Assembly: GCA_944385665.1 (NCBI GenBank)
Contig: CALWYB010000022.1
Span: forward strand, 1-38,557
DNA from: an uncultured Oscillospiraceae bacterium
GTDB lineage: Bacteria > Bacillota > Clostridia > Oscillospirales > Oscillospiraceae
Length of the DNA: 38,557 nucleotides
Reading direction: 5' to 3'
In this document: positions 1-38,557 of the stretch, one piece after another
Numbering within the stretch: the stretch's first letter is position 1
Layout of the letters: each line of letters starts with the position of its first letter
Notes under the pieces: generated by a model
Databases searched by the model: none
Seen by the model: only the letters and a program-made list of their open reading frames with translations
What the model was told of the DNA's origin: nothing
Position numbers and translations under genes: made by a program

Positions 1-231
<231 letters not shown>

Positions 232-244
232 GGAGGCGCGGACA

Positions 245-427
245 ATGGCTAATCTGAACATTAAGCTGGTCAAGAGCCTGAACGGCCGCATCGCCAAGCA
301 CAAGGCGACTGCCGAGGCTCTGGGCCTGTACAAGATCGGCGACACCACCGTGCAGCCCGACAACGCTGCCACCCGTGGCAAGATCGCCCACATCGGCTAC
401 CTGCTCCAGGTGACCGAGGAAAACTAA
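245..427 (+). CDS. rpmD: 50S ribosomal protein L30
   Basis: A 60-residue protein, the normal length for bacterial L30. It begins MANLNIKLVKSLNGR and contains the family's short beta-alpha-beta-alpha-beta fold, with the basic IAKHKATAEALGL segment in the middle. AAGGAGGCG at 231-239 is a good ribosome binding site for the ATG at 245. The position between rpsE and rplO is the canonical spc operon order. Identification rests on sequence pattern and context together. Confidence 0.97.
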   Translation: MANLNIKLVKSLNGRIAKHKATAEALGLYKIGDTTVQPDNAATRGKIAHIGYLLQVTEEN

Positions 428-445
428 CGTAGGAGGCGCGAGACA

Positions 446-886
446 ATGAATCTGCATGAACTCTCCCCCGCCGCCGGCTCCAACACCAAGGCCTACCGCA
501 AGGGCCGCGGCCATGGTTCCGGCAACGGTAAGACTGCCGGCCGTGGTCACAAGGGCCAGTGGGCCCGTTCCGGCGGCGGTGTCCGCGTGGGTTTTGAGGG
601 CGGCCAGATGCCTCTGGCCCGCCGCCTGCCCAAGCGCGGCTTCCACAACATCTTTGCCAAGCCCCTGGAGTCCGTGAACGTCTCCGCTCTGGAGAAGTTT
701 GAGGACGGCGCTGTGGTCAACGCCCAGGCTCTGCTGGAGAAGGGCATCCTCTCCAAGTGTGAGTACGGTGTGAAGATCCTGGGCAACGGCACCATCACCA
801 AGAAGCTGACTGTCCAGGCGTCCGCTTTCTCCGCCTCTGCCAAGGAGAAGATCGTGGCGGCCGGCGGAAAGTATGAGGTGATCTAA
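446..886 (+). CDS. rplO: 50S ribosomal protein L15
   Basis: A 146-residue protein with the L15 N-terminal tail rich in Gly, Arg and Lys (residues about 15-45, including [19 protein letters not shown]), which threads into 23S rRNA, followed by the globular domain ([12 protein letters not shown] onward). TAGGAGGCG precedes the ATG at 446. Its stop codon TAA (884-886) is immediately followed by the secY ATG at 887, so the two are very likely translationally coupled. Confidence 0.97.
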
Positions 887-2251
887 ATGATCAAGACCGT
901 TCGGGACGCCTGGAAGATCCCCGAGCTGCGCAACAAGATCCTCTTTACCATCTTCGCGCTGCTCATCTTCCGACTGGGCGCTGCCATTCCGGTCCCTTAT
1001 ATCAACGCCGATCAGCTGGAGACTTACCTCTCCGCGCAGAGCGGTACCATTCTGGGGCTGATGAATGCCATGAGCGGCTCCGCCTTCTCCATGGCTACCC
1101 TGTTCGCCCTGAGCGTGCAGCCCTATATCAACAGCTCCATTATCATCCAGCTGCTCACCGTGGCCATCCCCGCTCTGGAGCGGCTGGCCAAGGAGGGCGG
1201 CGAGGAGGGCCGGAAGAAGATCGCTTCCATCACCCGCTACACCACCGTGGCCATCGGTCTGCTGCAGGGCTTTGGCTACTACAGCCTGATCAACAGCTAC
1301 GGCCTGGTGGAGACCGACGGTCTGCCCGCCATTTGGGTCGGCCTGGTTATCGTGTTGTCCTTCACCGCCGGCTCTGCCTTCCTGATGTGGCTTGGTGAGC
1401 AGATCACCGAGTTCGGCATCGGAAACGGCATTTCCATTCTGCTGTTTGCCGGTATCGTCTCCCGCTTCCCCCGGATGGTGCGGGACGTGGTCACCGGCCT
1501 GGGTTACTACAATAACCCCCTCACCGACGAGATGAAGGCCAGCATGACCGACACCGAGATCGCTGCCTATCAGAACTCCGCCCTGGCTCCCTGGATGGTC
1601 CCTGTGATCATCATCGGTATGCTGGCTCTGGTGGTGTTCATCGTGTTCATCTCCAACGCCGAGCGCCGCCTGCCTGTGCAGTATGCCAAGCGGGTGGTGG
1701 GCCGGAAGATGTACGGCGGTCAGTCCACCCACATCCCCATCAAGGTGAACATGAGCGGCGTTATGCCCATCATCTTCGCCCAGTCCATCGCCTCCCTGCC
1801 TGCCACCATCGGCGCCTTTGCCGGCTGGACCACCACCAGCGGCGGCTTTGGCGGAGGTCTGATGAACCTGTTTGATACCACCAAGCCCTTCTACAGCATT
1901 CTGTATTTCCTGCTGATTGTGGGCTTCAGCTACTTCTATGCCACCATGCAGTTCAACCCCATTGAGGTGGCCAACAACCTGAAGAAGAACGGCGGCTTTA
2001 TCCCCGGCTTCCGTCCCGGCAAGCCCACCGCCGACTTCATCATGAAGGTTCTCAACAAGATCACCATGTTCGGTGCCCTGTACCTGTCCGTCGTGGCTAT
2101 CGCCCCCATTATCACCGGCAACCTGGTCAGCTATCACTCGCTGGCCATCGGCGGCACCTCCGTCATCATCGTGGTAGGCGTCGCTCTGGAGACCGTCAAG
2201 CAGATGGAGGCCCAGATGCTCATGCGGCACTACAAGGGTTTCCTGGAGTAA
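887..2251 (+). CDS. secY: Sec translocon channel subunit SecY
   Basis: A 454-residue polytopic membrane protein, the normal length for SecY, with ten predicted membrane segments. It starts MIKTVRDAWKIPELRNKILFT, the typical amphipathic N-terminus. The plug and second membrane segment region (MSGSAFSMATLFALSVQPYINSS) and the cytoplasmic loop before TM9, which contains NLKKNGGFIPGFRPGKPT, are both clearly recognisable. It forms the protein-conducting channel with SecE and SecG; a secG gene lies nearby at 7816-8049. The start codon directly abuts the rplO stop, and the gene is followed by adk as in Bacillus and Clostridia. Confidence 0.98.
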   Translation: MIKTVRDAWKIPELRNKILFTIFALLIFRLGAAIPVPYINADQLETYLSAQSGTILGLMNAMSGSAFSMATLFALSVQPYINSSIIIQLLTVAIPALERLAKEGGEEGRKKIASITRYTTVAIGLLQGFGYYSLINSYGLVETDGLPAIWVGLVIVLSFTAGSAFLMWLGEQITEFGIGNGISILLFAGIVSRFPRMVRDVVTGLGYYNNPLTDEMKASMTDTEIAAYQNSALAPWMVPVIIIGMLALVVFIVFISNAERRLPVQYAKRVVGRKMYGGQSTHIPIKVNMSGVMPIIFAQSIASLPATIGAFAGWTTTSGGFGGGLMNLFDTTKPFYSILYFLLIVGFSYFYATMQFNPIEVANNLKKNGGFIPGFRPGKPTADFIMKVLNKITMFGALYLSVVAIAPIITGNLVSYHSLAIGGTSVIIVVGVALETVKQMEAQMLMRHYKGFLE

Positions 2252-2266
2252 GAGGGAGTGTGTGAT

Positions 2267-2905
2267 ATGGGAATGAAGCTGATCCTGCTGGGCGCCCCCG
2301 GCGCCGGCAAAGGAACTCAGGCTGAGGTACTCAGCGCCAAGCTGAACATCCCCACCATCTCCACCGGCAACATCCTCCGGGCTGCCATCAAGGACGGAAC
2401 CCCTACGGGCCTGCAGGCCAAGTCCTACATGGACAAGGGCCAGCTGGTGCCCGACGAGGTGATCATCGCCATCGTGGCGGAGCGTCTGGCCCAGGAGGAC
2501 TGCGCCAACGGCTTTATCCTGGACGGGATGCCCCGCACCCTGCCCCAGGCCGAGGCCCTGGACAAGGCCGGCGTGAAGCTGGACTGTGTGCTGTCCATCG
2601 AGATCTCCGACGAGGAGATCGAGCAGCGGATGTCCGGCCGGCGGGTGTGCGCCCAGTGCGGCGCCTCCTACCACATTACAGCCCGTCCCACCAAGGTGGA
2701 GGGCGTGTGCGATGCCTGCGGCGGCCCTGTGGTGCTGCGGGACGACGACAAGCCCGAGACGGTGCGTCAGCGTCTGGCGGTCTACCATGAGCAGACCGAG
2801 CCCCTGAAGGGCTACTACCAGAGCAAGGGCCTGCTGCGTTCCGTGGACAACCAGCCCACCATCGAAGGGACCAGCAAGGTCATCCTGGAGGCGCTGGGGC
2901 TTTGA
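2267..2905 (+). CDS. adk: Adenylate kinase, zinc-LID type
   Basis: Converts ATP and AMP to two ADP. The P-loop GAPGAGKGT spans residues 9-17. The LID domain has four cysteines at 128, 131, 148 and 151 (CxxC pairs), the structural zinc site typical of Gram-positive adenylate kinases. The usual DGFPR motif reads DGMPR here. The frame is open to a GTG at 2258, but GGGAG at 2254-2258 is best spaced for ATG 2267, giving 212 residues. The stop codon overlaps the region upstream of map. ATG 2273 is a possible alternative start. Confidence 0.96.
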   Translation: MGMKLILLGAPGAGKGTQAEVLSAKLNIPTISTGNILRAAIKDGTPTGLQAKSYMDKGQLVPDEVIIAIVAERLAQEDCANGFILDGMPRTLPQAEALDKAGVKLDCVLSIEISDEEIEQRMSGRRVCAQCGASYHITARPTKVEGVCDACGGPVVLRDDDKPETVRQRLAVYHEQTEPLKGYYQSKGLLRSVDNQPTIEGTSKVILEALGL

Positions 2906-2916
2906 GAAGCATTGAA

Positions 2917-3681
2917 ATGATTTCCATGAAATCTCCCCGTGAGATTGAGGCCATGCGCAAGGCCGGGCGGCTCACCGCCCAGGCCCGTGCCCTGGCCGGC
3001 TCCATGGTTCGTCCGGGTGTCACCACCCACGAGATCGATACCGCGGTGCGCCGCTTTATCGAGAGCCATGGCGCCAAGCCTTCCTTCCTGGGTTATGGAG
3101 GATTCCCCGGTTCCGCCTGCATCTCCGTCAATGATGTGGTGATCCACGGCATCCCCGGCCCCCTGAAGCTGAAGGAGGGCGACATCGTCAGCGTGGACGT
3201 GGGAGCCTATATTGACGGCTTCCACGGGGACTGCGCCGCCACCTACCCCTGTGGGGAGGTGAGCCCCGAGGCCATGAAGCTCATCCAGGTGACTCAGCAG
3301 AGTTTCTGGGAGGGCATCAAGATGGCCAAGAAGGGTATGAGAGTTTCCGACATCGGTCACGCGGTTCAGACCTATGTGGAGGGCTTCGGCTTCTCTGTGG
3401 TGCGGGACTTTGTGGGCCACGGTGTGGGCGCCAAGCTCCACGAGGCTCCCGAGGTGCGCAACTACGGTCCCGCCGGCCACGGTCCCCGGCTGCTGCCGGG
3501 CATGACCCTGGCGGTGGAGCCCATGGTCTGTGCTGGGGATTGGCAGGTGCAGGTGCTGTCCGACAAGTGGACCACGGTCACACGGGACGGTTCCCTGGCC
3601 GCCCACTATGAGAACACCATCCTCATTACAGACGGAGAGCCGGAGATCCTTACCGTTACGGAAGACGGAGCCTATGTGTAA
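2917..3681 (+). CDS. map: Methionine aminopeptidase type I
   Basis: Removes the initiator methionine from nascent proteins. The five metal ligands of the family are present: D94 (VSVDVG), D105 (HGDCA), H168 (GHGVG), E201 (AVEPM) and E232 (HYENT), in a 254-residue protein of normal length without an N-terminal zinc-finger extension. The frame is also open at TTG 2902, overlapping the adk stop. ATG 2917 gives the usual N-terminus MISMKSPREIE and is preferred. The gene sits between adk and infA, as in other Firmicutes. Confidence 0.96.
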   Translation: MISMKSPREIEAMRKAGRLTAQARALAGSMVRPGVTTHEIDTAVRRFIESHGAKPSFLGYGGFPGSACISVNDVVIHGIPGPLKLKEGDIVSVDVGAYIDGFHGDCAATYPCGEVSPEAMKLIQVTQQSFWEGIKMAKKGMRVSDIGHAVQTYVEGFGFSVVRDFVGHGVGAKLHEAPEVRNYGPAGHGPRLLPGMTLAVEPMVCAGDWQVQVLSDKWTTVTRDGSLAAHYENTILITDGEPEILTVTEDGAYV

Positions 3682-3961
3682 CTGCAAAGGCCAAATCGTC
3701 CAGGCAACGGCCGGGCGGGAGAGAGGCGAGCTGTTCTTTGTCATCGGACAGGAGGGCGCGCTGCTTCTGCTGGCCAACGGGAAAGGCCGCACCTTGGCCG
3801 CACCCAAACGGAAAAAGCCCCGCCATGTGGCGCGGCTGGACCAGGGGGACTTCCGTCACCCTGCTGTGGAAAAACTGCAACAAGGACAAACGGTATCGGA
3901 CCGAGAACTGAGAAGGGCGCTGGCCGCCTTCAAGGAGGGAAACACGCTTGGCGAAAGATGA
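3674..3961 (+). CDS. KOW-domain RNA-binding protein, L14e-like
   Basis: A 95-residue basic protein starting at ATG 3674, inside the last codons of map (8-base overlap), and ending 14 bases inside infA. The N-terminus ([20 protein letters not shown]) fits a KOW/SH3-like beta barrel, followed by a lysine- and arginine-rich stretch ([19 protein letters not shown]). Small KOW proteins at this exact site between map and infA are commonly found in Clostridia and annotated as L14E/L6E/L27E-like. The overlap on both sides implies tight co-translation with initiation factor 1. Its function is not established; an RNA- or ribosome-linked role is inference. Confidence 0.8.
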
Positions 3962-4166
3962 TATGATCGAGCTGGAGGGAATCGTCACCGAATCCCTGCC
4001 CAACACCACCTTCCATGTGGATATCGGCAATGGGCACATCATTCTGGCTCATATTTCCGGCAAGCTGCGCATGAACTTCATCCGCATTCTGCCCGGAGAC
4101 AAGGTGACCGTACAGATGTCACCCTACGACCTCACCCGAGGCCGTATTACCTGGCGTTCTAAGTAA
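3948..4166 (+). CDS. infA: Translation initiation factor IF-1
   Basis: A 72-residue protein, the exact family length, consisting of a single S1/OB fold ([20 protein letters not shown] through [19 protein letters not shown]). IF-1 binds the ribosomal A site during initiation. The start is TTG at 3948: AAGGAGGG at 3932-3939 lies eight bases upstream and the resulting N-terminus MAKDDMIE matches the family. A TTG start with a strong ribosome binding site, overlapping the upstream KOW gene, suggests output is tuned by coupling. Confidence 0.96.
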
Positions 4167-4198
4167 CTATTAACGACCGAATTGTCGCGTCGGTTTGA

Positions 4199-4396
<198 letters not shown>

Positions 4397-4414
4397 TTGG
4401 AGGTGCTGTAATAA

Positions 4415-4783
4415 ATGGCTCGTATTGCCGGCATTGATCTGCCCAGAGAGAAGAGAGTCGAGATCGGCCTCACTTATATCTACGGCATTGGGCGCACCAG
4501 CGCCAACAAGATCCTGGCCGAGGCCGGGATTAACCCCGACACCCGCGTGAAGGACCTCACCGAGGAGGATGAGGCCAAGCTGCGTGAGATCATCAGCCAC
4601 GAGTACACCGTGGAGGGTGACCTGCGCCGCAACGTGGCTATGGACATCAAGCGGCTGACCGAGATCGGCTGCTACCGCGGTATCCGTCACCGCAAGGGCC
4701 TGCCTGTGCGCGGCCAGCGGTCCAAGACCAACGCCCGTACCCGCAAGGGTCCCAAGCGTACCGTGGCCAACAAGAAGAAGTAA
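4415..4783 (+). CDS. rpsM: 30S ribosomal protein S13
   Basis: A 122-residue protein of normal S13 length. It has the N-terminal [14 protein letters not shown], the helix-two-turn-helix [14 protein letters not shown], and the C-terminal tail [25 protein letters not shown] (split here for length), which reaches towards the P-site tRNA. GGAGGTG precedes the ATG. It starts the rpsM-rpsK-rpsD-rpoA-rplQ alpha-operon order. Confidence 0.97.
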
Positions 4784-4796
4784 GGAGGGATAACAC

Positions 4797-5198
4797 ATGG
4801 CTGCTAATACCAAGGGTAAGAAAGTGGTGCGTAAGCGCCGCGAGCGTAAAAACGTGGAGAAGGGCCAGGTGCATATCCGCTCTTCCTTCAATAACACCAT
4901 GGTGACCGTCACCGATCTGCAGGGCAATGCCCTGTCCTGGGCCTCCTCCGGCGGCCTGGGTTTCCGCGGTTCCCGTAAGTCCACCCCCTTTGCCGCTCAG
5001 ACCGCCGCCGAGACTGCCGCTAAGGCTGCCATGGAGTACGGCCTGAAGACCGTTGAGGTCTACGTGAAGGGCCCCGGCGCCGGCCGTGAGGCCGCCATTC
5101 GTGCCCTGCAGGCCGTGGGCCTGGAGGTCACCCTCATCAAGGACGTGACCCCCGTTCCCCACAACGGCTGCCGGCCCCCGAAGCGCCGCCGCGTCTGA
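4797..5198 (+). CDS. rpsK: 30S ribosomal protein S11
   Basis: A 133-residue protein with a basic N-terminus ([15 protein letters not shown]) and the conserved core [32 protein letters not shown] and the C-terminal [20 protein letters not shown]11 forms part of the platform near the E site. The 13-base gap from rpsM carries GGAGGG. Length and sequence are ordinary. Confidence 0.97.
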
Positions 5199-5224
5199 TC
5201 TGGAATAAAGGAGGTTTTTGACAG

Positions 5225-5827
5225 ATGGCTAGAAACATGCAGCCCATCGCCAAGCGGTGCAAGGCTCTGAACCTGTCTCCCGCCGCCATGGGCTATGCCA
5301 AGAAGACGACCAACCGCAACCCCAAGGGTCAGATGCGCAGAAAGCAGTCTGAGTACGCCATGCAGCTGACCGAGAAGCAGAAGGTCAAGTTCGTGTACGG
5401 TATTATGGAGAAGCAGTTCCATATGTACTATGAGAAGGCCGCCCGTATGCCCGGCAAGACCGGTGAGAATCTGCTGACTCTCATCGAGCGCCGCCTGGAC
5501 AACGTGGTGTATCGCCTGGGCTTCGCCATGACCCGCCGTGAGGCCCGTCAGCTGGTGACCCACGGCCACTTCACCGTCAACGGCCAGCGGGTGGACATCC
5601 CCTCCTTCCTGGTGAAGGTGGGCGACGTCATCGAGGTCCGTGAGAAGAGCCGTTCTTCCGTGAAGTTCAAGCGCCTGCTGGGCGAGGACGCCATTCAGGT
5701 GAACGTGCCCAAGTGGCTGGACCACGCCAAGAACACCCTCCAGGGCAAAGTCGTTGCCATGCCCACCCGGGACGACATTGACTTCCCCGTGGAAGAGCAC
5801 CTCATCGTCGAGCTGTACTCTAAGTAA
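5225..5827 (+). CDS. rpsD: 30S ribosomal protein S4, zinc-free form
   Basis: A 200-residue assembly protein of the small subunit. The S4 RNA-binding domain is at about residues 92-155 ([20 protein letters not shown] through [12 protein letters not shown]). The N-terminal segment lacks the four-cysteine zinc motif of some S4 proteins, with only one cysteine (KRCKAL), so this is the zinc-independent paralogue type. It has a strong AAGGAGG site at 5209-5215 and precedes rpoA. The 128-base gap after it contains two hairpins (5840-5873 and around 5915-5932) that could be regulatory. Confidence 0.96.
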
Positions 5828-5838
5828 TTGCCTTTTTC

Positions 5839-5875
5839 CGCGGGCCTTCGGCTTGGCCGGAGGCCCTGCGGAGTT
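5839..5875 (+). other. Stem-loop between rpsD and rpoA
   Basis: A strong imperfect stem forms between CCGCGGGCCTTCGGC and GCCGGAGGCCCTGCGG. No T-run follows, so it is not a standard intrinsic terminator. A second perfect stem, GGCGGCGT/ACGCCGCC, lies just before the rpoA ribosome binding site (5913-5930). S4 is a translational repressor in other bacteria, so a leader role for rpoA or processing is possible, but this is inference from position only. Confidence 0.45.
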
Positions 5876-5955
5876 ACACTTAGACAACCCTCAGATATTG
5901 GTGAGCTGAATCAGGCGGCGTGAACGCCGCCCAGAAAAGGAGGGTATCATAGCAT

Positions 5956-6906
5956 ATGGTAGAAATCGAGAAGCCCCGCATTGATTGTGTGGAAAATCCC
6001 GGTGACGCTTCCTACGGCAAGTACGTGGTGGAGCCCCTGGAGCGCGGTTACGGCACCACGCTGGGCAACTCCCTGCGCCGGATCCTGCTGTCCTCTCTGC
6101 CTGGCACCGCGGTGACCTCCATCAAGATCGCCGGTGTCCAGCATGAGTTTTCCACCATCCCCGGCATCAAAGAGGACGTGACCGAGATCGTCCTGAATAT
6201 CAAAAGCATTATCGCCAAGCTCCACTGCGAGGAGAACAAGACGGTGCACATTGAGGCCAGCGGCGAGTGCGAGGTAACCGCCGGCGACATCAAGTGTGAT
6301 GCCGACGTGGAGATCCTCAACCCCGAGCTGCACATTGCCACTCTGGGCCCCGACGCCACCCTGAGCATGGAGCTGACTTTGTCCCACGGCCGCGGCTATG
6401 TCCCCGCCGACCGGAACAAGCCCGCCCAGACCATCATCGGCCTGATCCCTGTGGACTCCATCTACACCCCGGTGCGCAAGGTGAACTACACCGTAGAGAA
6501 CACCCGTGTAGGCGACGCCACCGACTACGACAAGCTGACCCTGGAGGTCTGGACCGACGGCACCATCGACGCCCGCGACGCGGTGAGCCTGGGCGCCCGC
6601 ATTCTGTGCGACCACTTCGCCCTGTTCACCGACCTCAGCGAGACCATGGGCAGCCGCTCCACCGTGGTGGAGAAGGCTGAGACCCAGCGGGACAAGGTCA
6701 TGGAGATGACCATCGACGACATGGACCTGTCCGTGCGTTCCTATAACTGCCTCAAGCGCGCCAACATCAACACGGTGGAGGATCTGATCTCCAAGACCGA
6801 GGAAGAGATGATGAAGGTGCGCAACCTAGGCCGCAAGAGCCTGGAGGAGGTCATCAACAAGCTGGCTATGATGGGCCTGTCCCTGGCCAGCGACGACAAC
6901 CAGTAA
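5956..6906 (+). CDS. rpoA: RNA polymerase alpha subunit
   Basis: A 316-residue protein with the N-terminal dimerisation and assembly domain (residues 1 to about 230, including [20 protein letters not shown]) and the C-terminal DNA-binding domain (about 250-316, with [20 protein letters not shown] and [12 protein letters not shown]) that contacts UP elements and activators. AAGGAGGG at 5936-5943 is the ribosome binding site. Length and motifs are ordinary for a Gram-positive alpha subunit. Confidence 0.98.
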
Positions 6907-7076
6907 GAAGCGCGAGGATTTTTCTTCCGCTTCCTGGGGCCGCGAGGAAGGTATGTAACGTTCCGCTTCCTGCACGCATTGCGTCCCGCTTTTGCGGGGG
7001 CTCCCGATCCCAATTTGGGGTCCAATGAACGAATTTATGATGGATCTCGCCACGCGAGGTCGAAGGAGAGTTTCTT
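6907..7076. other. Hairpin-rich rpoA-rplQ spacer
   Basis: A 170-base non-coding gap, unusually long for this operon position. It contains short palindromes, including CCCGC/GCGGG (near 6987-7000) and GACCCCAA-like arms (GATCCCAA/TTGGGGTC, near 7006-7022), plus two related copies of TTCCGCTTCCTG about 40 bases apart (6926 and 6961). GAAGGAGAG at 7062-7070 serves rplQ. No T-run terminator is seen. It resembles the other palindrome arrays in the window in style, but I see no extended sequence match. Confidence 0.5.
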
Positions 7077-7421
7077 ATGTCTCAGAAGAACCGTAAGCTG
7101 GGCCGCACCAGCGATCAGCGTAAGGCTATGCTCCGTGCCATGGTGACCTACCTGCTGGAGAACGGCCAGATCAAGACCACCGTGACCCGCGCCAAGGAAG
7201 TGGCTCCCGTGGCCGAGAAGATGATCACCCTGGCCAAGAAGAACGACCTGGCTTCTTACCGTCAGGCTCTGGGCTTCATCACCAAGGAGGATGTGGCCAA
7301 GAAGGTGTTCCAGGAACTGGGCCCCAAGTATGCCGAGCGTAACGGCGGTTACACCCGCATCGTGCGCATTGGCCCCCGCCGCGGCGACGCCGCTGAGATG
7401 GCCATCATCCAGCTGGTGTAA
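7077..7421 (+). CDS. rplQ: 50S ribosomal protein L17
   Basis: A 114-residue protein. The family signature [20 protein letters not shown] is at the N-terminus, and the C-terminal part [20 protein letters not shown] is intact. It ends the alpha operon. The last 36 bases of the gene, its stop codon and its terminator are repeated perfectly 255 bp further on (see the direct repeat at 7386/7641). The open frame here is complete and functional in appearance. Confidence 0.97.
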
Positions 7422-7496
7422 TTGCCGGAGCGCCAACGATCATCGAACCTGTATACAGGAATAAAAAAATCCCGCCCGAGAGGGCGGGATTTTTTT
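7386..7496 (+). repeat. 111-bp direct repeat, copy 1 (rplQ end and terminator)
   Basis: This copy contains the last 12 codons of rplQ including the stop, the following 40-odd bases and the intrinsic terminator. It is identical base for base to 7641-7751. The flanking bases on both sides differ, so the repeat boundaries are sharp. The offset between copies is 255 bp. See the findings for possible origins. Confidence 0.95.
7463..7496 (+). terminator. rplQ intrinsic terminator, copy 1
   Basis: The stem ATCCCGCCC/GGGCGGGAT has a GAGA loop and runs into seven Ts; A residues on the other side make it usable in both directions. It follows rplQ by about 45 bases and ends the ribosomal operon. Confidence 0.93.
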
Positions 7497-7640
7497 GCGG
7501 CGGAGTCCGCGGCGGGAAGAAAAGGGGACCCCGGGAAAACCCAGCGAAGCGGTTTTGCCGGGGAGAGGAGGAGCGGCGGAATGAGCTAGCTTTGCCCGTT
7601 TCGGGCGAAGCGCGGGATATGGAGCCCGCGACGACGAGGT
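7497..7640. repeat. 144-bp palindrome-array insert between the rplQ 3' copies
   Basis: Non-coding. It contains three clear consecutive stem-loops: CCCCGGGAAAACC/GGTTTTGCCGGGG (7529-7563, one mismatch), GCTTTGCCCG/CGGGCGAAGC (7589-7611, loop TTT, one G-T pair) and GCGGG/CCCGC (7612-7629). There is no gene, transposase or T-run. It separates the two identical copies of the rplQ end and resembles in architecture the insert downstream of asnS (31033-31222). Confidence 0.7.
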
Positions 7641-7751
7641 GACGCCGCTGAGATGGCCATCATCCAGCTGGTGTAATTGCCGGAGCGCCAACGATCATCG
7701 AACCTGTATACAGGAATAAAAAAATCCCGCCCGAGAGGGCGGGATTTTTTT
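7641..7751 (+). repeat. 111-bp direct repeat, copy 2
   Basis: A perfect copy of 7386-7496: the last codons of rplQ without a gene in front, then a second terminator (7718-7751). The short reading frames across it are not genes. Confidence 0.95.
7718..7751 (+). terminator. Second copy of the rplQ terminator
   Basis: Identical hairpin and seven-T tract to 7463-7496, carried by the second repeat copy. It would stop any read-through from the ribosomal operon or transcripts arising in the insert. Confidence 0.88.
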
Positions 7752-7771
7752 ATCTCTGGGAGTAGAGAAAG

Positions 7772-7805
7772 AAAAACACCCGATGCACTTGCATCGGGTG
7801 TTTTG
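7772..7805 (-). terminator. secG terminator
   Basis: The stem AACACCCGATGC/GCATCGGGTGTT with an ACTT loop is followed on the minus strand by TTTTTCTTTC. It lies 11 bases beyond the secG stop. The A/T flanks make it partly bidirectional. Confidence 0.9.
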
Positions 7806-7815
7806 GTGTTCTTAC

Positions 7816-8049
7816 TCAGATCAGGGACAGGGCCAGGGTGAGCAGCACGAAGACGATGGCAACCCACTTGGTCAGCTTGGCCAGCTTGGAGTCCCAGGTC
7901 TTGGCCTTGTTCTTGGACAGGAAGGTGTCCACACCGCCGGCGATGGCGCCGGACAGGCCGGCACTCTTACCGGACTGAAGCATGACCACCGCAATCAGAA
8001 CCAAAGCGCACAGCACCTGAATGATGGTAAGAGCGAGCTTCACAGTCAT
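7816..8049 (-). CDS. secG: Preprotein translocase subunit SecG
   Basis: A 77-residue protein with two membrane helices (about residues 4-24 and 55-75) separated by the conserved loop VMLQSGKSAGLSGAIAGG. SecG stimulates the SecYEG channel by assisting SecA cycling; secY is at 887-2251. The frame is open to a TTG at 8067, but AAAGGAA at 8056-8063 (minus strand) is correctly spaced for ATG 8049. It is a single-gene unit with its own promoter and terminator. Confidence 0.95.
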   Translation of the reverse strand: MTVKLALTIIQVLCALVLIAVVMLQSGKSAGLSGAIAGGVDTFLSKNKAKTWDSKLAKLTKWVAIVFVLLTLALSLI

Positions 8050-8121
8050 AGTAATCGTTCCTTTCAAGCCCCGGAGGGCGGAAAATCAAACTTGCGGCGG
8101 TCGTTGCCGGACGCAGAGTTT

Positions 8122-8150
8122 ATAATACCACACCATGGGAGAAATTGCAA
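8122..8150 (-). promoter_or_regulatory. secG promoter
   Basis: On the minus strand, TTGCAA (8145-8150) and TATTAT (8122-8127) are separated by 17 bases, a good sigma-A spacing, and lie about 75 bases upstream of the secG start. Confidence 0.65.
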
Positions 8151-8244
8151 GGGTTTTGGGAAAAAACATTCCAATCCGCCCTGAATTCCCGGGAAACACA
8201 ACCTTTTGCGCCGGAAAGAAACGACGAATACCAGATGGGGCGAA

Positions 8245-8622
8245 TTACAGCTGAGCGACGGTCTCGATCTCCACCAGGGCGTCCTTGGGCAGGCGGCCCA
8301 CCTGGACGGCGGAACGGGCGGGGTAGGGCTCCTGGAAGAACTGGGCGTAGACCTCGTTCATGGCGGCAAAGTCGTTCATATCCTGAAGAAAGACGGTGGT
8401 CTTTACCACGGCGCCCATGTTGGTGCCGGCGGCATTGAGAATGGCCTTGATGTTGTTGAGGGACTGACGGGTCTGCTCCTGGATGCCTCCCTCCACAAGG
8501 GCGCCGGTCTCGGGATCAATGGGAATCTGACCGGAGGTGAACAGCAGCTGGCCGATCTGGATGGCCTGGGAGTAGGGACCGATGGCGGCGGGAGCCTTGT
8601 CGGTGTGAATGACCTGCTTCAT
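8245..8622 (-). CDS. ridA: RidA family enamine/imine deaminase
   Basis: A 125-residue Rid/YjgF protein. RidA hydrolyses reactive 2-aminoacrylate and other enamines or imines released by PLP enzymes. Conserved residues include GPYSQA (15-20), the substrate-binding arginine R103 in [12 protein letters not shown], and E120 near the C-terminus. AAAAGGAG at 8629-8636 precedes the ATG. It is transcribed as a short unit from the promoter at 8675-8704. An iron-sulfur serine dehydratase (26981-28531) elsewhere in the window is not PLP-dependent, so no direct link is implied. Confidence 0.94.
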
Positions 8623-8674
8623 AGAGGAAAACTCCTTTTCTCACGTAGAATTGCGGGCAGAATGGCCCAAAGGA

Positions 8675-8704
8675 ATTGTATCACGGGGGTGTGCTCCCCG
8701 TCAA
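8675..8704 (-). promoter_or_regulatory. ridA promoter
   Basis: On the minus strand, TTGACG (8699-8704) and TACAAT (8675-8680) have an 18-base spacer, about 50 bases upstream of the ridA ATG. Confidence 0.65.
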
Positions 8705-8710
8705 CGCGGA

Positions 8711-8737
8711 AAAAGGGCCGCCCGGAAGGGCGGCCCG
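8711..8737 (-). terminator. lepB terminator
   Basis: The stem GGGCCGCCC/GGGCGGCCC is followed on the minus strand by five Ts. It lies just past the lepB stop codon and next to the ridA -35 element. Confidence 0.88.
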
Positions 8738-8742
8738 AAGGG

Positions 8743-9345
8743 TCAGAGTGCGCCGAATTTGGAGAAGGGGAAGATAGAGAAGAAGGCCTTGCCCAGGACA
8801 TAATCCTCGTCGATAGTACCGATGAGATTGTCCCGGCTGTCGTCGGAGTCGTTGCGGTTGTCGCCCATGACGAAGATGGAGCCCTCGGGCACCTCGATAT
8901 GGGTGCTGCCGCGGCTGCCGTAAATGTCCATCATGGGTTCCCAGAGATAGGGCTCATCCAGGGGTTCCCCATCCACATAGACGGTGCTGGTGTTATAGTC
9001 GATGTCCACGGTCTGGCCGCCGGTGGCGATGACCCGCTTGACAATGGCCCGACCGCCCAGATGGGTGGCGGTGGTCTTGTTCAGCACCACGATGTCCCCC
9101 TGTTGGGGAGTGTAGCCCAGGGACCACACCAGCAGAAGCTCGTTATTTTGCAGGGTGTAGTCCATGGAGTTGCCGTCTACCCGGGTGAGCCGGCCAAAAA
9201 AAGTAAAGACAAGGACCAGAATCACCAGGGCGGTGGTGAGTGCGTTGAGCCAATAAAACAGGTCGTCAGAGGACTGTTCTTCCTCGGGCGACTCCGGAAG
9301 CCCCTGCTCCGATTCCAGGGGCTGCTGATTGTATTTGGGATCCAT
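8743..9345 (-). CDS. lepB: Signal peptidase I
   Basis: Cleaves signal peptides from proteins exported by Sec. A 200-residue protein with an acidic cytoplasmic N-terminus, one membrane helix (about residues 35-52) and the catalytic serine S60 in VDGNSM. The lysine of the Ser-Lys dyad is K103 in AIVKRVIA, and the GDNRNDSDDSR box is near residue 162. AAGGAGG at 9352-9358 is the ribosome binding site. The single membrane helix is the normal Gram-positive form. Confidence 0.96.
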   Translation of the reverse strand: MDPKYNQQPLESEQGLPESPEEEQSSDDLFYWLNALTTALVILVLVFTFFGRLTRVDGNSMDYTLQNNELLLVWSLGYTPQQGDIVVLNKTTATHLGGRAIVKRVIATGGQTVDIDYNTSTVYVDGEPLDEPYLWEPMMDIYGSRGSTHIEVPEGSIFVMGDNRNDSDDSRDNLIGTIDEDYVLGKAFFSIFPFSKFGAL

Positions 9346-9385
9346 AGGGGATATGCCTCCTTGTGTGGCTATGGTAGATCGTTAC

Positions 9386-9414
9386 ATTATACCTGTTTTT
9401 GGCGTGAAATTCAA
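9386..9414 (-). promoter_or_regulatory. lepB promoter
   Basis: On the minus strand, TTGAAT (9409-9414) and a perfect TATAAT (9386-9391) are separated by 17 bases, about 40 bases upstream of lepB. Confidence 0.75.
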
Positions 9415-9446
9415 CTGGGAGTCATGATTTTTGTAAGGAGACGGAT

Positions 9447-9924
9447 GTTCCTTTCTGCTCGCACAGAAAGGAACCAAAGATGCGTTGGGGGACGGCTTCG
9501 GTGAGCACCTTCGCGGAGCGGGTGCTCACAGGCGCCTTTCCCCCAAGCCCCCATTTTACGGGAGTACCCTACTGTGAGCTTGGCACTTTCGTCCGGCGGT
9601 CCGAAAACATGACCATCTGGTCCTTCTTGCCCCGGGGACACAGGCCCCTACCGGGTGCAAAATTTGAACGTATCTGCGCTGAAATCACACCGCCTCCTCT
9701 GGCAGAGCCAGGGCAGCTGGGCAGTTGTGGGTTCAGCCCGGAAACAAAAAAGCAGGAGCGACGGAAACCGTCACTCCTACTGGAAGTCTCCCTTACGGGC
9801 GTAGAAGGGAAACGAAGTTTCCCACAAAGTTCTTTGCCAAGCTTTCTTTCAAGAAAGCGGCGGGCGCAGAAGGGAAGCGAAGCTTCCCACGAAGTTCTTT
9901 GCCAAGCTTTCTTTTAAGAAAGCG
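9447..9924 (+). repeat. Long composite repeat, left copy
   Basis: A non-coding stretch of about 480 bases matching 15393-15860 in inverted orientation. In order it holds: a palindrome GTTCCTTTCTG/CAGAAAGGAAC (9447-9474) followed by CAAAGATGCGTTGGGGG; CCCAAGCCCCC; TTGCCCCGGGGACA and a CCGGGTGCAAA-like block (about 9628-9665); a GCAGGAGCGACGG stem; and two tandem terminal modules at 9807-9858 and 9872-9923. Each terminal module is GGGAA-type palindrome, CAAAGTTCTTTG-type palindrome, then GCTTTCTT/AAGAAAGC. The last palindrome overlaps the spoIID stop codon. No transposase or gene is present. Confidence 0.85.
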
Positions 9925-10957
9925 GGGAGACGGTGGCGCTGGTGTAGTACCAGGTGAGGATCTCGTCGTAGGTGCTGCCCGCCTTGGCCATGGCGTTGGC
10001 GCCGTACTGGCTCATACCCACACCATGCCCATACCCGGTGACGGAAAAGGTAAAGTTGGTCCCGTCCCAGGCCACGGTGAAGCAGGCTGAGCGCAGGTCA
10101 AACAGGGTACGCACCTGGCTGCCTGTCAGGGTGACGCCTCCTACCAGGATGCTGGACACGGTGCCGCCCTCGTTCACTGCCGGAGTGCCGAACCACCCGG
10201 ACGGGTCGCCGGACAGATCAGCACCGGGATAGGCAGTTAGCACCGCGTTTTTTACTTCCTCCCCACTTTTCACCACTTGGCTGTGATAATTGGGCACTTC
10301 CTCCCCCTCGGGACTCTCCACACTTTTCAAATAATCCACCTGGTTGCCCCAGACCTCCACCGCGTCCACGGTGTACCCCGGCGCGGAGGAGAAAAACACC
10401 GCCTGGATAGGCTGTCCCTGGTAGAGGATGCCCATGCCGTCGGTCTGAGCAATCGCCTGGGCAATTTTTTGGCTGTACTCCCCGGCGTTCAGCCCCCACC
10501 GGGTCTCTGCCGCCTCCCGGGTGACGTAGGCCTGGCAGCAGCCGGTGTCGGTGCACACGTCGGCGTCGGGATGGGCCTGGGTGGGGTTGTTCTGCTTACG
10601 CACGGTGTAAGTCCGGGCGGCGCAGGCCTGGGCCTTCAGAGCTTCCAGCTCAAAGGAGGCGGGCATCTCCGCCGCCACCACCCCGAAGAGATAGTCCTCC
10701 ATGGTCATCTCGGTGACGGTCCCATCCTCCTGGAGGAGCTTGATGACCCGCCCCCGGTCCTTGGCGGCCTGGGTCTGGACACTCTCCCCCAGGGCGGCGC
10801 CGCCGCCCTCGCCGGAGCCGGTCAGCTCCAGGACAGGCTGGCTGCCCAGGGTGAGCAGGGGGAGGAAAAACACCACCACCGCCAAAATAAGGCCCATTCC
10901 CGCCGTCCGCCGGGCGCTCCAGCCCGTCGCCGGCTCCCGCCGCTGCCGGTAGTCCAT
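9914..10957 (-). CDS. spoIID: Stage II sporulation protein D, SpoIID/LytB family
   Basis: A 347-residue protein with one membrane anchor (about residues 20-38) and an extracytoplasmic SpoIID/LytB domain. SpoIID is a lytic transglycosylase that degrades peptidoglycan during engulfment with SpoIIP and SpoIIM. The catalytic glutamate is E97 in VVAAEMPASF, followed by LKAQACAARTYT and the C-terminal motif GYGHGVGMSQYGANAMA. GAGGAGGGG at 10967-10975 serves the ATG at 10957. The last codons (L, S, stop) are formed by the palindrome of the adjacent repeat. No oppositely oriented spoIIM or spoIIP is in the window. Confidence 0.88.
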   Translation of the reverse strand: MDYRQRREPATGWSARRTAGMGLILAVVVFFLPLLTLGSQPVLELTGSGEGGGAALGESVQTQAAKDRGRVIKLLQEDGTVTEMTMEDYLFGVVAAEMPASFELEALKAQACAARTYTVRKQNNPTQAHPDADVCTDTGCCQAYVTREAAETRWGLNAGEYSQKIAQAIAQTDGMGILYQGQPIQAVFFSSAPGYTVDAVEVWGNQVDYLKSVESPEGEEVPNYHSQVVKSGEEVKNAVLTAYPGADLSGDPSGWFGTPAVNEGGTVSSILVGGVTLTGSQVRTLFDLRSACFTVAWDGTNFTFSVTGYGHGVGMSQYGANAMAKAGSTYDEILTWYYTSATVSPLS

Positions 10958-11042
10958 GCCATCCCCTCCTCACCTTCGCGTGTAAAACAGCCTATGAGAG
11001 GCCTGGAAAAATTATGTCCGCCCTTCTTCGCGGAAAAAGGCT

Positions 11043-11071
11043 TTGCCCTTTGCCCCCGCATCCACTATAAT
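11043..11071 (+). promoter_or_regulatory. ymdB promoter
   Basis: TTGCCC (11043-11048) and a perfect TATAAT (11066-11071) are separated by 17 bases and lie about 37 bases ahead of the ymdB start. This is a sigma-A type arrangement. Confidence 0.65.
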
Positions 11072-11107
11072 GGAAAAGAATACTTTTCCATCCAAGGAGG
11101 ACATACC

Positions 11108-11896
11108 ATGCTGCTGAATATTTTGGCGGTTGGCGATATTGTAGGCGAGGGCGGCCAAGACATTTTGGCCCGCCGTCTGCAGGAGCTCCAGCGGGAGCAG
11201 GACATCCACTTCACCGTGGTCAACGGGGAAAATGCCTCCGGCGTGGGGCTGACTCCCCGCCAGGCCAGAGGGCTGTACGACGCCGGGGCGGATGTCGTCA
11301 CCCTGGGCAACCATACCTGGAACCGCATCCAGATCGCCGATTTTCTGGACAAGGACCCCTACATTCTCCGGCCCGCCAACTACGCCGGCCGGGTACCCGG
11401 CCGGGGCTTTGGGGTGTACGACGGCCCAAAGGGTCTGAAGATCGGGGTCATGAACCTGATGGGCCGGCTGGAGCTGAACTCGAACCTGGACAGCCCCTTC
11501 AAGGCGGCCAACCAGATCCTGCGCTCCCACGAGGCCCAGCAGTGCCAGGTGATGCTGCTGGACTTCCACGCCGAGGCCACCAGCGAGAAGGGGGCCATGG
11601 CCTGGTACCTGGACGGGCGCATCCACGCCCTGTGGGGCACCCACACCCACGTGCCCACCGCCGACGCCCAGATCCTGCCCAAGGGCACGGGCTTTGTCAC
11701 CGATTTGGGGATGACGGGGCCGCGGAATTCGGTGCTAGGCATCCGGCCGGAGCACTCCATCAACCTGTTTCTGGGCGGTCTGCCCCGGCGCTATGAGGAG
11801 GCGGAGGGACCCTGTAAAATCAACGCCTGCCGCTTTACCATCGACACGGACAAGAACCGCTGCGTCCAGGTCCAGCGTGTCGATCTGATTGAATAA
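11108..11896 (+). CDS. ymdB: YmdB-family metallophosphoesterase
   Basis: A 262-residue protein of the TIGR00282 family. In Bacillus YmdB is a cyclic-nucleotide phosphodiesterase affecting biofilm and motility switching. Metal-site motifs are visible: VGDIVG (8-13), VNGENASG, LGNHTWN, LLDFHAEATSEK and GTHTHVPTAD. CAAGGAGG at 11093-11100 precedes the ATG. The frame is open far upstream, but the ribosome binding site, promoter and family N-terminus (MLLNILAVGDIVG) fix the start. The stop codon TAA is three bases before a copy of the dispersed palindrome (11900-11917). Confidence 0.93.
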   Translation: MLLNILAVGDIVGEGGQDILARRLQELQREQDIHFTVVNGENASGVGLTPRQARGLYDAGADVVTLGNHTWNRIQIADFLDKDPYILRPANYAGRVPGRGFGVYDGPKGLKIGVMNLMGRLELNSNLDSPFKAANQILRSHEAQQCQVMLLDFHAEATSEKGAMAWYLDGRIHALWGTHTHVPTADAQILPKGTGFVTDLGMTGPRNSVLGIRPEHSINLFLGGLPRRYEEAEGPCKINACRFTIDTDKNRCVQVQRVDLIE

Positions 11897-11899
11897 CCA

Positions 11900-11951
11900 G
11901 CTTTCTTGTAAGAAAGCTGGGCAAAGAACTTTGTGGGAAGCTTTGCTTCCC
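11900..11951 (-). repeat. Short palindromic module copy
   Basis: In minus orientation it has the same order as the long repeat ends: GCTTTCTT/AAGAAAGC (11900-11917), then GGCAAAGAACTTTG, then GGGAAG/CTTCCC (11935-11951). It sits three bases after the ymdB stop. Confidence 0.85.
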
Positions 11952-12012
11952 CTCTGCGCCCGTCAAGAGGCACTAGATTTCATGCACTCCGCTTCCTCGC
12001 CTAAAAGCCTCC

Positions 12013-12041
12013 GTAGGGGCCGATGTCCCCATCGGCCCGTC
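12013..12041 (+). repeat. 29-bp repeat with GGGGCCGATG palindrome
   Basis: The reverse complement of this 29-base stretch is found without mismatch at 38345-38373. The core is a stem formed by GGGGCCGATG-like and CATCGGCCC arms. It lies between two copies of the GCTTTCTT module in the ymdB-yhaO spacer. Confidence 0.85.
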
Positions 12042-12044
12042 TCC

Positions 12045-12097
12045 GCTTTCTTGAAAGAAAGCTTGGCAAAGAACTTTCGCGCAAAACTTCGTTTTGC
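12045..12097 (-). repeat. Short palindromic module copy, diverged
   Basis: GCTTTCTT/AAGAAAGC (12045-12062), then TTGGCAAAGAACTTT, then GCAAAAC/GTTTTGC (12081-12097). The last palindrome has changed sequence on both arms while keeping the TTC loop, a compensatory pattern compared with the GGGAAAC/GTTTCCC copies. Confidence 0.82.
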
Positions 12098-12127
12098 TTC
12101 TACGTTTGGAAAGGACGGAAAGAAACC

Positions 12128-13219
12128 TTGCTCACCATCATCCATGGGGCTGACTTCCACCTGGACAGCCCCTTTGCCGGTCTCACGCCCCAGCGGGCGG
12201 CCCAGCGCCGGGGAGAGCAGCGGGAGCTGCTCTCCGCTCTGGCCCAGCTTTCCCGGGAGCGGCGGGCCGATCTGGTGCTCCTCTCCGGCGACCTGCTGGA
12301 CAGCCACCAGACCTACCGGGAGACCGCCCAGGCCTTGGCTCAGGCCCTGGGACAGATTCCCTGCCCGGTGTTTCTCGCCCCGGGCAATCACGACTACTAC
12401 CAAGTCAATTCCCTCTACGCCGCCCTGGACTGGCCGGAGAATGTACATATTTTCACCTCTGGCAACCTGGAGGCGGTGGAGCTGCCCCATCTGGGCTGTG
12501 TGATCCATGGCCGGGCCTTCCAGGCTCCCCGGGAGGACGCCTTCCCGCTGTCGGGCTTTACCGCGCCACAGGATGGCAAGATACACCTGATGGTGCTCCA
12601 CGGCCAGGTGGACGGAGCAGGGGACTACGCCCCGGTTTCCCGGACGGACATCGCCGCCAGCGGCCTTGCCTATCTGGCCCTGGGCCATGTCCACCAGTAC
12701 AGCGGCATCCAGCGGGAGGGAACCACCTTCTGGGCCTATCCCGGCTGTCCCGAGGGCCGCGGCTTTGACGAGACAGGGGAGAAGGGGGTGCTCTGCCTCA
12801 CCCTGGACGGGAACGTCTGCCGGGGGGAGCTGGTGCCTCTCAGCCGGCGGCGGTATGAGGAACTGACCGTGGACCTCACCGGCCGGGAAGATCCTCTGGC
12901 GGCGGTGGGAGATATTCTGCCTCCGGATACCGAAAACGACGTCTACCGCATCACCTTCACCGGGGAACGGGGGGATGAGCCCCTGAACCTGGCCGCCCTG
13001 GAGGGGGCGCTGGCCCCCCGGTTTTATGGCCTGACCCTCCGGGACCGCACCCGGGTGCGCCGGGAGGTGTGGGTGCGGCGGGAGGAGGACTCCCTCACCG
13101 GGCTGTTCCTTCGCTCCATGGCCGCCCGGTGTCAGGCGGACCCGGAAAACGAGACCTTGCAGTTGGCGGTGCGCTTCGGCCTGGCCGCCCTGGAGCGAGG
13201 GGAGGATGTGGCCCCATGA
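12128..13219 (+). CDS. yhaO: Metallophosphoesterase, YhaO/SbcD-like nuclease subunit
   Basis: A 363-residue calcineurin-like phosphoesterase of the SbcD/Mre11 type. Motifs in order: IIHGADFHLDSPF (D9, H11), LLSGDLLDS (about 53), APGNHDYY (about 84), MVLHGQVDG and ALGHVHQYS. The gene overlaps the following ATPase by four bases (ATGA), the standard arrangement of the Bacillus yhaO-yhaN DNA-repair-type pair. The start is taken as TTG 12128, with AAAGGACGG upstream. The frame is open further back through the repeat, but an upstream start would translate repeat sequence. Confidence 0.88.
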   Translation: MLTIIHGADFHLDSPFAGLTPQRAAQRRGEQRELLSALAQLSRERRADLVLLSGDLLDSHQTYRETAQALAQALGQIPCPVFLAPGNHDYYQVNSLYAALDWPENVHIFTSGNLEAVELPHLGCVIHGRAFQAPREDAFPLSGFTAPQDGKIHLMVLHGQVDGAGDYAPVSRTDIAASGLAYLALGHVHQYSGIQREGTTFWAYPGCPEGRGFDETGEKGVLCLTLDGNVCRGELVPLSRRRYEELTVDLTGREDPLAAVGDILPPDTENDVYRITFTGERGDEPLNLAALEGALAPRFYGLTLRDRTRVRREVWVRREEDSLTGLFLRSMAARCQADPENETLQLAVRFGLAALERGEDVAP

Positions 13220-15402
13220 AGATCAAAACCATGACCGCCACCTTCGGCAAACTCCAGGGGGCGCGCCTCACTCTGGAGCCGGGACTCAACGTCATCACCG
13301 CCCCCAACGAGGGGGGCAAGTCCACCTGGTGCGCCTTTTTGAAGGCCATGTTCTACGGCATCGACACCCGGGACCGGGACCGGAAGGGCCACCTGGCCGA
13401 CAAGAACCGCTACCAGCCCTGGTCCGGCGCCCCCATGGAGGGGGAGATCACCCTGGAGTGGCAGGGCAGGGACATCACCATCCGCCGGGGTCCCCGGGGC
13501 AACGTTCCCTTTGGCAGCTTCTCTGCCGTGTATACCGGAACAGAGGAGCCTGTCCCCGGCCTTACCGCTGACACCTGTGGGCAGATGCTGCTGGGGGTGG
13601 GCCGGGAGGTCTATGAGCGCTCTGCCTTCATCGGCCAGAGCGGCACCCTGGCCATCCGCTCCGCCCCGGAGTTGGAGGCCCGCATCGCCGCCCTGGTGTC
13701 CTCCGGGGAGGAGGACGTGTCCTACTCCCAGGTGGAACGGCAGCTCAAGGAGTGGCTCAACCGCCGGAAGGTGAACAAGAGCGTGGGCCGCATTCCCCAG
13801 CTGGAAGGGGAGCGGGCAGAGCTGTCCCAGAGCGTGGCCGAGCTGGAAGAGCTCAACGACCAGCTCAACCAGCTGGAGGGAGACCGGGCTCAGGCGGCCC
13901 GGCGGCACGCCTTCTGTTCTCAACAGCTGGAACGGTACAAGGCCATCGCCCAGCAGAAGCTGGACCGGCAGTATACCCAGGCCCTGGCCGACGAGAACCA
14001 GGCCCAGGCCCAGCTGGAAGCCCTGCTTGCCGAGCAGGCACGGTTTGGGACTTTGCCCTCCCGGGACGCTTTGAAGCGGGCACAGGGGGAGCTGGCCTTT
14101 TTAAAGGCCCTGGAGCCGGAGATCCGCCAGGGCCAGGAGGAGCTGGCGGGAGCCCAGCAGGCCCTGGAGCGCGCCCGGCAGGCCGCCCGGGATGACCGCT
14201 TCCCCGGCATGACCGGCGAGGAGGCGGTGCGCAAAGGGGAGCAGGACAGGGAGCGCTGCCGCGCCGGAATGGCGAAACAGGCCGCCAGCCGCCGGAATGT
14301 TATCCTGCTTCAACTTGCCGGTGTGGCAGCCGGCGGGGCGCTGGCATACTTTGGCCCCTTCTGGTGGCTGGGTCCCATCGCCTACGTGGTGTGCGCTGCG
14401 GCCTCTCTTCTGGTTTTGGCCGGCGGCAAAAAGGCGGCCCGGCAGGCCAATCAGATTTTGGAGCGCTACGGGGTGGATGATGTGGAGAAGATCGCCGCCC
14501 TGGCCGGGAACTACCAGCAGCGGATGGCCGCCGCCGACCAGGCCGCCCAGCAGGTGCGGATGATCCAGAGCGGTCTCACCGACCGCCAGGCCCGGCTGGA
14601 GAACAGCCGCCGGGAGCTGTTCCAGTTTGTCCACACCTTTGCCCCCGAGGTAAAGGAGCTCTTCGGCGTCTCCGCCGCCCTCTCCCGGGCGCTGAATCTG
14701 GGAGAGCGGGAGACCCTGGCCCGCTCCCGGCTGGAGGGCGCCCAGCGGCTGACCCAGGCCCTGCGGGCACAGGGTGGCCGGGAGCTGACCGAGGAGACGG
14801 AACTGCCCCAGCCCGCCCTGCCCCTGGAACAGGCCGCTCAGGAGACGGGTCGCCTCCAGGTTGAGCTGGAGCGGCTGGACCGAGCCCTTAACCAGGCCCG
14901 GGGCAAGCAGCAGGCCATGGGCGACCCGGCGGCCCTGTCCGCCCAATTGGAGCAGGTGGAGGAGGAGCTCTCTCGCCGCAATCGGGAGTACCAGGCTATC
15001 TCCATCGCCATGGAGACCCTCCAGCAGGCCAATGCCCAGCTCCAGCAGCGCTTTTCGCCCCAGCTGAACCGGGCGGCGGGAGCCCTGCTGGACCGGCTCA
15101 CCGGCGGGAAATACCGCACCCTGTCCCTGGACAAGGAGCTGGACGCCAGCGCCGCCGGGGAGCGGGACGTGCTGCCCCACAGCGCGCTGTATCTGTCGAA
15201 GGGCACGGTGGACCAGATCTATCTGGCGGTGCGTCTGGCGGTGTGCGACTTGTGTTTGCCGGAGGCGCCCCTGGTGCTGGACGAGGCCCTGGCCGCCTTT
15301 GATGACGACCGGGCCAAGCGGGCCCTGGAGCTGCTTCAGGAGCTGGCCCAGCAGCGGCAGATTCTGTTGTTTTCTTGCCACTCCCGCGACGCGCTTTCTT
15401 GA
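13216..15402 (+). CDS. yhaN: YhaN-like SbcC/Rad50-type ATPase
   Basis: A 728-residue ABC-type ATPase with long coiled coils. The Walker A motif is APNEGGKST at 29-37, with heptad-rich coils at roughly 175-350 and 430-640. The C-terminal part holds the signature LSKGTVDQIYLAVRLA (about 660) and Walker B PLVLDEALAAFDDD (about 684). Two hydrophobic stretches at about 361-405 lie at the apex between the coils, suggesting a membrane-touching hairpin instead of a zinc hook. It pairs with the upstream phosphoesterase. The stop codon TGA is inside the palindrome of the neighbouring long repeat. Confidence 0.88.
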   Translation: MKIKTMTATFGKLQGARLTLEPGLNVITAPNEGGKSTWCAFLKAMFYGIDTRDRDRKGHLADKNRYQPWSGAPMEGEITLEWQGRDITIRRGPRGNVPFGSFSAVYTGTEEPVPGLTADTCGQMLLGVGREVYERSAFIGQSGTLAIRSAPELEARIAALVSSGEEDVSYSQVERQLKEWLNRRKVNKSVGRIPQLEGERAELSQSVAELEELNDQLNQLEGDRAQAARRHAFCSQQLERYKAIAQQKLDRQYTQALADENQAQAQLEALLAEQARFGTLPSRDALKRAQGELAFLKALEPEIRQGQEELAGAQQALERARQAARDDRFPGMTGEEAVRKGEQDRERCRAGMAKQAASRRNVILLQLAGVAAGGALAYFGPFWWLGPIAYVVCAAASLLVLAGGKKAARQANQILERYGVDDVEKIAALAGNYQQRMAAADQAAQQVRMIQSGLTDRQARLENSRRELFQFVHTFAPEVKELFGVSAALSRALNLGERETLARSRLEGAQRLTQALRAQGGRELTEETELPQPALPLEQAAQETGRLQVELERLDRALNQARGKQQAMGDPAALSAQLEQVEEELSRRNREYQAISIAMETLQQANAQLQQRFSPQLNRAAGALLDRLTGGKYRTLSLDKELDASAAGERDVLPHSALYLSKGTVDQIYLAVRLAVCDLCLPEAPLVLDEALAAFDDDRAKRALELLQELAQQRQILLFSCHSRDALS

Positions 15403-15860
15403 AAGAAAGCTTGGCAAAGAACTTTGTGGGAAACTTCGTTTCCCTTCTGCGCCCGTAGGGGAGATTTCCAGTAGGAGTGACGTTCTGCGTCGCTCCTGCT
15501 TTTTTTCTTAAAGCGCCGATCACCAACCCAGCCTCCACGGTTTTGCCCAGGCAGGCGGCGTGACTGCAACGAAGCATCTTTCAAATTTGCACCCGGCAGG
15601 GGCCAGTGTCCCCGGGGCAAGAAAGGAAAGCCACTCAAATTTTGCCCGCCGGAAATTCACTCACTATCTCGCAGGTAGGCGTCCCCCGTAGACGGGGGCT
15701 TGGGTTCAGACTGGACAGCTGGGATTCCCACTGCCGGAGGCGTCCCCCGTAGACGGGGGCTTGGGGGCAAGCCGCCTATGAGCGCCCGCTGCGCGAAGGC
15801 GCTCATCGAAGGCGGCCCCCAACGCATCTTTGGTTACTTTCTGTGCGAGCAGAAAGTAAC
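15393..15860 (-). repeat. Long composite repeat, right (inverted) copy
   Basis: Inverted relative to 9447-9924. From the yhaN side it contains GCTTTCTT/AAGAAAGC (15393-15410), GGCAAAGAACTTTG, GGGAAAC/GTTTCCC (15428-15444), the GTAGGAGTGACG...CGCTCCTGC stem with a following T-run (15472-15506), and the TTTGCACCCGG and TGTCCCCGGGGCAAG blocks (15585-15622). Two copies of the CCCCCGT/ACGGGGG unit follow, then the outer palindrome GTTACTTTCTG/CAGAAAGTAAC (15833-15860). There is only one terminal module here, against two in the left copy. No gene is present. Confidence 0.85.
15677..15765 (+). repeat. Two direct copies of a 28-bp unit
   Basis: The unit AGGCGTCCCCCGTAGACGGG followed by GGCTTGGG occurs at 15677-15704 and 15738-15765, 61 bp apart, without mismatch. 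Each contains a CCCCCGT/ACGGGGG hairpin. They lie inside the right long repeat; the left copy has only a diverged single counterpart (CCCCAAGCCCCC near 9541). Confidence 0.8.
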
Positions 15861-15922
15861 ACCCGTTCCCCCAATAAAAAAGGGAGCAGCCCAAGGCCGC
15901 TCCCCAAACGAAAAATATAACC

Positions 15923-17296
15923 TTATTTCCCCACGCAGAACCGCTGAAAAATCCGCGCCGTCACATCCTCTCCCACACTCTGCCCGGTGAGCTCTCCCAG
16001 GGCGTGGAGAGCCTCCTCCACATCGGTGAGCAGAGCGTCGGGGGTCATCCCGGCCTCCAGAGCCTGCCGGGCCCGTTCCACTCCCTCCAAAGCCCGCTGG
16101 GCCGCCTGGGCCTGCCGGGCGTTGGACAGGAGCTCGCCGTAGGCGGCGTCGCTGCCCTTGGGGAACAGCTTTGCCACCGCTTTCTCCAGATCGGCCAGCC
16201 CCTCTCCCGTCTTGGTGCTCAGCTCCACCACCGGGGGCATGGGGTCCAGGGTGAGGAAAGGAATTGGGGCGGAGGGCAAATCTTGTTTGGTGGAGATCAG
16301 GATGGTGGGGGCCAGGCTCAGGGCGGTCTCCAGCAGCTCTCCGTCCTCCTCTGTGATAAGAACTGAGCTGTCCCACAGCACCAGGATGAGCTCCGCCTCC
16401 TCCATGGCCCGGCGGCTGCGCTCCACTCCAAGCTGCTCGATGGGGTCGTCACTGTCCCGTACCCCGGCGGTGTCAATGAGCCGCAGGGGCACGCCCCCCA
16501 GCTCCACCTCCGCCTCCAGGGTGTCCCGGGTGGTGCCGGGAATGTCGGTGACGATGGCCCGGTCATAGCCTACCAGGGCGTTTAAGAGGGAGGATTTTCC
16601 CGCGTTGGGCCGCCCCACCAGGGCGCAGCGGACCCCTTGATTGAGCCGCCGCCCCCGCTGGTAGGTGGCCAGCAGGGCGGAGAGAGCCTGGCTCTGGGCG
16701 GACAGGTCGCCCTCCAGCTTAGTGAGGGTGAAGGGGTCGATGTCCTCGTCGGGGTAGTCCAGCACCGCGTGGAAGTGGGCCATGATATCCACCAGAGCGG
16801 AGTAGATCTGCCCCACCCGGCGGCTCAGGGCGCCGGACAGCCGCCCGGCGGCGTGGCGGGCCCCCTCCCGGCTCCGGGCGTCCAGCAGATCAGCCACTGC
16901 CTCAGCCTGGGCCAGATCCAGCCGCCCGTTGAGAAAGGCCCGCTGGGTAAATTCCCCGGGACCGGCCTGTCGGGCGCCGTGGGCAAAGAGGGCCTCCAGG
17001 CCCAGGGTGAGCACCATGGGGGAGCCGTGGCACTGCAGCTCTGCCGTGTCCTCTCCGGTGTAGCTGGCCGGCCCCCGGCTGTAGGTACACAGCACCTGGT
17101 CGATGACTTCCCCCTGGGCGTCCAGCAGACTGCCGTAGACCAGCTTGTGGGTGAGGTGGTCCTCCAGGCGGTTGCCGGCGGCGGGGCGGAAGCAGGCCGA
17201 GGCCGCCTCCACCGCCCGGGGGCCGGACACGCGGAGAATGCCGATGGCCGAGGGAACGGCGGGGGTGGCGATGGCGGCGATGGTGTCTTGGTTCAT
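15923..17296 (-). CDS. mnmE: tRNA modification GTPase MnmE
   Basis: With MnmG it installs the (carboxymethyl)aminomethyl group on U34 of certain tRNAs. A 457-residue protein with an N-terminal tetrahydrofolate-binding domain (begins DTIAAIATPAVPSAIGILRVSG), a G domain (G1 GRPNAGKSS at 228-236, DIPGTTRD, DTAG at 275, STKQDLP) and the C-terminal CVGK (454-457) with its catalytic cysteine. GGGAG just upstream supports ATG 17296 over the longer open frame. mnmG, usually adjacent, is not in the window. Confidence 0.95.
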   Translation of the reverse strand: MNQDTIAAIATPAVPSAIGILRVSGPRAVEAASACFRPAAGNRLEDHLTHKLVYGSLLDAQGEVIDQVLCTYSRGPASYTGEDTAELQCHGSPMVLTLGLEALFAHGARQAGPGEFTQRAFLNGRLDLAQAEAVADLLDARSREGARHAAGRLSGALSRRVGQIYSALVDIMAHFHAVLDYPDEDIDPFTLTKLEGDLSAQSQALSALLATYQRGRRLNQGVRCALVGRPNAGKSSLLNALVGYDRAIVTDIPGTTRDTLEAEVELGGVPLRLIDTAGVRDSDDPIEQLGVERSRRAMEEAELILVLWDSSVLITEEDGELLETALSLAPTILISTKQDLPSAPIPFLTLDPMPPVVELSTKTGEGLADLEKAVAKLFPKGSDAAYGELLSNARQAQAAQRALEGVERARQALEAGMTPDALLTDVEEALHALGELTGQSVGEDVTARIFQRFCVGK

Positions 17297-17443
17297 GAAT
17301 GAGACTCCCTTCTCAGGAGCGGTGGAAAACCGGGCCGTTCCTGCAAAAAACGGATTTGTAGATTTTTCCGCGAAAAAAAGACTTGACACGGATTTTACCT
17401 GGATTTTCGGCAAAAAAGGGAAGAAAATGGTTTCTTAACAGCC

Positions 17444-17473
17444 TGTGGAAAACTTTGTGGACAGTGTGGATAA
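17444..17473 (+). promoter_or_regulatory. Cluster of three DnaA-box-like sites
   Basis: TGTGGAAAA (17444-17452), TGTGGACAG (17456-17464) and the perfect box TGTGGATAA (17465-17473, the complement of TTATCCACA) lie in the same orientation within 30 bases. The first two match the consensus at seven of nine positions. They lie upstream of mnmE, a gene often near oriC in Firmicutes. There is no dnaA gene or AT-rich unwinding region, so this is at most a DnaA-binding site. Confidence 0.4.
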
Positions 17474-17607
17474 CCCTTGCCGCCCAAGGCGCCCAGGGAG
17501 GAAAAACCGGCGGTGGAAAAAATTCGTGGTTTTGGATAGAGAACCTGGCAGCCCGGGGAAGCAGTCCCCAGCAGAGGCATCCTGGGCGCGCCCTAAAATG
17601 CAGGAAT

Positions 17608-17633
17608 GCCGCCGCGGATTCCTCCGCGGCGGC
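17608..17633 (-). terminator. Possible terminator of the FAD protein gene
   Basis: A perfect stem GCCGCCGCGGA/TCCGCGGCGGC with a four-base loop, about ten bases past the stop codon at 17644. The following minus-strand bases are only moderately T-rich, so termination is likely but not certain. Confidence 0.55.
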
Positions 17634-17643
17634 AAATGGGGAA

Positions 17644-19044
17644 TCAGACTTCCGCTTCGATGCGGCGCAGCACCGCCCGGGCGGCCTGCACGCCGGAGGC
17701 TCCGGCCTGGGCCAGACCGCGGGTGACCCCCGCGCCGTCGCCGGCGGCAAAGAAGCCGGGCAGGGCGGTCTCCAGCTCGGAGGAGAGGGCCAGGCGGGCG
17801 GAGTAGAACTTCACCTCCGCGCCGTAGAGCAGGGTGTCGTGGTTGGCGGTGCCCGGGGCGATCTTGTCCAGGACGTAGATCATCTCAATGATGTCGTCCA
17901 GCTGCCGCTTGGGCAGGGCCAGGGACAGGTCGCCGGGGACGGCGGCGGTGAGGGTGGGCCGGGTGAAGGACTTGCTCAGCCGGTGCTCGTTGGTGCGCAC
18001 GCCCTTCACCAGGTCGCCGAAGCGCTGCACCAGCACGCCGCCGGCCAGCATGTTGCTCAGGGAGGCGATGTGTTTGCCGTAGCGGTAGGGCTCGTTAAAG
18101 GGCTGGGTAAAGCGGTTCGAAACCAGCAGGGCGAAGTTGGTGTTCTCGCTGCGCAGCTTGGGGTCGGCGTAGGAGTGGCCGTTCACCGTGTTGATGCCCT
18201 CCACGTTCTCGGCCACCACATGGCCGTAGGGGTTCATACAGAAGGTGCGCACCTGGTCGCCGTACTGCTGGGTGCGGTAGACCAGCTTGGACTCGTAGAC
18301 CACGTCGGTGATGTGCTCAAAGACGGAGGCGGGCAGCTCCACCCGCACGCCGATGTCCACCTGGTTGTTGATGAGCTCCAGCCCCAGCTGCTTGCACTGG
18401 TTGGAGAACCACTCGGCGCCGGAGCGTCCCGGGGCGGCGATGAGCCGCTTGCAGGAGACCTCCTCGCCGCCGGCCAGAGTCAGGCGGAAGCCGCCGTCCG
18501 CCTTGGCGATGTGCTCCACGGCGGTGTTGAAGCGGAACTCCAGCATGTCCTTGAGGCCCTCGTAGATGTTCTGGAGGATGCGCAGGTTGTTCTCGGTGCC
18601 CAGGTGCTTGCACCGGGCCTGCAGGAGGTGCAGGTCGTAGCCCAGAGCCTTCCGGGCCAGGGCCTTGGCCGCGTCGGTCTCGGTGGAAAAGACCTGGGTG
18701 GTGGCCCCGTGGGCTACGTTGATGGAGTCCACATAGTCAATGAGGTCCATGACCACCTTGGGGTCCATAAAGTCGGTGAGCCAGCCGCCGAACTGGGTGG
18801 TGAAATTGAACTTGCCGTCGGAGAAGGCGCCTGCGCCGCCGAAGCCGCACATGGTGTCGCACACGGAGCAGTGGATGCACTCCCGCACCTTGCCCGCCAC
18901 AATGGGACAGCTGCGGTGGTAGATGTCCCGGCCCTGGTCCAGGGCCAGCACCTTCAGGTCTGGATGGCTGTGGGCCAGCTCATAGGCGGCAAAGATGCCC
19001 GCCTCGCCGCAGCCTAAAATCACGACATCATACATGGAATTCAT
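17644..19044 (-). CDS. FAD-dependent dehydrogenase-like protein (COG2509 type)
   Basis: A 466-residue protein with an N-terminal FAD-binding Rossmann motif (VVILGCGEAGIFAAYEL, glycines at 11, 13, 16) and a second dinucleotide-binding element near the C-terminus (FFAAGDGAGVTRGLAQA). Between about residues 46 and 66 is a cysteine cluster (CPIVAGKVRECIHCSVCDTM), followed by GFGGAGAFSDGKFN, typical of the uncharacterised FAD-dependent dehydrogenase family. The substrate is unknown. AAGGAGA just upstream supports the ATG at 19044. It is probably transcribed alone. Confidence 0.85.
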   Translation of the reverse strand: MNSMYDVVILGCGEAGIFAAYELAHSHPDLKVLALDQGRDIYHRSCPIVAGKVRECIHCSVCDTMCGFGGAGAFSDGKFNFTTQFGGWLTDFMDPKVVMDLIDYVDSINVAHGATTQVFSTETDAAKALARKALGYDLHLLQARCKHLGTENNLRILQNIYEGLKDMLEFRFNTAVEHIAKADGGFRLTLAGGEEVSCKRLIAAPGRSGAEWFSNQCKQLGLELINNQVDIGVRVELPASVFEHITDVVYESKLVYRTQQYGDQVRTFCMNPYGHVVAENVEGINTVNGHSYADPKLRSENTNFALLVSNRFTQPFNEPYRYGKHIASLSNMLAGGVLVQRFGDLVKGVRTNEHRLSKSFTRPTLTAAVPGDLSLALPKRQLDDIIEMIYVLDKIAPGTANHDTLLYGAEVKFYSARLALSSELETALPGFFAAGDGAGVTRGLAQAGASGVQAARAVLRRIEAEV

Positions 19045-19098
19045 GGAAGTTCTCCTTACTTTTTCTTCGGTTCCAGCGGCAGAATGCCGCGTTCATAC

Positions 19099-19127
19099 AA
19101 CATATAGTATAGCATAATTTTTTGCAA
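19099..19127 (-). promoter_or_regulatory. Candidate promoter of the FAD protein gene
   Basis: On the minus strand, TTGCAA (19122-19127) and TATGTT (19099-19104) are 17 bases apart. A TATACT seven bases nearer the -35 is an alternative -10 without a good -35. The region is locally AT-rich, unlike its surroundings. Confidence 0.4.
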
Positions 19128-19157
19128 AACGGAATGGAAAATCCAGCGCATGGGCAC

Positions 19158-19183
19158 GAAAAAGGCCGCCCAAAGGCGGCCTG
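19158..19183 (-). terminator. Terminator of the zinc-ribbon protein gene
   Basis: The stem AGGCCGCC/GGCGGCCT is followed on the minus strand by five Ts. It lies about 15 bases after the stop codon at 19198. Confidence 0.85.
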
Positions 19184-19197
19184 GTGTGGGGATGGGA

Positions 19198-19593
19198 TCA
19201 GCTTCGCTCCTGGAAGCTGGCGCCGCAGTTGCGGCAGGTGACAGTGATCTTTCCCTTGCCCCGGGGGACCCGCAGCTGCTGGCCGCAGTTGGGGCATTTG
19301 AAGTAGCGGTGCTCTTTGTCCCGATGGGCCGTGCGCTGGAAGCGGATCCAGCGCAGGACCGGACCGGCCACCTGGAGAAACTTGGCGTTTTCCGCCCGGC
19401 GGCGGGCAGGGTTGCGGGAGAGGGTGCGGAAGATGAGAAGAACGAGCACCACCAGGGACAGCCAATACAGGGCCTCCAGCCGGATCAGGGCAGAGACCAG
19501 GTACAAGACCAGATACAGGACCAGCAGGGCGATGTTGAGCTGATCGGTCCCATAGCGGCCGTACATAAAACGCTGGATCGCGTTACGGATCAT
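19198..19593 (-). CDS. Membrane protein with C-terminal zinc ribbon
   Basis: A 131-residue protein. Two hydrophobic segments (about residues 20-40 and 42-58) are followed by a basic linker. The C-terminal zinc ribbon has two CxxC pairs (FKCPNCGQQLRV and VTCRNCGASF). GGAGG at 19600-19605 is well spaced for the ATG at 19593, so the longer open frame is not used. Function unknown; such small zinc-ribbon membrane proteins are common in Clostridia. Confidence 0.8.
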   Translation of the reverse strand: MIRNAIQRFMYGRYGTDQLNIALLVLYLVLYLVSALIRLEALYWLSLVVLVLLIFRTLSRNPARRRAENAKFLQVAGPVLRWIRFQRTAHRDKEHRYFKCPNCGQQLRVPRGKGKITVTCRNCGASFQERS

Positions 19594-19752
19594 AGGCAGC
19601 CTCCTAAGCGGGGAAAAACGGGCGCGGACGCATGTTTCCTCTTGAAATATCTTGAAAATATGATAGCGCGAGAGTATGAACTCGTCAAGAAAGCAATCGT
19701 AAACAAAGTGTGAATTGTTCCTGTCAGAACAACAGAAAAAGGGGCATTTGTC

Positions 19753-19781
19753 TTGCGCCGGGGGACAAAATAGGGTATACT
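19753..19781 (+). promoter_or_regulatory. Promoter of the dCMP deaminase gene
   Basis: TTGCGC (19753-19758) and TATACT (19776-19781) with a 17-base spacer, 29 bases before the start codon. Confidence 0.6.
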
Positions 19782-19810
19782 TTTTCCAAATGAACTGGGA
19801 GGACCCCTGT

Positions 19811-20296
19811 ATGAAGCGCATCGACAAAGAGAACTACTACCTGGATATCGCCGAGACCGTGCTGGAGCGCTCCACCTGTATGCGGCGGTGCTATGGGGCC
19901 ATCATTGTCAAGAACGACGAGATCGTCTCCACCGGCTACAACGGCGCTCCCCGGGGCCGGAAGAACTGCATGGACCTGGGCTACTGCACCCGGGAGGCCA
20001 TGAACGTGCCCAGCGGCGAGCGCTACGAGCTGTGCCGCTCCGTCCATGCGGAGATGAACGCCATCATCTCGGCGGCCCGGCGGGACACCCTGGGCGCCAC
20101 CTTATACCTGGCGGGCCGGGAGGCCAAGACCGGGGAGCTCCTCCACGACGCCACCTCCTGCTCCATGTGCCGCCGGCTCATCATCAACGCGGGTATCCAG
20201 CGGGTGGTCATCCGCAACACCGACCGGGATTACAGCGTGGTCCACGTGGAGGACTGGGTGCGGGAGGACGACTCCCTGCCTGAACAGCACAAGTAA
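19811..20296 (+). CDS. comEB: dCMP deaminase family protein (ComEB-like)
   Basis: A 161-residue zinc deaminase; the family converts dCMP to dUMP for thymidylate synthesis. Zinc-site motifs are HAEMNAI (His and catalytic Glu) and SCSMCRR, and the substrate region GAIIVKNDEIVSTGYNGAPRG is typical. GGGAGG at 19798-19803 supports ATG 19811 over the longer open frame. It is a single gene followed immediately by the promoter of the first TPP riboswitch. In Bacillus the homologue is comEB, but no competence genes flank it here. Confidence 0.88.
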   Translation: MKRIDKENYYLDIAETVLERSTCMRRCYGAIIVKNDEIVSTGYNGAPRGRKNCMDLGYCTREAMNVPSGERYELCRSVHAEMNAIISAARRDTLGATLYLAGREAKTGELLHDATSCSMCRRLIINAGIQRVVIRNTDRDYSVVHVEDWVREDDSLPEQHK

Positions 20297-20305
20297 GAGG
20301 CTGCC

Positions 20306-20335
20306 TTGACAAGCCCCTGCCGGGGCGGGTACAAT
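20306..20335 (+). promoter_or_regulatory. Promoter of the thiT riboswitch operon
   Basis: A perfect TTGACA (20306-20311) and TACAAT (20330-20335) with an 18-base spacer, about 25 bases ahead of the TPP aptamer. Confidence 0.75.
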
Positions 20336-20360
20336 AAAGATGACCGCATGACAATCGAGC

Positions 20361-20456
20361 ACAGGGGCGCTGGAAGCTTTTCCGGCTGAGATGCAAAGGC
20401 GAATAGGCCGCCTTCGGTCCCTTACACCTGATCCGGGTAATGCCGGCGTAGGAAGT
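20361..20456 (+). ncRNA. TPP riboswitch (THI box) of thiT
   Basis: All conserved THI-box elements are present: GGGGCGC opening P2, GGCTGAGA in J3/2 (20394-20401), ACACCTGATCCGGGTAATG and CCGGCGTAGGAAG (to 20456). The 3' part binds the pyrophosphate and the TGAGA part binds the pyrimidine. High TPP should favour the downstream terminator (20488-20533) and switch off thiT and the HAD gene. Confidence 0.95.
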
Positions 20457-20487
20457 GAACGGACTGTGGATTCCTGTCGTTTCTTTC

Positions 20488-20533
20488 GTACCGCACTGCA
20501 CCCGCTTGGATGTGTTGCGGTACAACGTTTTTT
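20488..20533 (+). terminator. Expression-platform terminator of the thiT riboswitch
   Basis: The stem GTACCGCA/TGCGGTAC (20488-20495 with 20516-20523) is followed by AACG and six Ts. It lies between the aptamer and the thiT ribosome binding site (GGAGGA, 20535-20540), which suggests transcriptional control. Confidence 0.8.
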
Positions 20534-20547
20534 CGGAGGAAACGACG

Positions 20548-21153
20548 ATGAATCAAACAGCTGCGACCCGGCGGTCCCGGTCCATCCGCCTGCGCCGTCT
20601 GGTGGAAAGCGCTATGATGCTGGCCATCGCCGCGGTGCTGAGCATGTTCCCCTTCCAGGGACCCTGGGCGCTGGGAGGCGGGATCACCGTGTGCTCCATG
20701 CTGCCCCTGGTGGTGCTGTCCTGGCGGTATGGCTGTAAGTGGGGCGTGTTTGCCGCCTTTGTGTACAGCCTTCTGCAGATAGTGCTGGGCATCCAAAACG
20801 TACAGTATGCCGACAGCGTGCCCACCGCCATTCTAATTATCCTCTTTGACTATGTGCTGGCTTTCTCGGTCATTGGACTGGCCGGCATGTTCCATGGCCG
20901 GCTGGGCAATTTCCGCCTGGAACTGGTACTGGGGATCGTGATCACCTTCCTGGTGCGCCTGGCGTGCCACTACGTCTCCGGCGTGGTGGTGTGGGAGGTG
21001 TTGTGGCCCAACGAGCTGGGCTGGGCCGCCCCCATTTGGTCTATCGCCTATAACGCCAGCTATATGATTCCGGAAATCATCCTGACCTCCCTGGTGGCGG
21101 CGCTGTCCTACGGCCCGCTGAAACGGTATTATCAGGGACAGGACCTGAACTGA
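20548..21153 (+). CDS. thiT: Thiamine ECF transporter S component ThiT
   Basis: A 201-residue membrane protein with six predicted helices, the substrate-binding subunit of an energy-coupling-factor transporter; the ATPase and EcfT subunits must come from elsewhere. The ThiT-type motif GGGITVCSMLPLVVLSWRYG, and the aromatic residues near the C-terminal half (WEVLWPNELGW), fit thiamine binding. The upstream TPP riboswitch independently supports thiamine as substrate. The start ATG 20548 follows GGAGGA. It is followed after 31 bases by the HAD gene in the same operon. Confidence 0.93.
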   Translation: MNQTAATRRSRSIRLRRLVESAMMLAIAAVLSMFPFQGPWALGGGITVCSMLPLVVLSWRYGCKWGVFAAFVYSLLQIVLGIQNVQYADSVPTAILIILFDYVLAFSVIGLAGMFHGRLGNFRLELVLGIVITFLVRLACHYVSGVVVWEVLWPNELGWAAPIWSIAYNASYMIPEIILTSLVAALSYGPLKRYYQGQDLN

Positions 21154-21184
21154 CCCCTTCGGGGGCAAAGAAAGAGAGGCTCCC

Positions 21185-22009
21185 ATGGGTAAATTTGACG
21201 GTCTGCTGCTGGTCAGTGACTTTGACGACACCTTATACGATTCCCACCACCGGGTGCCGCCCCGCAACCTGGCAGCCATCCACTACTGGCTGCGGGAGGG
21301 GGGCCGGTTCACCGTGGCCACCGGACGGGCCTACACCACCTTCGCCCCTTATTTCCACCTGGCGCCCATCAACGCCCCGGTGGTGCTGTCCAACGGCTCG
21401 GCCATCTACGACTTCCACACCCACACCATGCTGGTGGAGACCCAGCTGGACCCCCGGGCGCCCCGGGACTTCCAGGCTCTGATGGACGCCATTCCGTCTC
21501 TGGGCATGGAGGCCTACCACGGGGAGGACATCTACGTCTTTCGGCCCAATGAGGTGACCTACGGCCATATGCGCAAGGTGGGCACGGACTATACCGTGTC
21601 CCCCATCTCCGAGATGCCCACCCCCTGGAACAAGGTCATCGTCCAGCAGGAGTACGACCAGCTTTTGAAGGCCCGCGCCTGGTTGGAGGAGCACTGCCCG
21701 GAGCGGTACGAGGCCATCTTCTCCAACCGCTACTACCTGGAGATCACCCGCCGAGGCTGCAACAAGGGCGGGATGGTGGAGCGCCTCATTGACATGCTGG
21801 GGGTGGAGCGGGAAAATCTCTACTGCGTGGGGGACAACCAGAACGACATTCCCATGATGGTCCTCTCCGCCATCCCCTTCGCCCCGGCCAACTGCGCCCA
21901 GGAGGTGAAGGACTGGGGAGCCCAGCTGCTGTGCCACTGCGACGAGGGGGTCATCGGCGACATCGTGGAGATTCTGGACCGGAAGTATGGAGGTTCTCCC
22001 GCCCTCTAA
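21185..22009 (+). CDS. HAD-superfamily Cof-type phosphatase in the thiamine operon
   Basis: A 274-residue HAD hydrolase with a C2B-type cap. Motif I is SDFDDT (nucleophile D12, acid D14), motif II VLSNGSA, motif III lysine in the NKVIVQQ/CNKGGM region, and motif IV GDNQNDIPM. Cof-type enzymes dephosphorylate sugar phosphates, pyridoxal phosphate or thiamine-pathway phosphates. Its place after thiT under a TPP riboswitch makes a phosphorylated thiamine or precursor a reasonable guess, but no substrate can be read from sequence. The ribosome binding site AGAGAGG precedes ATG 21185. Confidence 0.8.
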   Translation: MGKFDGLLLVSDFDDTLYDSHHRVPPRNLAAIHYWLREGGRFTVATGRAYTTFAPYFHLAPINAPVVLSNGSAIYDFHTHTMLVETQLDPRAPRDFQALMDAIPSLGMEAYHGEDIYVFRPNEVTYGHMRKVGTDYTVSPISEMPTPWNKVIVQQEYDQLLKARAWLEEHCPERYEAIFSNRYYLEITRRGCNKGGMVERLIDMLGVERENLYCVGDNQNDIPMMVLSAIPFAPANCAQEVKDWGAQLLCHCDEGVIGDIVEILDRKYGGSPAL

Positions 22010-22018
22010 AAATAGGGA

Positions 22019-22047
22019 TTGACAAAGGGAGAGAGCAGGCAGATAAT
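22019..22047 (+). promoter_or_regulatory. Promoter of the thiW-thiM-thiE leader
   Basis: A perfect TTGACA (22019-22024) and GATAAT (22042-22047) with a 17-base spacer, ahead of the second TPP aptamer. Confidence 0.7.
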
Positions 22048-22093
22048 AAAGGCGTCCCGGAAAAACACCGGGACACTCTTCCAGCCAAAAAGA

Positions 22094-22172
22094 GAATGGG
22101 GAGCGCTCAGGCGCTGAGAGGAAGTTCGGCTTCGACCCAGAAACCTGATGCGGATCATGCCGCCGTAGGGAT
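22094..22172 (+). ncRNA. TPP riboswitch (THI box) of the thiWME operon
   Basis: The aptamer contains GGGGAGCGC, the P3 stem AGCGC/GCGCT, TGAGA (22115-22119), an extra small hairpin GAAG/CTTC, ACCTGAT and a P4 stem GCGG/CCGC around ATCATG, then CGTAGGGATG. A preceding hairpin GTCCCGG/CCGGGAC (22053-22075) lies in the leader. The expression platform is the terminator at 22195-22227. Confidence 0.93.
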
Positions 22173-22194
22173 GTGGACGGCTCTTTGTACGTCC

Positions 22195-22227
22195 GGGCGT
22201 GCCTGCGGCACGCCCTTTTTGTTTTTT
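22195..22227 (+). terminator. Terminator of the second TPP riboswitch
   Basis: The stem GGGCGTGCC/GGCACGCCC with a TGC loop (22195-22215) is followed by TTTTTGTTTTTT. It lies directly after the aptamer and about 260 bases before thiW. Confidence 0.9.
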
Positions 22228-22313
22228 GGCGGGAAGCGCGAGGAGGGACTGCTTTGCGGCAGGCCGAGGGGGAGCGCCCTGGGCCTGTGTCCGGCCTTGT
22301 GGACAACTGGACA

Positions 22314-22400
22314 GCGATGGGAGGCCGTGTTCCGGCATGAGAGGAAGCCAGCAAGCTTCGACCGACCCGACCCGGCCATGTTCCGGGCGGGGGCTCCGCG
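22314..22400 (+). ncRNA. Diverged THI-box-like domain in the thiW leader
   Basis: This stretch repeats the architecture of the TPP aptamer at 22094-22172. It has a P3 stem GCCG/CGGC (22324-22336), an intact TGAGAGGAAG (22338-22347) and a hairpin GAAGC/GCTTC in the same place as GAAG/CTTC, followed by CGACC. Next come CCCGAC where the aptamer has CCTGAT, a P4 stem CCCGG/CCGGG around CCATGTT, and CGGGGG where the aptamer has CGTAGGG. The distance from TGAGA to the last block is 50 bases against 49. Stems are kept while the normally invariant pyrophosphate-sensing bases differ. It could be a decayed duplicate or a variant with other specificity. Confidence 0.45.
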
Positions 22401-22445
22401 GCGCCGGGAGACCGGCGTGGAGGAGGGCTGTCCTTGTGGGATCTC

Positions 22446-22487
22446 ACTCCTTTTCCGCGGAAGCGTTTGGAAAAAGGAGTCTTTTTT
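22446..22487 (+). terminator. Terminator-like hairpin that also covers the thiW ribosome binding site
   Basis: ACTCCTTTTCC (22446-22456) pairs with GGAAAAAGGAGT (22469-22480, one bulged A), followed by CTTTTTT directly against the ATG at 22488. The 3' arm contains AAGGAG, the thiW ribosome binding site. The hairpin could therefore act as an intrinsic terminator, a translational block, or both. Confidence 0.7.
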
Positions 22488-23207
22488 ATGAAACGAAACC
22501 CCTCTCTTCTGCGTCTGGTGACCCTGGCCATGTTGATTGCCGTGGGCGTGGTCATCTCCCCCATCCTCCGGGTGGAGGGCATGTGCCCCACCGCCCACCT
22601 CATCAACATCGTGTGCGCGGTGCTGCTGGGGCCGGTGTATTCCTTTGTGTGCGCCTGCCTCATCGGCATCATCCGCATGAGCCTGATGGGAATTCCGCCT
22701 CTGGCCCTCACCGGAGCGGTATTTGGCGCGGCTCTGTCCGGCATCCTCTACCGCCTCAGCGGCGGGCGGCTTATCTTCGCCGTCATCGGAGAGGTGGTGG
22801 GCACCGGCATCATCGGCGCGGTGGCCTCCTACCCGGTGATGACCCTGTGGTGGGGCTACACGGGCCTTACCTGGGTGTACTATGTGCCCTCCTTCATCGC
22901 CGGCACCCTCATCGGCGGCAGCGTGGCATTCCTGCTTTTGAAGAAGCTGGCCAAAAACGGCATGCTGCTGAAAATGCAGCGGGACCTGGGGGCCAAGGTG
23001 TTTGACCGCCCGGTCACCGTGGCGGGGGACAGCATGGGCATCGTGTTTTTGGGTGTGATCGCCTACCTGGCGGTGCTGGTGCTGGTAAAGAATGTGCTGA
23101 AGGCCGGCGGCGCGGCCATGGCCCTGCCCTGGGTGGTGCTGGCTCTGTTTGCCGCTGTGGCTGCCTACTATTATATTTCCCATCGAAAGGAGAGCGTCAA
23201 CGCATGA
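22488..23207 (+). CDS. thiW: ECF transporter S component ThiW (thiazole uptake)
   Basis: A 239-residue membrane protein. The first 160 residues match the ThiW type (LVTLAMLIAVGVVISPILRVEGMCPTAH, LLGPVYSFVCACLIGIIRM, GEVVGTGIIGA). ThiW is predicted to bring in hydroxyethylthiazole, the substrate of ThiM encoded next. The C-terminal 75 residues with two more hydrophobic segments (about 185-230) go beyond the usual ThiW length of about 160. The start is ATG 22488; the stop overlaps thiM by four bases (ATGA). Confidence 0.88.
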   Translation: MKRNPSLLRLVTLAMLIAVGVVISPILRVEGMCPTAHLINIVCAVLLGPVYSFVCACLIGIIRMSLMGIPPLALTGAVFGAALSGILYRLSGGRLIFAVIGEVVGTGIIGAVASYPVMTLWWGYTGLTWVYYVPSFIAGTLIGGSVAFLLLKKLAKNGMLLKMQRDLGAKVFDRPVTVAGDSMGIVFLGVIAYLAVLVLVKNVLKAGGAAMALPWVVLALFAAVAAYYYISHRKESVNA

Positions 23208-24022
23208 GCAAGTCCCTGGGCGCGCTGCTGGAGGCGCTGCGAAGCCGCCGGCCCCTCATTCACTGCATTACCAACCCCATCTCCATCAACGACTGCGCCA
23301 ATCTGATCCTGGCGGCAGGGGGACGGCCCATCATGGCCGAGCACCCCAAAGAAGTGGCTGAAATCACCGCCACCGCCGCCGCCTTGGCGGTGAACCTGGG
23401 CAACATTACCGACGTGCGCATGGAGTCCATGGTTCTGGCCGGACAGGCGGCCCGGGAAGCGGGGGTGCCGGTGGTGCTGGACTGTGTGGGCGTGGGGTGC
23501 AGCACCCTGCGCCGGCGCTACGCCCAGGACTATCTGACCAAGATCCAGCCCCAGGTGGTCAAGGGGAATCTGTCGGAACTTCTCTGTCTGTGCGGGGCGC
23601 GCCAGCATACGTCCGGCGTGGACGCCGACGGCAGCGACCGGCTGGAGGGAGAGAACCTCTCCGCTCTCCAGGCGTTCAGCCGCCGCCAGGGGGCGGTGCT
23701 GCTGGCCTCGGGGACGGTGGACGGGGTGTTTGCCCCCCACGGGCGGTACTGGGAGATCCGCAACGGTCACCCCATGATGGGCCGCCTAACCGGCACGGGC
23801 TGTATGCTCAATGTGCTCACCGCCGCCTTTTTGGCGGTGGGAGAGCCGGAGGAGGCGGCAGTGGCCGCAGCCGCCATGCTGGGGGTATGCGGCGAGCGGG
23901 CGGCCCAGAAGGCCAAGGGACCGGGGAGTCTGCGCACCCGGCTGCTGGATGAGGTCTATGCCCTCACCCCGGAGGAACTGGAGCGGGAAGCGGCGGTGGC
24001 CGGCTCTGTGGAGAAAGGATGA
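23204..24022 (+). CDS. thiM: Hydroxyethylthiazole kinase
   Basis: Phosphorylates hydroxyethylthiazole for thiamine salvage. A 272-residue protein with the N-terminal family motif RPLIHCITNPISINDCANLI, the RIPIM-like GGRPIMAEH, and the GTGCMLNVLTAAFLAVG motif (about 197-213) that forms the anion hole and catalytic site. It overlaps thiW at its start and is followed directly by thiE, forming one operon under the leader at 22019-22487. Confidence 0.96.
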   Translation: MSKSLGALLEALRSRRPLIHCITNPISINDCANLILAAGGRPIMAEHPKEVAEITATAAALAVNLGNITDVRMESMVLAGQAAREAGVPVVLDCVGVGCSTLRRRYAQDYLTKIQPQVVKGNLSELLCLCGARQHTSGVDADGSDRLEGENLSALQAFSRRQGAVLLASGTVDGVFAPHGRYWEIRNGHPMMGRLTGTGCMLNVLTAAFLAVGEPEEAAVAAAAMLGVCGERAAQKAKGPGSLRTRLLDEVYALTPEELEREAAVAGSVEKG

Positions 24023-24027
24023 AACGT

Positions 24028-24660
24028 ATGAACCCTGTGGATCTGAAGCTGTACCTGGTGACGGACAGCGGATACTACGACGAGAAGCGGTTTTTGGACA
24101 TGGTGGAGCAGGCCTGCCGGGGGGGCGTGACCCTCTTGCAGCTGCGGGAGAAGAACCGGGGCGGTCGGGACTATCTGCGCCTGGCCCAGGCGGTGAAGGA
24201 GATCACCGACCCCTTCCATGTGCCCCTCATCATTGACGACCGGGTGGACGTGGCTCTGGCCTGCGGGGCGGCGGGGGCCCATGTGGGCCAGACCGACCTG
24301 CCGGTGTGGGCGGCCCGGAAGCTGATGGGTCCGGACAAGATCGTGGGAGCCACCGCCAAGACGGTGCCCCAGGCCCGGGAGGCCTATGAGCAGGGGGCGG
24401 ACTATCTGGGGGTGGGAGCTCTGTTTCCCACCGAGACCAAGGTGAACACCGTCCTCACCTCCATTGACACGCTGAAGGACATTGTGAAGGCCGTACCCAT
24501 CGGCGTGGTGGGCATCGGCGGTCTGGATGAGAGCAACGTAGACATCCTCACCGGCAGCGGCGCCAAGGGCGGCGCTGTGGTGCGGGCCATCGTCAAGGCC
24601 CAGGACCCGGAGAGGGCTGCCCGCCGCCTGCGGGACAAGCTGAACACCATTTTGAAGTAA
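24028..24660 (+). CDS. thiE: Thiamine phosphate synthase
   Basis: Joins HMP-PP and thiazole phosphate to thiamine phosphate. A 210-residue TIM-barrel protein with the expected motifs [40 protein letters not shown] and [14 protein letters not shown] 24019 overlaps the thiM stop, but GAAAGGA (24012-24018) is correctly spaced only for ATG 24028. No thiC, thiG, thiD or thiL is in the window, so the operon covers the thiazole branch of salvage only. Confidence 0.95.
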
Positions 24661-24663
24661 CAA

Positions 24664-24702
24664 AGAGGGCTCCGTTCTCACCCAACGGAGCCCTCTTTTT
24701 CT
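24664..24702. terminator. Terminator shared by thiE and the lysR gene
   Basis: The stem AGAGGGCTCCGTT/AACGGAGCCCTCT is followed by five Ts on the plus strand and preceded by CAAAG. The stop codon of the convergent LysR gene (24678-24680) is in the loop, so the hairpin overlaps coding sequence of that gene. Confidence 0.9.
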
Positions 24703-25592
24703 GCCTTTTTCTTGGGTCGGGCGCACAGGCGGACAAATTCGTCCATCTCCCGGGTGGTCCACTTCTCCTTGTGGGAAAAGATCTGGCTGTACATGGCGGT
24801 TTGCAGCTCGTCCACCTCCACCACGGTCAGCCGCCCCTGGCGTACCCGCTCCTCCACCAGAAACCAGGGCAGGTAGGACAGCCCCTCTGTCTCCTCCAGC
24901 ACCTGGAGGAGGAAGGAGGCGTAGCTGCTCTCCAGCACCGGGGTGACCGAGCGGCCGTGGGCGGCCAGACGCCGGTCCAGCAGGCGGCGATAGTTGGCGT
25001 TGCGCTCGGTGAGGTAGAAGGGCTGGTCCAGCAGCTCCTCCAAGGCGTGGCTGCCCGGTCCCAGGGCCTTGCCCAGGGCGGGGGAGGCCACCAGCACCAT
25101 CTCCTCCCGCTCCTCCAGCAATTTATTCCAGCTATTGTTGTAAAGGGGCTCGTCCAGAATATAGATGATGTCCACCTCGCCCCGCTCCATTTTGCTGATG
25201 ATCTCCTCGGGCACGCCGGTGGTGATCTGTAAGTTCACCTTGGGATGCAGGGAGCGGAACTGGGCCACGATGGCGGGCAGCCGGGCGCAGCACAGGGACT
25301 CCAGGGTGCCGATGTGGAGCGGTCCGCTCAGCTCCTCCTCCACGGAAAGGGAGAGGGCGGCGTGATTCACCTCCTGGATGATGTTGTAGGCGCTCTCCAG
25401 AAACTGCCGCCCCTGGCCGGTGAGCACCACCCGCTTGTACATCCGGTCAAACAGGCGCACGTGGAGCTCCTCCTCCAGCAGGCGGATCTGCACCGTCACC
25501 GCCGACTGGGAGTAGCCAAGGCTGGAGGCCGCCTTGGAAAAACTCTCAAACTGTGCCACCCGGATAAAGGTAGCGATCTGCCGCAGCTCCAT
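24678..25592 (-). CDS. LysR-family transcriptional regulator
   Basis: A 304-residue regulator. The N-terminal winged helix-turn-helix (MELRQIATFIRVAQ, SFSKAASSLGYSQSAVTVQI, VRLFDR) occupies residues 1-62, followed by a type 2 periplasmic-binding-fold effector domain (about 90-290). It is divergent from the symporter and serine dehydratase operon beginning at 25756, which it probably controls; the effector is plausibly serine or a related metabolite, by context only. GGAGGAAGTT precedes the ATG at 25592. Confidence 0.9.
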   Translation of the reverse strand: MELRQIATFIRVAQFESFSKAASSLGYSQSAVTVQIRLLEEELHVRLFDRMYKRVVLTGQGRQFLESAYNIIQEVNHAALSLSVEEELSGPLHIGTLESLCCARLPAIVAQFRSLHPKVNLQITTGVPEEIISKMERGEVDIIYILDEPLYNNSWNKLLEEREEMVLVASPALGKALGPGSHALEELLDQPFYLTERNANYRRLLDRRLAAHGRSVTPVLESSYASFLLQVLEETEGLSYLPWFLVEERVRQGRLTVVEVDELQTAMYSQIFSHKEKWTTREMDEFVRLCARPKKKAEKEGSVG

Positions 25593-25632
25593 GCCAACTT
25601 CCTCCTGTTTCTCCCAATAGTAGTATGAATTC

Positions 25633-25671
25633 TTTTAATCGAAATGATGAAAACGGTTTATTTGATTAAAA
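25633..25671. promoter_or_regulatory. Candidate LysR operator
   Basis: TTTTAATC (25633-25640) and GATTAAAA (25664-25671) form an inverted repeat in the AT-rich region between the divergent genes. The right arm overlaps the -35 of the symporter promoter. LysR proteins often bind such dyads between their own gene and the target. Confidence 0.45.
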
Positions 25672-25690
25672 CTTATTGTCATGATAGACT
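25662..25690 (+). promoter_or_regulatory. Candidate promoter of the symporter-sda operon
   Basis: TTGATT (25662-25667) and TAGACT (25685-25690) with a 17-base spacer, 65 bases before the symporter start. Both hexamers are weak, which would fit an activator-dependent promoter. Confidence 0.4.
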
Positions 25691-25755
25691 AAAGATACCA
25701 CAAAGTCAACGGGGAAACTTGACAAATCAGCAAAATAACAATGGGAGGAATTGTT

Positions 25756-26979
25756 ATGGAAAAAAAGAAAATCCGCATCGGCCTCATTCCCAAACTCATC
25801 ATCGCCATCATTCTGGGTATCCTCTTCGGCTCGTTCATGCCCGAGTGGTTCAACCGGGTGGTGGTCACCTTCTCGTCCATCTTCAGCACGTTCCTGTCCT
25901 TCGTCATCCCTCTGATGATCGTGGCCTATGTGACCATGGGCATCGCCAACCTGCGCAGCGGCGCGGGCAAGCTGCTCATCATTACCGTGGCCCTGTCCTA
26001 CTTCTCCACTCTGGTGGCGGGCTCCGCCTCCTATCTGGTGGCTTCCAACCTGTTCCCCTCCTTTATGAGTGAGGGCGCCCTGGACCAGATTGCCGCCACC
26101 GCCGACGTCTCCCTGGAGGGCTACTTCTCCCTGTCCATTCCGCCCCTGCTGGATACCCTGTCCGCGGTGACTCTGGCCTTTGTGCTGGGCCTGTGCCTGT
26201 CCACCATGCGGGGCAAGGAGATCGGCGACAGCCTCTACCACGGCATGGAGGACTTCTCCGCCATCATTGACAAGGTGCTCCACGTCGTCATTATCCCTCT
26301 GCTGCCCCTGTATATCTGCGGCACCTTCACCAATATGACCTATTCCGGCAAAACCTTCGCCATTCTGAGCATCCTGTGGAAGGTCTTCCTGGTGGTCATC
26401 GCCATGCACCTCATCTATATCTGCATCCAGTTCCTGGTGGCCGGTCTGGTGTCCGGCAAGAATCCCATCACCCTCATCCGCAACCAGATCCCCGGCTACG
26501 CCACCGCCATCGGCACCCAGTCCTCCGCCGCCACCATCCCGGTAAACCTGGAGTGTGCCCGGAAGGACGGCATCCTGGAGGAGATCCGCAACTTCGTGGT
26601 GCCCCTGTGCGCCAACATCCACATGGCCGGCTCCATGATCACCATCACCGCCTGCGCCACCGCCGTGTGCCTCATGTACCAGCTGCCCATCAGCCTGGGC
26701 ATCGTGGTCCCCTTTATCGCCACCCTGGGCATTGCCATGGTAGCCTCTCCCGGCGCCCCCGGCGGCTCCATCATGACCGCCCTGCCCTTCCTGTACATGG
26801 TGTTCGGCACCGAGGCCGGTGACGTGAACGGCCCCATCTGCGCCATCATGGTGGCCCTGTATATCACCCAGGACTCCTTCGGCACCGCCTGCAACGTGTC
26901 CGGCGACAACGCCATCGGCACCATCGTGGACACCATCTACCGCAAGTTTATCGACAAGACCCCTGTGAAGGAGGGCTAA
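25756..26979 (+). CDS. DAACS-family sodium:amino-acid symporter, probably for serine
   Basis: A 407-residue protein of the dicarboxylate/amino acid:cation symporter family with eight membrane segments and two hairpin loops. The serine-rich HP1 motif GTQSSAATIPVN, the TM7 segment NIHMAGSMIT (in place of NMDGT) and HP2 SPGAPGGSIMTALPF are clear. The TM7 change and the operon with both L-serine dehydratase subunits point to a small neutral amino acid such as serine or threonine. GGGAGG at 25743-25748 supports ATG 25756. Confidence 0.87.
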   Translation: MEKKKIRIGLIPKLIIAIILGILFGSFMPEWFNRVVVTFSSIFSTFLSFVIPLMIVAYVTMGIANLRSGAGKLLIITVALSYFSTLVAGSASYLVASNLFPSFMSEGALDQIAATADVSLEGYFSLSIPPLLDTLSAVTLAFVLGLCLSTMRGKEIGDSLYHGMEDFSAIIDKVLHVVIIPLLPLYICGTFTNMTYSGKTFAILSILWKVFLVVIAMHLIYICIQFLVAGLVSGKNPITLIRNQIPGYATAIGTQSSAATIPVNLECARKDGILEEIRNFVVPLCANIHMAGSMITITACATAVCLMYQLPISLGIVVPFIATLGIAMVASPGAPGGSIMTALPFLYMVFGTEAGDVNGPICAIMVALYITQDSFGTACNVSGDNAIGTIVDTIYRKFIDKTPVKEG

Positions 26980-26980
26980 T

Positions 26981-27649
26981 ATGTCCTTTATCAGCGTCTT
27001 TGACGTGCTGGGACCCAATATGATCGGTCCCTCCAGCTCCCACACCGCCGGCGCGGCGGTGATCGCGGGACTGGCCCAGAAGATGATGACTCCCCCCATC
27101 AAGCGGGTGGAGTTCACCCTCTACGGCTCCTTTGCCAAGACCTATCGGGGCCACGGCACCGACCGGGCTCTGCTGGGCGGCATCCTGGGCTTCGCCACCG
27201 ACGATCTGAACATCCGCAACTCCTTTGACATCGCCCGGCAGCGGGGGCTGGAGTTCACCTTCACCCCCAACGAGACCGAGACCGAGGTCCACCCCAACAC
27301 CGTGGACATCCGCATGGAGAACGCCGCCGGTCAGGTGATGACCGTGCGGGGGGTGTCCCTGGGGGGCGGCAAGGTGAAGATCGTGCGCATCAACGGGGTG
27401 GAGGTGGACTTCACCGGAGAGTACGCCGCCGTCATCGTGGTCCAGCAGGACAAGCCCGGCGTGGTGGCCCACATCACCAAGGTGCTCAGCGACCGGGGAG
27501 TCAACCTGGCCTTTATGCGCCTGTTCCGGGAGAGCAAGGGCCACACGGCGTACAGCATCATCGAGTCCGACGGCCGCCTGCCCGAGGGCATCACCCAGGA
27601 ACTGAAACAGAACCCCTATATCCACGACGTGATGATCGTCCAGCCGTAA
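26981..27649 (+). CDS. sdaAB: L-serine dehydratase, iron-sulfur dependent, beta subunit
   Basis: With the alpha subunit it converts L-serine to pyruvate and ammonia. A 222-residue protein with the substrate-loop motif GPSSSHTAGA (11-25 region), the beta domain including SFAKTYRGHGTDRALLGG, and a C-terminal ACT domain (about 147-222, DKPGVVAHITKVLSDRGVNL), which may sense serine. It starts one base after the symporter stop and precedes the alpha subunit by 12 bases. Confidence 0.96.
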   Translation: MSFISVFDVLGPNMIGPSSSHTAGAAVIAGLAQKMMTPPIKRVEFTLYGSFAKTYRGHGTDRALLGGILGFATDDLNIRNSFDIARQRGLEFTFTPNETETEVHPNTVDIRMENAAGQVMTVRGVSLGGGKVKIVRINGVEVDFTGEYAAVIVVQQDKPGVVAHITKVLSDRGVNLAFMRLFRESKGHTAYSIIESDGRLPEGITQELKQNPYIHDVMIVQP

Positions 27650-27661
27650 GGAGGTGGGAGC

Positions 27662-28531
27662 ATGGATTTTCGAAATGGAAATGAACTGCTGGAACTGTGC
27701 AAGCAGGAGGACTGCCTCATCTCCCAGGTAATGCGCCGCCGGGAGTGGGAACTGGGGGAGATGGCTCCCGACCGGGTGGAGGCCAAGATGGCCCGGGCCC
27801 TGGAGATCATGCGGGAGTCGGCCACCCAGCCTCTCAAACATCCGGTGCGCTCCATGGGCGGGCTCATCGGGGGAGAGGCCAAGCGCCTGGCCGCCCATGC
27901 GGCCAAGAAAAAGAGCCTGTGCGGGCCGGTGCTGCAACGAGCCATCACCTACGCCATGGGTGTGCTGGAGGTCAACGCCTCCATGGGCCTCATTGTGGCC
28001 GCCCCCACCGCCGGGTCCTCCGGCGTGGTGCCCGGGCTGCTGCTGGCCCTTCAGGATGAGTACCGCATCTCCGACGAGCGGCTGCTGGACGGCTTGTTCA
28101 ACGCCGGTGCGGTGGGCTATCTGGCCATGCGCAACGCCACGGTGGCGGGCGCCGTGGGCGGCTGTCAGGCCGAGGTGGGCGTGGCGGCAGCCATGGCGGC
28201 CTCGGCGGCGGTGGAGCTGATGGGGGGGACCCCTCAGCAGTCCCTGGACGCCGCCTCCACGGTGATGATGAACATGCTGGGCCTGGTATGCGACCCGGTA
28301 GGCGGTCTGGTGGAGTACCCCTGCCAGAGCCGCAACGCCGCCGGCGTGGCCAACGCCCTGGTGGCCGCGGAGATGGCCCTGAGCGGCGTGCCCCAGCTCA
28401 TCCCCTTTGACGAAATGCTGGAGGCCATGTACCAGGTGGGCCGACGGCTCCCCGCCGAGCTGCGGGAGACCGCCCTGGGCGGCTGTGCCGCCACCCCCTC
28501 CGCCTGTGAGCGCTGCGGAGGCTGCGGATAA
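27662..28531 (+). CDS. sdaAA: L-serine dehydratase, iron-sulfur dependent, alpha subunit
   Basis: A 289-residue catalytic subunit. The three cysteines expected to hold the [4Fe-4S] cluster are in GGCQAEVG (about 167), LVCDPVGG (about 210) and YPCQSRNAAG (about 221). A C-terminal CERCGGCG tail is also present and carries the residue family known to reach the active site in homologues. AAGGAGGTG precedes ATG 27662. It ends the operon. Confidence 0.96.
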   Translation: MDFRNGNELLELCKQEDCLISQVMRRREWELGEMAPDRVEAKMARALEIMRESATQPLKHPVRSMGGLIGGEAKRLAAHAAKKKSLCGPVLQRAITYAMGVLEVNASMGLIVAAPTAGSSGVVPGLLLALQDEYRISDERLLDGLFNAGAVGYLAMRNATVAGAVGGCQAEVGVAAAMAASAAVELMGGTPQQSLDAASTVMMNMLGLVCDPVGGLVEYPCQSRNAAGVANALVAAEMALSGVPQLIPFDEMLEAMYQVGRRLPAELRETALGGCAATPSACERCGGCG

Positions 28532-28540
28532 ATAAAAAAT

Positions 28541-28566
28541 CAGGCCGCCCCTCCGGGGGCGGCCTG
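28541..28566. terminator. Terminator between sdaAA and the convergent membrane protein gene
   Basis: The stem AGGCCGCCCC/GGGGCGGCCT has a TCCG loop. On the minus strand it is followed by GATTTTTTATTT, a good T-run for the gene at 28575; on the plus strand the following bases are weaker. Confidence 0.8.
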
Positions 28567-28574
28567 TTGTCGTG

Positions 28575-29078
28575 TCAGGGCCAGTATATGGGGAGAAAGA
28601 AGAGCCAGGGGGCGGTGACGATGGCCATGGTGAGGGCCACCACATGCTTTTCCCGCTGGGTGAGCAGCTCGCACGCCGCCATGGCCTGCCGGTCAAAGAA
28701 GTAGATGCACACCCCGGCCAAAGCCACCCCTGCCAGCACCCAGAGAAAGGCGAGAGGGTGGAGGAAGGGGTTGTACATAATCGCCGCGTCTACCTCGGAC
28801 GCCCAGGATGCGTTAGGCAGGAAGGAGGACAGAAAGCCTCCGGGCAGCAGGAGAAGGACCCCGATGAAGTCGGCCAGGAACCCCCGAATCCAGAACTTGC
28901 CCCACAGGGCTTTGACCACGGCCCGTTTTTCCTGGTGTTTGAGAGCCATCAAGGTGAGGATGAGCACCAGGCCGTCCACCAGAAGATTGGCGGGGGCCAC
29001 AAAAATCAGCAGCTGGGGGAAGAGCCAGATGAGCCACACAGGGAGAATTAAATTGTAGAGCCGTACTTCTCGTTTCAT
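28575..29078 (-). CDS. Membrane protein of unknown function
   Basis: A 167-residue protein with four predicted membrane segments (about residues 11-45 as two, 66-85, 107-127 and 145-165). No domain is recognised. It is the last gene of a four-gene minus-strand operon headed by a LytTR regulator. The ribosome binding site GGAGATG is nine bases before the ATG. Confidence 0.7.
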   Translation of the reverse strand: MKREVRLYNLILPVWLIWLFPQLLIFVAPANLLVDGLVLILTLMALKHQEKRAVVKALWGKFWIRGFLADFIGVLLLLPGGFLSSFLPNASWASEVDAAIMYNPFLHPLAFLWVLAGVALAGVCIYFFDRQAMAACELLTQREKHVVALTMAIVTAPWLFFLPIYWP

Positions 29079-29093
29079 GGTTTTTCATCTCCG

Positions 29094-29393
29094 TTATTGC
29101 TCAGACATATCAACGGCAAAAAGTGCTCCCAGACCCAGTCCCAACAGAGCAGGTAGGCAGAGCAGACCCACATGATAATAATCAGGGAAAGCGATCCATG
29201 CGTTTTGGCTCAAAAGATAGGTCTGAGGCAGGGGAAGCAGTTCCGTCATGCCTCCCAGGCAGATGATCCCCACCAAGGCGACCAGGGCGGCGGGTGCCCA
29301 TTTGGCCCGCCGGGGCAGGCGGCTGCGTGTAAGAGGATATTGTACCGCTCCGGCGGCCAGGGGCAGGAGGAAAAAGAAAATCAAGCCTTCCAT
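29094..29393 (-). CDS. Small membrane protein of unknown function
   Basis: A 99-residue protein with three hydrophobic segments (residues about 2-17, 31-50 and 72-94). AAAGGAGG is well placed for ATG 29393, so the longer open frame is not used. Third gene of the LytTR operon, 13 bases after the preceding gene. No family recognised. Confidence 0.7.
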   Translation of the reverse strand: MEGLIFFFLLPLAAGAVQYPLTRSRLPRRAKWAPAALVALVGIICLGGMTELLPLPQTYLLSQNAWIAFPDYYHVGLLCLPALLGLGLGALFAVDMSEQ

Positions 29394-29406
29394 GGGGCGC
29401 CTCCTT

Positions 29407-30180
29407 TCACAGAGTGTTCCGGTATCGGCTTCTCCGTCCCAGAGCGCCAAGCAGGTTGCCCGCCAGGGCGGGGACGGCGGTCATAAAGCAGTGAAACAGG
29501 GCGGTGTGATTGAAGAGCAGGTACACCATAGGCAGGTAGCACACAAAGCAGGCGATTGGGAACAGGGGACACACCCCTTGACGCCGGCCCAGAGAGATAC
29601 CCACGCAGAAGCTCACCACCGGCAGCAGGAGAAAGGGCAAAATCAGCCCGGATAGAGCCGGGACATCGGCCTGCACCATGCGCTCAACGCCCCGCAGCGC
29701 CCCGGGCAGAAGGTCGCACAGCACCAGCACAAAGGGCAGATAGGGCAGGGTCTCCCGCCACTTGAGGGGAGTAGGGCCGGGGTCCAGACCCAGCAGCTCC
29801 CGCAGCTGTGCCACCTCCAGATACCAGCCCGTCCAGCGGCCCAGCCAGATGAGCAGATACAGTACAAGCAGCAGCCCCTCCCCAAACAGCACGCCCCGTG
29901 CGTCCTGTGCCAAGTTCCCCTCCGTTACCAGCAGGGCGAAACAGGCAGCAGTGAGCAAAAAGTGCCCCAGGGAGCGGAGCAGCAGGGTTCGGCCGCTGTC
30001 GGCAAAGGGCTGGGTGGCCAGGCCTGCCATAGCGCCCAGACCCACACAGGCCAGCACCGCCAGAGGCGGGCACTCCCGGCTGCCCACCACATAGGGCATC
30101 CAGATGATTCCCGCCAGCAGCCCCAGTACCCCGCCCAAAAGAACCAGCACCAGCCAATCCCGGGTTTCCTTCTTCATCAT
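29407..30180 (-). CDS. DUF3021-like membrane protein with extra C-terminal membrane domain
   Basis: A 257-residue protein. The first 140 residues have four membrane segments and the layout of DUF3021 proteins, including the SLGHFLLTAACFALL helix with its conserved histidine and a Y..IW..RW..WY region. DUF3021 proteins are usually about 140 residues and encoded next to a LytTR regulator, as here. A second part (about 143-250) adds four more hydrophobic segments. The start overlaps the regulator stop (ATGA). By analogy with LytTR regulatory systems of streptococci, it may restrain the regulator at the membrane. Confidence 0.7.
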   Translation of the reverse strand: MMKKETRDWLVLVLLGGVLGLLAGIIWMPYVVGSRECPPLAVLACVGLGAMAGLATQPFADSGRTLLLRSLGHFLLTAACFALLVTEGNLAQDARGVLFGEGLLLVLYLLIWLGRWTGWYLEVAQLRELLGLDPGPTPLKWRETLPYLPFVLVLCDLLPGALRGVERMVQADVPALSGLILPFLLLPVVSFCVGISLGRRQGVCPLFPIACFVCYLPMVYLLFNHTALFHCFMTAVPALAGNLLGALGRRSRYRNTL

Positions 30181-30635
30181 GTCCGCCTCCTCTCCAGCTG
30201 CAAGGTCTCCTTGATCTTCTTTACATACCGCCGGGACACATAGGCGTATCCCGCCTCGCCCAGGGTCATGCGGATGGTGCCGGTGAGGGACAGGTCCACC
30301 GCCGTCACCTTGTCCAGGTTGATGATCTCTCCGTTGGAGATACGCACGAACTTCCGCCGGTCCAGCTGCTCTTCCAGCTCGTAGAGGCGCTCCGGAAGCA
30401 GATAGACCGCCCCGCCGTCCACGGCGGCGTACACCCGTTTGTCCTGGGCATAGCAGCGCACCACCTGGCTCTGGGGCAGCAGGGTCATGGTGTCCCCCTG
30501 CCAGCCTCTCAGAGGGGAGAGCTGCTCCGCCTCCAGCCGCCGCACCAGTTCCTCCACCTCCGGCGAGGGAGCGGGGGCCAGCACCACGATCCCGATCTCC
30601 TTGCGCTCCGGATCCAGCTTGACTTCCACCTGCAT
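30177..30635 (-). CDS. LytTR-family DNA-binding regulator
   Basis: A 152-residue protein without a receiver domain. An N-terminal segment of about 50 residues is followed by the LytTR domain (about 55-148): VYAAVDGGAVYLLPERLYELEEQL, KFVRISNGEIINLDKVTAVD, and GYAYVSRRYVKKIKE. Stand-alone LytTR proteins paired with a DUF3021 membrane protein form membrane-inhibited regulators in other Firmicutes. It leads the operon and probably controls it. Confidence 0.9.
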   Translation of the reverse strand: MQVEVKLDPERKEIGIVVLAPAPSPEVEELVRRLEAEQLSPLRGWQGDTMTLLPQSQVVRCYAQDKRVYAAVDGGAVYLLPERLYELEEQLDRRKFVRISNGEIINLDKVTAVDLSLTGTIRMTLGEAGYAYVSRRYVKKIKETLQLERRRT

Positions 30636-30659
30636 CCCATCGCCTCCCTTCTTGCCTTT

Positions 30660-30688
30660 AGTATAGCCGAGCGCCCTCCGGCCGTCTA
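30660..30688 (-). promoter_or_regulatory. Promoter of the LytTR operon
   Basis: On the minus strand, TAGACG (30683-30688) and TATACT (30660-30665) with a 17-base spacer, about 25 bases before the LytTR start. GGACGGATGGACAG just upstream (30697-30710, plus strand) contains a direct GGAC repeat that could be a binding site. Confidence 0.55.
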
Positions 30689-30744
30689 CCGATTTTGGAC
30701 GGATGGACAGCGGAGGGGGATACTCGGCGCAGACCGGTTTTTCG

Positions 30745-30773
30745 TTGACAGTTTCCCGGCGGTAGGCTAAAAT
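30745..30773 (+). promoter_or_regulatory. tRNA-Arg promoter
   Basis: A perfect TTGACA (30745-30750) and TAAAAT (30768-30773) with a 17-base spacer, 28 bases before the tRNA. Confidence 0.75.
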
Positions 30774-30801
30774 AAAGGGGCTGTATATCCTAAAGAAATA
30801 T

Positions 30802-30878
30802 GCGCCAGTAGCTCAGCTGGACAGAGCACCGCCCTCCTAAGGCGGGTGTCGGGGGTTCAAATCCCTTCTGGCGTGCCA
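30802..30878 (+). tRNA. tRNA-Arg (anticodon CCU)
   Basis: A full cloverleaf of 77 bases: acceptor arms GCGCCAG/CTGGCGT, D arm with AGCTCAGCTGGACAGAGC, anticodon stem CCGCC/GGCGG with loop CTCCTAA (anticodon CCT at 30836-30838), T loop TTCAAAT, and an encoded 3' CCA. It reads AGG codons. The T stem has two G-T pairs at its base. Confidence 0.96.
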
Positions 30879-30915
30879 AAAGCCCTGGAAATCTATGAAT
30901 TTCCAGGGCTTTCTG
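30879..30915 (+). terminator. tRNA-Arg terminator
   Basis: The stem AAAGCCCTGGAAAT/ATTTCCAGGGCTTT begins right after the CCA end, with a short T-containing tail. Confidence 0.8.
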
Positions 30916-30929
30916 CTGCAATCAGTGAT

Positions 30930-30980
30930 AAAAAGACCCCCGGTGTGCGGCTGCTTTTCACAGCTCCACGCCGGGGGTCT
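30930..30980 (-). terminator. asnS terminator (distal)
   Basis: The stem AGACCCCCGG/CCGGGGGTCT encloses a long imperfect loop and is followed by TTTTT on the minus strand. It lies just beyond the displaced copy of the asnS 3' end, so it was probably the original asnS terminator before the insert arrived. Confidence 0.8.
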
Positions 30981-30992
30981 TGCTATCTGTTG

Positions 30993-31032
30993 TTAAAACT
31001 CCGCGTTGCCCCAAGTTCTGGGATGCAGCTCC
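30993..31032 (-). pseudogene. Displaced copy of the asnS 3' end
   Basis: These 40 bases repeat the last 13 codons of asnS ([12 protein letters not shown] and stop) with three differences from 31223-31262. All three are third-position changes that keep the amino acid (Thr, Asn, Phe codons). Nothing in front of it makes it a gene. It is followed by the terminator at 30930-30980. Confidence 0.85.
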
Positions 31033-31222
31033 GGCCCAGACACGCAGGGCGTGTCTGGGGACCCAATTGTGAATGCTTGGGCGAAGTGAATTCGCCCGGC
31101 GCCAAAGTTTTGCCCGGTGGGCAAAACGCTTGGACGGCGCAGCACGCCGCCCCATCAAAGATGGGGCCCCCGACGTAGAGCTGCAAGAAGCAGCAACGCG
31201 CCAGGGGCCGTAATACATTTCT
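31033..31222. repeat. 190-bp palindrome-array insert after asnS
   Basis: Non-coding and hairpin-rich. The arms are CCCAGACACGC/GCGTGTCTGGG (31035-31059), GGGCGAA/TTCGCCC (31079-31097), GTTTTGCCC/GGGCAAAAC (31107-31127), GCCCCATC/GATGGGGC (31149-31167) and GCTGC/GCAGC (31180-31194). It lies between the present asnS stop codon and the displaced 3' copy. No transposase, terminal repeat pair or T-run is seen. Confidence 0.75.
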
Positions 31223-32617
31223 TTAGAACTCCGCATTGCCCCAGGTTCTGGGATGCAGCTCCACGTCGCGGATGTTGTTCACGCCGGTGAGGTACATGAC
31301 CATCCGCTCGAAGCCCAGGCCGTAGCCGGCATGGCGGCAGGTGCCGTAACGCCGCAGGTCGCAGTACCACCAGTAGTCCTTGGGGTCCATGCCCAGCTCC
31401 TGAATGCGGGCCTCCAGCACCTCCAGGCGCTCCTCACGCTGAGAGCCGCCGATGAGTTCGCCGATGCCGGGCACCAGACAGTCGGCGGCGGCCACGGTCT
31501 TGCCGTCGTCGTTCTGGCGCATGTAGAAGGCCTTGATCTCCTTGGGATAGTCGGTGACAAACACGGGGCGCTTGTACACCTGCTCGGTAAGGAAACGCTC
31601 GTGCTCGGTCTGCAGGTCACAGCCCCAGTAGACCTTGAAGTCGAACTTGTCGTTGTGCTGTTCCAGGATCTTCACCGCCTCGGTGTAGCTCACCCGGGCA
31701 AAGTCGGAGGAGGCCACGTGCTCCAGGCGCTCCTTGAGGCCCTTGTCTACAAAGGAGTTGAAGAAGTTCATCTCGTCGGGGCACTTTCTCATCACATAGT
31801 TGATGACATACTTGACCATTGCCTCGGCGTTGTCCATGTAGTCGGAGAGGTCCGCAAAGGCCATCTCGGGCTCGATCATCCAGAACTCAGCGGCGTGGCG
31901 CTGGGTGTTGGACTTCTCCGCCCGGAAGGTGGGACCGAAGGTGTACACGTTGCCGAAGGCCATGGCGAAGTTCTCGCAGTTGAGCTGGCCGGACACGGTG
32001 AGATTGGCCCGCTTGCCGAAAAAGTCCTTGGAGTAGTCCACGGTGCCGTCCTCATTCTTGGGCACGTTCTCCAGATCCAGGGTAGTCACCTGGAACATCT
32101 CGCCGGCGCCCTCGCAGTCGCTGGCAGTGATGAGGGGAGTGTGGACGTAGACAAAGCCCTGGTCCTGGAAGAAGCAGTGGATGGCGTGGGCGGCGGCGGA
32201 GCGCACCCGGAAGACCGCAGAAAACAGATTGGTGCGGGGACGCAGGTGCTGAATGGTGCGCAGGAACTCCACGCTGTGGCGCTTCTTCTGCAGGGGGTAG
32301 TCGGGGGCGGAGGGGCCCTCCACGGCGATGGAGGAGGCCTTCACCTCCAGGGGCTGCTTGGCGCTGGGAGTGAGCACCACGGTGCCGTTTACGATCAGGG
32401 CGGCGCCTACGTTCTGGCCGGCGATCTCTTTATAATTGTCCAGCACGTTGGCATCCATGACGATCTGAAGATTCTTGAAGCAGGAGCCGTCGTTGAGCTC
32501 GATAAAGCCGAAGGTCTTCATATCCCGGATGGTGCGGGCCCAGCCGCAGACGGTGACCGTCTGGCCGCCCAGCGCCTCCTGATCCGCAAAGATGGCGGCA
32601 ATGGTGGTGCGTTCCAT
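31223..32617 (-). CDS. asnS: Asparaginyl-tRNA synthetase
   Basis: A 464-residue class IIb synthetase. The N-terminal OB fold ([25 protein letters not shown]) binds the anticodon. The catalytic core has motif 2 ([21 protein letters not shown], split in the middle by its loop) and motif 3 ([15 protein letters not shown]). GGAGAG seven bases upstream supports ATG 32617 over ATG 32632 and the longer open frame. The 3' end is duplicated downstream (30993-31032). Confidence 0.96.
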
Positions 32618-32678
32618 AGTTGTTCTCTCCATTTCTCCAACGTCCGCCCAAAGGGACGAAACGGTATTATAATGTGCC

Positions 32679-32707
32679 ATTATATCGCTTTTCCTCTGGT
32701 TTTACAA
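32679..32707 (-). promoter_or_regulatory. asnS promoter
   Basis: On the minus strand, TTGTAA (32702-32707) and a perfect TATAAT (32679-32684) with a 17-base spacer, about 60 bases before the asnS start. No T-box leader is visible in the short gap. Confidence 0.7.
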
Positions 32708-32749
32708 CCCCCAGCCCAACATTCTCCCTAGGGAAACAGGGAATATGTA

Positions 32750-32778
32750 TTGCTTTTTCGCACAAGAGAGAGTATAAT
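32750..32778 (+). promoter_or_regulatory. Promoter of the phosphoribosyltransferase-like gene
   Basis: TTGCTT (32750-32755) and a perfect TATAAT (32773-32778) with a 17-base spacer, 45 bases before the start. Confidence 0.7.
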
Positions 32779-32822
32779 ATACACACAGCTTTTGGCGACT
32801 TTGATGAATTGGAGGCGACACT

Positions 32823-33449
32823 ATGATTATTCGGTCCAAACTGAATCCCAAGGTAGAAGTATCCGTCATCGCAGGCCACTTTGCTACTCGCCATTCCCAT
32901 AATACCCACTATATTGACATCACCCGCATGAAACACGAGCACACCATGGCCCGGGAGGCGGCTATGACCCTGGCCCAGCGCTATGCCTACGACAAGGGGA
33001 TAGATACCATTGTCTGCCTGGACGGCAGTGAGGTACTGGGCGCATTTCTGGCCCGTCATATGACCAAAAATGACCGATATGCCGTCAATCGGGACAAAAA
33101 TATCAACGTCATCACTCCGGAGTACGACTCCAACGGCCAGCTGATCTTCCGGGACAACATTGCCCCCATGGTTACCGGAAAGGACGTGCTCATCCTCATT
33201 TCCACCGTCAACTCCGGCAAGAGCATCCGCCGGGCGGTGGAGTGCGTGCAGTACTACGGCGGCAAGGTCCAGGGCATCGCCTCGGGCTTCAGCACCATGG
33301 ATGTGGTGGATGGCATCCCCATCTACAGCCTCTTTACTCCCGAGGATATTCCCGGCTATGCCACCTATTCGCCCAAGGACTGTGCCATGTGCGCCAAGGG
33401 ACAGAAGATCGACGCCCTGTCCAACAGCTACGGCCTGTCCCGTCTCTGA
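32823..33449 (+). CDS. Orotate phosphoribosyltransferase-like protein with altered PRPP loop
   Basis: A 208-residue type I phosphoribosyltransferase fold. The PRPP-loop region reads VLILISTVNSGKSIRRAVE (about 120-138): the small-residue TxxGKS part is kept, but the two acidic residues that normally precede it are replaced by Ile and Ser. A C-terminal CAMCAKG adds a possible metal-binding pair. It could be a regulatory or altered-substrate PRTase rather than PyrE; no pyrimidine genes are nearby. GGAGGCGAC precedes ATG 32823. Confidence 0.75.
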   Translation: MIIRSKLNPKVEVSVIAGHFATRHSHNTHYIDITRMKHEHTMAREAAMTLAQRYAYDKGIDTIVCLDGSEVLGAFLARHMTKNDRYAVNRDKNINVITPEYDSNGQLIFRDNIAPMVTGKDVLILISTVNSGKSIRRAVECVQYYGGKVQGIASGFSTMDVVDGIPIYSLFTPEDIPGYATYSPKDCAMCAKGQKIDALSNSYGLSRL

Positions 33450-33461
33450 GTTTTTTCCAAA

Positions 33462-33490
33462 GGGGCCGCCTTGGGCGGCCCTCTTTTTTT
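33462..33490 (+). terminator. Terminator of the phosphoribosyltransferase-like gene
   Basis: The stem GGGCCGCC/GGCGGCCC is followed by TCTTTTTTT, 14 bases after the stop. Confidence 0.9.
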
Positions 33491-33493
33491 GCA

Positions 33494-33522
33494 TTGCTCT
33501 TTTTGAAAAAATATCGTATGAT
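33494..33522 (+). promoter_or_regulatory. Promoter of the DUF4234-DUF2752 pair
   Basis: TTGCTC (33494-33499) and TATGAT (33517-33522) with a 17-base spacer, 43 bases before the start codon. Confidence 0.6.
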
Positions 33523-33565
33523 GGAACCACCAATCGGAATCCGATGTGAAAAGGAGGGGCTTCCT

Positions 33566-33919
33566 ATGGTCCGACCCCGCAGCATTCCCCTTTGTATTAT
33601 ACTCTCATTGATTACGTGTGGTATTTATTTTATCTATTGGTTTATCTGCCTGACCGATGAGGTGGGCGAGGTGACCCAGGAGCAGGATACCTCTGGTATT
33701 GCGGCATTCCTGTTCAGTCTCATCACCTGCGGGATCTATTCCATCTACTGGGGCTGGAAGATGGGGGACAAGCTGGACCGGGCCAGGATGCGCAGCCACG
33801 TGCCACCCGCCTCCTTTCCCATTCTGTTTCTGGTGCTCAATCTGTTCGGACTGTCTATCGTCACCTGCGCCATCATCCAGAGTGAGCTCAACCACTACAC
33901 CCCCGTCAATCCCCTGTGA
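33566..33919 (+). CDS. DUF4234 membrane protein
   Basis: A 117-residue protein with three membrane segments. The first two share an internal repeat, SLITCGIYFIYW and SLITCGIYSIYW, the DUF4234 hallmark. AAGGAGGGG precedes ATG 33566. The stop overlaps the GTG start of the next gene. No function is known; the family often accompanies small membrane proteins with zinc or cysteine motifs. Confidence 0.8.
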   Translation: MVRPRSIPLCIILSLITCGIYFIYWFICLTDEVGEVTQEQDTSGIAAFLFSLITCGIYSIYWGWKMGDKLDRARMRSHVPPASFPILFLVLNLFGLSIVTCAIIQSELNHYTPVNPL

Positions 33920-34290
33920 GAGAGCGCCTGAAGGCCATGCTCCTGCGGGGGGCGGTGCTGGCAGGGGCGGGGGCCGGTTACGTATGTCTCATCGCCGTCC
34001 TGGGGCGGGGGCTGTACTGTCCCTTCTGGCAGCTCACCGGGCTGTTGTGCCCGGGGTGCGGGGTGACCCGCATGTGCCTGGCCCTGCTGCGGCTGGATTT
34101 TTCAGGGGCCTGGCGGGCCAACGCCGCCCTGCTGCTGGCCCTGCCGGTGCTGGCGGCTCTGGCGGTGCGGCTGATGTGGGTCTATGTGCGCACAGGCCGC
34201 AGGATGCCCAGCAGGGGAGAGGAGCGGCTCATCTGGGCCTTGGTGGTCTACTTTCTGGCCTGGGGTGTGGTGCGCAACCTGCCGCTCTGA
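33916..34290 (+). CDS. DUF2752 membrane protein
   Basis: A 124-residue protein. The DUF2752 signature is clear: CPFWQLTGLLCPGCGVTRM at about 35-53, then ALLRLDFSGAWRANAALLL. Three membrane segments are predicted. The start is GTG 33916, overlapping the DUF4234 stop (GTGA) with no separate strong ribosome binding site, so it depends on translational coupling. Function unknown. Confidence 0.82.
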   Translation: MRERLKAMLLRGAVLAGAGAGYVCLIAVLGRGLYCPFWQLTGLLCPGCGVTRMCLALLRLDFSGAWRANAALLLALPVLAALAVRLMWVYVRTGRRMPSRGEERLIWALVVYFLAWGVVRNLPL

Positions 34291-34313
34291 GGGGGCCTTG
34301 GATTGTGGGATAA

Positions 34314-34352
34314 AAGGAGAAGGAGAGGACAAATGTCCTCTCCTTCTTGTTA
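34314..34352. terminator. Bidirectional terminator between DUF2752 and ppaC genes
   Basis: A perfect stem GAAGGAGAGGAC/GTCCTCTCCTTC (34319-34330 with 34335-34346) with an AAAT loop, followed by TTGTTAT on the plus strand and TTTTATCC on the minus strand. Confidence 0.85.
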
Positions 34353-34406
34353 TGTAAGAGATATAAACTACAAAACGTATACTTAAATAGCCTGTAAGTA
34401 GAGGTT

Positions 34407-36089
34407 TCAGCGGGAGGAGTCCTCCAGAGCCTGCTTCACCGCGCTGATGAGGGCGGGGACCACCTGCTTTTTGCGGCTGACCACCTGGGGCAGCACAGCC
34501 ATGCCGTCCTGGACCTCCACGCCGAAGGCGTGTTCCACCAGACGCTCAGCGCCCTTGCCCGCCATGAGCAGGTCGGTGCTGGTGGAGCGCACATCGGTGA
34601 ACATGTAGAAGATGAGGTCCAGCCCCTGCTTTTCCAGGGCGATGGGCAGGTAGGGGGCCAGCAGAGCCTCACTGGCCAGACGGTTCTTCTCGCTCATATA
34701 GCTGCCCTGGCCCACGCCGAAGCGCACCTCGCCGCTGGTGAAGATCTTATAGTCGGTGCGGAAGATCTCCTCGGCGGTCTTGCCGCTCACATCGCCCCCC
34801 GCCTCAAACATGGCGTCGGCGTACTTCTCCAGATCCACCCCGGCGATCTCCGCCAGCGCCCGGGCCGCCCGCTCGTCAGTGGGGGTGCAGGTGGGGCTGC
34901 GGAACATGAGGGTGTCGGAGAGGATGGCCGAGAGCATGAGCCCGGCGGTGGTGCGGTCGATCTCCGCCCCGTTTTCCAGGTACATCTGGTAGACGATGGT
35001 GCAGGTGCAGCCCACAGGGACGTTGCGGAAGTACACCGGCCCCTCGGTCTCCATGGAGCCGATGCGGTGGTGGTCGATGATCTCCAGCACCTCGGCCTGG
35101 TCGATGCCGTCCACCGCCTGGCTCTTCTCGTTGTGGTCCACCAGAATGAGCTGCTTTTTCCGCAGATTCATCATGTTCCGGCGGGAGACGACGCCCACAT
35201 ACTTCCCGTCGTCGTCCAGAATGGGGAAGTAGCGGAAGCGCACCGAGGCCATGCGCTTGGTGGCCGCCTCCACGGAGGTGTTCAGGTTGAAGTAGAGCAG
35301 ATTTTTCTGCACCATGTAGTGGCGGATGGGGGCGGCCTGGCGGATCATCAGGCCGGCGATGTAGGTGCCGCTGGAGGTGCTGAGGATGATGCACCCCTTC
35401 TCCTCGGCCAGCATGCAGATGGTGCGGGAGATCTTGCTGTCCATGCACACCACCAGGCAGCCCGCGTCCATCTCCAGGGCGGTGAGCTGGCTTTCGATGC
35501 GGTTGCCCACGATGACGATGTCGCCCTTGGAGATGGCCCGCTCCATCTGTTCGGGGCTGCCGGAGCCGATGATGATGCGGCCCTCCACCTGCTTGTTTTC
35601 CACGTCGCCCACTACCACGGTGGCGCCCAGGGCGTCAATGACATTCTGATAGCTGGTCTTGGATTCGGCCAGGATGTAGGTGTCCAGCACGTCCATGTTG
35701 GCGGTGGCCACGTCTTTGACGGTGATGACCCCCTTGAGGTTCTGCTCGTCATCCACGATACAAAGGGTGTCGATCTCCTGATCCCGCATGGTGACCCAGG
35801 CGCTGCGCAGGCTCATCTCGCCGTCCACCCCCGCCATGCGGCGGATGTCCACATCCCGAATCTGGGAGCGCACGTCGGTGTAGAGCTGGGGAGCGGGGAC
35901 GCCGAAGTAGTCCAGAACAAACTCGGTCTCCCGGTTCAAAAGACCGGCCCGGCAGGGCTTGCAGGGGTGGTCGGGGTCGATCATATTTTTCAACCGGCTG
36001 TATGCAATGGCGGAGCAGATGGAATCGGTGTCCGGGTTGCAGTGGCCGATCACTTTGATCTGATGGGTATTCAGTTCCTGATTGGTCAT
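34407..36089 (-). CDS. ppaC: Manganese-dependent inorganic pyrophosphatase with CBS-DRTGG insert
   Basis: A 560-residue family II pyrophosphatase. The N-terminal DHH part has GHCNPDTDSICSAIAYSRL, and the later half EIIDHHRIGSM and the DHHA2 domain (about 450-555, TDVRSTSTDLL). Between them lies the regulatory insert: CBS (about 70-130), DRTGG (about 135-245) and CBS (about 250-310). In CBS-pyrophosphatases of Clostridium and Desulfitobacterium this insert binds AMP, ADP or diadenosine polyphosphates. It is a single-gene unit. Confidence 0.93.
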   Translation of the reverse strand: MTNQELNTHQIKVIGHCNPDTDSICSAIAYSRLKNMIDPDHPCKPCRAGLLNRETEFVLDYFGVPAPQLYTDVRSQIRDVDIRRMAGVDGEMSLRSAWVTMRDQEIDTLCIVDDEQNLKGVITVKDVATANMDVLDTYILAESKTSYQNVIDALGATVVVGDVENKQVEGRIIIGSGSPEQMERAISKGDIVIVGNRIESQLTALEMDAGCLVVCMDSKISRTICMLAEEKGCIILSTSSGTYIAGLMIRQAAPIRHYMVQKNLLYFNLNTSVEAATKRMASVRFRYFPILDDDGKYVGVVSRRNMMNLRKKQLILVDHNEKSQAVDGIDQAEVLEIIDHHRIGSMETEGPVYFRNVPVGCTCTIVYQMYLENGAEIDRTTAGLMLSAILSDTLMFRSPTCTPTDERAARALAEIAGVDLEKYADAMFEAGGDVSGKTAEEIFRTDYKIFTSGEVRFGVGQGSYMSEKNRLASEALLAPYLPIALEKQGLDLIFYMFTDVRSTSTDLLMAGKGAERLVEHAFGVEVQDGMAVLPQVVSRKKQVVPALISAVKQALEDSSR

Positions 36090-36173
36090 AGATTCGCCTC
36101 ATTCCTTCTCGTAAGGCGGCGCAAGCCGCCGATCTTGGGTCTGTTAGGGGTGTCTTTCGCTCTTTTCCATGCC

Positions 36174-36203
36174 ATTATAGCATAGCGCCACGGGATTTGT
36201 CAG
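36174..36203 (-). promoter_or_regulatory. ppaC promoter
   Basis: On the minus strand, CTGACA (36198-36203) and a perfect TATAAT (36174-36179) with an 18-base spacer, 85 bases before the start. The leader between holds a GGCGGC-type inverted repeat (around 36114-36131). Confidence 0.65.
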
Positions 36204-36250
36204 GAACGGGAACGGAATTTCTGAAAAAAGTTCCTCCGTTTCCAAAGAAA

Positions 36251-36284
36251 AACCGGACTGCCCTCTTTTAGGACAGTCCGGTAA
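36251..36284 (-). terminator. Terminator of the permease operon
   Basis: The stem ACCGGACTG/CAGTCCGGT is followed on the minus strand by TTTTTCTTT. It lies about 40 bases after the stop of the gene at 36321. Confidence 0.88.
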
Positions 36285-36320
36285 AATCCGTGTATTTTTA
36301 TCCACACCAAAGGGAAACCG

Positions 36321-36806
36321 TCAGGACTCCTTCTTCTGACAGGGCTGGGGCTCCACGGGGGGAAGCTGGTTTTTCAGCTGCTCCAGGTGCCACATCATGC
36401 GGTTGAGGGTGCCCTGCATCTCGTCCAGGGTGGCCTTGTCCACATTGTAGTTGAGAAACAGATTCTCCAGCTCCTGAGAGAGCTGAACCCCCTTGCGGGA
36501 GACATCCACGAACTCCTCAAAGTTGGTGCTGTGCTCCGCGGTGCGGAAGCGGCGCAGATCCTCCTTGATGAACTTGGTGATCTCCTTGGTGTCGGCGTAC
36601 TTGCCCTGCACCATGGCATAGGGGCGCATGCGCTGGAGGAAATACTTGTCGTGCTTGGTGATGTTGAAGACGTAAGAGATCTTCATCCCGTTTTCCAGCG
36701 TAAAGTCCACGATGTACATGTGACTGCGCAGCTTGGTGATCTGGGTGGCGCCCATCTGGCCCAACTTCAGATCGACGATGTCACCAATCACGGTATTTTT
36801 GTTCAT
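36321..36806 (-). CDS. Conserved protein of unknown function
   Basis: A 161-residue soluble protein. An N-terminal part of mixed strands (LRSHMYIVDFTLENGMKISYVFNI) is followed by a helical region (about 70-150) with a basic patch (KFIKEDLRRFRT), ending in QPCQKKES. No known domain is recognised. It follows the permease gene after 19 bases with a strong GGGAGGAAAGG site, so the two form one transcript ending at 36251. Confidence 0.7.
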   Translation of the reverse strand: MNKNTVIGDIVDLKLGQMGATQITKLRSHMYIVDFTLENGMKISYVFNITKHDKYFLQRMRPYAMVQGKYADTKEITKFIKEDLRRFRTAEHSTNFEEFVDVSRKGVQLSQELENLFLNYNVDKATLDEMQGTLNRMMWHLEQLKNQLPPVEPQPCQKKES

Positions 36807-36825
36807 AACCTTTCCTCCCTTTCTA

Positions 36826-38094
36826 TCACGCGAATCGGATCAGCAGATAGACGGTACAAATAACGATCGACAGCAGCATGAGGGGGAAGCCCTTTTTCAG
36901 GTAGCTCATAAAGGTGATGGGGTATCCGTTCTTGGCACTGACCCCGGCCAGCACCACGTTGGCGCTGGCGCCGATGAGGCTGCCGTTGCCGCCCAGACAG
37001 GCGCCCAGAGACAGGGCCCACCACAGGGGCGGGACATCCATGCCGCCCTGCTGCATGGTCTGGATCATAGGGATGAGGGTGGCTACAAAGGGAATGTTGT
37101 CCAGGAAGGCGGAAATAATGGCGGAAGCCCACAAAATGAGGACAATGGCCAGCATTTCGTTGTTGCCCACCACATTCAGCATGCCGTTGGCCAGCATGGC
37201 GATGACCCCAGTGCTGTTGAGGCCGCCTACCACCACAAACAGGCCGATGAAGAACAGAATGGTGGACCACTCCACGCCCAGGATCACATCCTCGGCATCC
37301 TGGCCGCCGATGAGCAGCATCACGCCTGCTGCCGTGAGAGCCACGGTGGCCGACTCAATTCCCAGCTGAGCGTGGAAAATAAAGCCCAGAACCACCAGCA
37401 CGATCATTATAACACTTTTCCGCAGCAGTGACACATCTTTTATAGCCAGATCTTCATTCAGAGACATGACTTTCTCCATGTTCTCGCTCTCCACATGGAG
37501 ATTGCCCCGGTACATAAGAATGAAGATCCCCACCACCACCGCCAGAATGATCAGGACCACCGGTCCGGTGGTGAGGATAAAGTCGGTGAAGCCCAGACCG
37601 GCCGCGCTGCCGATCATGATGTTGGGGGGGTCACCGATGAGGGTGGCGGTACCGCCGATGTTGGAGGCCATGATCTGGGACAGCAGGAACGGCACCGGAT
37701 TGACCTCCAGAATCTGGGTGATGGCGATGGTCATAGGGCCGATCAGCAGGACCGTGGTCACGTTGTCCAGAAAGGCGGAGAGCACCGCGGTAATCACGGT
37801 GAATACCGCCAGAATGGCCATGGGCTGGCCCCGGGTCAGCTTGGCCGACCGGATGGCGATGTACTCGAACAGGCCGGAGCTCTTCACCACGGCCACAAAT
37901 AGCATCATGCCCACCAGGACCCCGATGGTATTCAGGTCCACATAGTCCGCCGCCGTGTCAATGGTGAGCACGTGGGCCAGCAGCAGGACCACCGCTCCTG
38001 CCAGAGCGGCGACGCTGCGGTGCACTTTTTCTGAGATAATGGCCACCATTACCAGCAAAAATACGACCACAGCAATCATTTGTTGCAGGTTCAT
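36826..38094 (-). CDS. NhaD/ArsB-type (SLC13-like) permease
   Basis: A 422-residue transporter with about eleven membrane segments and two homologous halves, shown by SAFLDNVTTVLLIGPMTIAI and SAFLDNIPFVATLIPMI. Conserved loops NIGGTATLIGDPPN and GGNGSLIGASANVV are the ion-transporter superfamily signatures. The family includes Na+/H+ antiporters and arsenite, citrate or dicarboxylate permeases; no ars or TCA genes are nearby, so the substrate is open. GGAAG precedes ATG 38094. Confidence 0.85.
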   Translation of the reverse strand: MNLQQMIAVVVFLLVMVAIISEKVHRSVAALAGAVVLLLAHVLTIDTAADYVDLNTIGVLVGMMLFVAVVKSSGLFEYIAIRSAKLTRGQPMAILAVFTVITAVLSAFLDNVTTVLLIGPMTIAITQILEVNPVPFLLSQIMASNIGGTATLIGDPPNIMIGSAAGLGFTDFILTTGPVVLIILAVVVGIFILMYRGNLHVESENMEKVMSLNEDLAIKDVSLLRKSVIMIVLVVLGFIFHAQLGIESATVALTAAGVMLLIGGQDAEDVILGVEWSTILFFIGLFVVVGGLNSTGVIAMLANGMLNVVGNNEMLAIVLILWASAIISAFLDNIPFVATLIPMIQTMQQGGMDVPPLWWALSLGACLGGNGSLIGASANVVLAGVSAKNGYPITFMSYLKKGFPLMLLSIVICTVYLLIRFA

Positions 38095-38122
38095 ACTCGA
38101 TTCACTTCCTTCACAGGCGGTC

Positions 38123-38151
38123 ATTGTAACGCTTTGTTTCCCCAATTGTAA
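38123..38151 (-). promoter_or_regulatory. Candidate promoter of the permease operon
   Basis: On the minus strand, TTACAA (38146-38151) and TACAAT (38123-38128) with a 17-base spacer. An inverted repeat AATTGT/ACAATT (38144-38160) covers the -35 and could be an operator. Confidence 0.4.
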
Positions 38152-38344
38152 AGAACAATTTTGCAAGATTAACAACAAATTAACATAAACTTTTTTGGGC
38201 CTTTTCACTTTGAGTTCACAATTAGTGGACAATCACGCCTATAAATGCCTGAATTTACCATATTTTTGACGGGGAACTTGCTTTTTGCAGAAGAGAAGGC
38301 CGGGAGCAGGACACACGCAGTTCAAGCGGAAAAAGAGGAAGCCG

Positions 38345-38373
38345 GACGGGCCGATGGGGACATCGGCCCCTAC
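38345..38373 (-). repeat. 29-bp repeat, second copy (inverted)
   Basis: Exact reverse complement of 12013-12041. The core arms GGGCCGATG/CATCGGCCC form a stem. It lies near a copy of the other palindromic module, as it does at 12013. Confidence 0.85.
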
Positions 38374-38397
38374 AAAGGAACGCGGGAAAAAGAAAAA

Positions 38398-38480
38398 CGT
38401 GGGAGCGACGGCGTATGTCGTTCCCACGGGGTACTGCCTTACGGGCGCAGAGGCGAAACGGAGTTTCGCAGGAAGTTCTT
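38398..38480 (+). repeat. Dispersed palindromic repeat, partial copy
   Basis: Plus orientation, same order as the left long repeat: a GTGGGAGCGACG.../GTTCCCAC stem, CTTACGGGCGCAGA, then GCGAAAC/GTTTCGC (38453-38469), then GGAAGTTCTTTTGCC. The final GCTTTCTT palindrome is missing or too diverged to see. Confidence 0.75.
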
Positions 38481-38510
38481 TTGCCTCCTATTACAATAAA
38501 TTTGGACAGG

Positions 38511-38540
38511 AAAGCCGGGCAGCCAGTCCGGCTTTCTTTC
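38511..38540 (+). terminator. Terminator-like stem near the window end
   Basis: AAAGCCGG/CCGGCTTT arms around GCAGCCAGT, followed by CTTTCC. Its gene is not in the window or it belongs to the repeat. Confidence 0.5.
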
Positions 38541-38557
38541 CATCTCGTGCCTAAGCT

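Follow-up and report, generated by a model that had tools for sequence, protein, structure and literature searches.

The question raised by this locus is what kind of RNA occupies the stretch between a complete TPP riboswitch and the thiW gene that follows it. The DNA analyzed here (the window, 38,557 nt in full) belongs to an uncultured Oscillospiraceae bacterium (contig CALWYB010000022.1, assembly GCA_944385665.1). An earlier note on this DNA had described a second, diverged THI-box-like domain at 22314–22400, behind a complete TPP riboswitch and its terminator, and had proposed either a decaying duplicate or a variant aptamer. The upstream riboswitch could be confirmed with RF00059, and a terminator-like hairpin was found behind it by pattern scan (Table 1), which returned three such sites in the thiW leader region against 2.3 in shuffled sequences. 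The sequence TGAGAGGAAG, located in the second segment at 22338–22347, occurred exactly twice in the window compared to 0.07 expected from shuffles. When 801 bases of the leader were searched at E ≤ 10, neither RF00059 nor any other Rfam 15 family matched the second segment, which answers the low-threshold search that had been suggested for it. Weak leader matches to mir-598, CRISPR-DR66, SorX, suhB, and Acido-Lenti-1 were all below gathering and were read as chance.

Other thiamin-related features could be seen nearby. Another complete TPP riboswitch (20353–20471, 58.0 bits) precedes a thiT-like thiamin transporter gene (20455–21153; TIGR02357 103.9 bits, slightly below the cut-off of 108.45). 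A Cof-type HAD phosphatase gene (21185–22009) is placed between thiT and the thiW leader, and it matched the HMP-PP phosphatase model weakly, under the cut-off.

Table 1. Positions of the leader features and genes of the thiW operon in the window
Feature	Position	Strand	Basis
Sigma-70-like promoter of the thiW leader, TTGACA-17-GATAAT	22019–22047	+	Consensus scan only, 11/12 matches
TPP riboswitch aptamer, first of the tandem	22087–22188	+	RF00059, 58.8 bits, gathering 54.3
Terminator-like hairpin (22195–22215) and T-rich tail of the TPP riboswitch	22195–22222	+	Pattern scan only
Conserved 5' hairpin, loop GGAGCG at 22271–22276	22259–22285	+	Alignment, covariation, loop counts
Variable linker	22286–22308	+	Length differs between loci
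P1 5' strand, GGACAGC	22309–22315	+	P1 score ≥ 6 in 56/98 leaders, shuffled mean 15.2
P2 5' strand, GGGA	22319–22322	+	First two G pair with CC at 22362–22363
P3 hairpin, GCCG-UGUUC-CGGC	22324–22336	+	Both sides changed in 3/4 pairs; 100% of cells paired
J3/2, UGAGAG, sequence as in the pyrimidine pocket of the TPP aptamer	22338–22343	+	Base counts
P3a hairpin, GAAGC/GCUUC	22344–22359	+	Both sides changed in 5/5 pairs; 99% of cells paired
GACCG, last block of the conserved core	22360–22364	+	ACC in 101/101
Variable region with hairpins, including CCCGG/CCGGG	22365–22426	+	No shared sequence seen across loci; 56/63 identical to G012
P1 3' strand, GCUGUCC	22427–22433	+	7-bp complement of 22309–22315; 7/7 identical in G012
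Alternative helix F, 22416–22427 with 22448–22459, formed around most of the P1 3' strand	22416–22459	+	Helix search
Hairpin S (ACUCCUUUUCC / GGAAAAAGGAGU), covering the Shine-Dalgarno sequence, six U after it	22446–22487	+	Minimum-energy fold; terminator-stem scan
thiW, ECF S component, predicted regulated gene	22488–23207	+	TIGR02359 118.7 bits, cut-off 84.35; PF09512
thiM, hydroxyethylthiazole kinase	23204–24022	+	NF006830 264.5 bits, cut-off 180
thiE, thiamine phosphate synthase	24019–24660	+	TIGR00693 205.5 bits, cut-off 145.1

The element in the window consisted of 175 nt (22259–22433), beginning with the 5' hairpin and ending with the 3' strand of P1, and the switch as a whole extended to 22490. 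Its parts follow each other as a 5' hairpin with a GGAGCG loop, a variable linker, and the string GCGA(U)GGGA-P3-UGAGA-GG-P3a-GACCG, which P1 closes in many cases. The stems described in the earlier note are present, namely P3 (GCCG/CGGC), the intact TGAGAGGAAG, the GAAGC/GCTTC hairpin, and then CCCGG/CCGGG. The proposed extent, however, covers the core and misses the 5' hairpin and P1. The CCCGG/CCGGG stem had been read as P4, but it lies in a stretch where no sequence shared among relatives was seen, so the similar spacing to the P4/P5 domain of TPP aptamers is not meaningful. Base counts in 101 leaders revealed an invariant GAGC in the 5' hairpin loop (101/101), a nearly invariant GCGA at 22314–22317 (101, 101, 99, and 101 of 101), and a UGAGA junction in which the U, the second G, and both A were each found in 101/101 and the first G in 100/101. 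In GGGA and GACC, too, the bases were invariant or almost invariant. The P3 loop was mostly UGUUU or UGUUC. GCGA and the 3' strand of P1 were considered, by eye only, as pairing partners of the GGAGCG loop, an idea dropped because GGAGCU loops keep GCGA.

At least 101 distinct leaders from Clostridia and other classes of the phylum carry the element. Comparison of the window's ThiW with genome contigs gave 47 loci, of which 32 carried the same element in the leader and 15 did not; the genomes of 99 relatives contained 22 ThiW-like loci, evenly divided between leaders with the element (11) and without it (11). A covariance model built from the element (R1) found one strong copy in the window's own genome, together with two TPP riboswitches scoring 19.3 and 14.9 bits; three other matches reached at most 13.1 bits. 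Searches of 391 genomes from the class and 398 from the phylum separated element matches, at 69 bits or higher, from all others, which scored at most 49.3 bits; element matches occurred in 18 genomes of the class and 6 of the phylum, with the window's own genome and G133 present in both sets. Searches at a stricter E-value, which repeat some genomes counted before, returned 27 matches in 26 of 295 genomes of the order and 19 matches in 16 of 61 genomes around G851 (lowest match, 56.6 bits). No element could be detected by regular expression in 28 of 72 loci, and R1 found nothing above 42.1 bits in the same 28 besides the positive controls (L002 and L054), with the weak matches only partly checked against Rfam. 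A search that covered six genomes gave no new locus. Two alignments were prepared, A1 with 39 elements and A2 with 101; two near-copies (L055, L071), one locus with the same element as L176 (L177), and two with a long P3a (L085, L155) were left out of A2.

The alignments demonstrated strong covariation. Across the 101 leaders, 97.3% of 1919 cells were paired and 16 of the 19 pairs had changed on both sides, and the covariation score of 0.644, which 0/500 shuffles reached, exceeded the shuffled value of 0.212 and that of slid versions of the structure (at most 0.139). The 39-sequence alignment gave similar values (97.6% of cells paired; score 0.606 compared to 0.218 when shuffled). All eight pairs of the 5' hairpin (helix 1) had changed on both sides, with 94.3% of cells paired. 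Both G-C pairs of P2 were invariant in 101/101 leaders, so P2 is conserved but offers no changes from which covariation could be read. When run unaided, RNAalifold drew the 5' hairpin, P3, and P3a together with one doubtful extra pair and left P2 undrawn. P1 stood outside the 19-pair count, and it also coevolves: in 59 leaders, the mean pairing score was 6.54 with the leader's own 5' strand compared to 4.81 with swapped strands (maximum of 100 swaps, 5.19). Of P3 and P4, for which a covariation test had been suggested, P3 covaried, while the supposed P4 lies in the unconserved stretch.

These results bear directly on the two readings proposed at the outset. The core strongly resembles the pyrimidine half found in clostridial TPP aptamers, the neighboring copy included, as would be expected of a riboswitch copy that had been altered or was decaying. 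Such an origin is nevertheless rejected in view of 101 leaders with near-invariant loop and junction bases, compensatory changes, and a common extra hairpin. Against the closest relative, G012, the 5' hairpin was identical at 27/27 positions and the core at 60/61, compared to 20/30 in the stretch before the hairpin and 14/19 in the linker. Related thiW leaders therefore show conservation of this segment and no random degeneration, and the variant aptamer is the proposal that held up. The element is a strong candidate for, and most probably represents, a new class of riboswitch that arose from the TPP aptamer.

The similarity to the TPP aptamer can be traced to one half of that RNA. By sequence, the element core is a homologue of its pyrimidine-sensor half, which comprises P2, P3, the UGAGA junction, and P3a, and it closely resembles this half in clostridial TPP aptamers, including the neighboring one. 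R1 itself reflected this likeness, as all 36 weak-match loci that were fetched, which are a part of the weak matches, carried a TPP riboswitch at that place by Rfam scan (36/36); 34 were above the RF00059 gathering threshold and two had 53.0 and 52.2 bits compared to 54.3. The other half is a different matter. The exact pyrophosphate-sensor signature CTGAT...GTAGG was found within 95 nt after the core in 0/101 elements, and with one mismatch in 3/101, compared to 82 of 115 TPP-half sites with the exact signature. The earlier description, in which a THI box had changes in P4 and in its loop bases, fails on this count; what remains of the second THI-box-like segment is a conserved, TPP-like core within a larger unit that contains neither a THI box nor P4/P5. 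RF00059 gathering was likewise missed at the element in 40/40 strong loci, in 15 further element loci, and in L106. Of the features that define RF00059, the pyrimidine-sensor half with P2, P3, UGAGA, P3a, and ACC was found in the element, but neither the gathering score nor the P4/P5 pyrophosphate half was, and the element is not counted as an RF00059 member because of these two.

In E. coli TPP structures, the HMP ring is supported by a G19-G42-A47 triple and by A41 on G18-C48, as given in the available part of PMC3764141. By our own mapping, these residue numbers would fall on the pyrimidine half of the element. The UGAGA sequence and its surroundings also build a k-junction in the TPP riboswitch, which lies in the same half and, in the available part of PMC10573300, is said not to bind the ligand itself. 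Part of the conservation may consequently be structural.

The position of the element among thiamin genes was examined next to its TPP neighbors. Of 57 element loci scanned with Rfam at gathering, 36 had a TPP riboswitch no more than approximately 200 nt before the element; these were the window, 4/15, 13/20, 0/1 (L106), and 18/20 by batch. A relaxed regular expression placed a TPP site upstream in 46/101, a rough figure that misses L031, L137, L143, L144, and L154, where Rfam found one; its downstream TPP match in L145 was false on checking. Other arrangements could also be observed. The element of L004 (1185–1271) lies between two TPP riboswitches (1001–1107 and 1301–1408), L138 carries a triple tandem of two consecutive TPP riboswitches followed by the element (1503–1938), and L092 has a direct tandem of two TPP riboswitches (273–545).

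Among 21 strong loci other than the window's own, the next gene was ThiW-like in 20 and thiM in L078 by inspection, and the proteins of four of these loci, plus L012, were run against NCBIfam. A further 42 loci included six before a PhnD-like lipoprotein gene and two before a ThiL-ThiN fusion; the remaining 34 appear by inspection to precede thiW or thiM. In L175 and L182, thiW-thiM-thiE-thiD-cytX-like genes follow the element (CytX by NCBIfam, the others by eye). The fusion gene adjoins the element in L179 (2105–3703) and also in L171 and L172. Its product joins an AIRS/ThiL-like domain to ThiN (thiamine-phosphate synthase; PF10120, 1e-31) and is by sequence a putative TMP synthase fused to a TMP-kinase-like domain.

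A PhnD-type lipoprotein gene follows a sub-form of the element in L178 (1977–5297), L180, L181, L158, L159, L173, L174, and L176; this sub-form has mostly a GGAGCU loop and a similar linker near AUGACC. The lipoprotein matched PF12974 (8e-35), with TIGR01098 under its cut-off, and matched the TPP-binding lipoprotein model weakly (30 bits, cut-off 225). PhnC- and PhnE-like genes adjoin it in all three neighborhoods read (L178, L180, and L181), and the transporter is a candidate importer of thiamin phosphate or a precursor. All contexts thus consist of thiamin genes, with the PhnD-type transporter plausibly among them, and a thiamin-pathway ligand other than TPP fits them. With thiW and thiM as the most common neighbors, the element could instead be a sensor of HET or HET-P that gives feedback on thiazole uptake and phosphorylation. 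We consider this improbable, as it leaves the retained HMP pocket unexplained except as a k-junction scaffold, and it fits the ThiL-ThiN and PhnD-type contexts less well.

A new riboswitch class that grips the HMP ring remains the favored reading, and the ligand is probably a metabolite that carries this ring, with thiamin or TMP as the first choice and HMP-PP as the second. The kept HMP pocket, the lost pyrophosphate sensor, the tandem position after a TPP riboswitch, and the neighboring genes all point to an HMP-bearing metabolite other than TPP. Which of these is preferred depends on polarity: OFF logic would point to thiamin or TMP and ON logic to HMP-PP.

In the window, P1 and hairpin S are compatible, and both are part of the minimum-energy fold. 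If helix F formed, its loop would contain most of the P1 3' strand and hairpin S would be broken; S is a candidate Shine-Dalgarno sequestor or terminator according to the predicted fold. Among 98 leaders, the number with P1 exceeded the shuffled maximum of 24 (Table 1), and a P1 scoring at least 6 was not found in 42. P1 together with an F of at least 8 occurred in 38 (shuffled mean 3.1, maximum 10), and P1, F, and an overlapping S in 14 (shuffled mean 1.0, maximum 2), where the comparison used 30 dinucleotide shuffles of the leader tails. The leaders are related, so these excesses are not independent events and some are counted more than once. These counts supersede an earlier, smaller F/S count of 8/36 leaders with P1 (41 start codons found among 62 elements). 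A general feature of riboswitches, a conserved aptamer-like core joined to mutually exclusive helices of an expression platform, was thereby found in excess over shuffles.

P1 acting as an anti-antiterminator is a textbook layout. The P1/F/S arrangement corresponds to it and predicts that the ligand turns thiW off; under this simplest reading of the folds, the window element would be an OFF switch, which we judge fairly probable. Other leaders differ. The terminator stem is formed from the 5' strands of P1-P2-P3 over 14 bp in L066 and 13 bp in L070 and over 7 bp in L041 and L043. Weak terminator-like stems reach into the core in L013, L032, L083, L090, L158, and L173 among 88 elements scanned. 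Stems of these kinds predict ON switches, unlike the window. Constrained folds of 38 leaders showed Shine-Dalgarno access falling by more than 0.1 in 8 and rising in 4, with little change in 26, the window included. GCGA is conserved beyond what pairing needs, and P1 may on that account compete with the aptamer instead of closing it.

The ON-type leaders give weight to a rival in which the element is a second, structurally unrelated HMP-PP class, where the pocket and the 5' hairpin bind HMP-PP and HET supply is turned on when TPP is low, in the manner of the thiS-motif riboswitch. The terminators of L066 and L070 predict this polarity, and the aptamer could hold the invariant GCGA so that P1 forms only without ligand. 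The position after a TPP riboswitch and before thiW, as well as the gene logic, resembles that of the thiS motif, as far as the available parts of PMC6478431 and PMC6429828 describe it. The gene content of the host is also relevant. ThiC was present in the window's genome with no ThiG match, so that the bacterium apparently synthesizes HMP and depends on HET from outside, as this rival would expect, but neither enzyme was matched in G012, the closest relative, where the absence of a ThiC match speaks against it. A full ThiC was found in 17 of 27 genomes with the element (plus one fragment) compared to 4 of 23 others (plus one broken gene), and a strong ThiG in 5 of 27 compared to 4 of 23; the 23 were hand-picked and most were not searched with R1, which makes this a weak association only. 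The P1/F/S arrangement is most simply ligand-OFF, and the known HMP-PP class is a compact hairpin embedded in a terminator, unlike the element. Taken together, we regard a second HMP-PP class as unlikely, though it deserves serious attention.

The explanation that we favor with moderate confidence is a cis-regulatory RNA under conservation that most likely forms an undescribed class of riboswitch, in which half of the TPP aptamer is combined with a new 5' hairpin. The aptamer would re-use the pyrimidine-sensor half, and the GGAGCG 5' hairpin would replace the pyrophosphate sensor (P4/P5). The window element, second in tandem after the TPP riboswitch, would control thiazole salvage through thiW-thiM-thiE. 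Its ligand would come from the thiamin pathway and carry the HMP ring, but would be a compound other than TPP; thiamin and TMP are the preferred candidates. Binding would stabilize P1 and exclude helix F, and hairpin S could then cover the Shine-Dalgarno sequence or terminate transcription, leaving thiW off. Together with the TPP riboswitch, the element would form a NOT-TPP-AND-NOT-X gate. A leader that binds a regulatory protein instead of a metabolite is compatible with all results, but given the half-TPP pocket and the order in tandem a small molecule is the likelier input, and we hold such a leader to be quite improbable.

We find it reasonably probable that the elements form a modular class, in which the HMP-gripping half is kept and the GGAGC hairpin swapped in, which senses thiamin, TMP, or HMP-PP in series with the TPP riboswitch, and of which a sub-form controls the PhnD-type transporter and the ThiL-ThiN fusion. 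If so, the element would be a natural case of a modular aptamer whose specificity changed by keeping one half and exchanging the other, and would offer a route to testing how half of a TPP pocket can be turned toward unphosphorylated thiamin or a precursor. Thiamin salvage in Clostridia and their relatives would then respond to a second input beside TPP, and an uncharacterized PhnD-type transporter would be tied to thiamin metabolism and marked as a thiamin-phosphate importer. With R1 and the 101-sequence alignment, the element is already searchable.

A description of the element was not found in the titles and abstract openings of the literature searched, a scope that lies outside preprints, supplements, and most subscription journals, nor in the available parts of PMC8632094, PMC10043782, and PMC7266159. 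Compared to RF00059, the element shares P2 with GGG(G)A...ACC, P3, the UGAGA junction, P3a, the association with thiamin genes, and often the same leader. Unlike RF00059, it is without P4/P5 and the CUGAU/GUAGGGA sequences and has a conserved 5' GGAGCG hairpin and a GCGA(U) before P2.

The thiS-motif HMP-PP riboswitch (Stav 2019, Atilho 2019) is alike in its place before HET-P genes and sometimes after a TPP riboswitch. Approximately 30% of thiS motifs follow TPP riboswitches, and they control HET-P-related genes including thiW, according to the available parts of PMC6478431 and PMC6429828. That motif, however, is a single compact terminator hairpin embedding its aptamer, whereas the window element has 175 nt, a separate Shine-Dalgarno or terminator hairpin S, and a TPP-like core; alike in position and genes, the element is set apart by architecture and is not the thiS motif. 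Some TPP-class RNAs favor thiamin or thiamin monophosphate, and these relatives with altered specificity, mentioned for tandem leaders in the available part of PMC9481103, resemble the element. They are counted in the TPP class and so presumably keep its fold, a comparison made by description only, and the element may be identical to them. The DUF-3268 k-junction RNA, whose function is stated as unknown in the available part of PMC10573300, also has the TPP k-junction described there, but the likeness of the element to the TPP riboswitch takes in the whole pyrimidine-sensor half.
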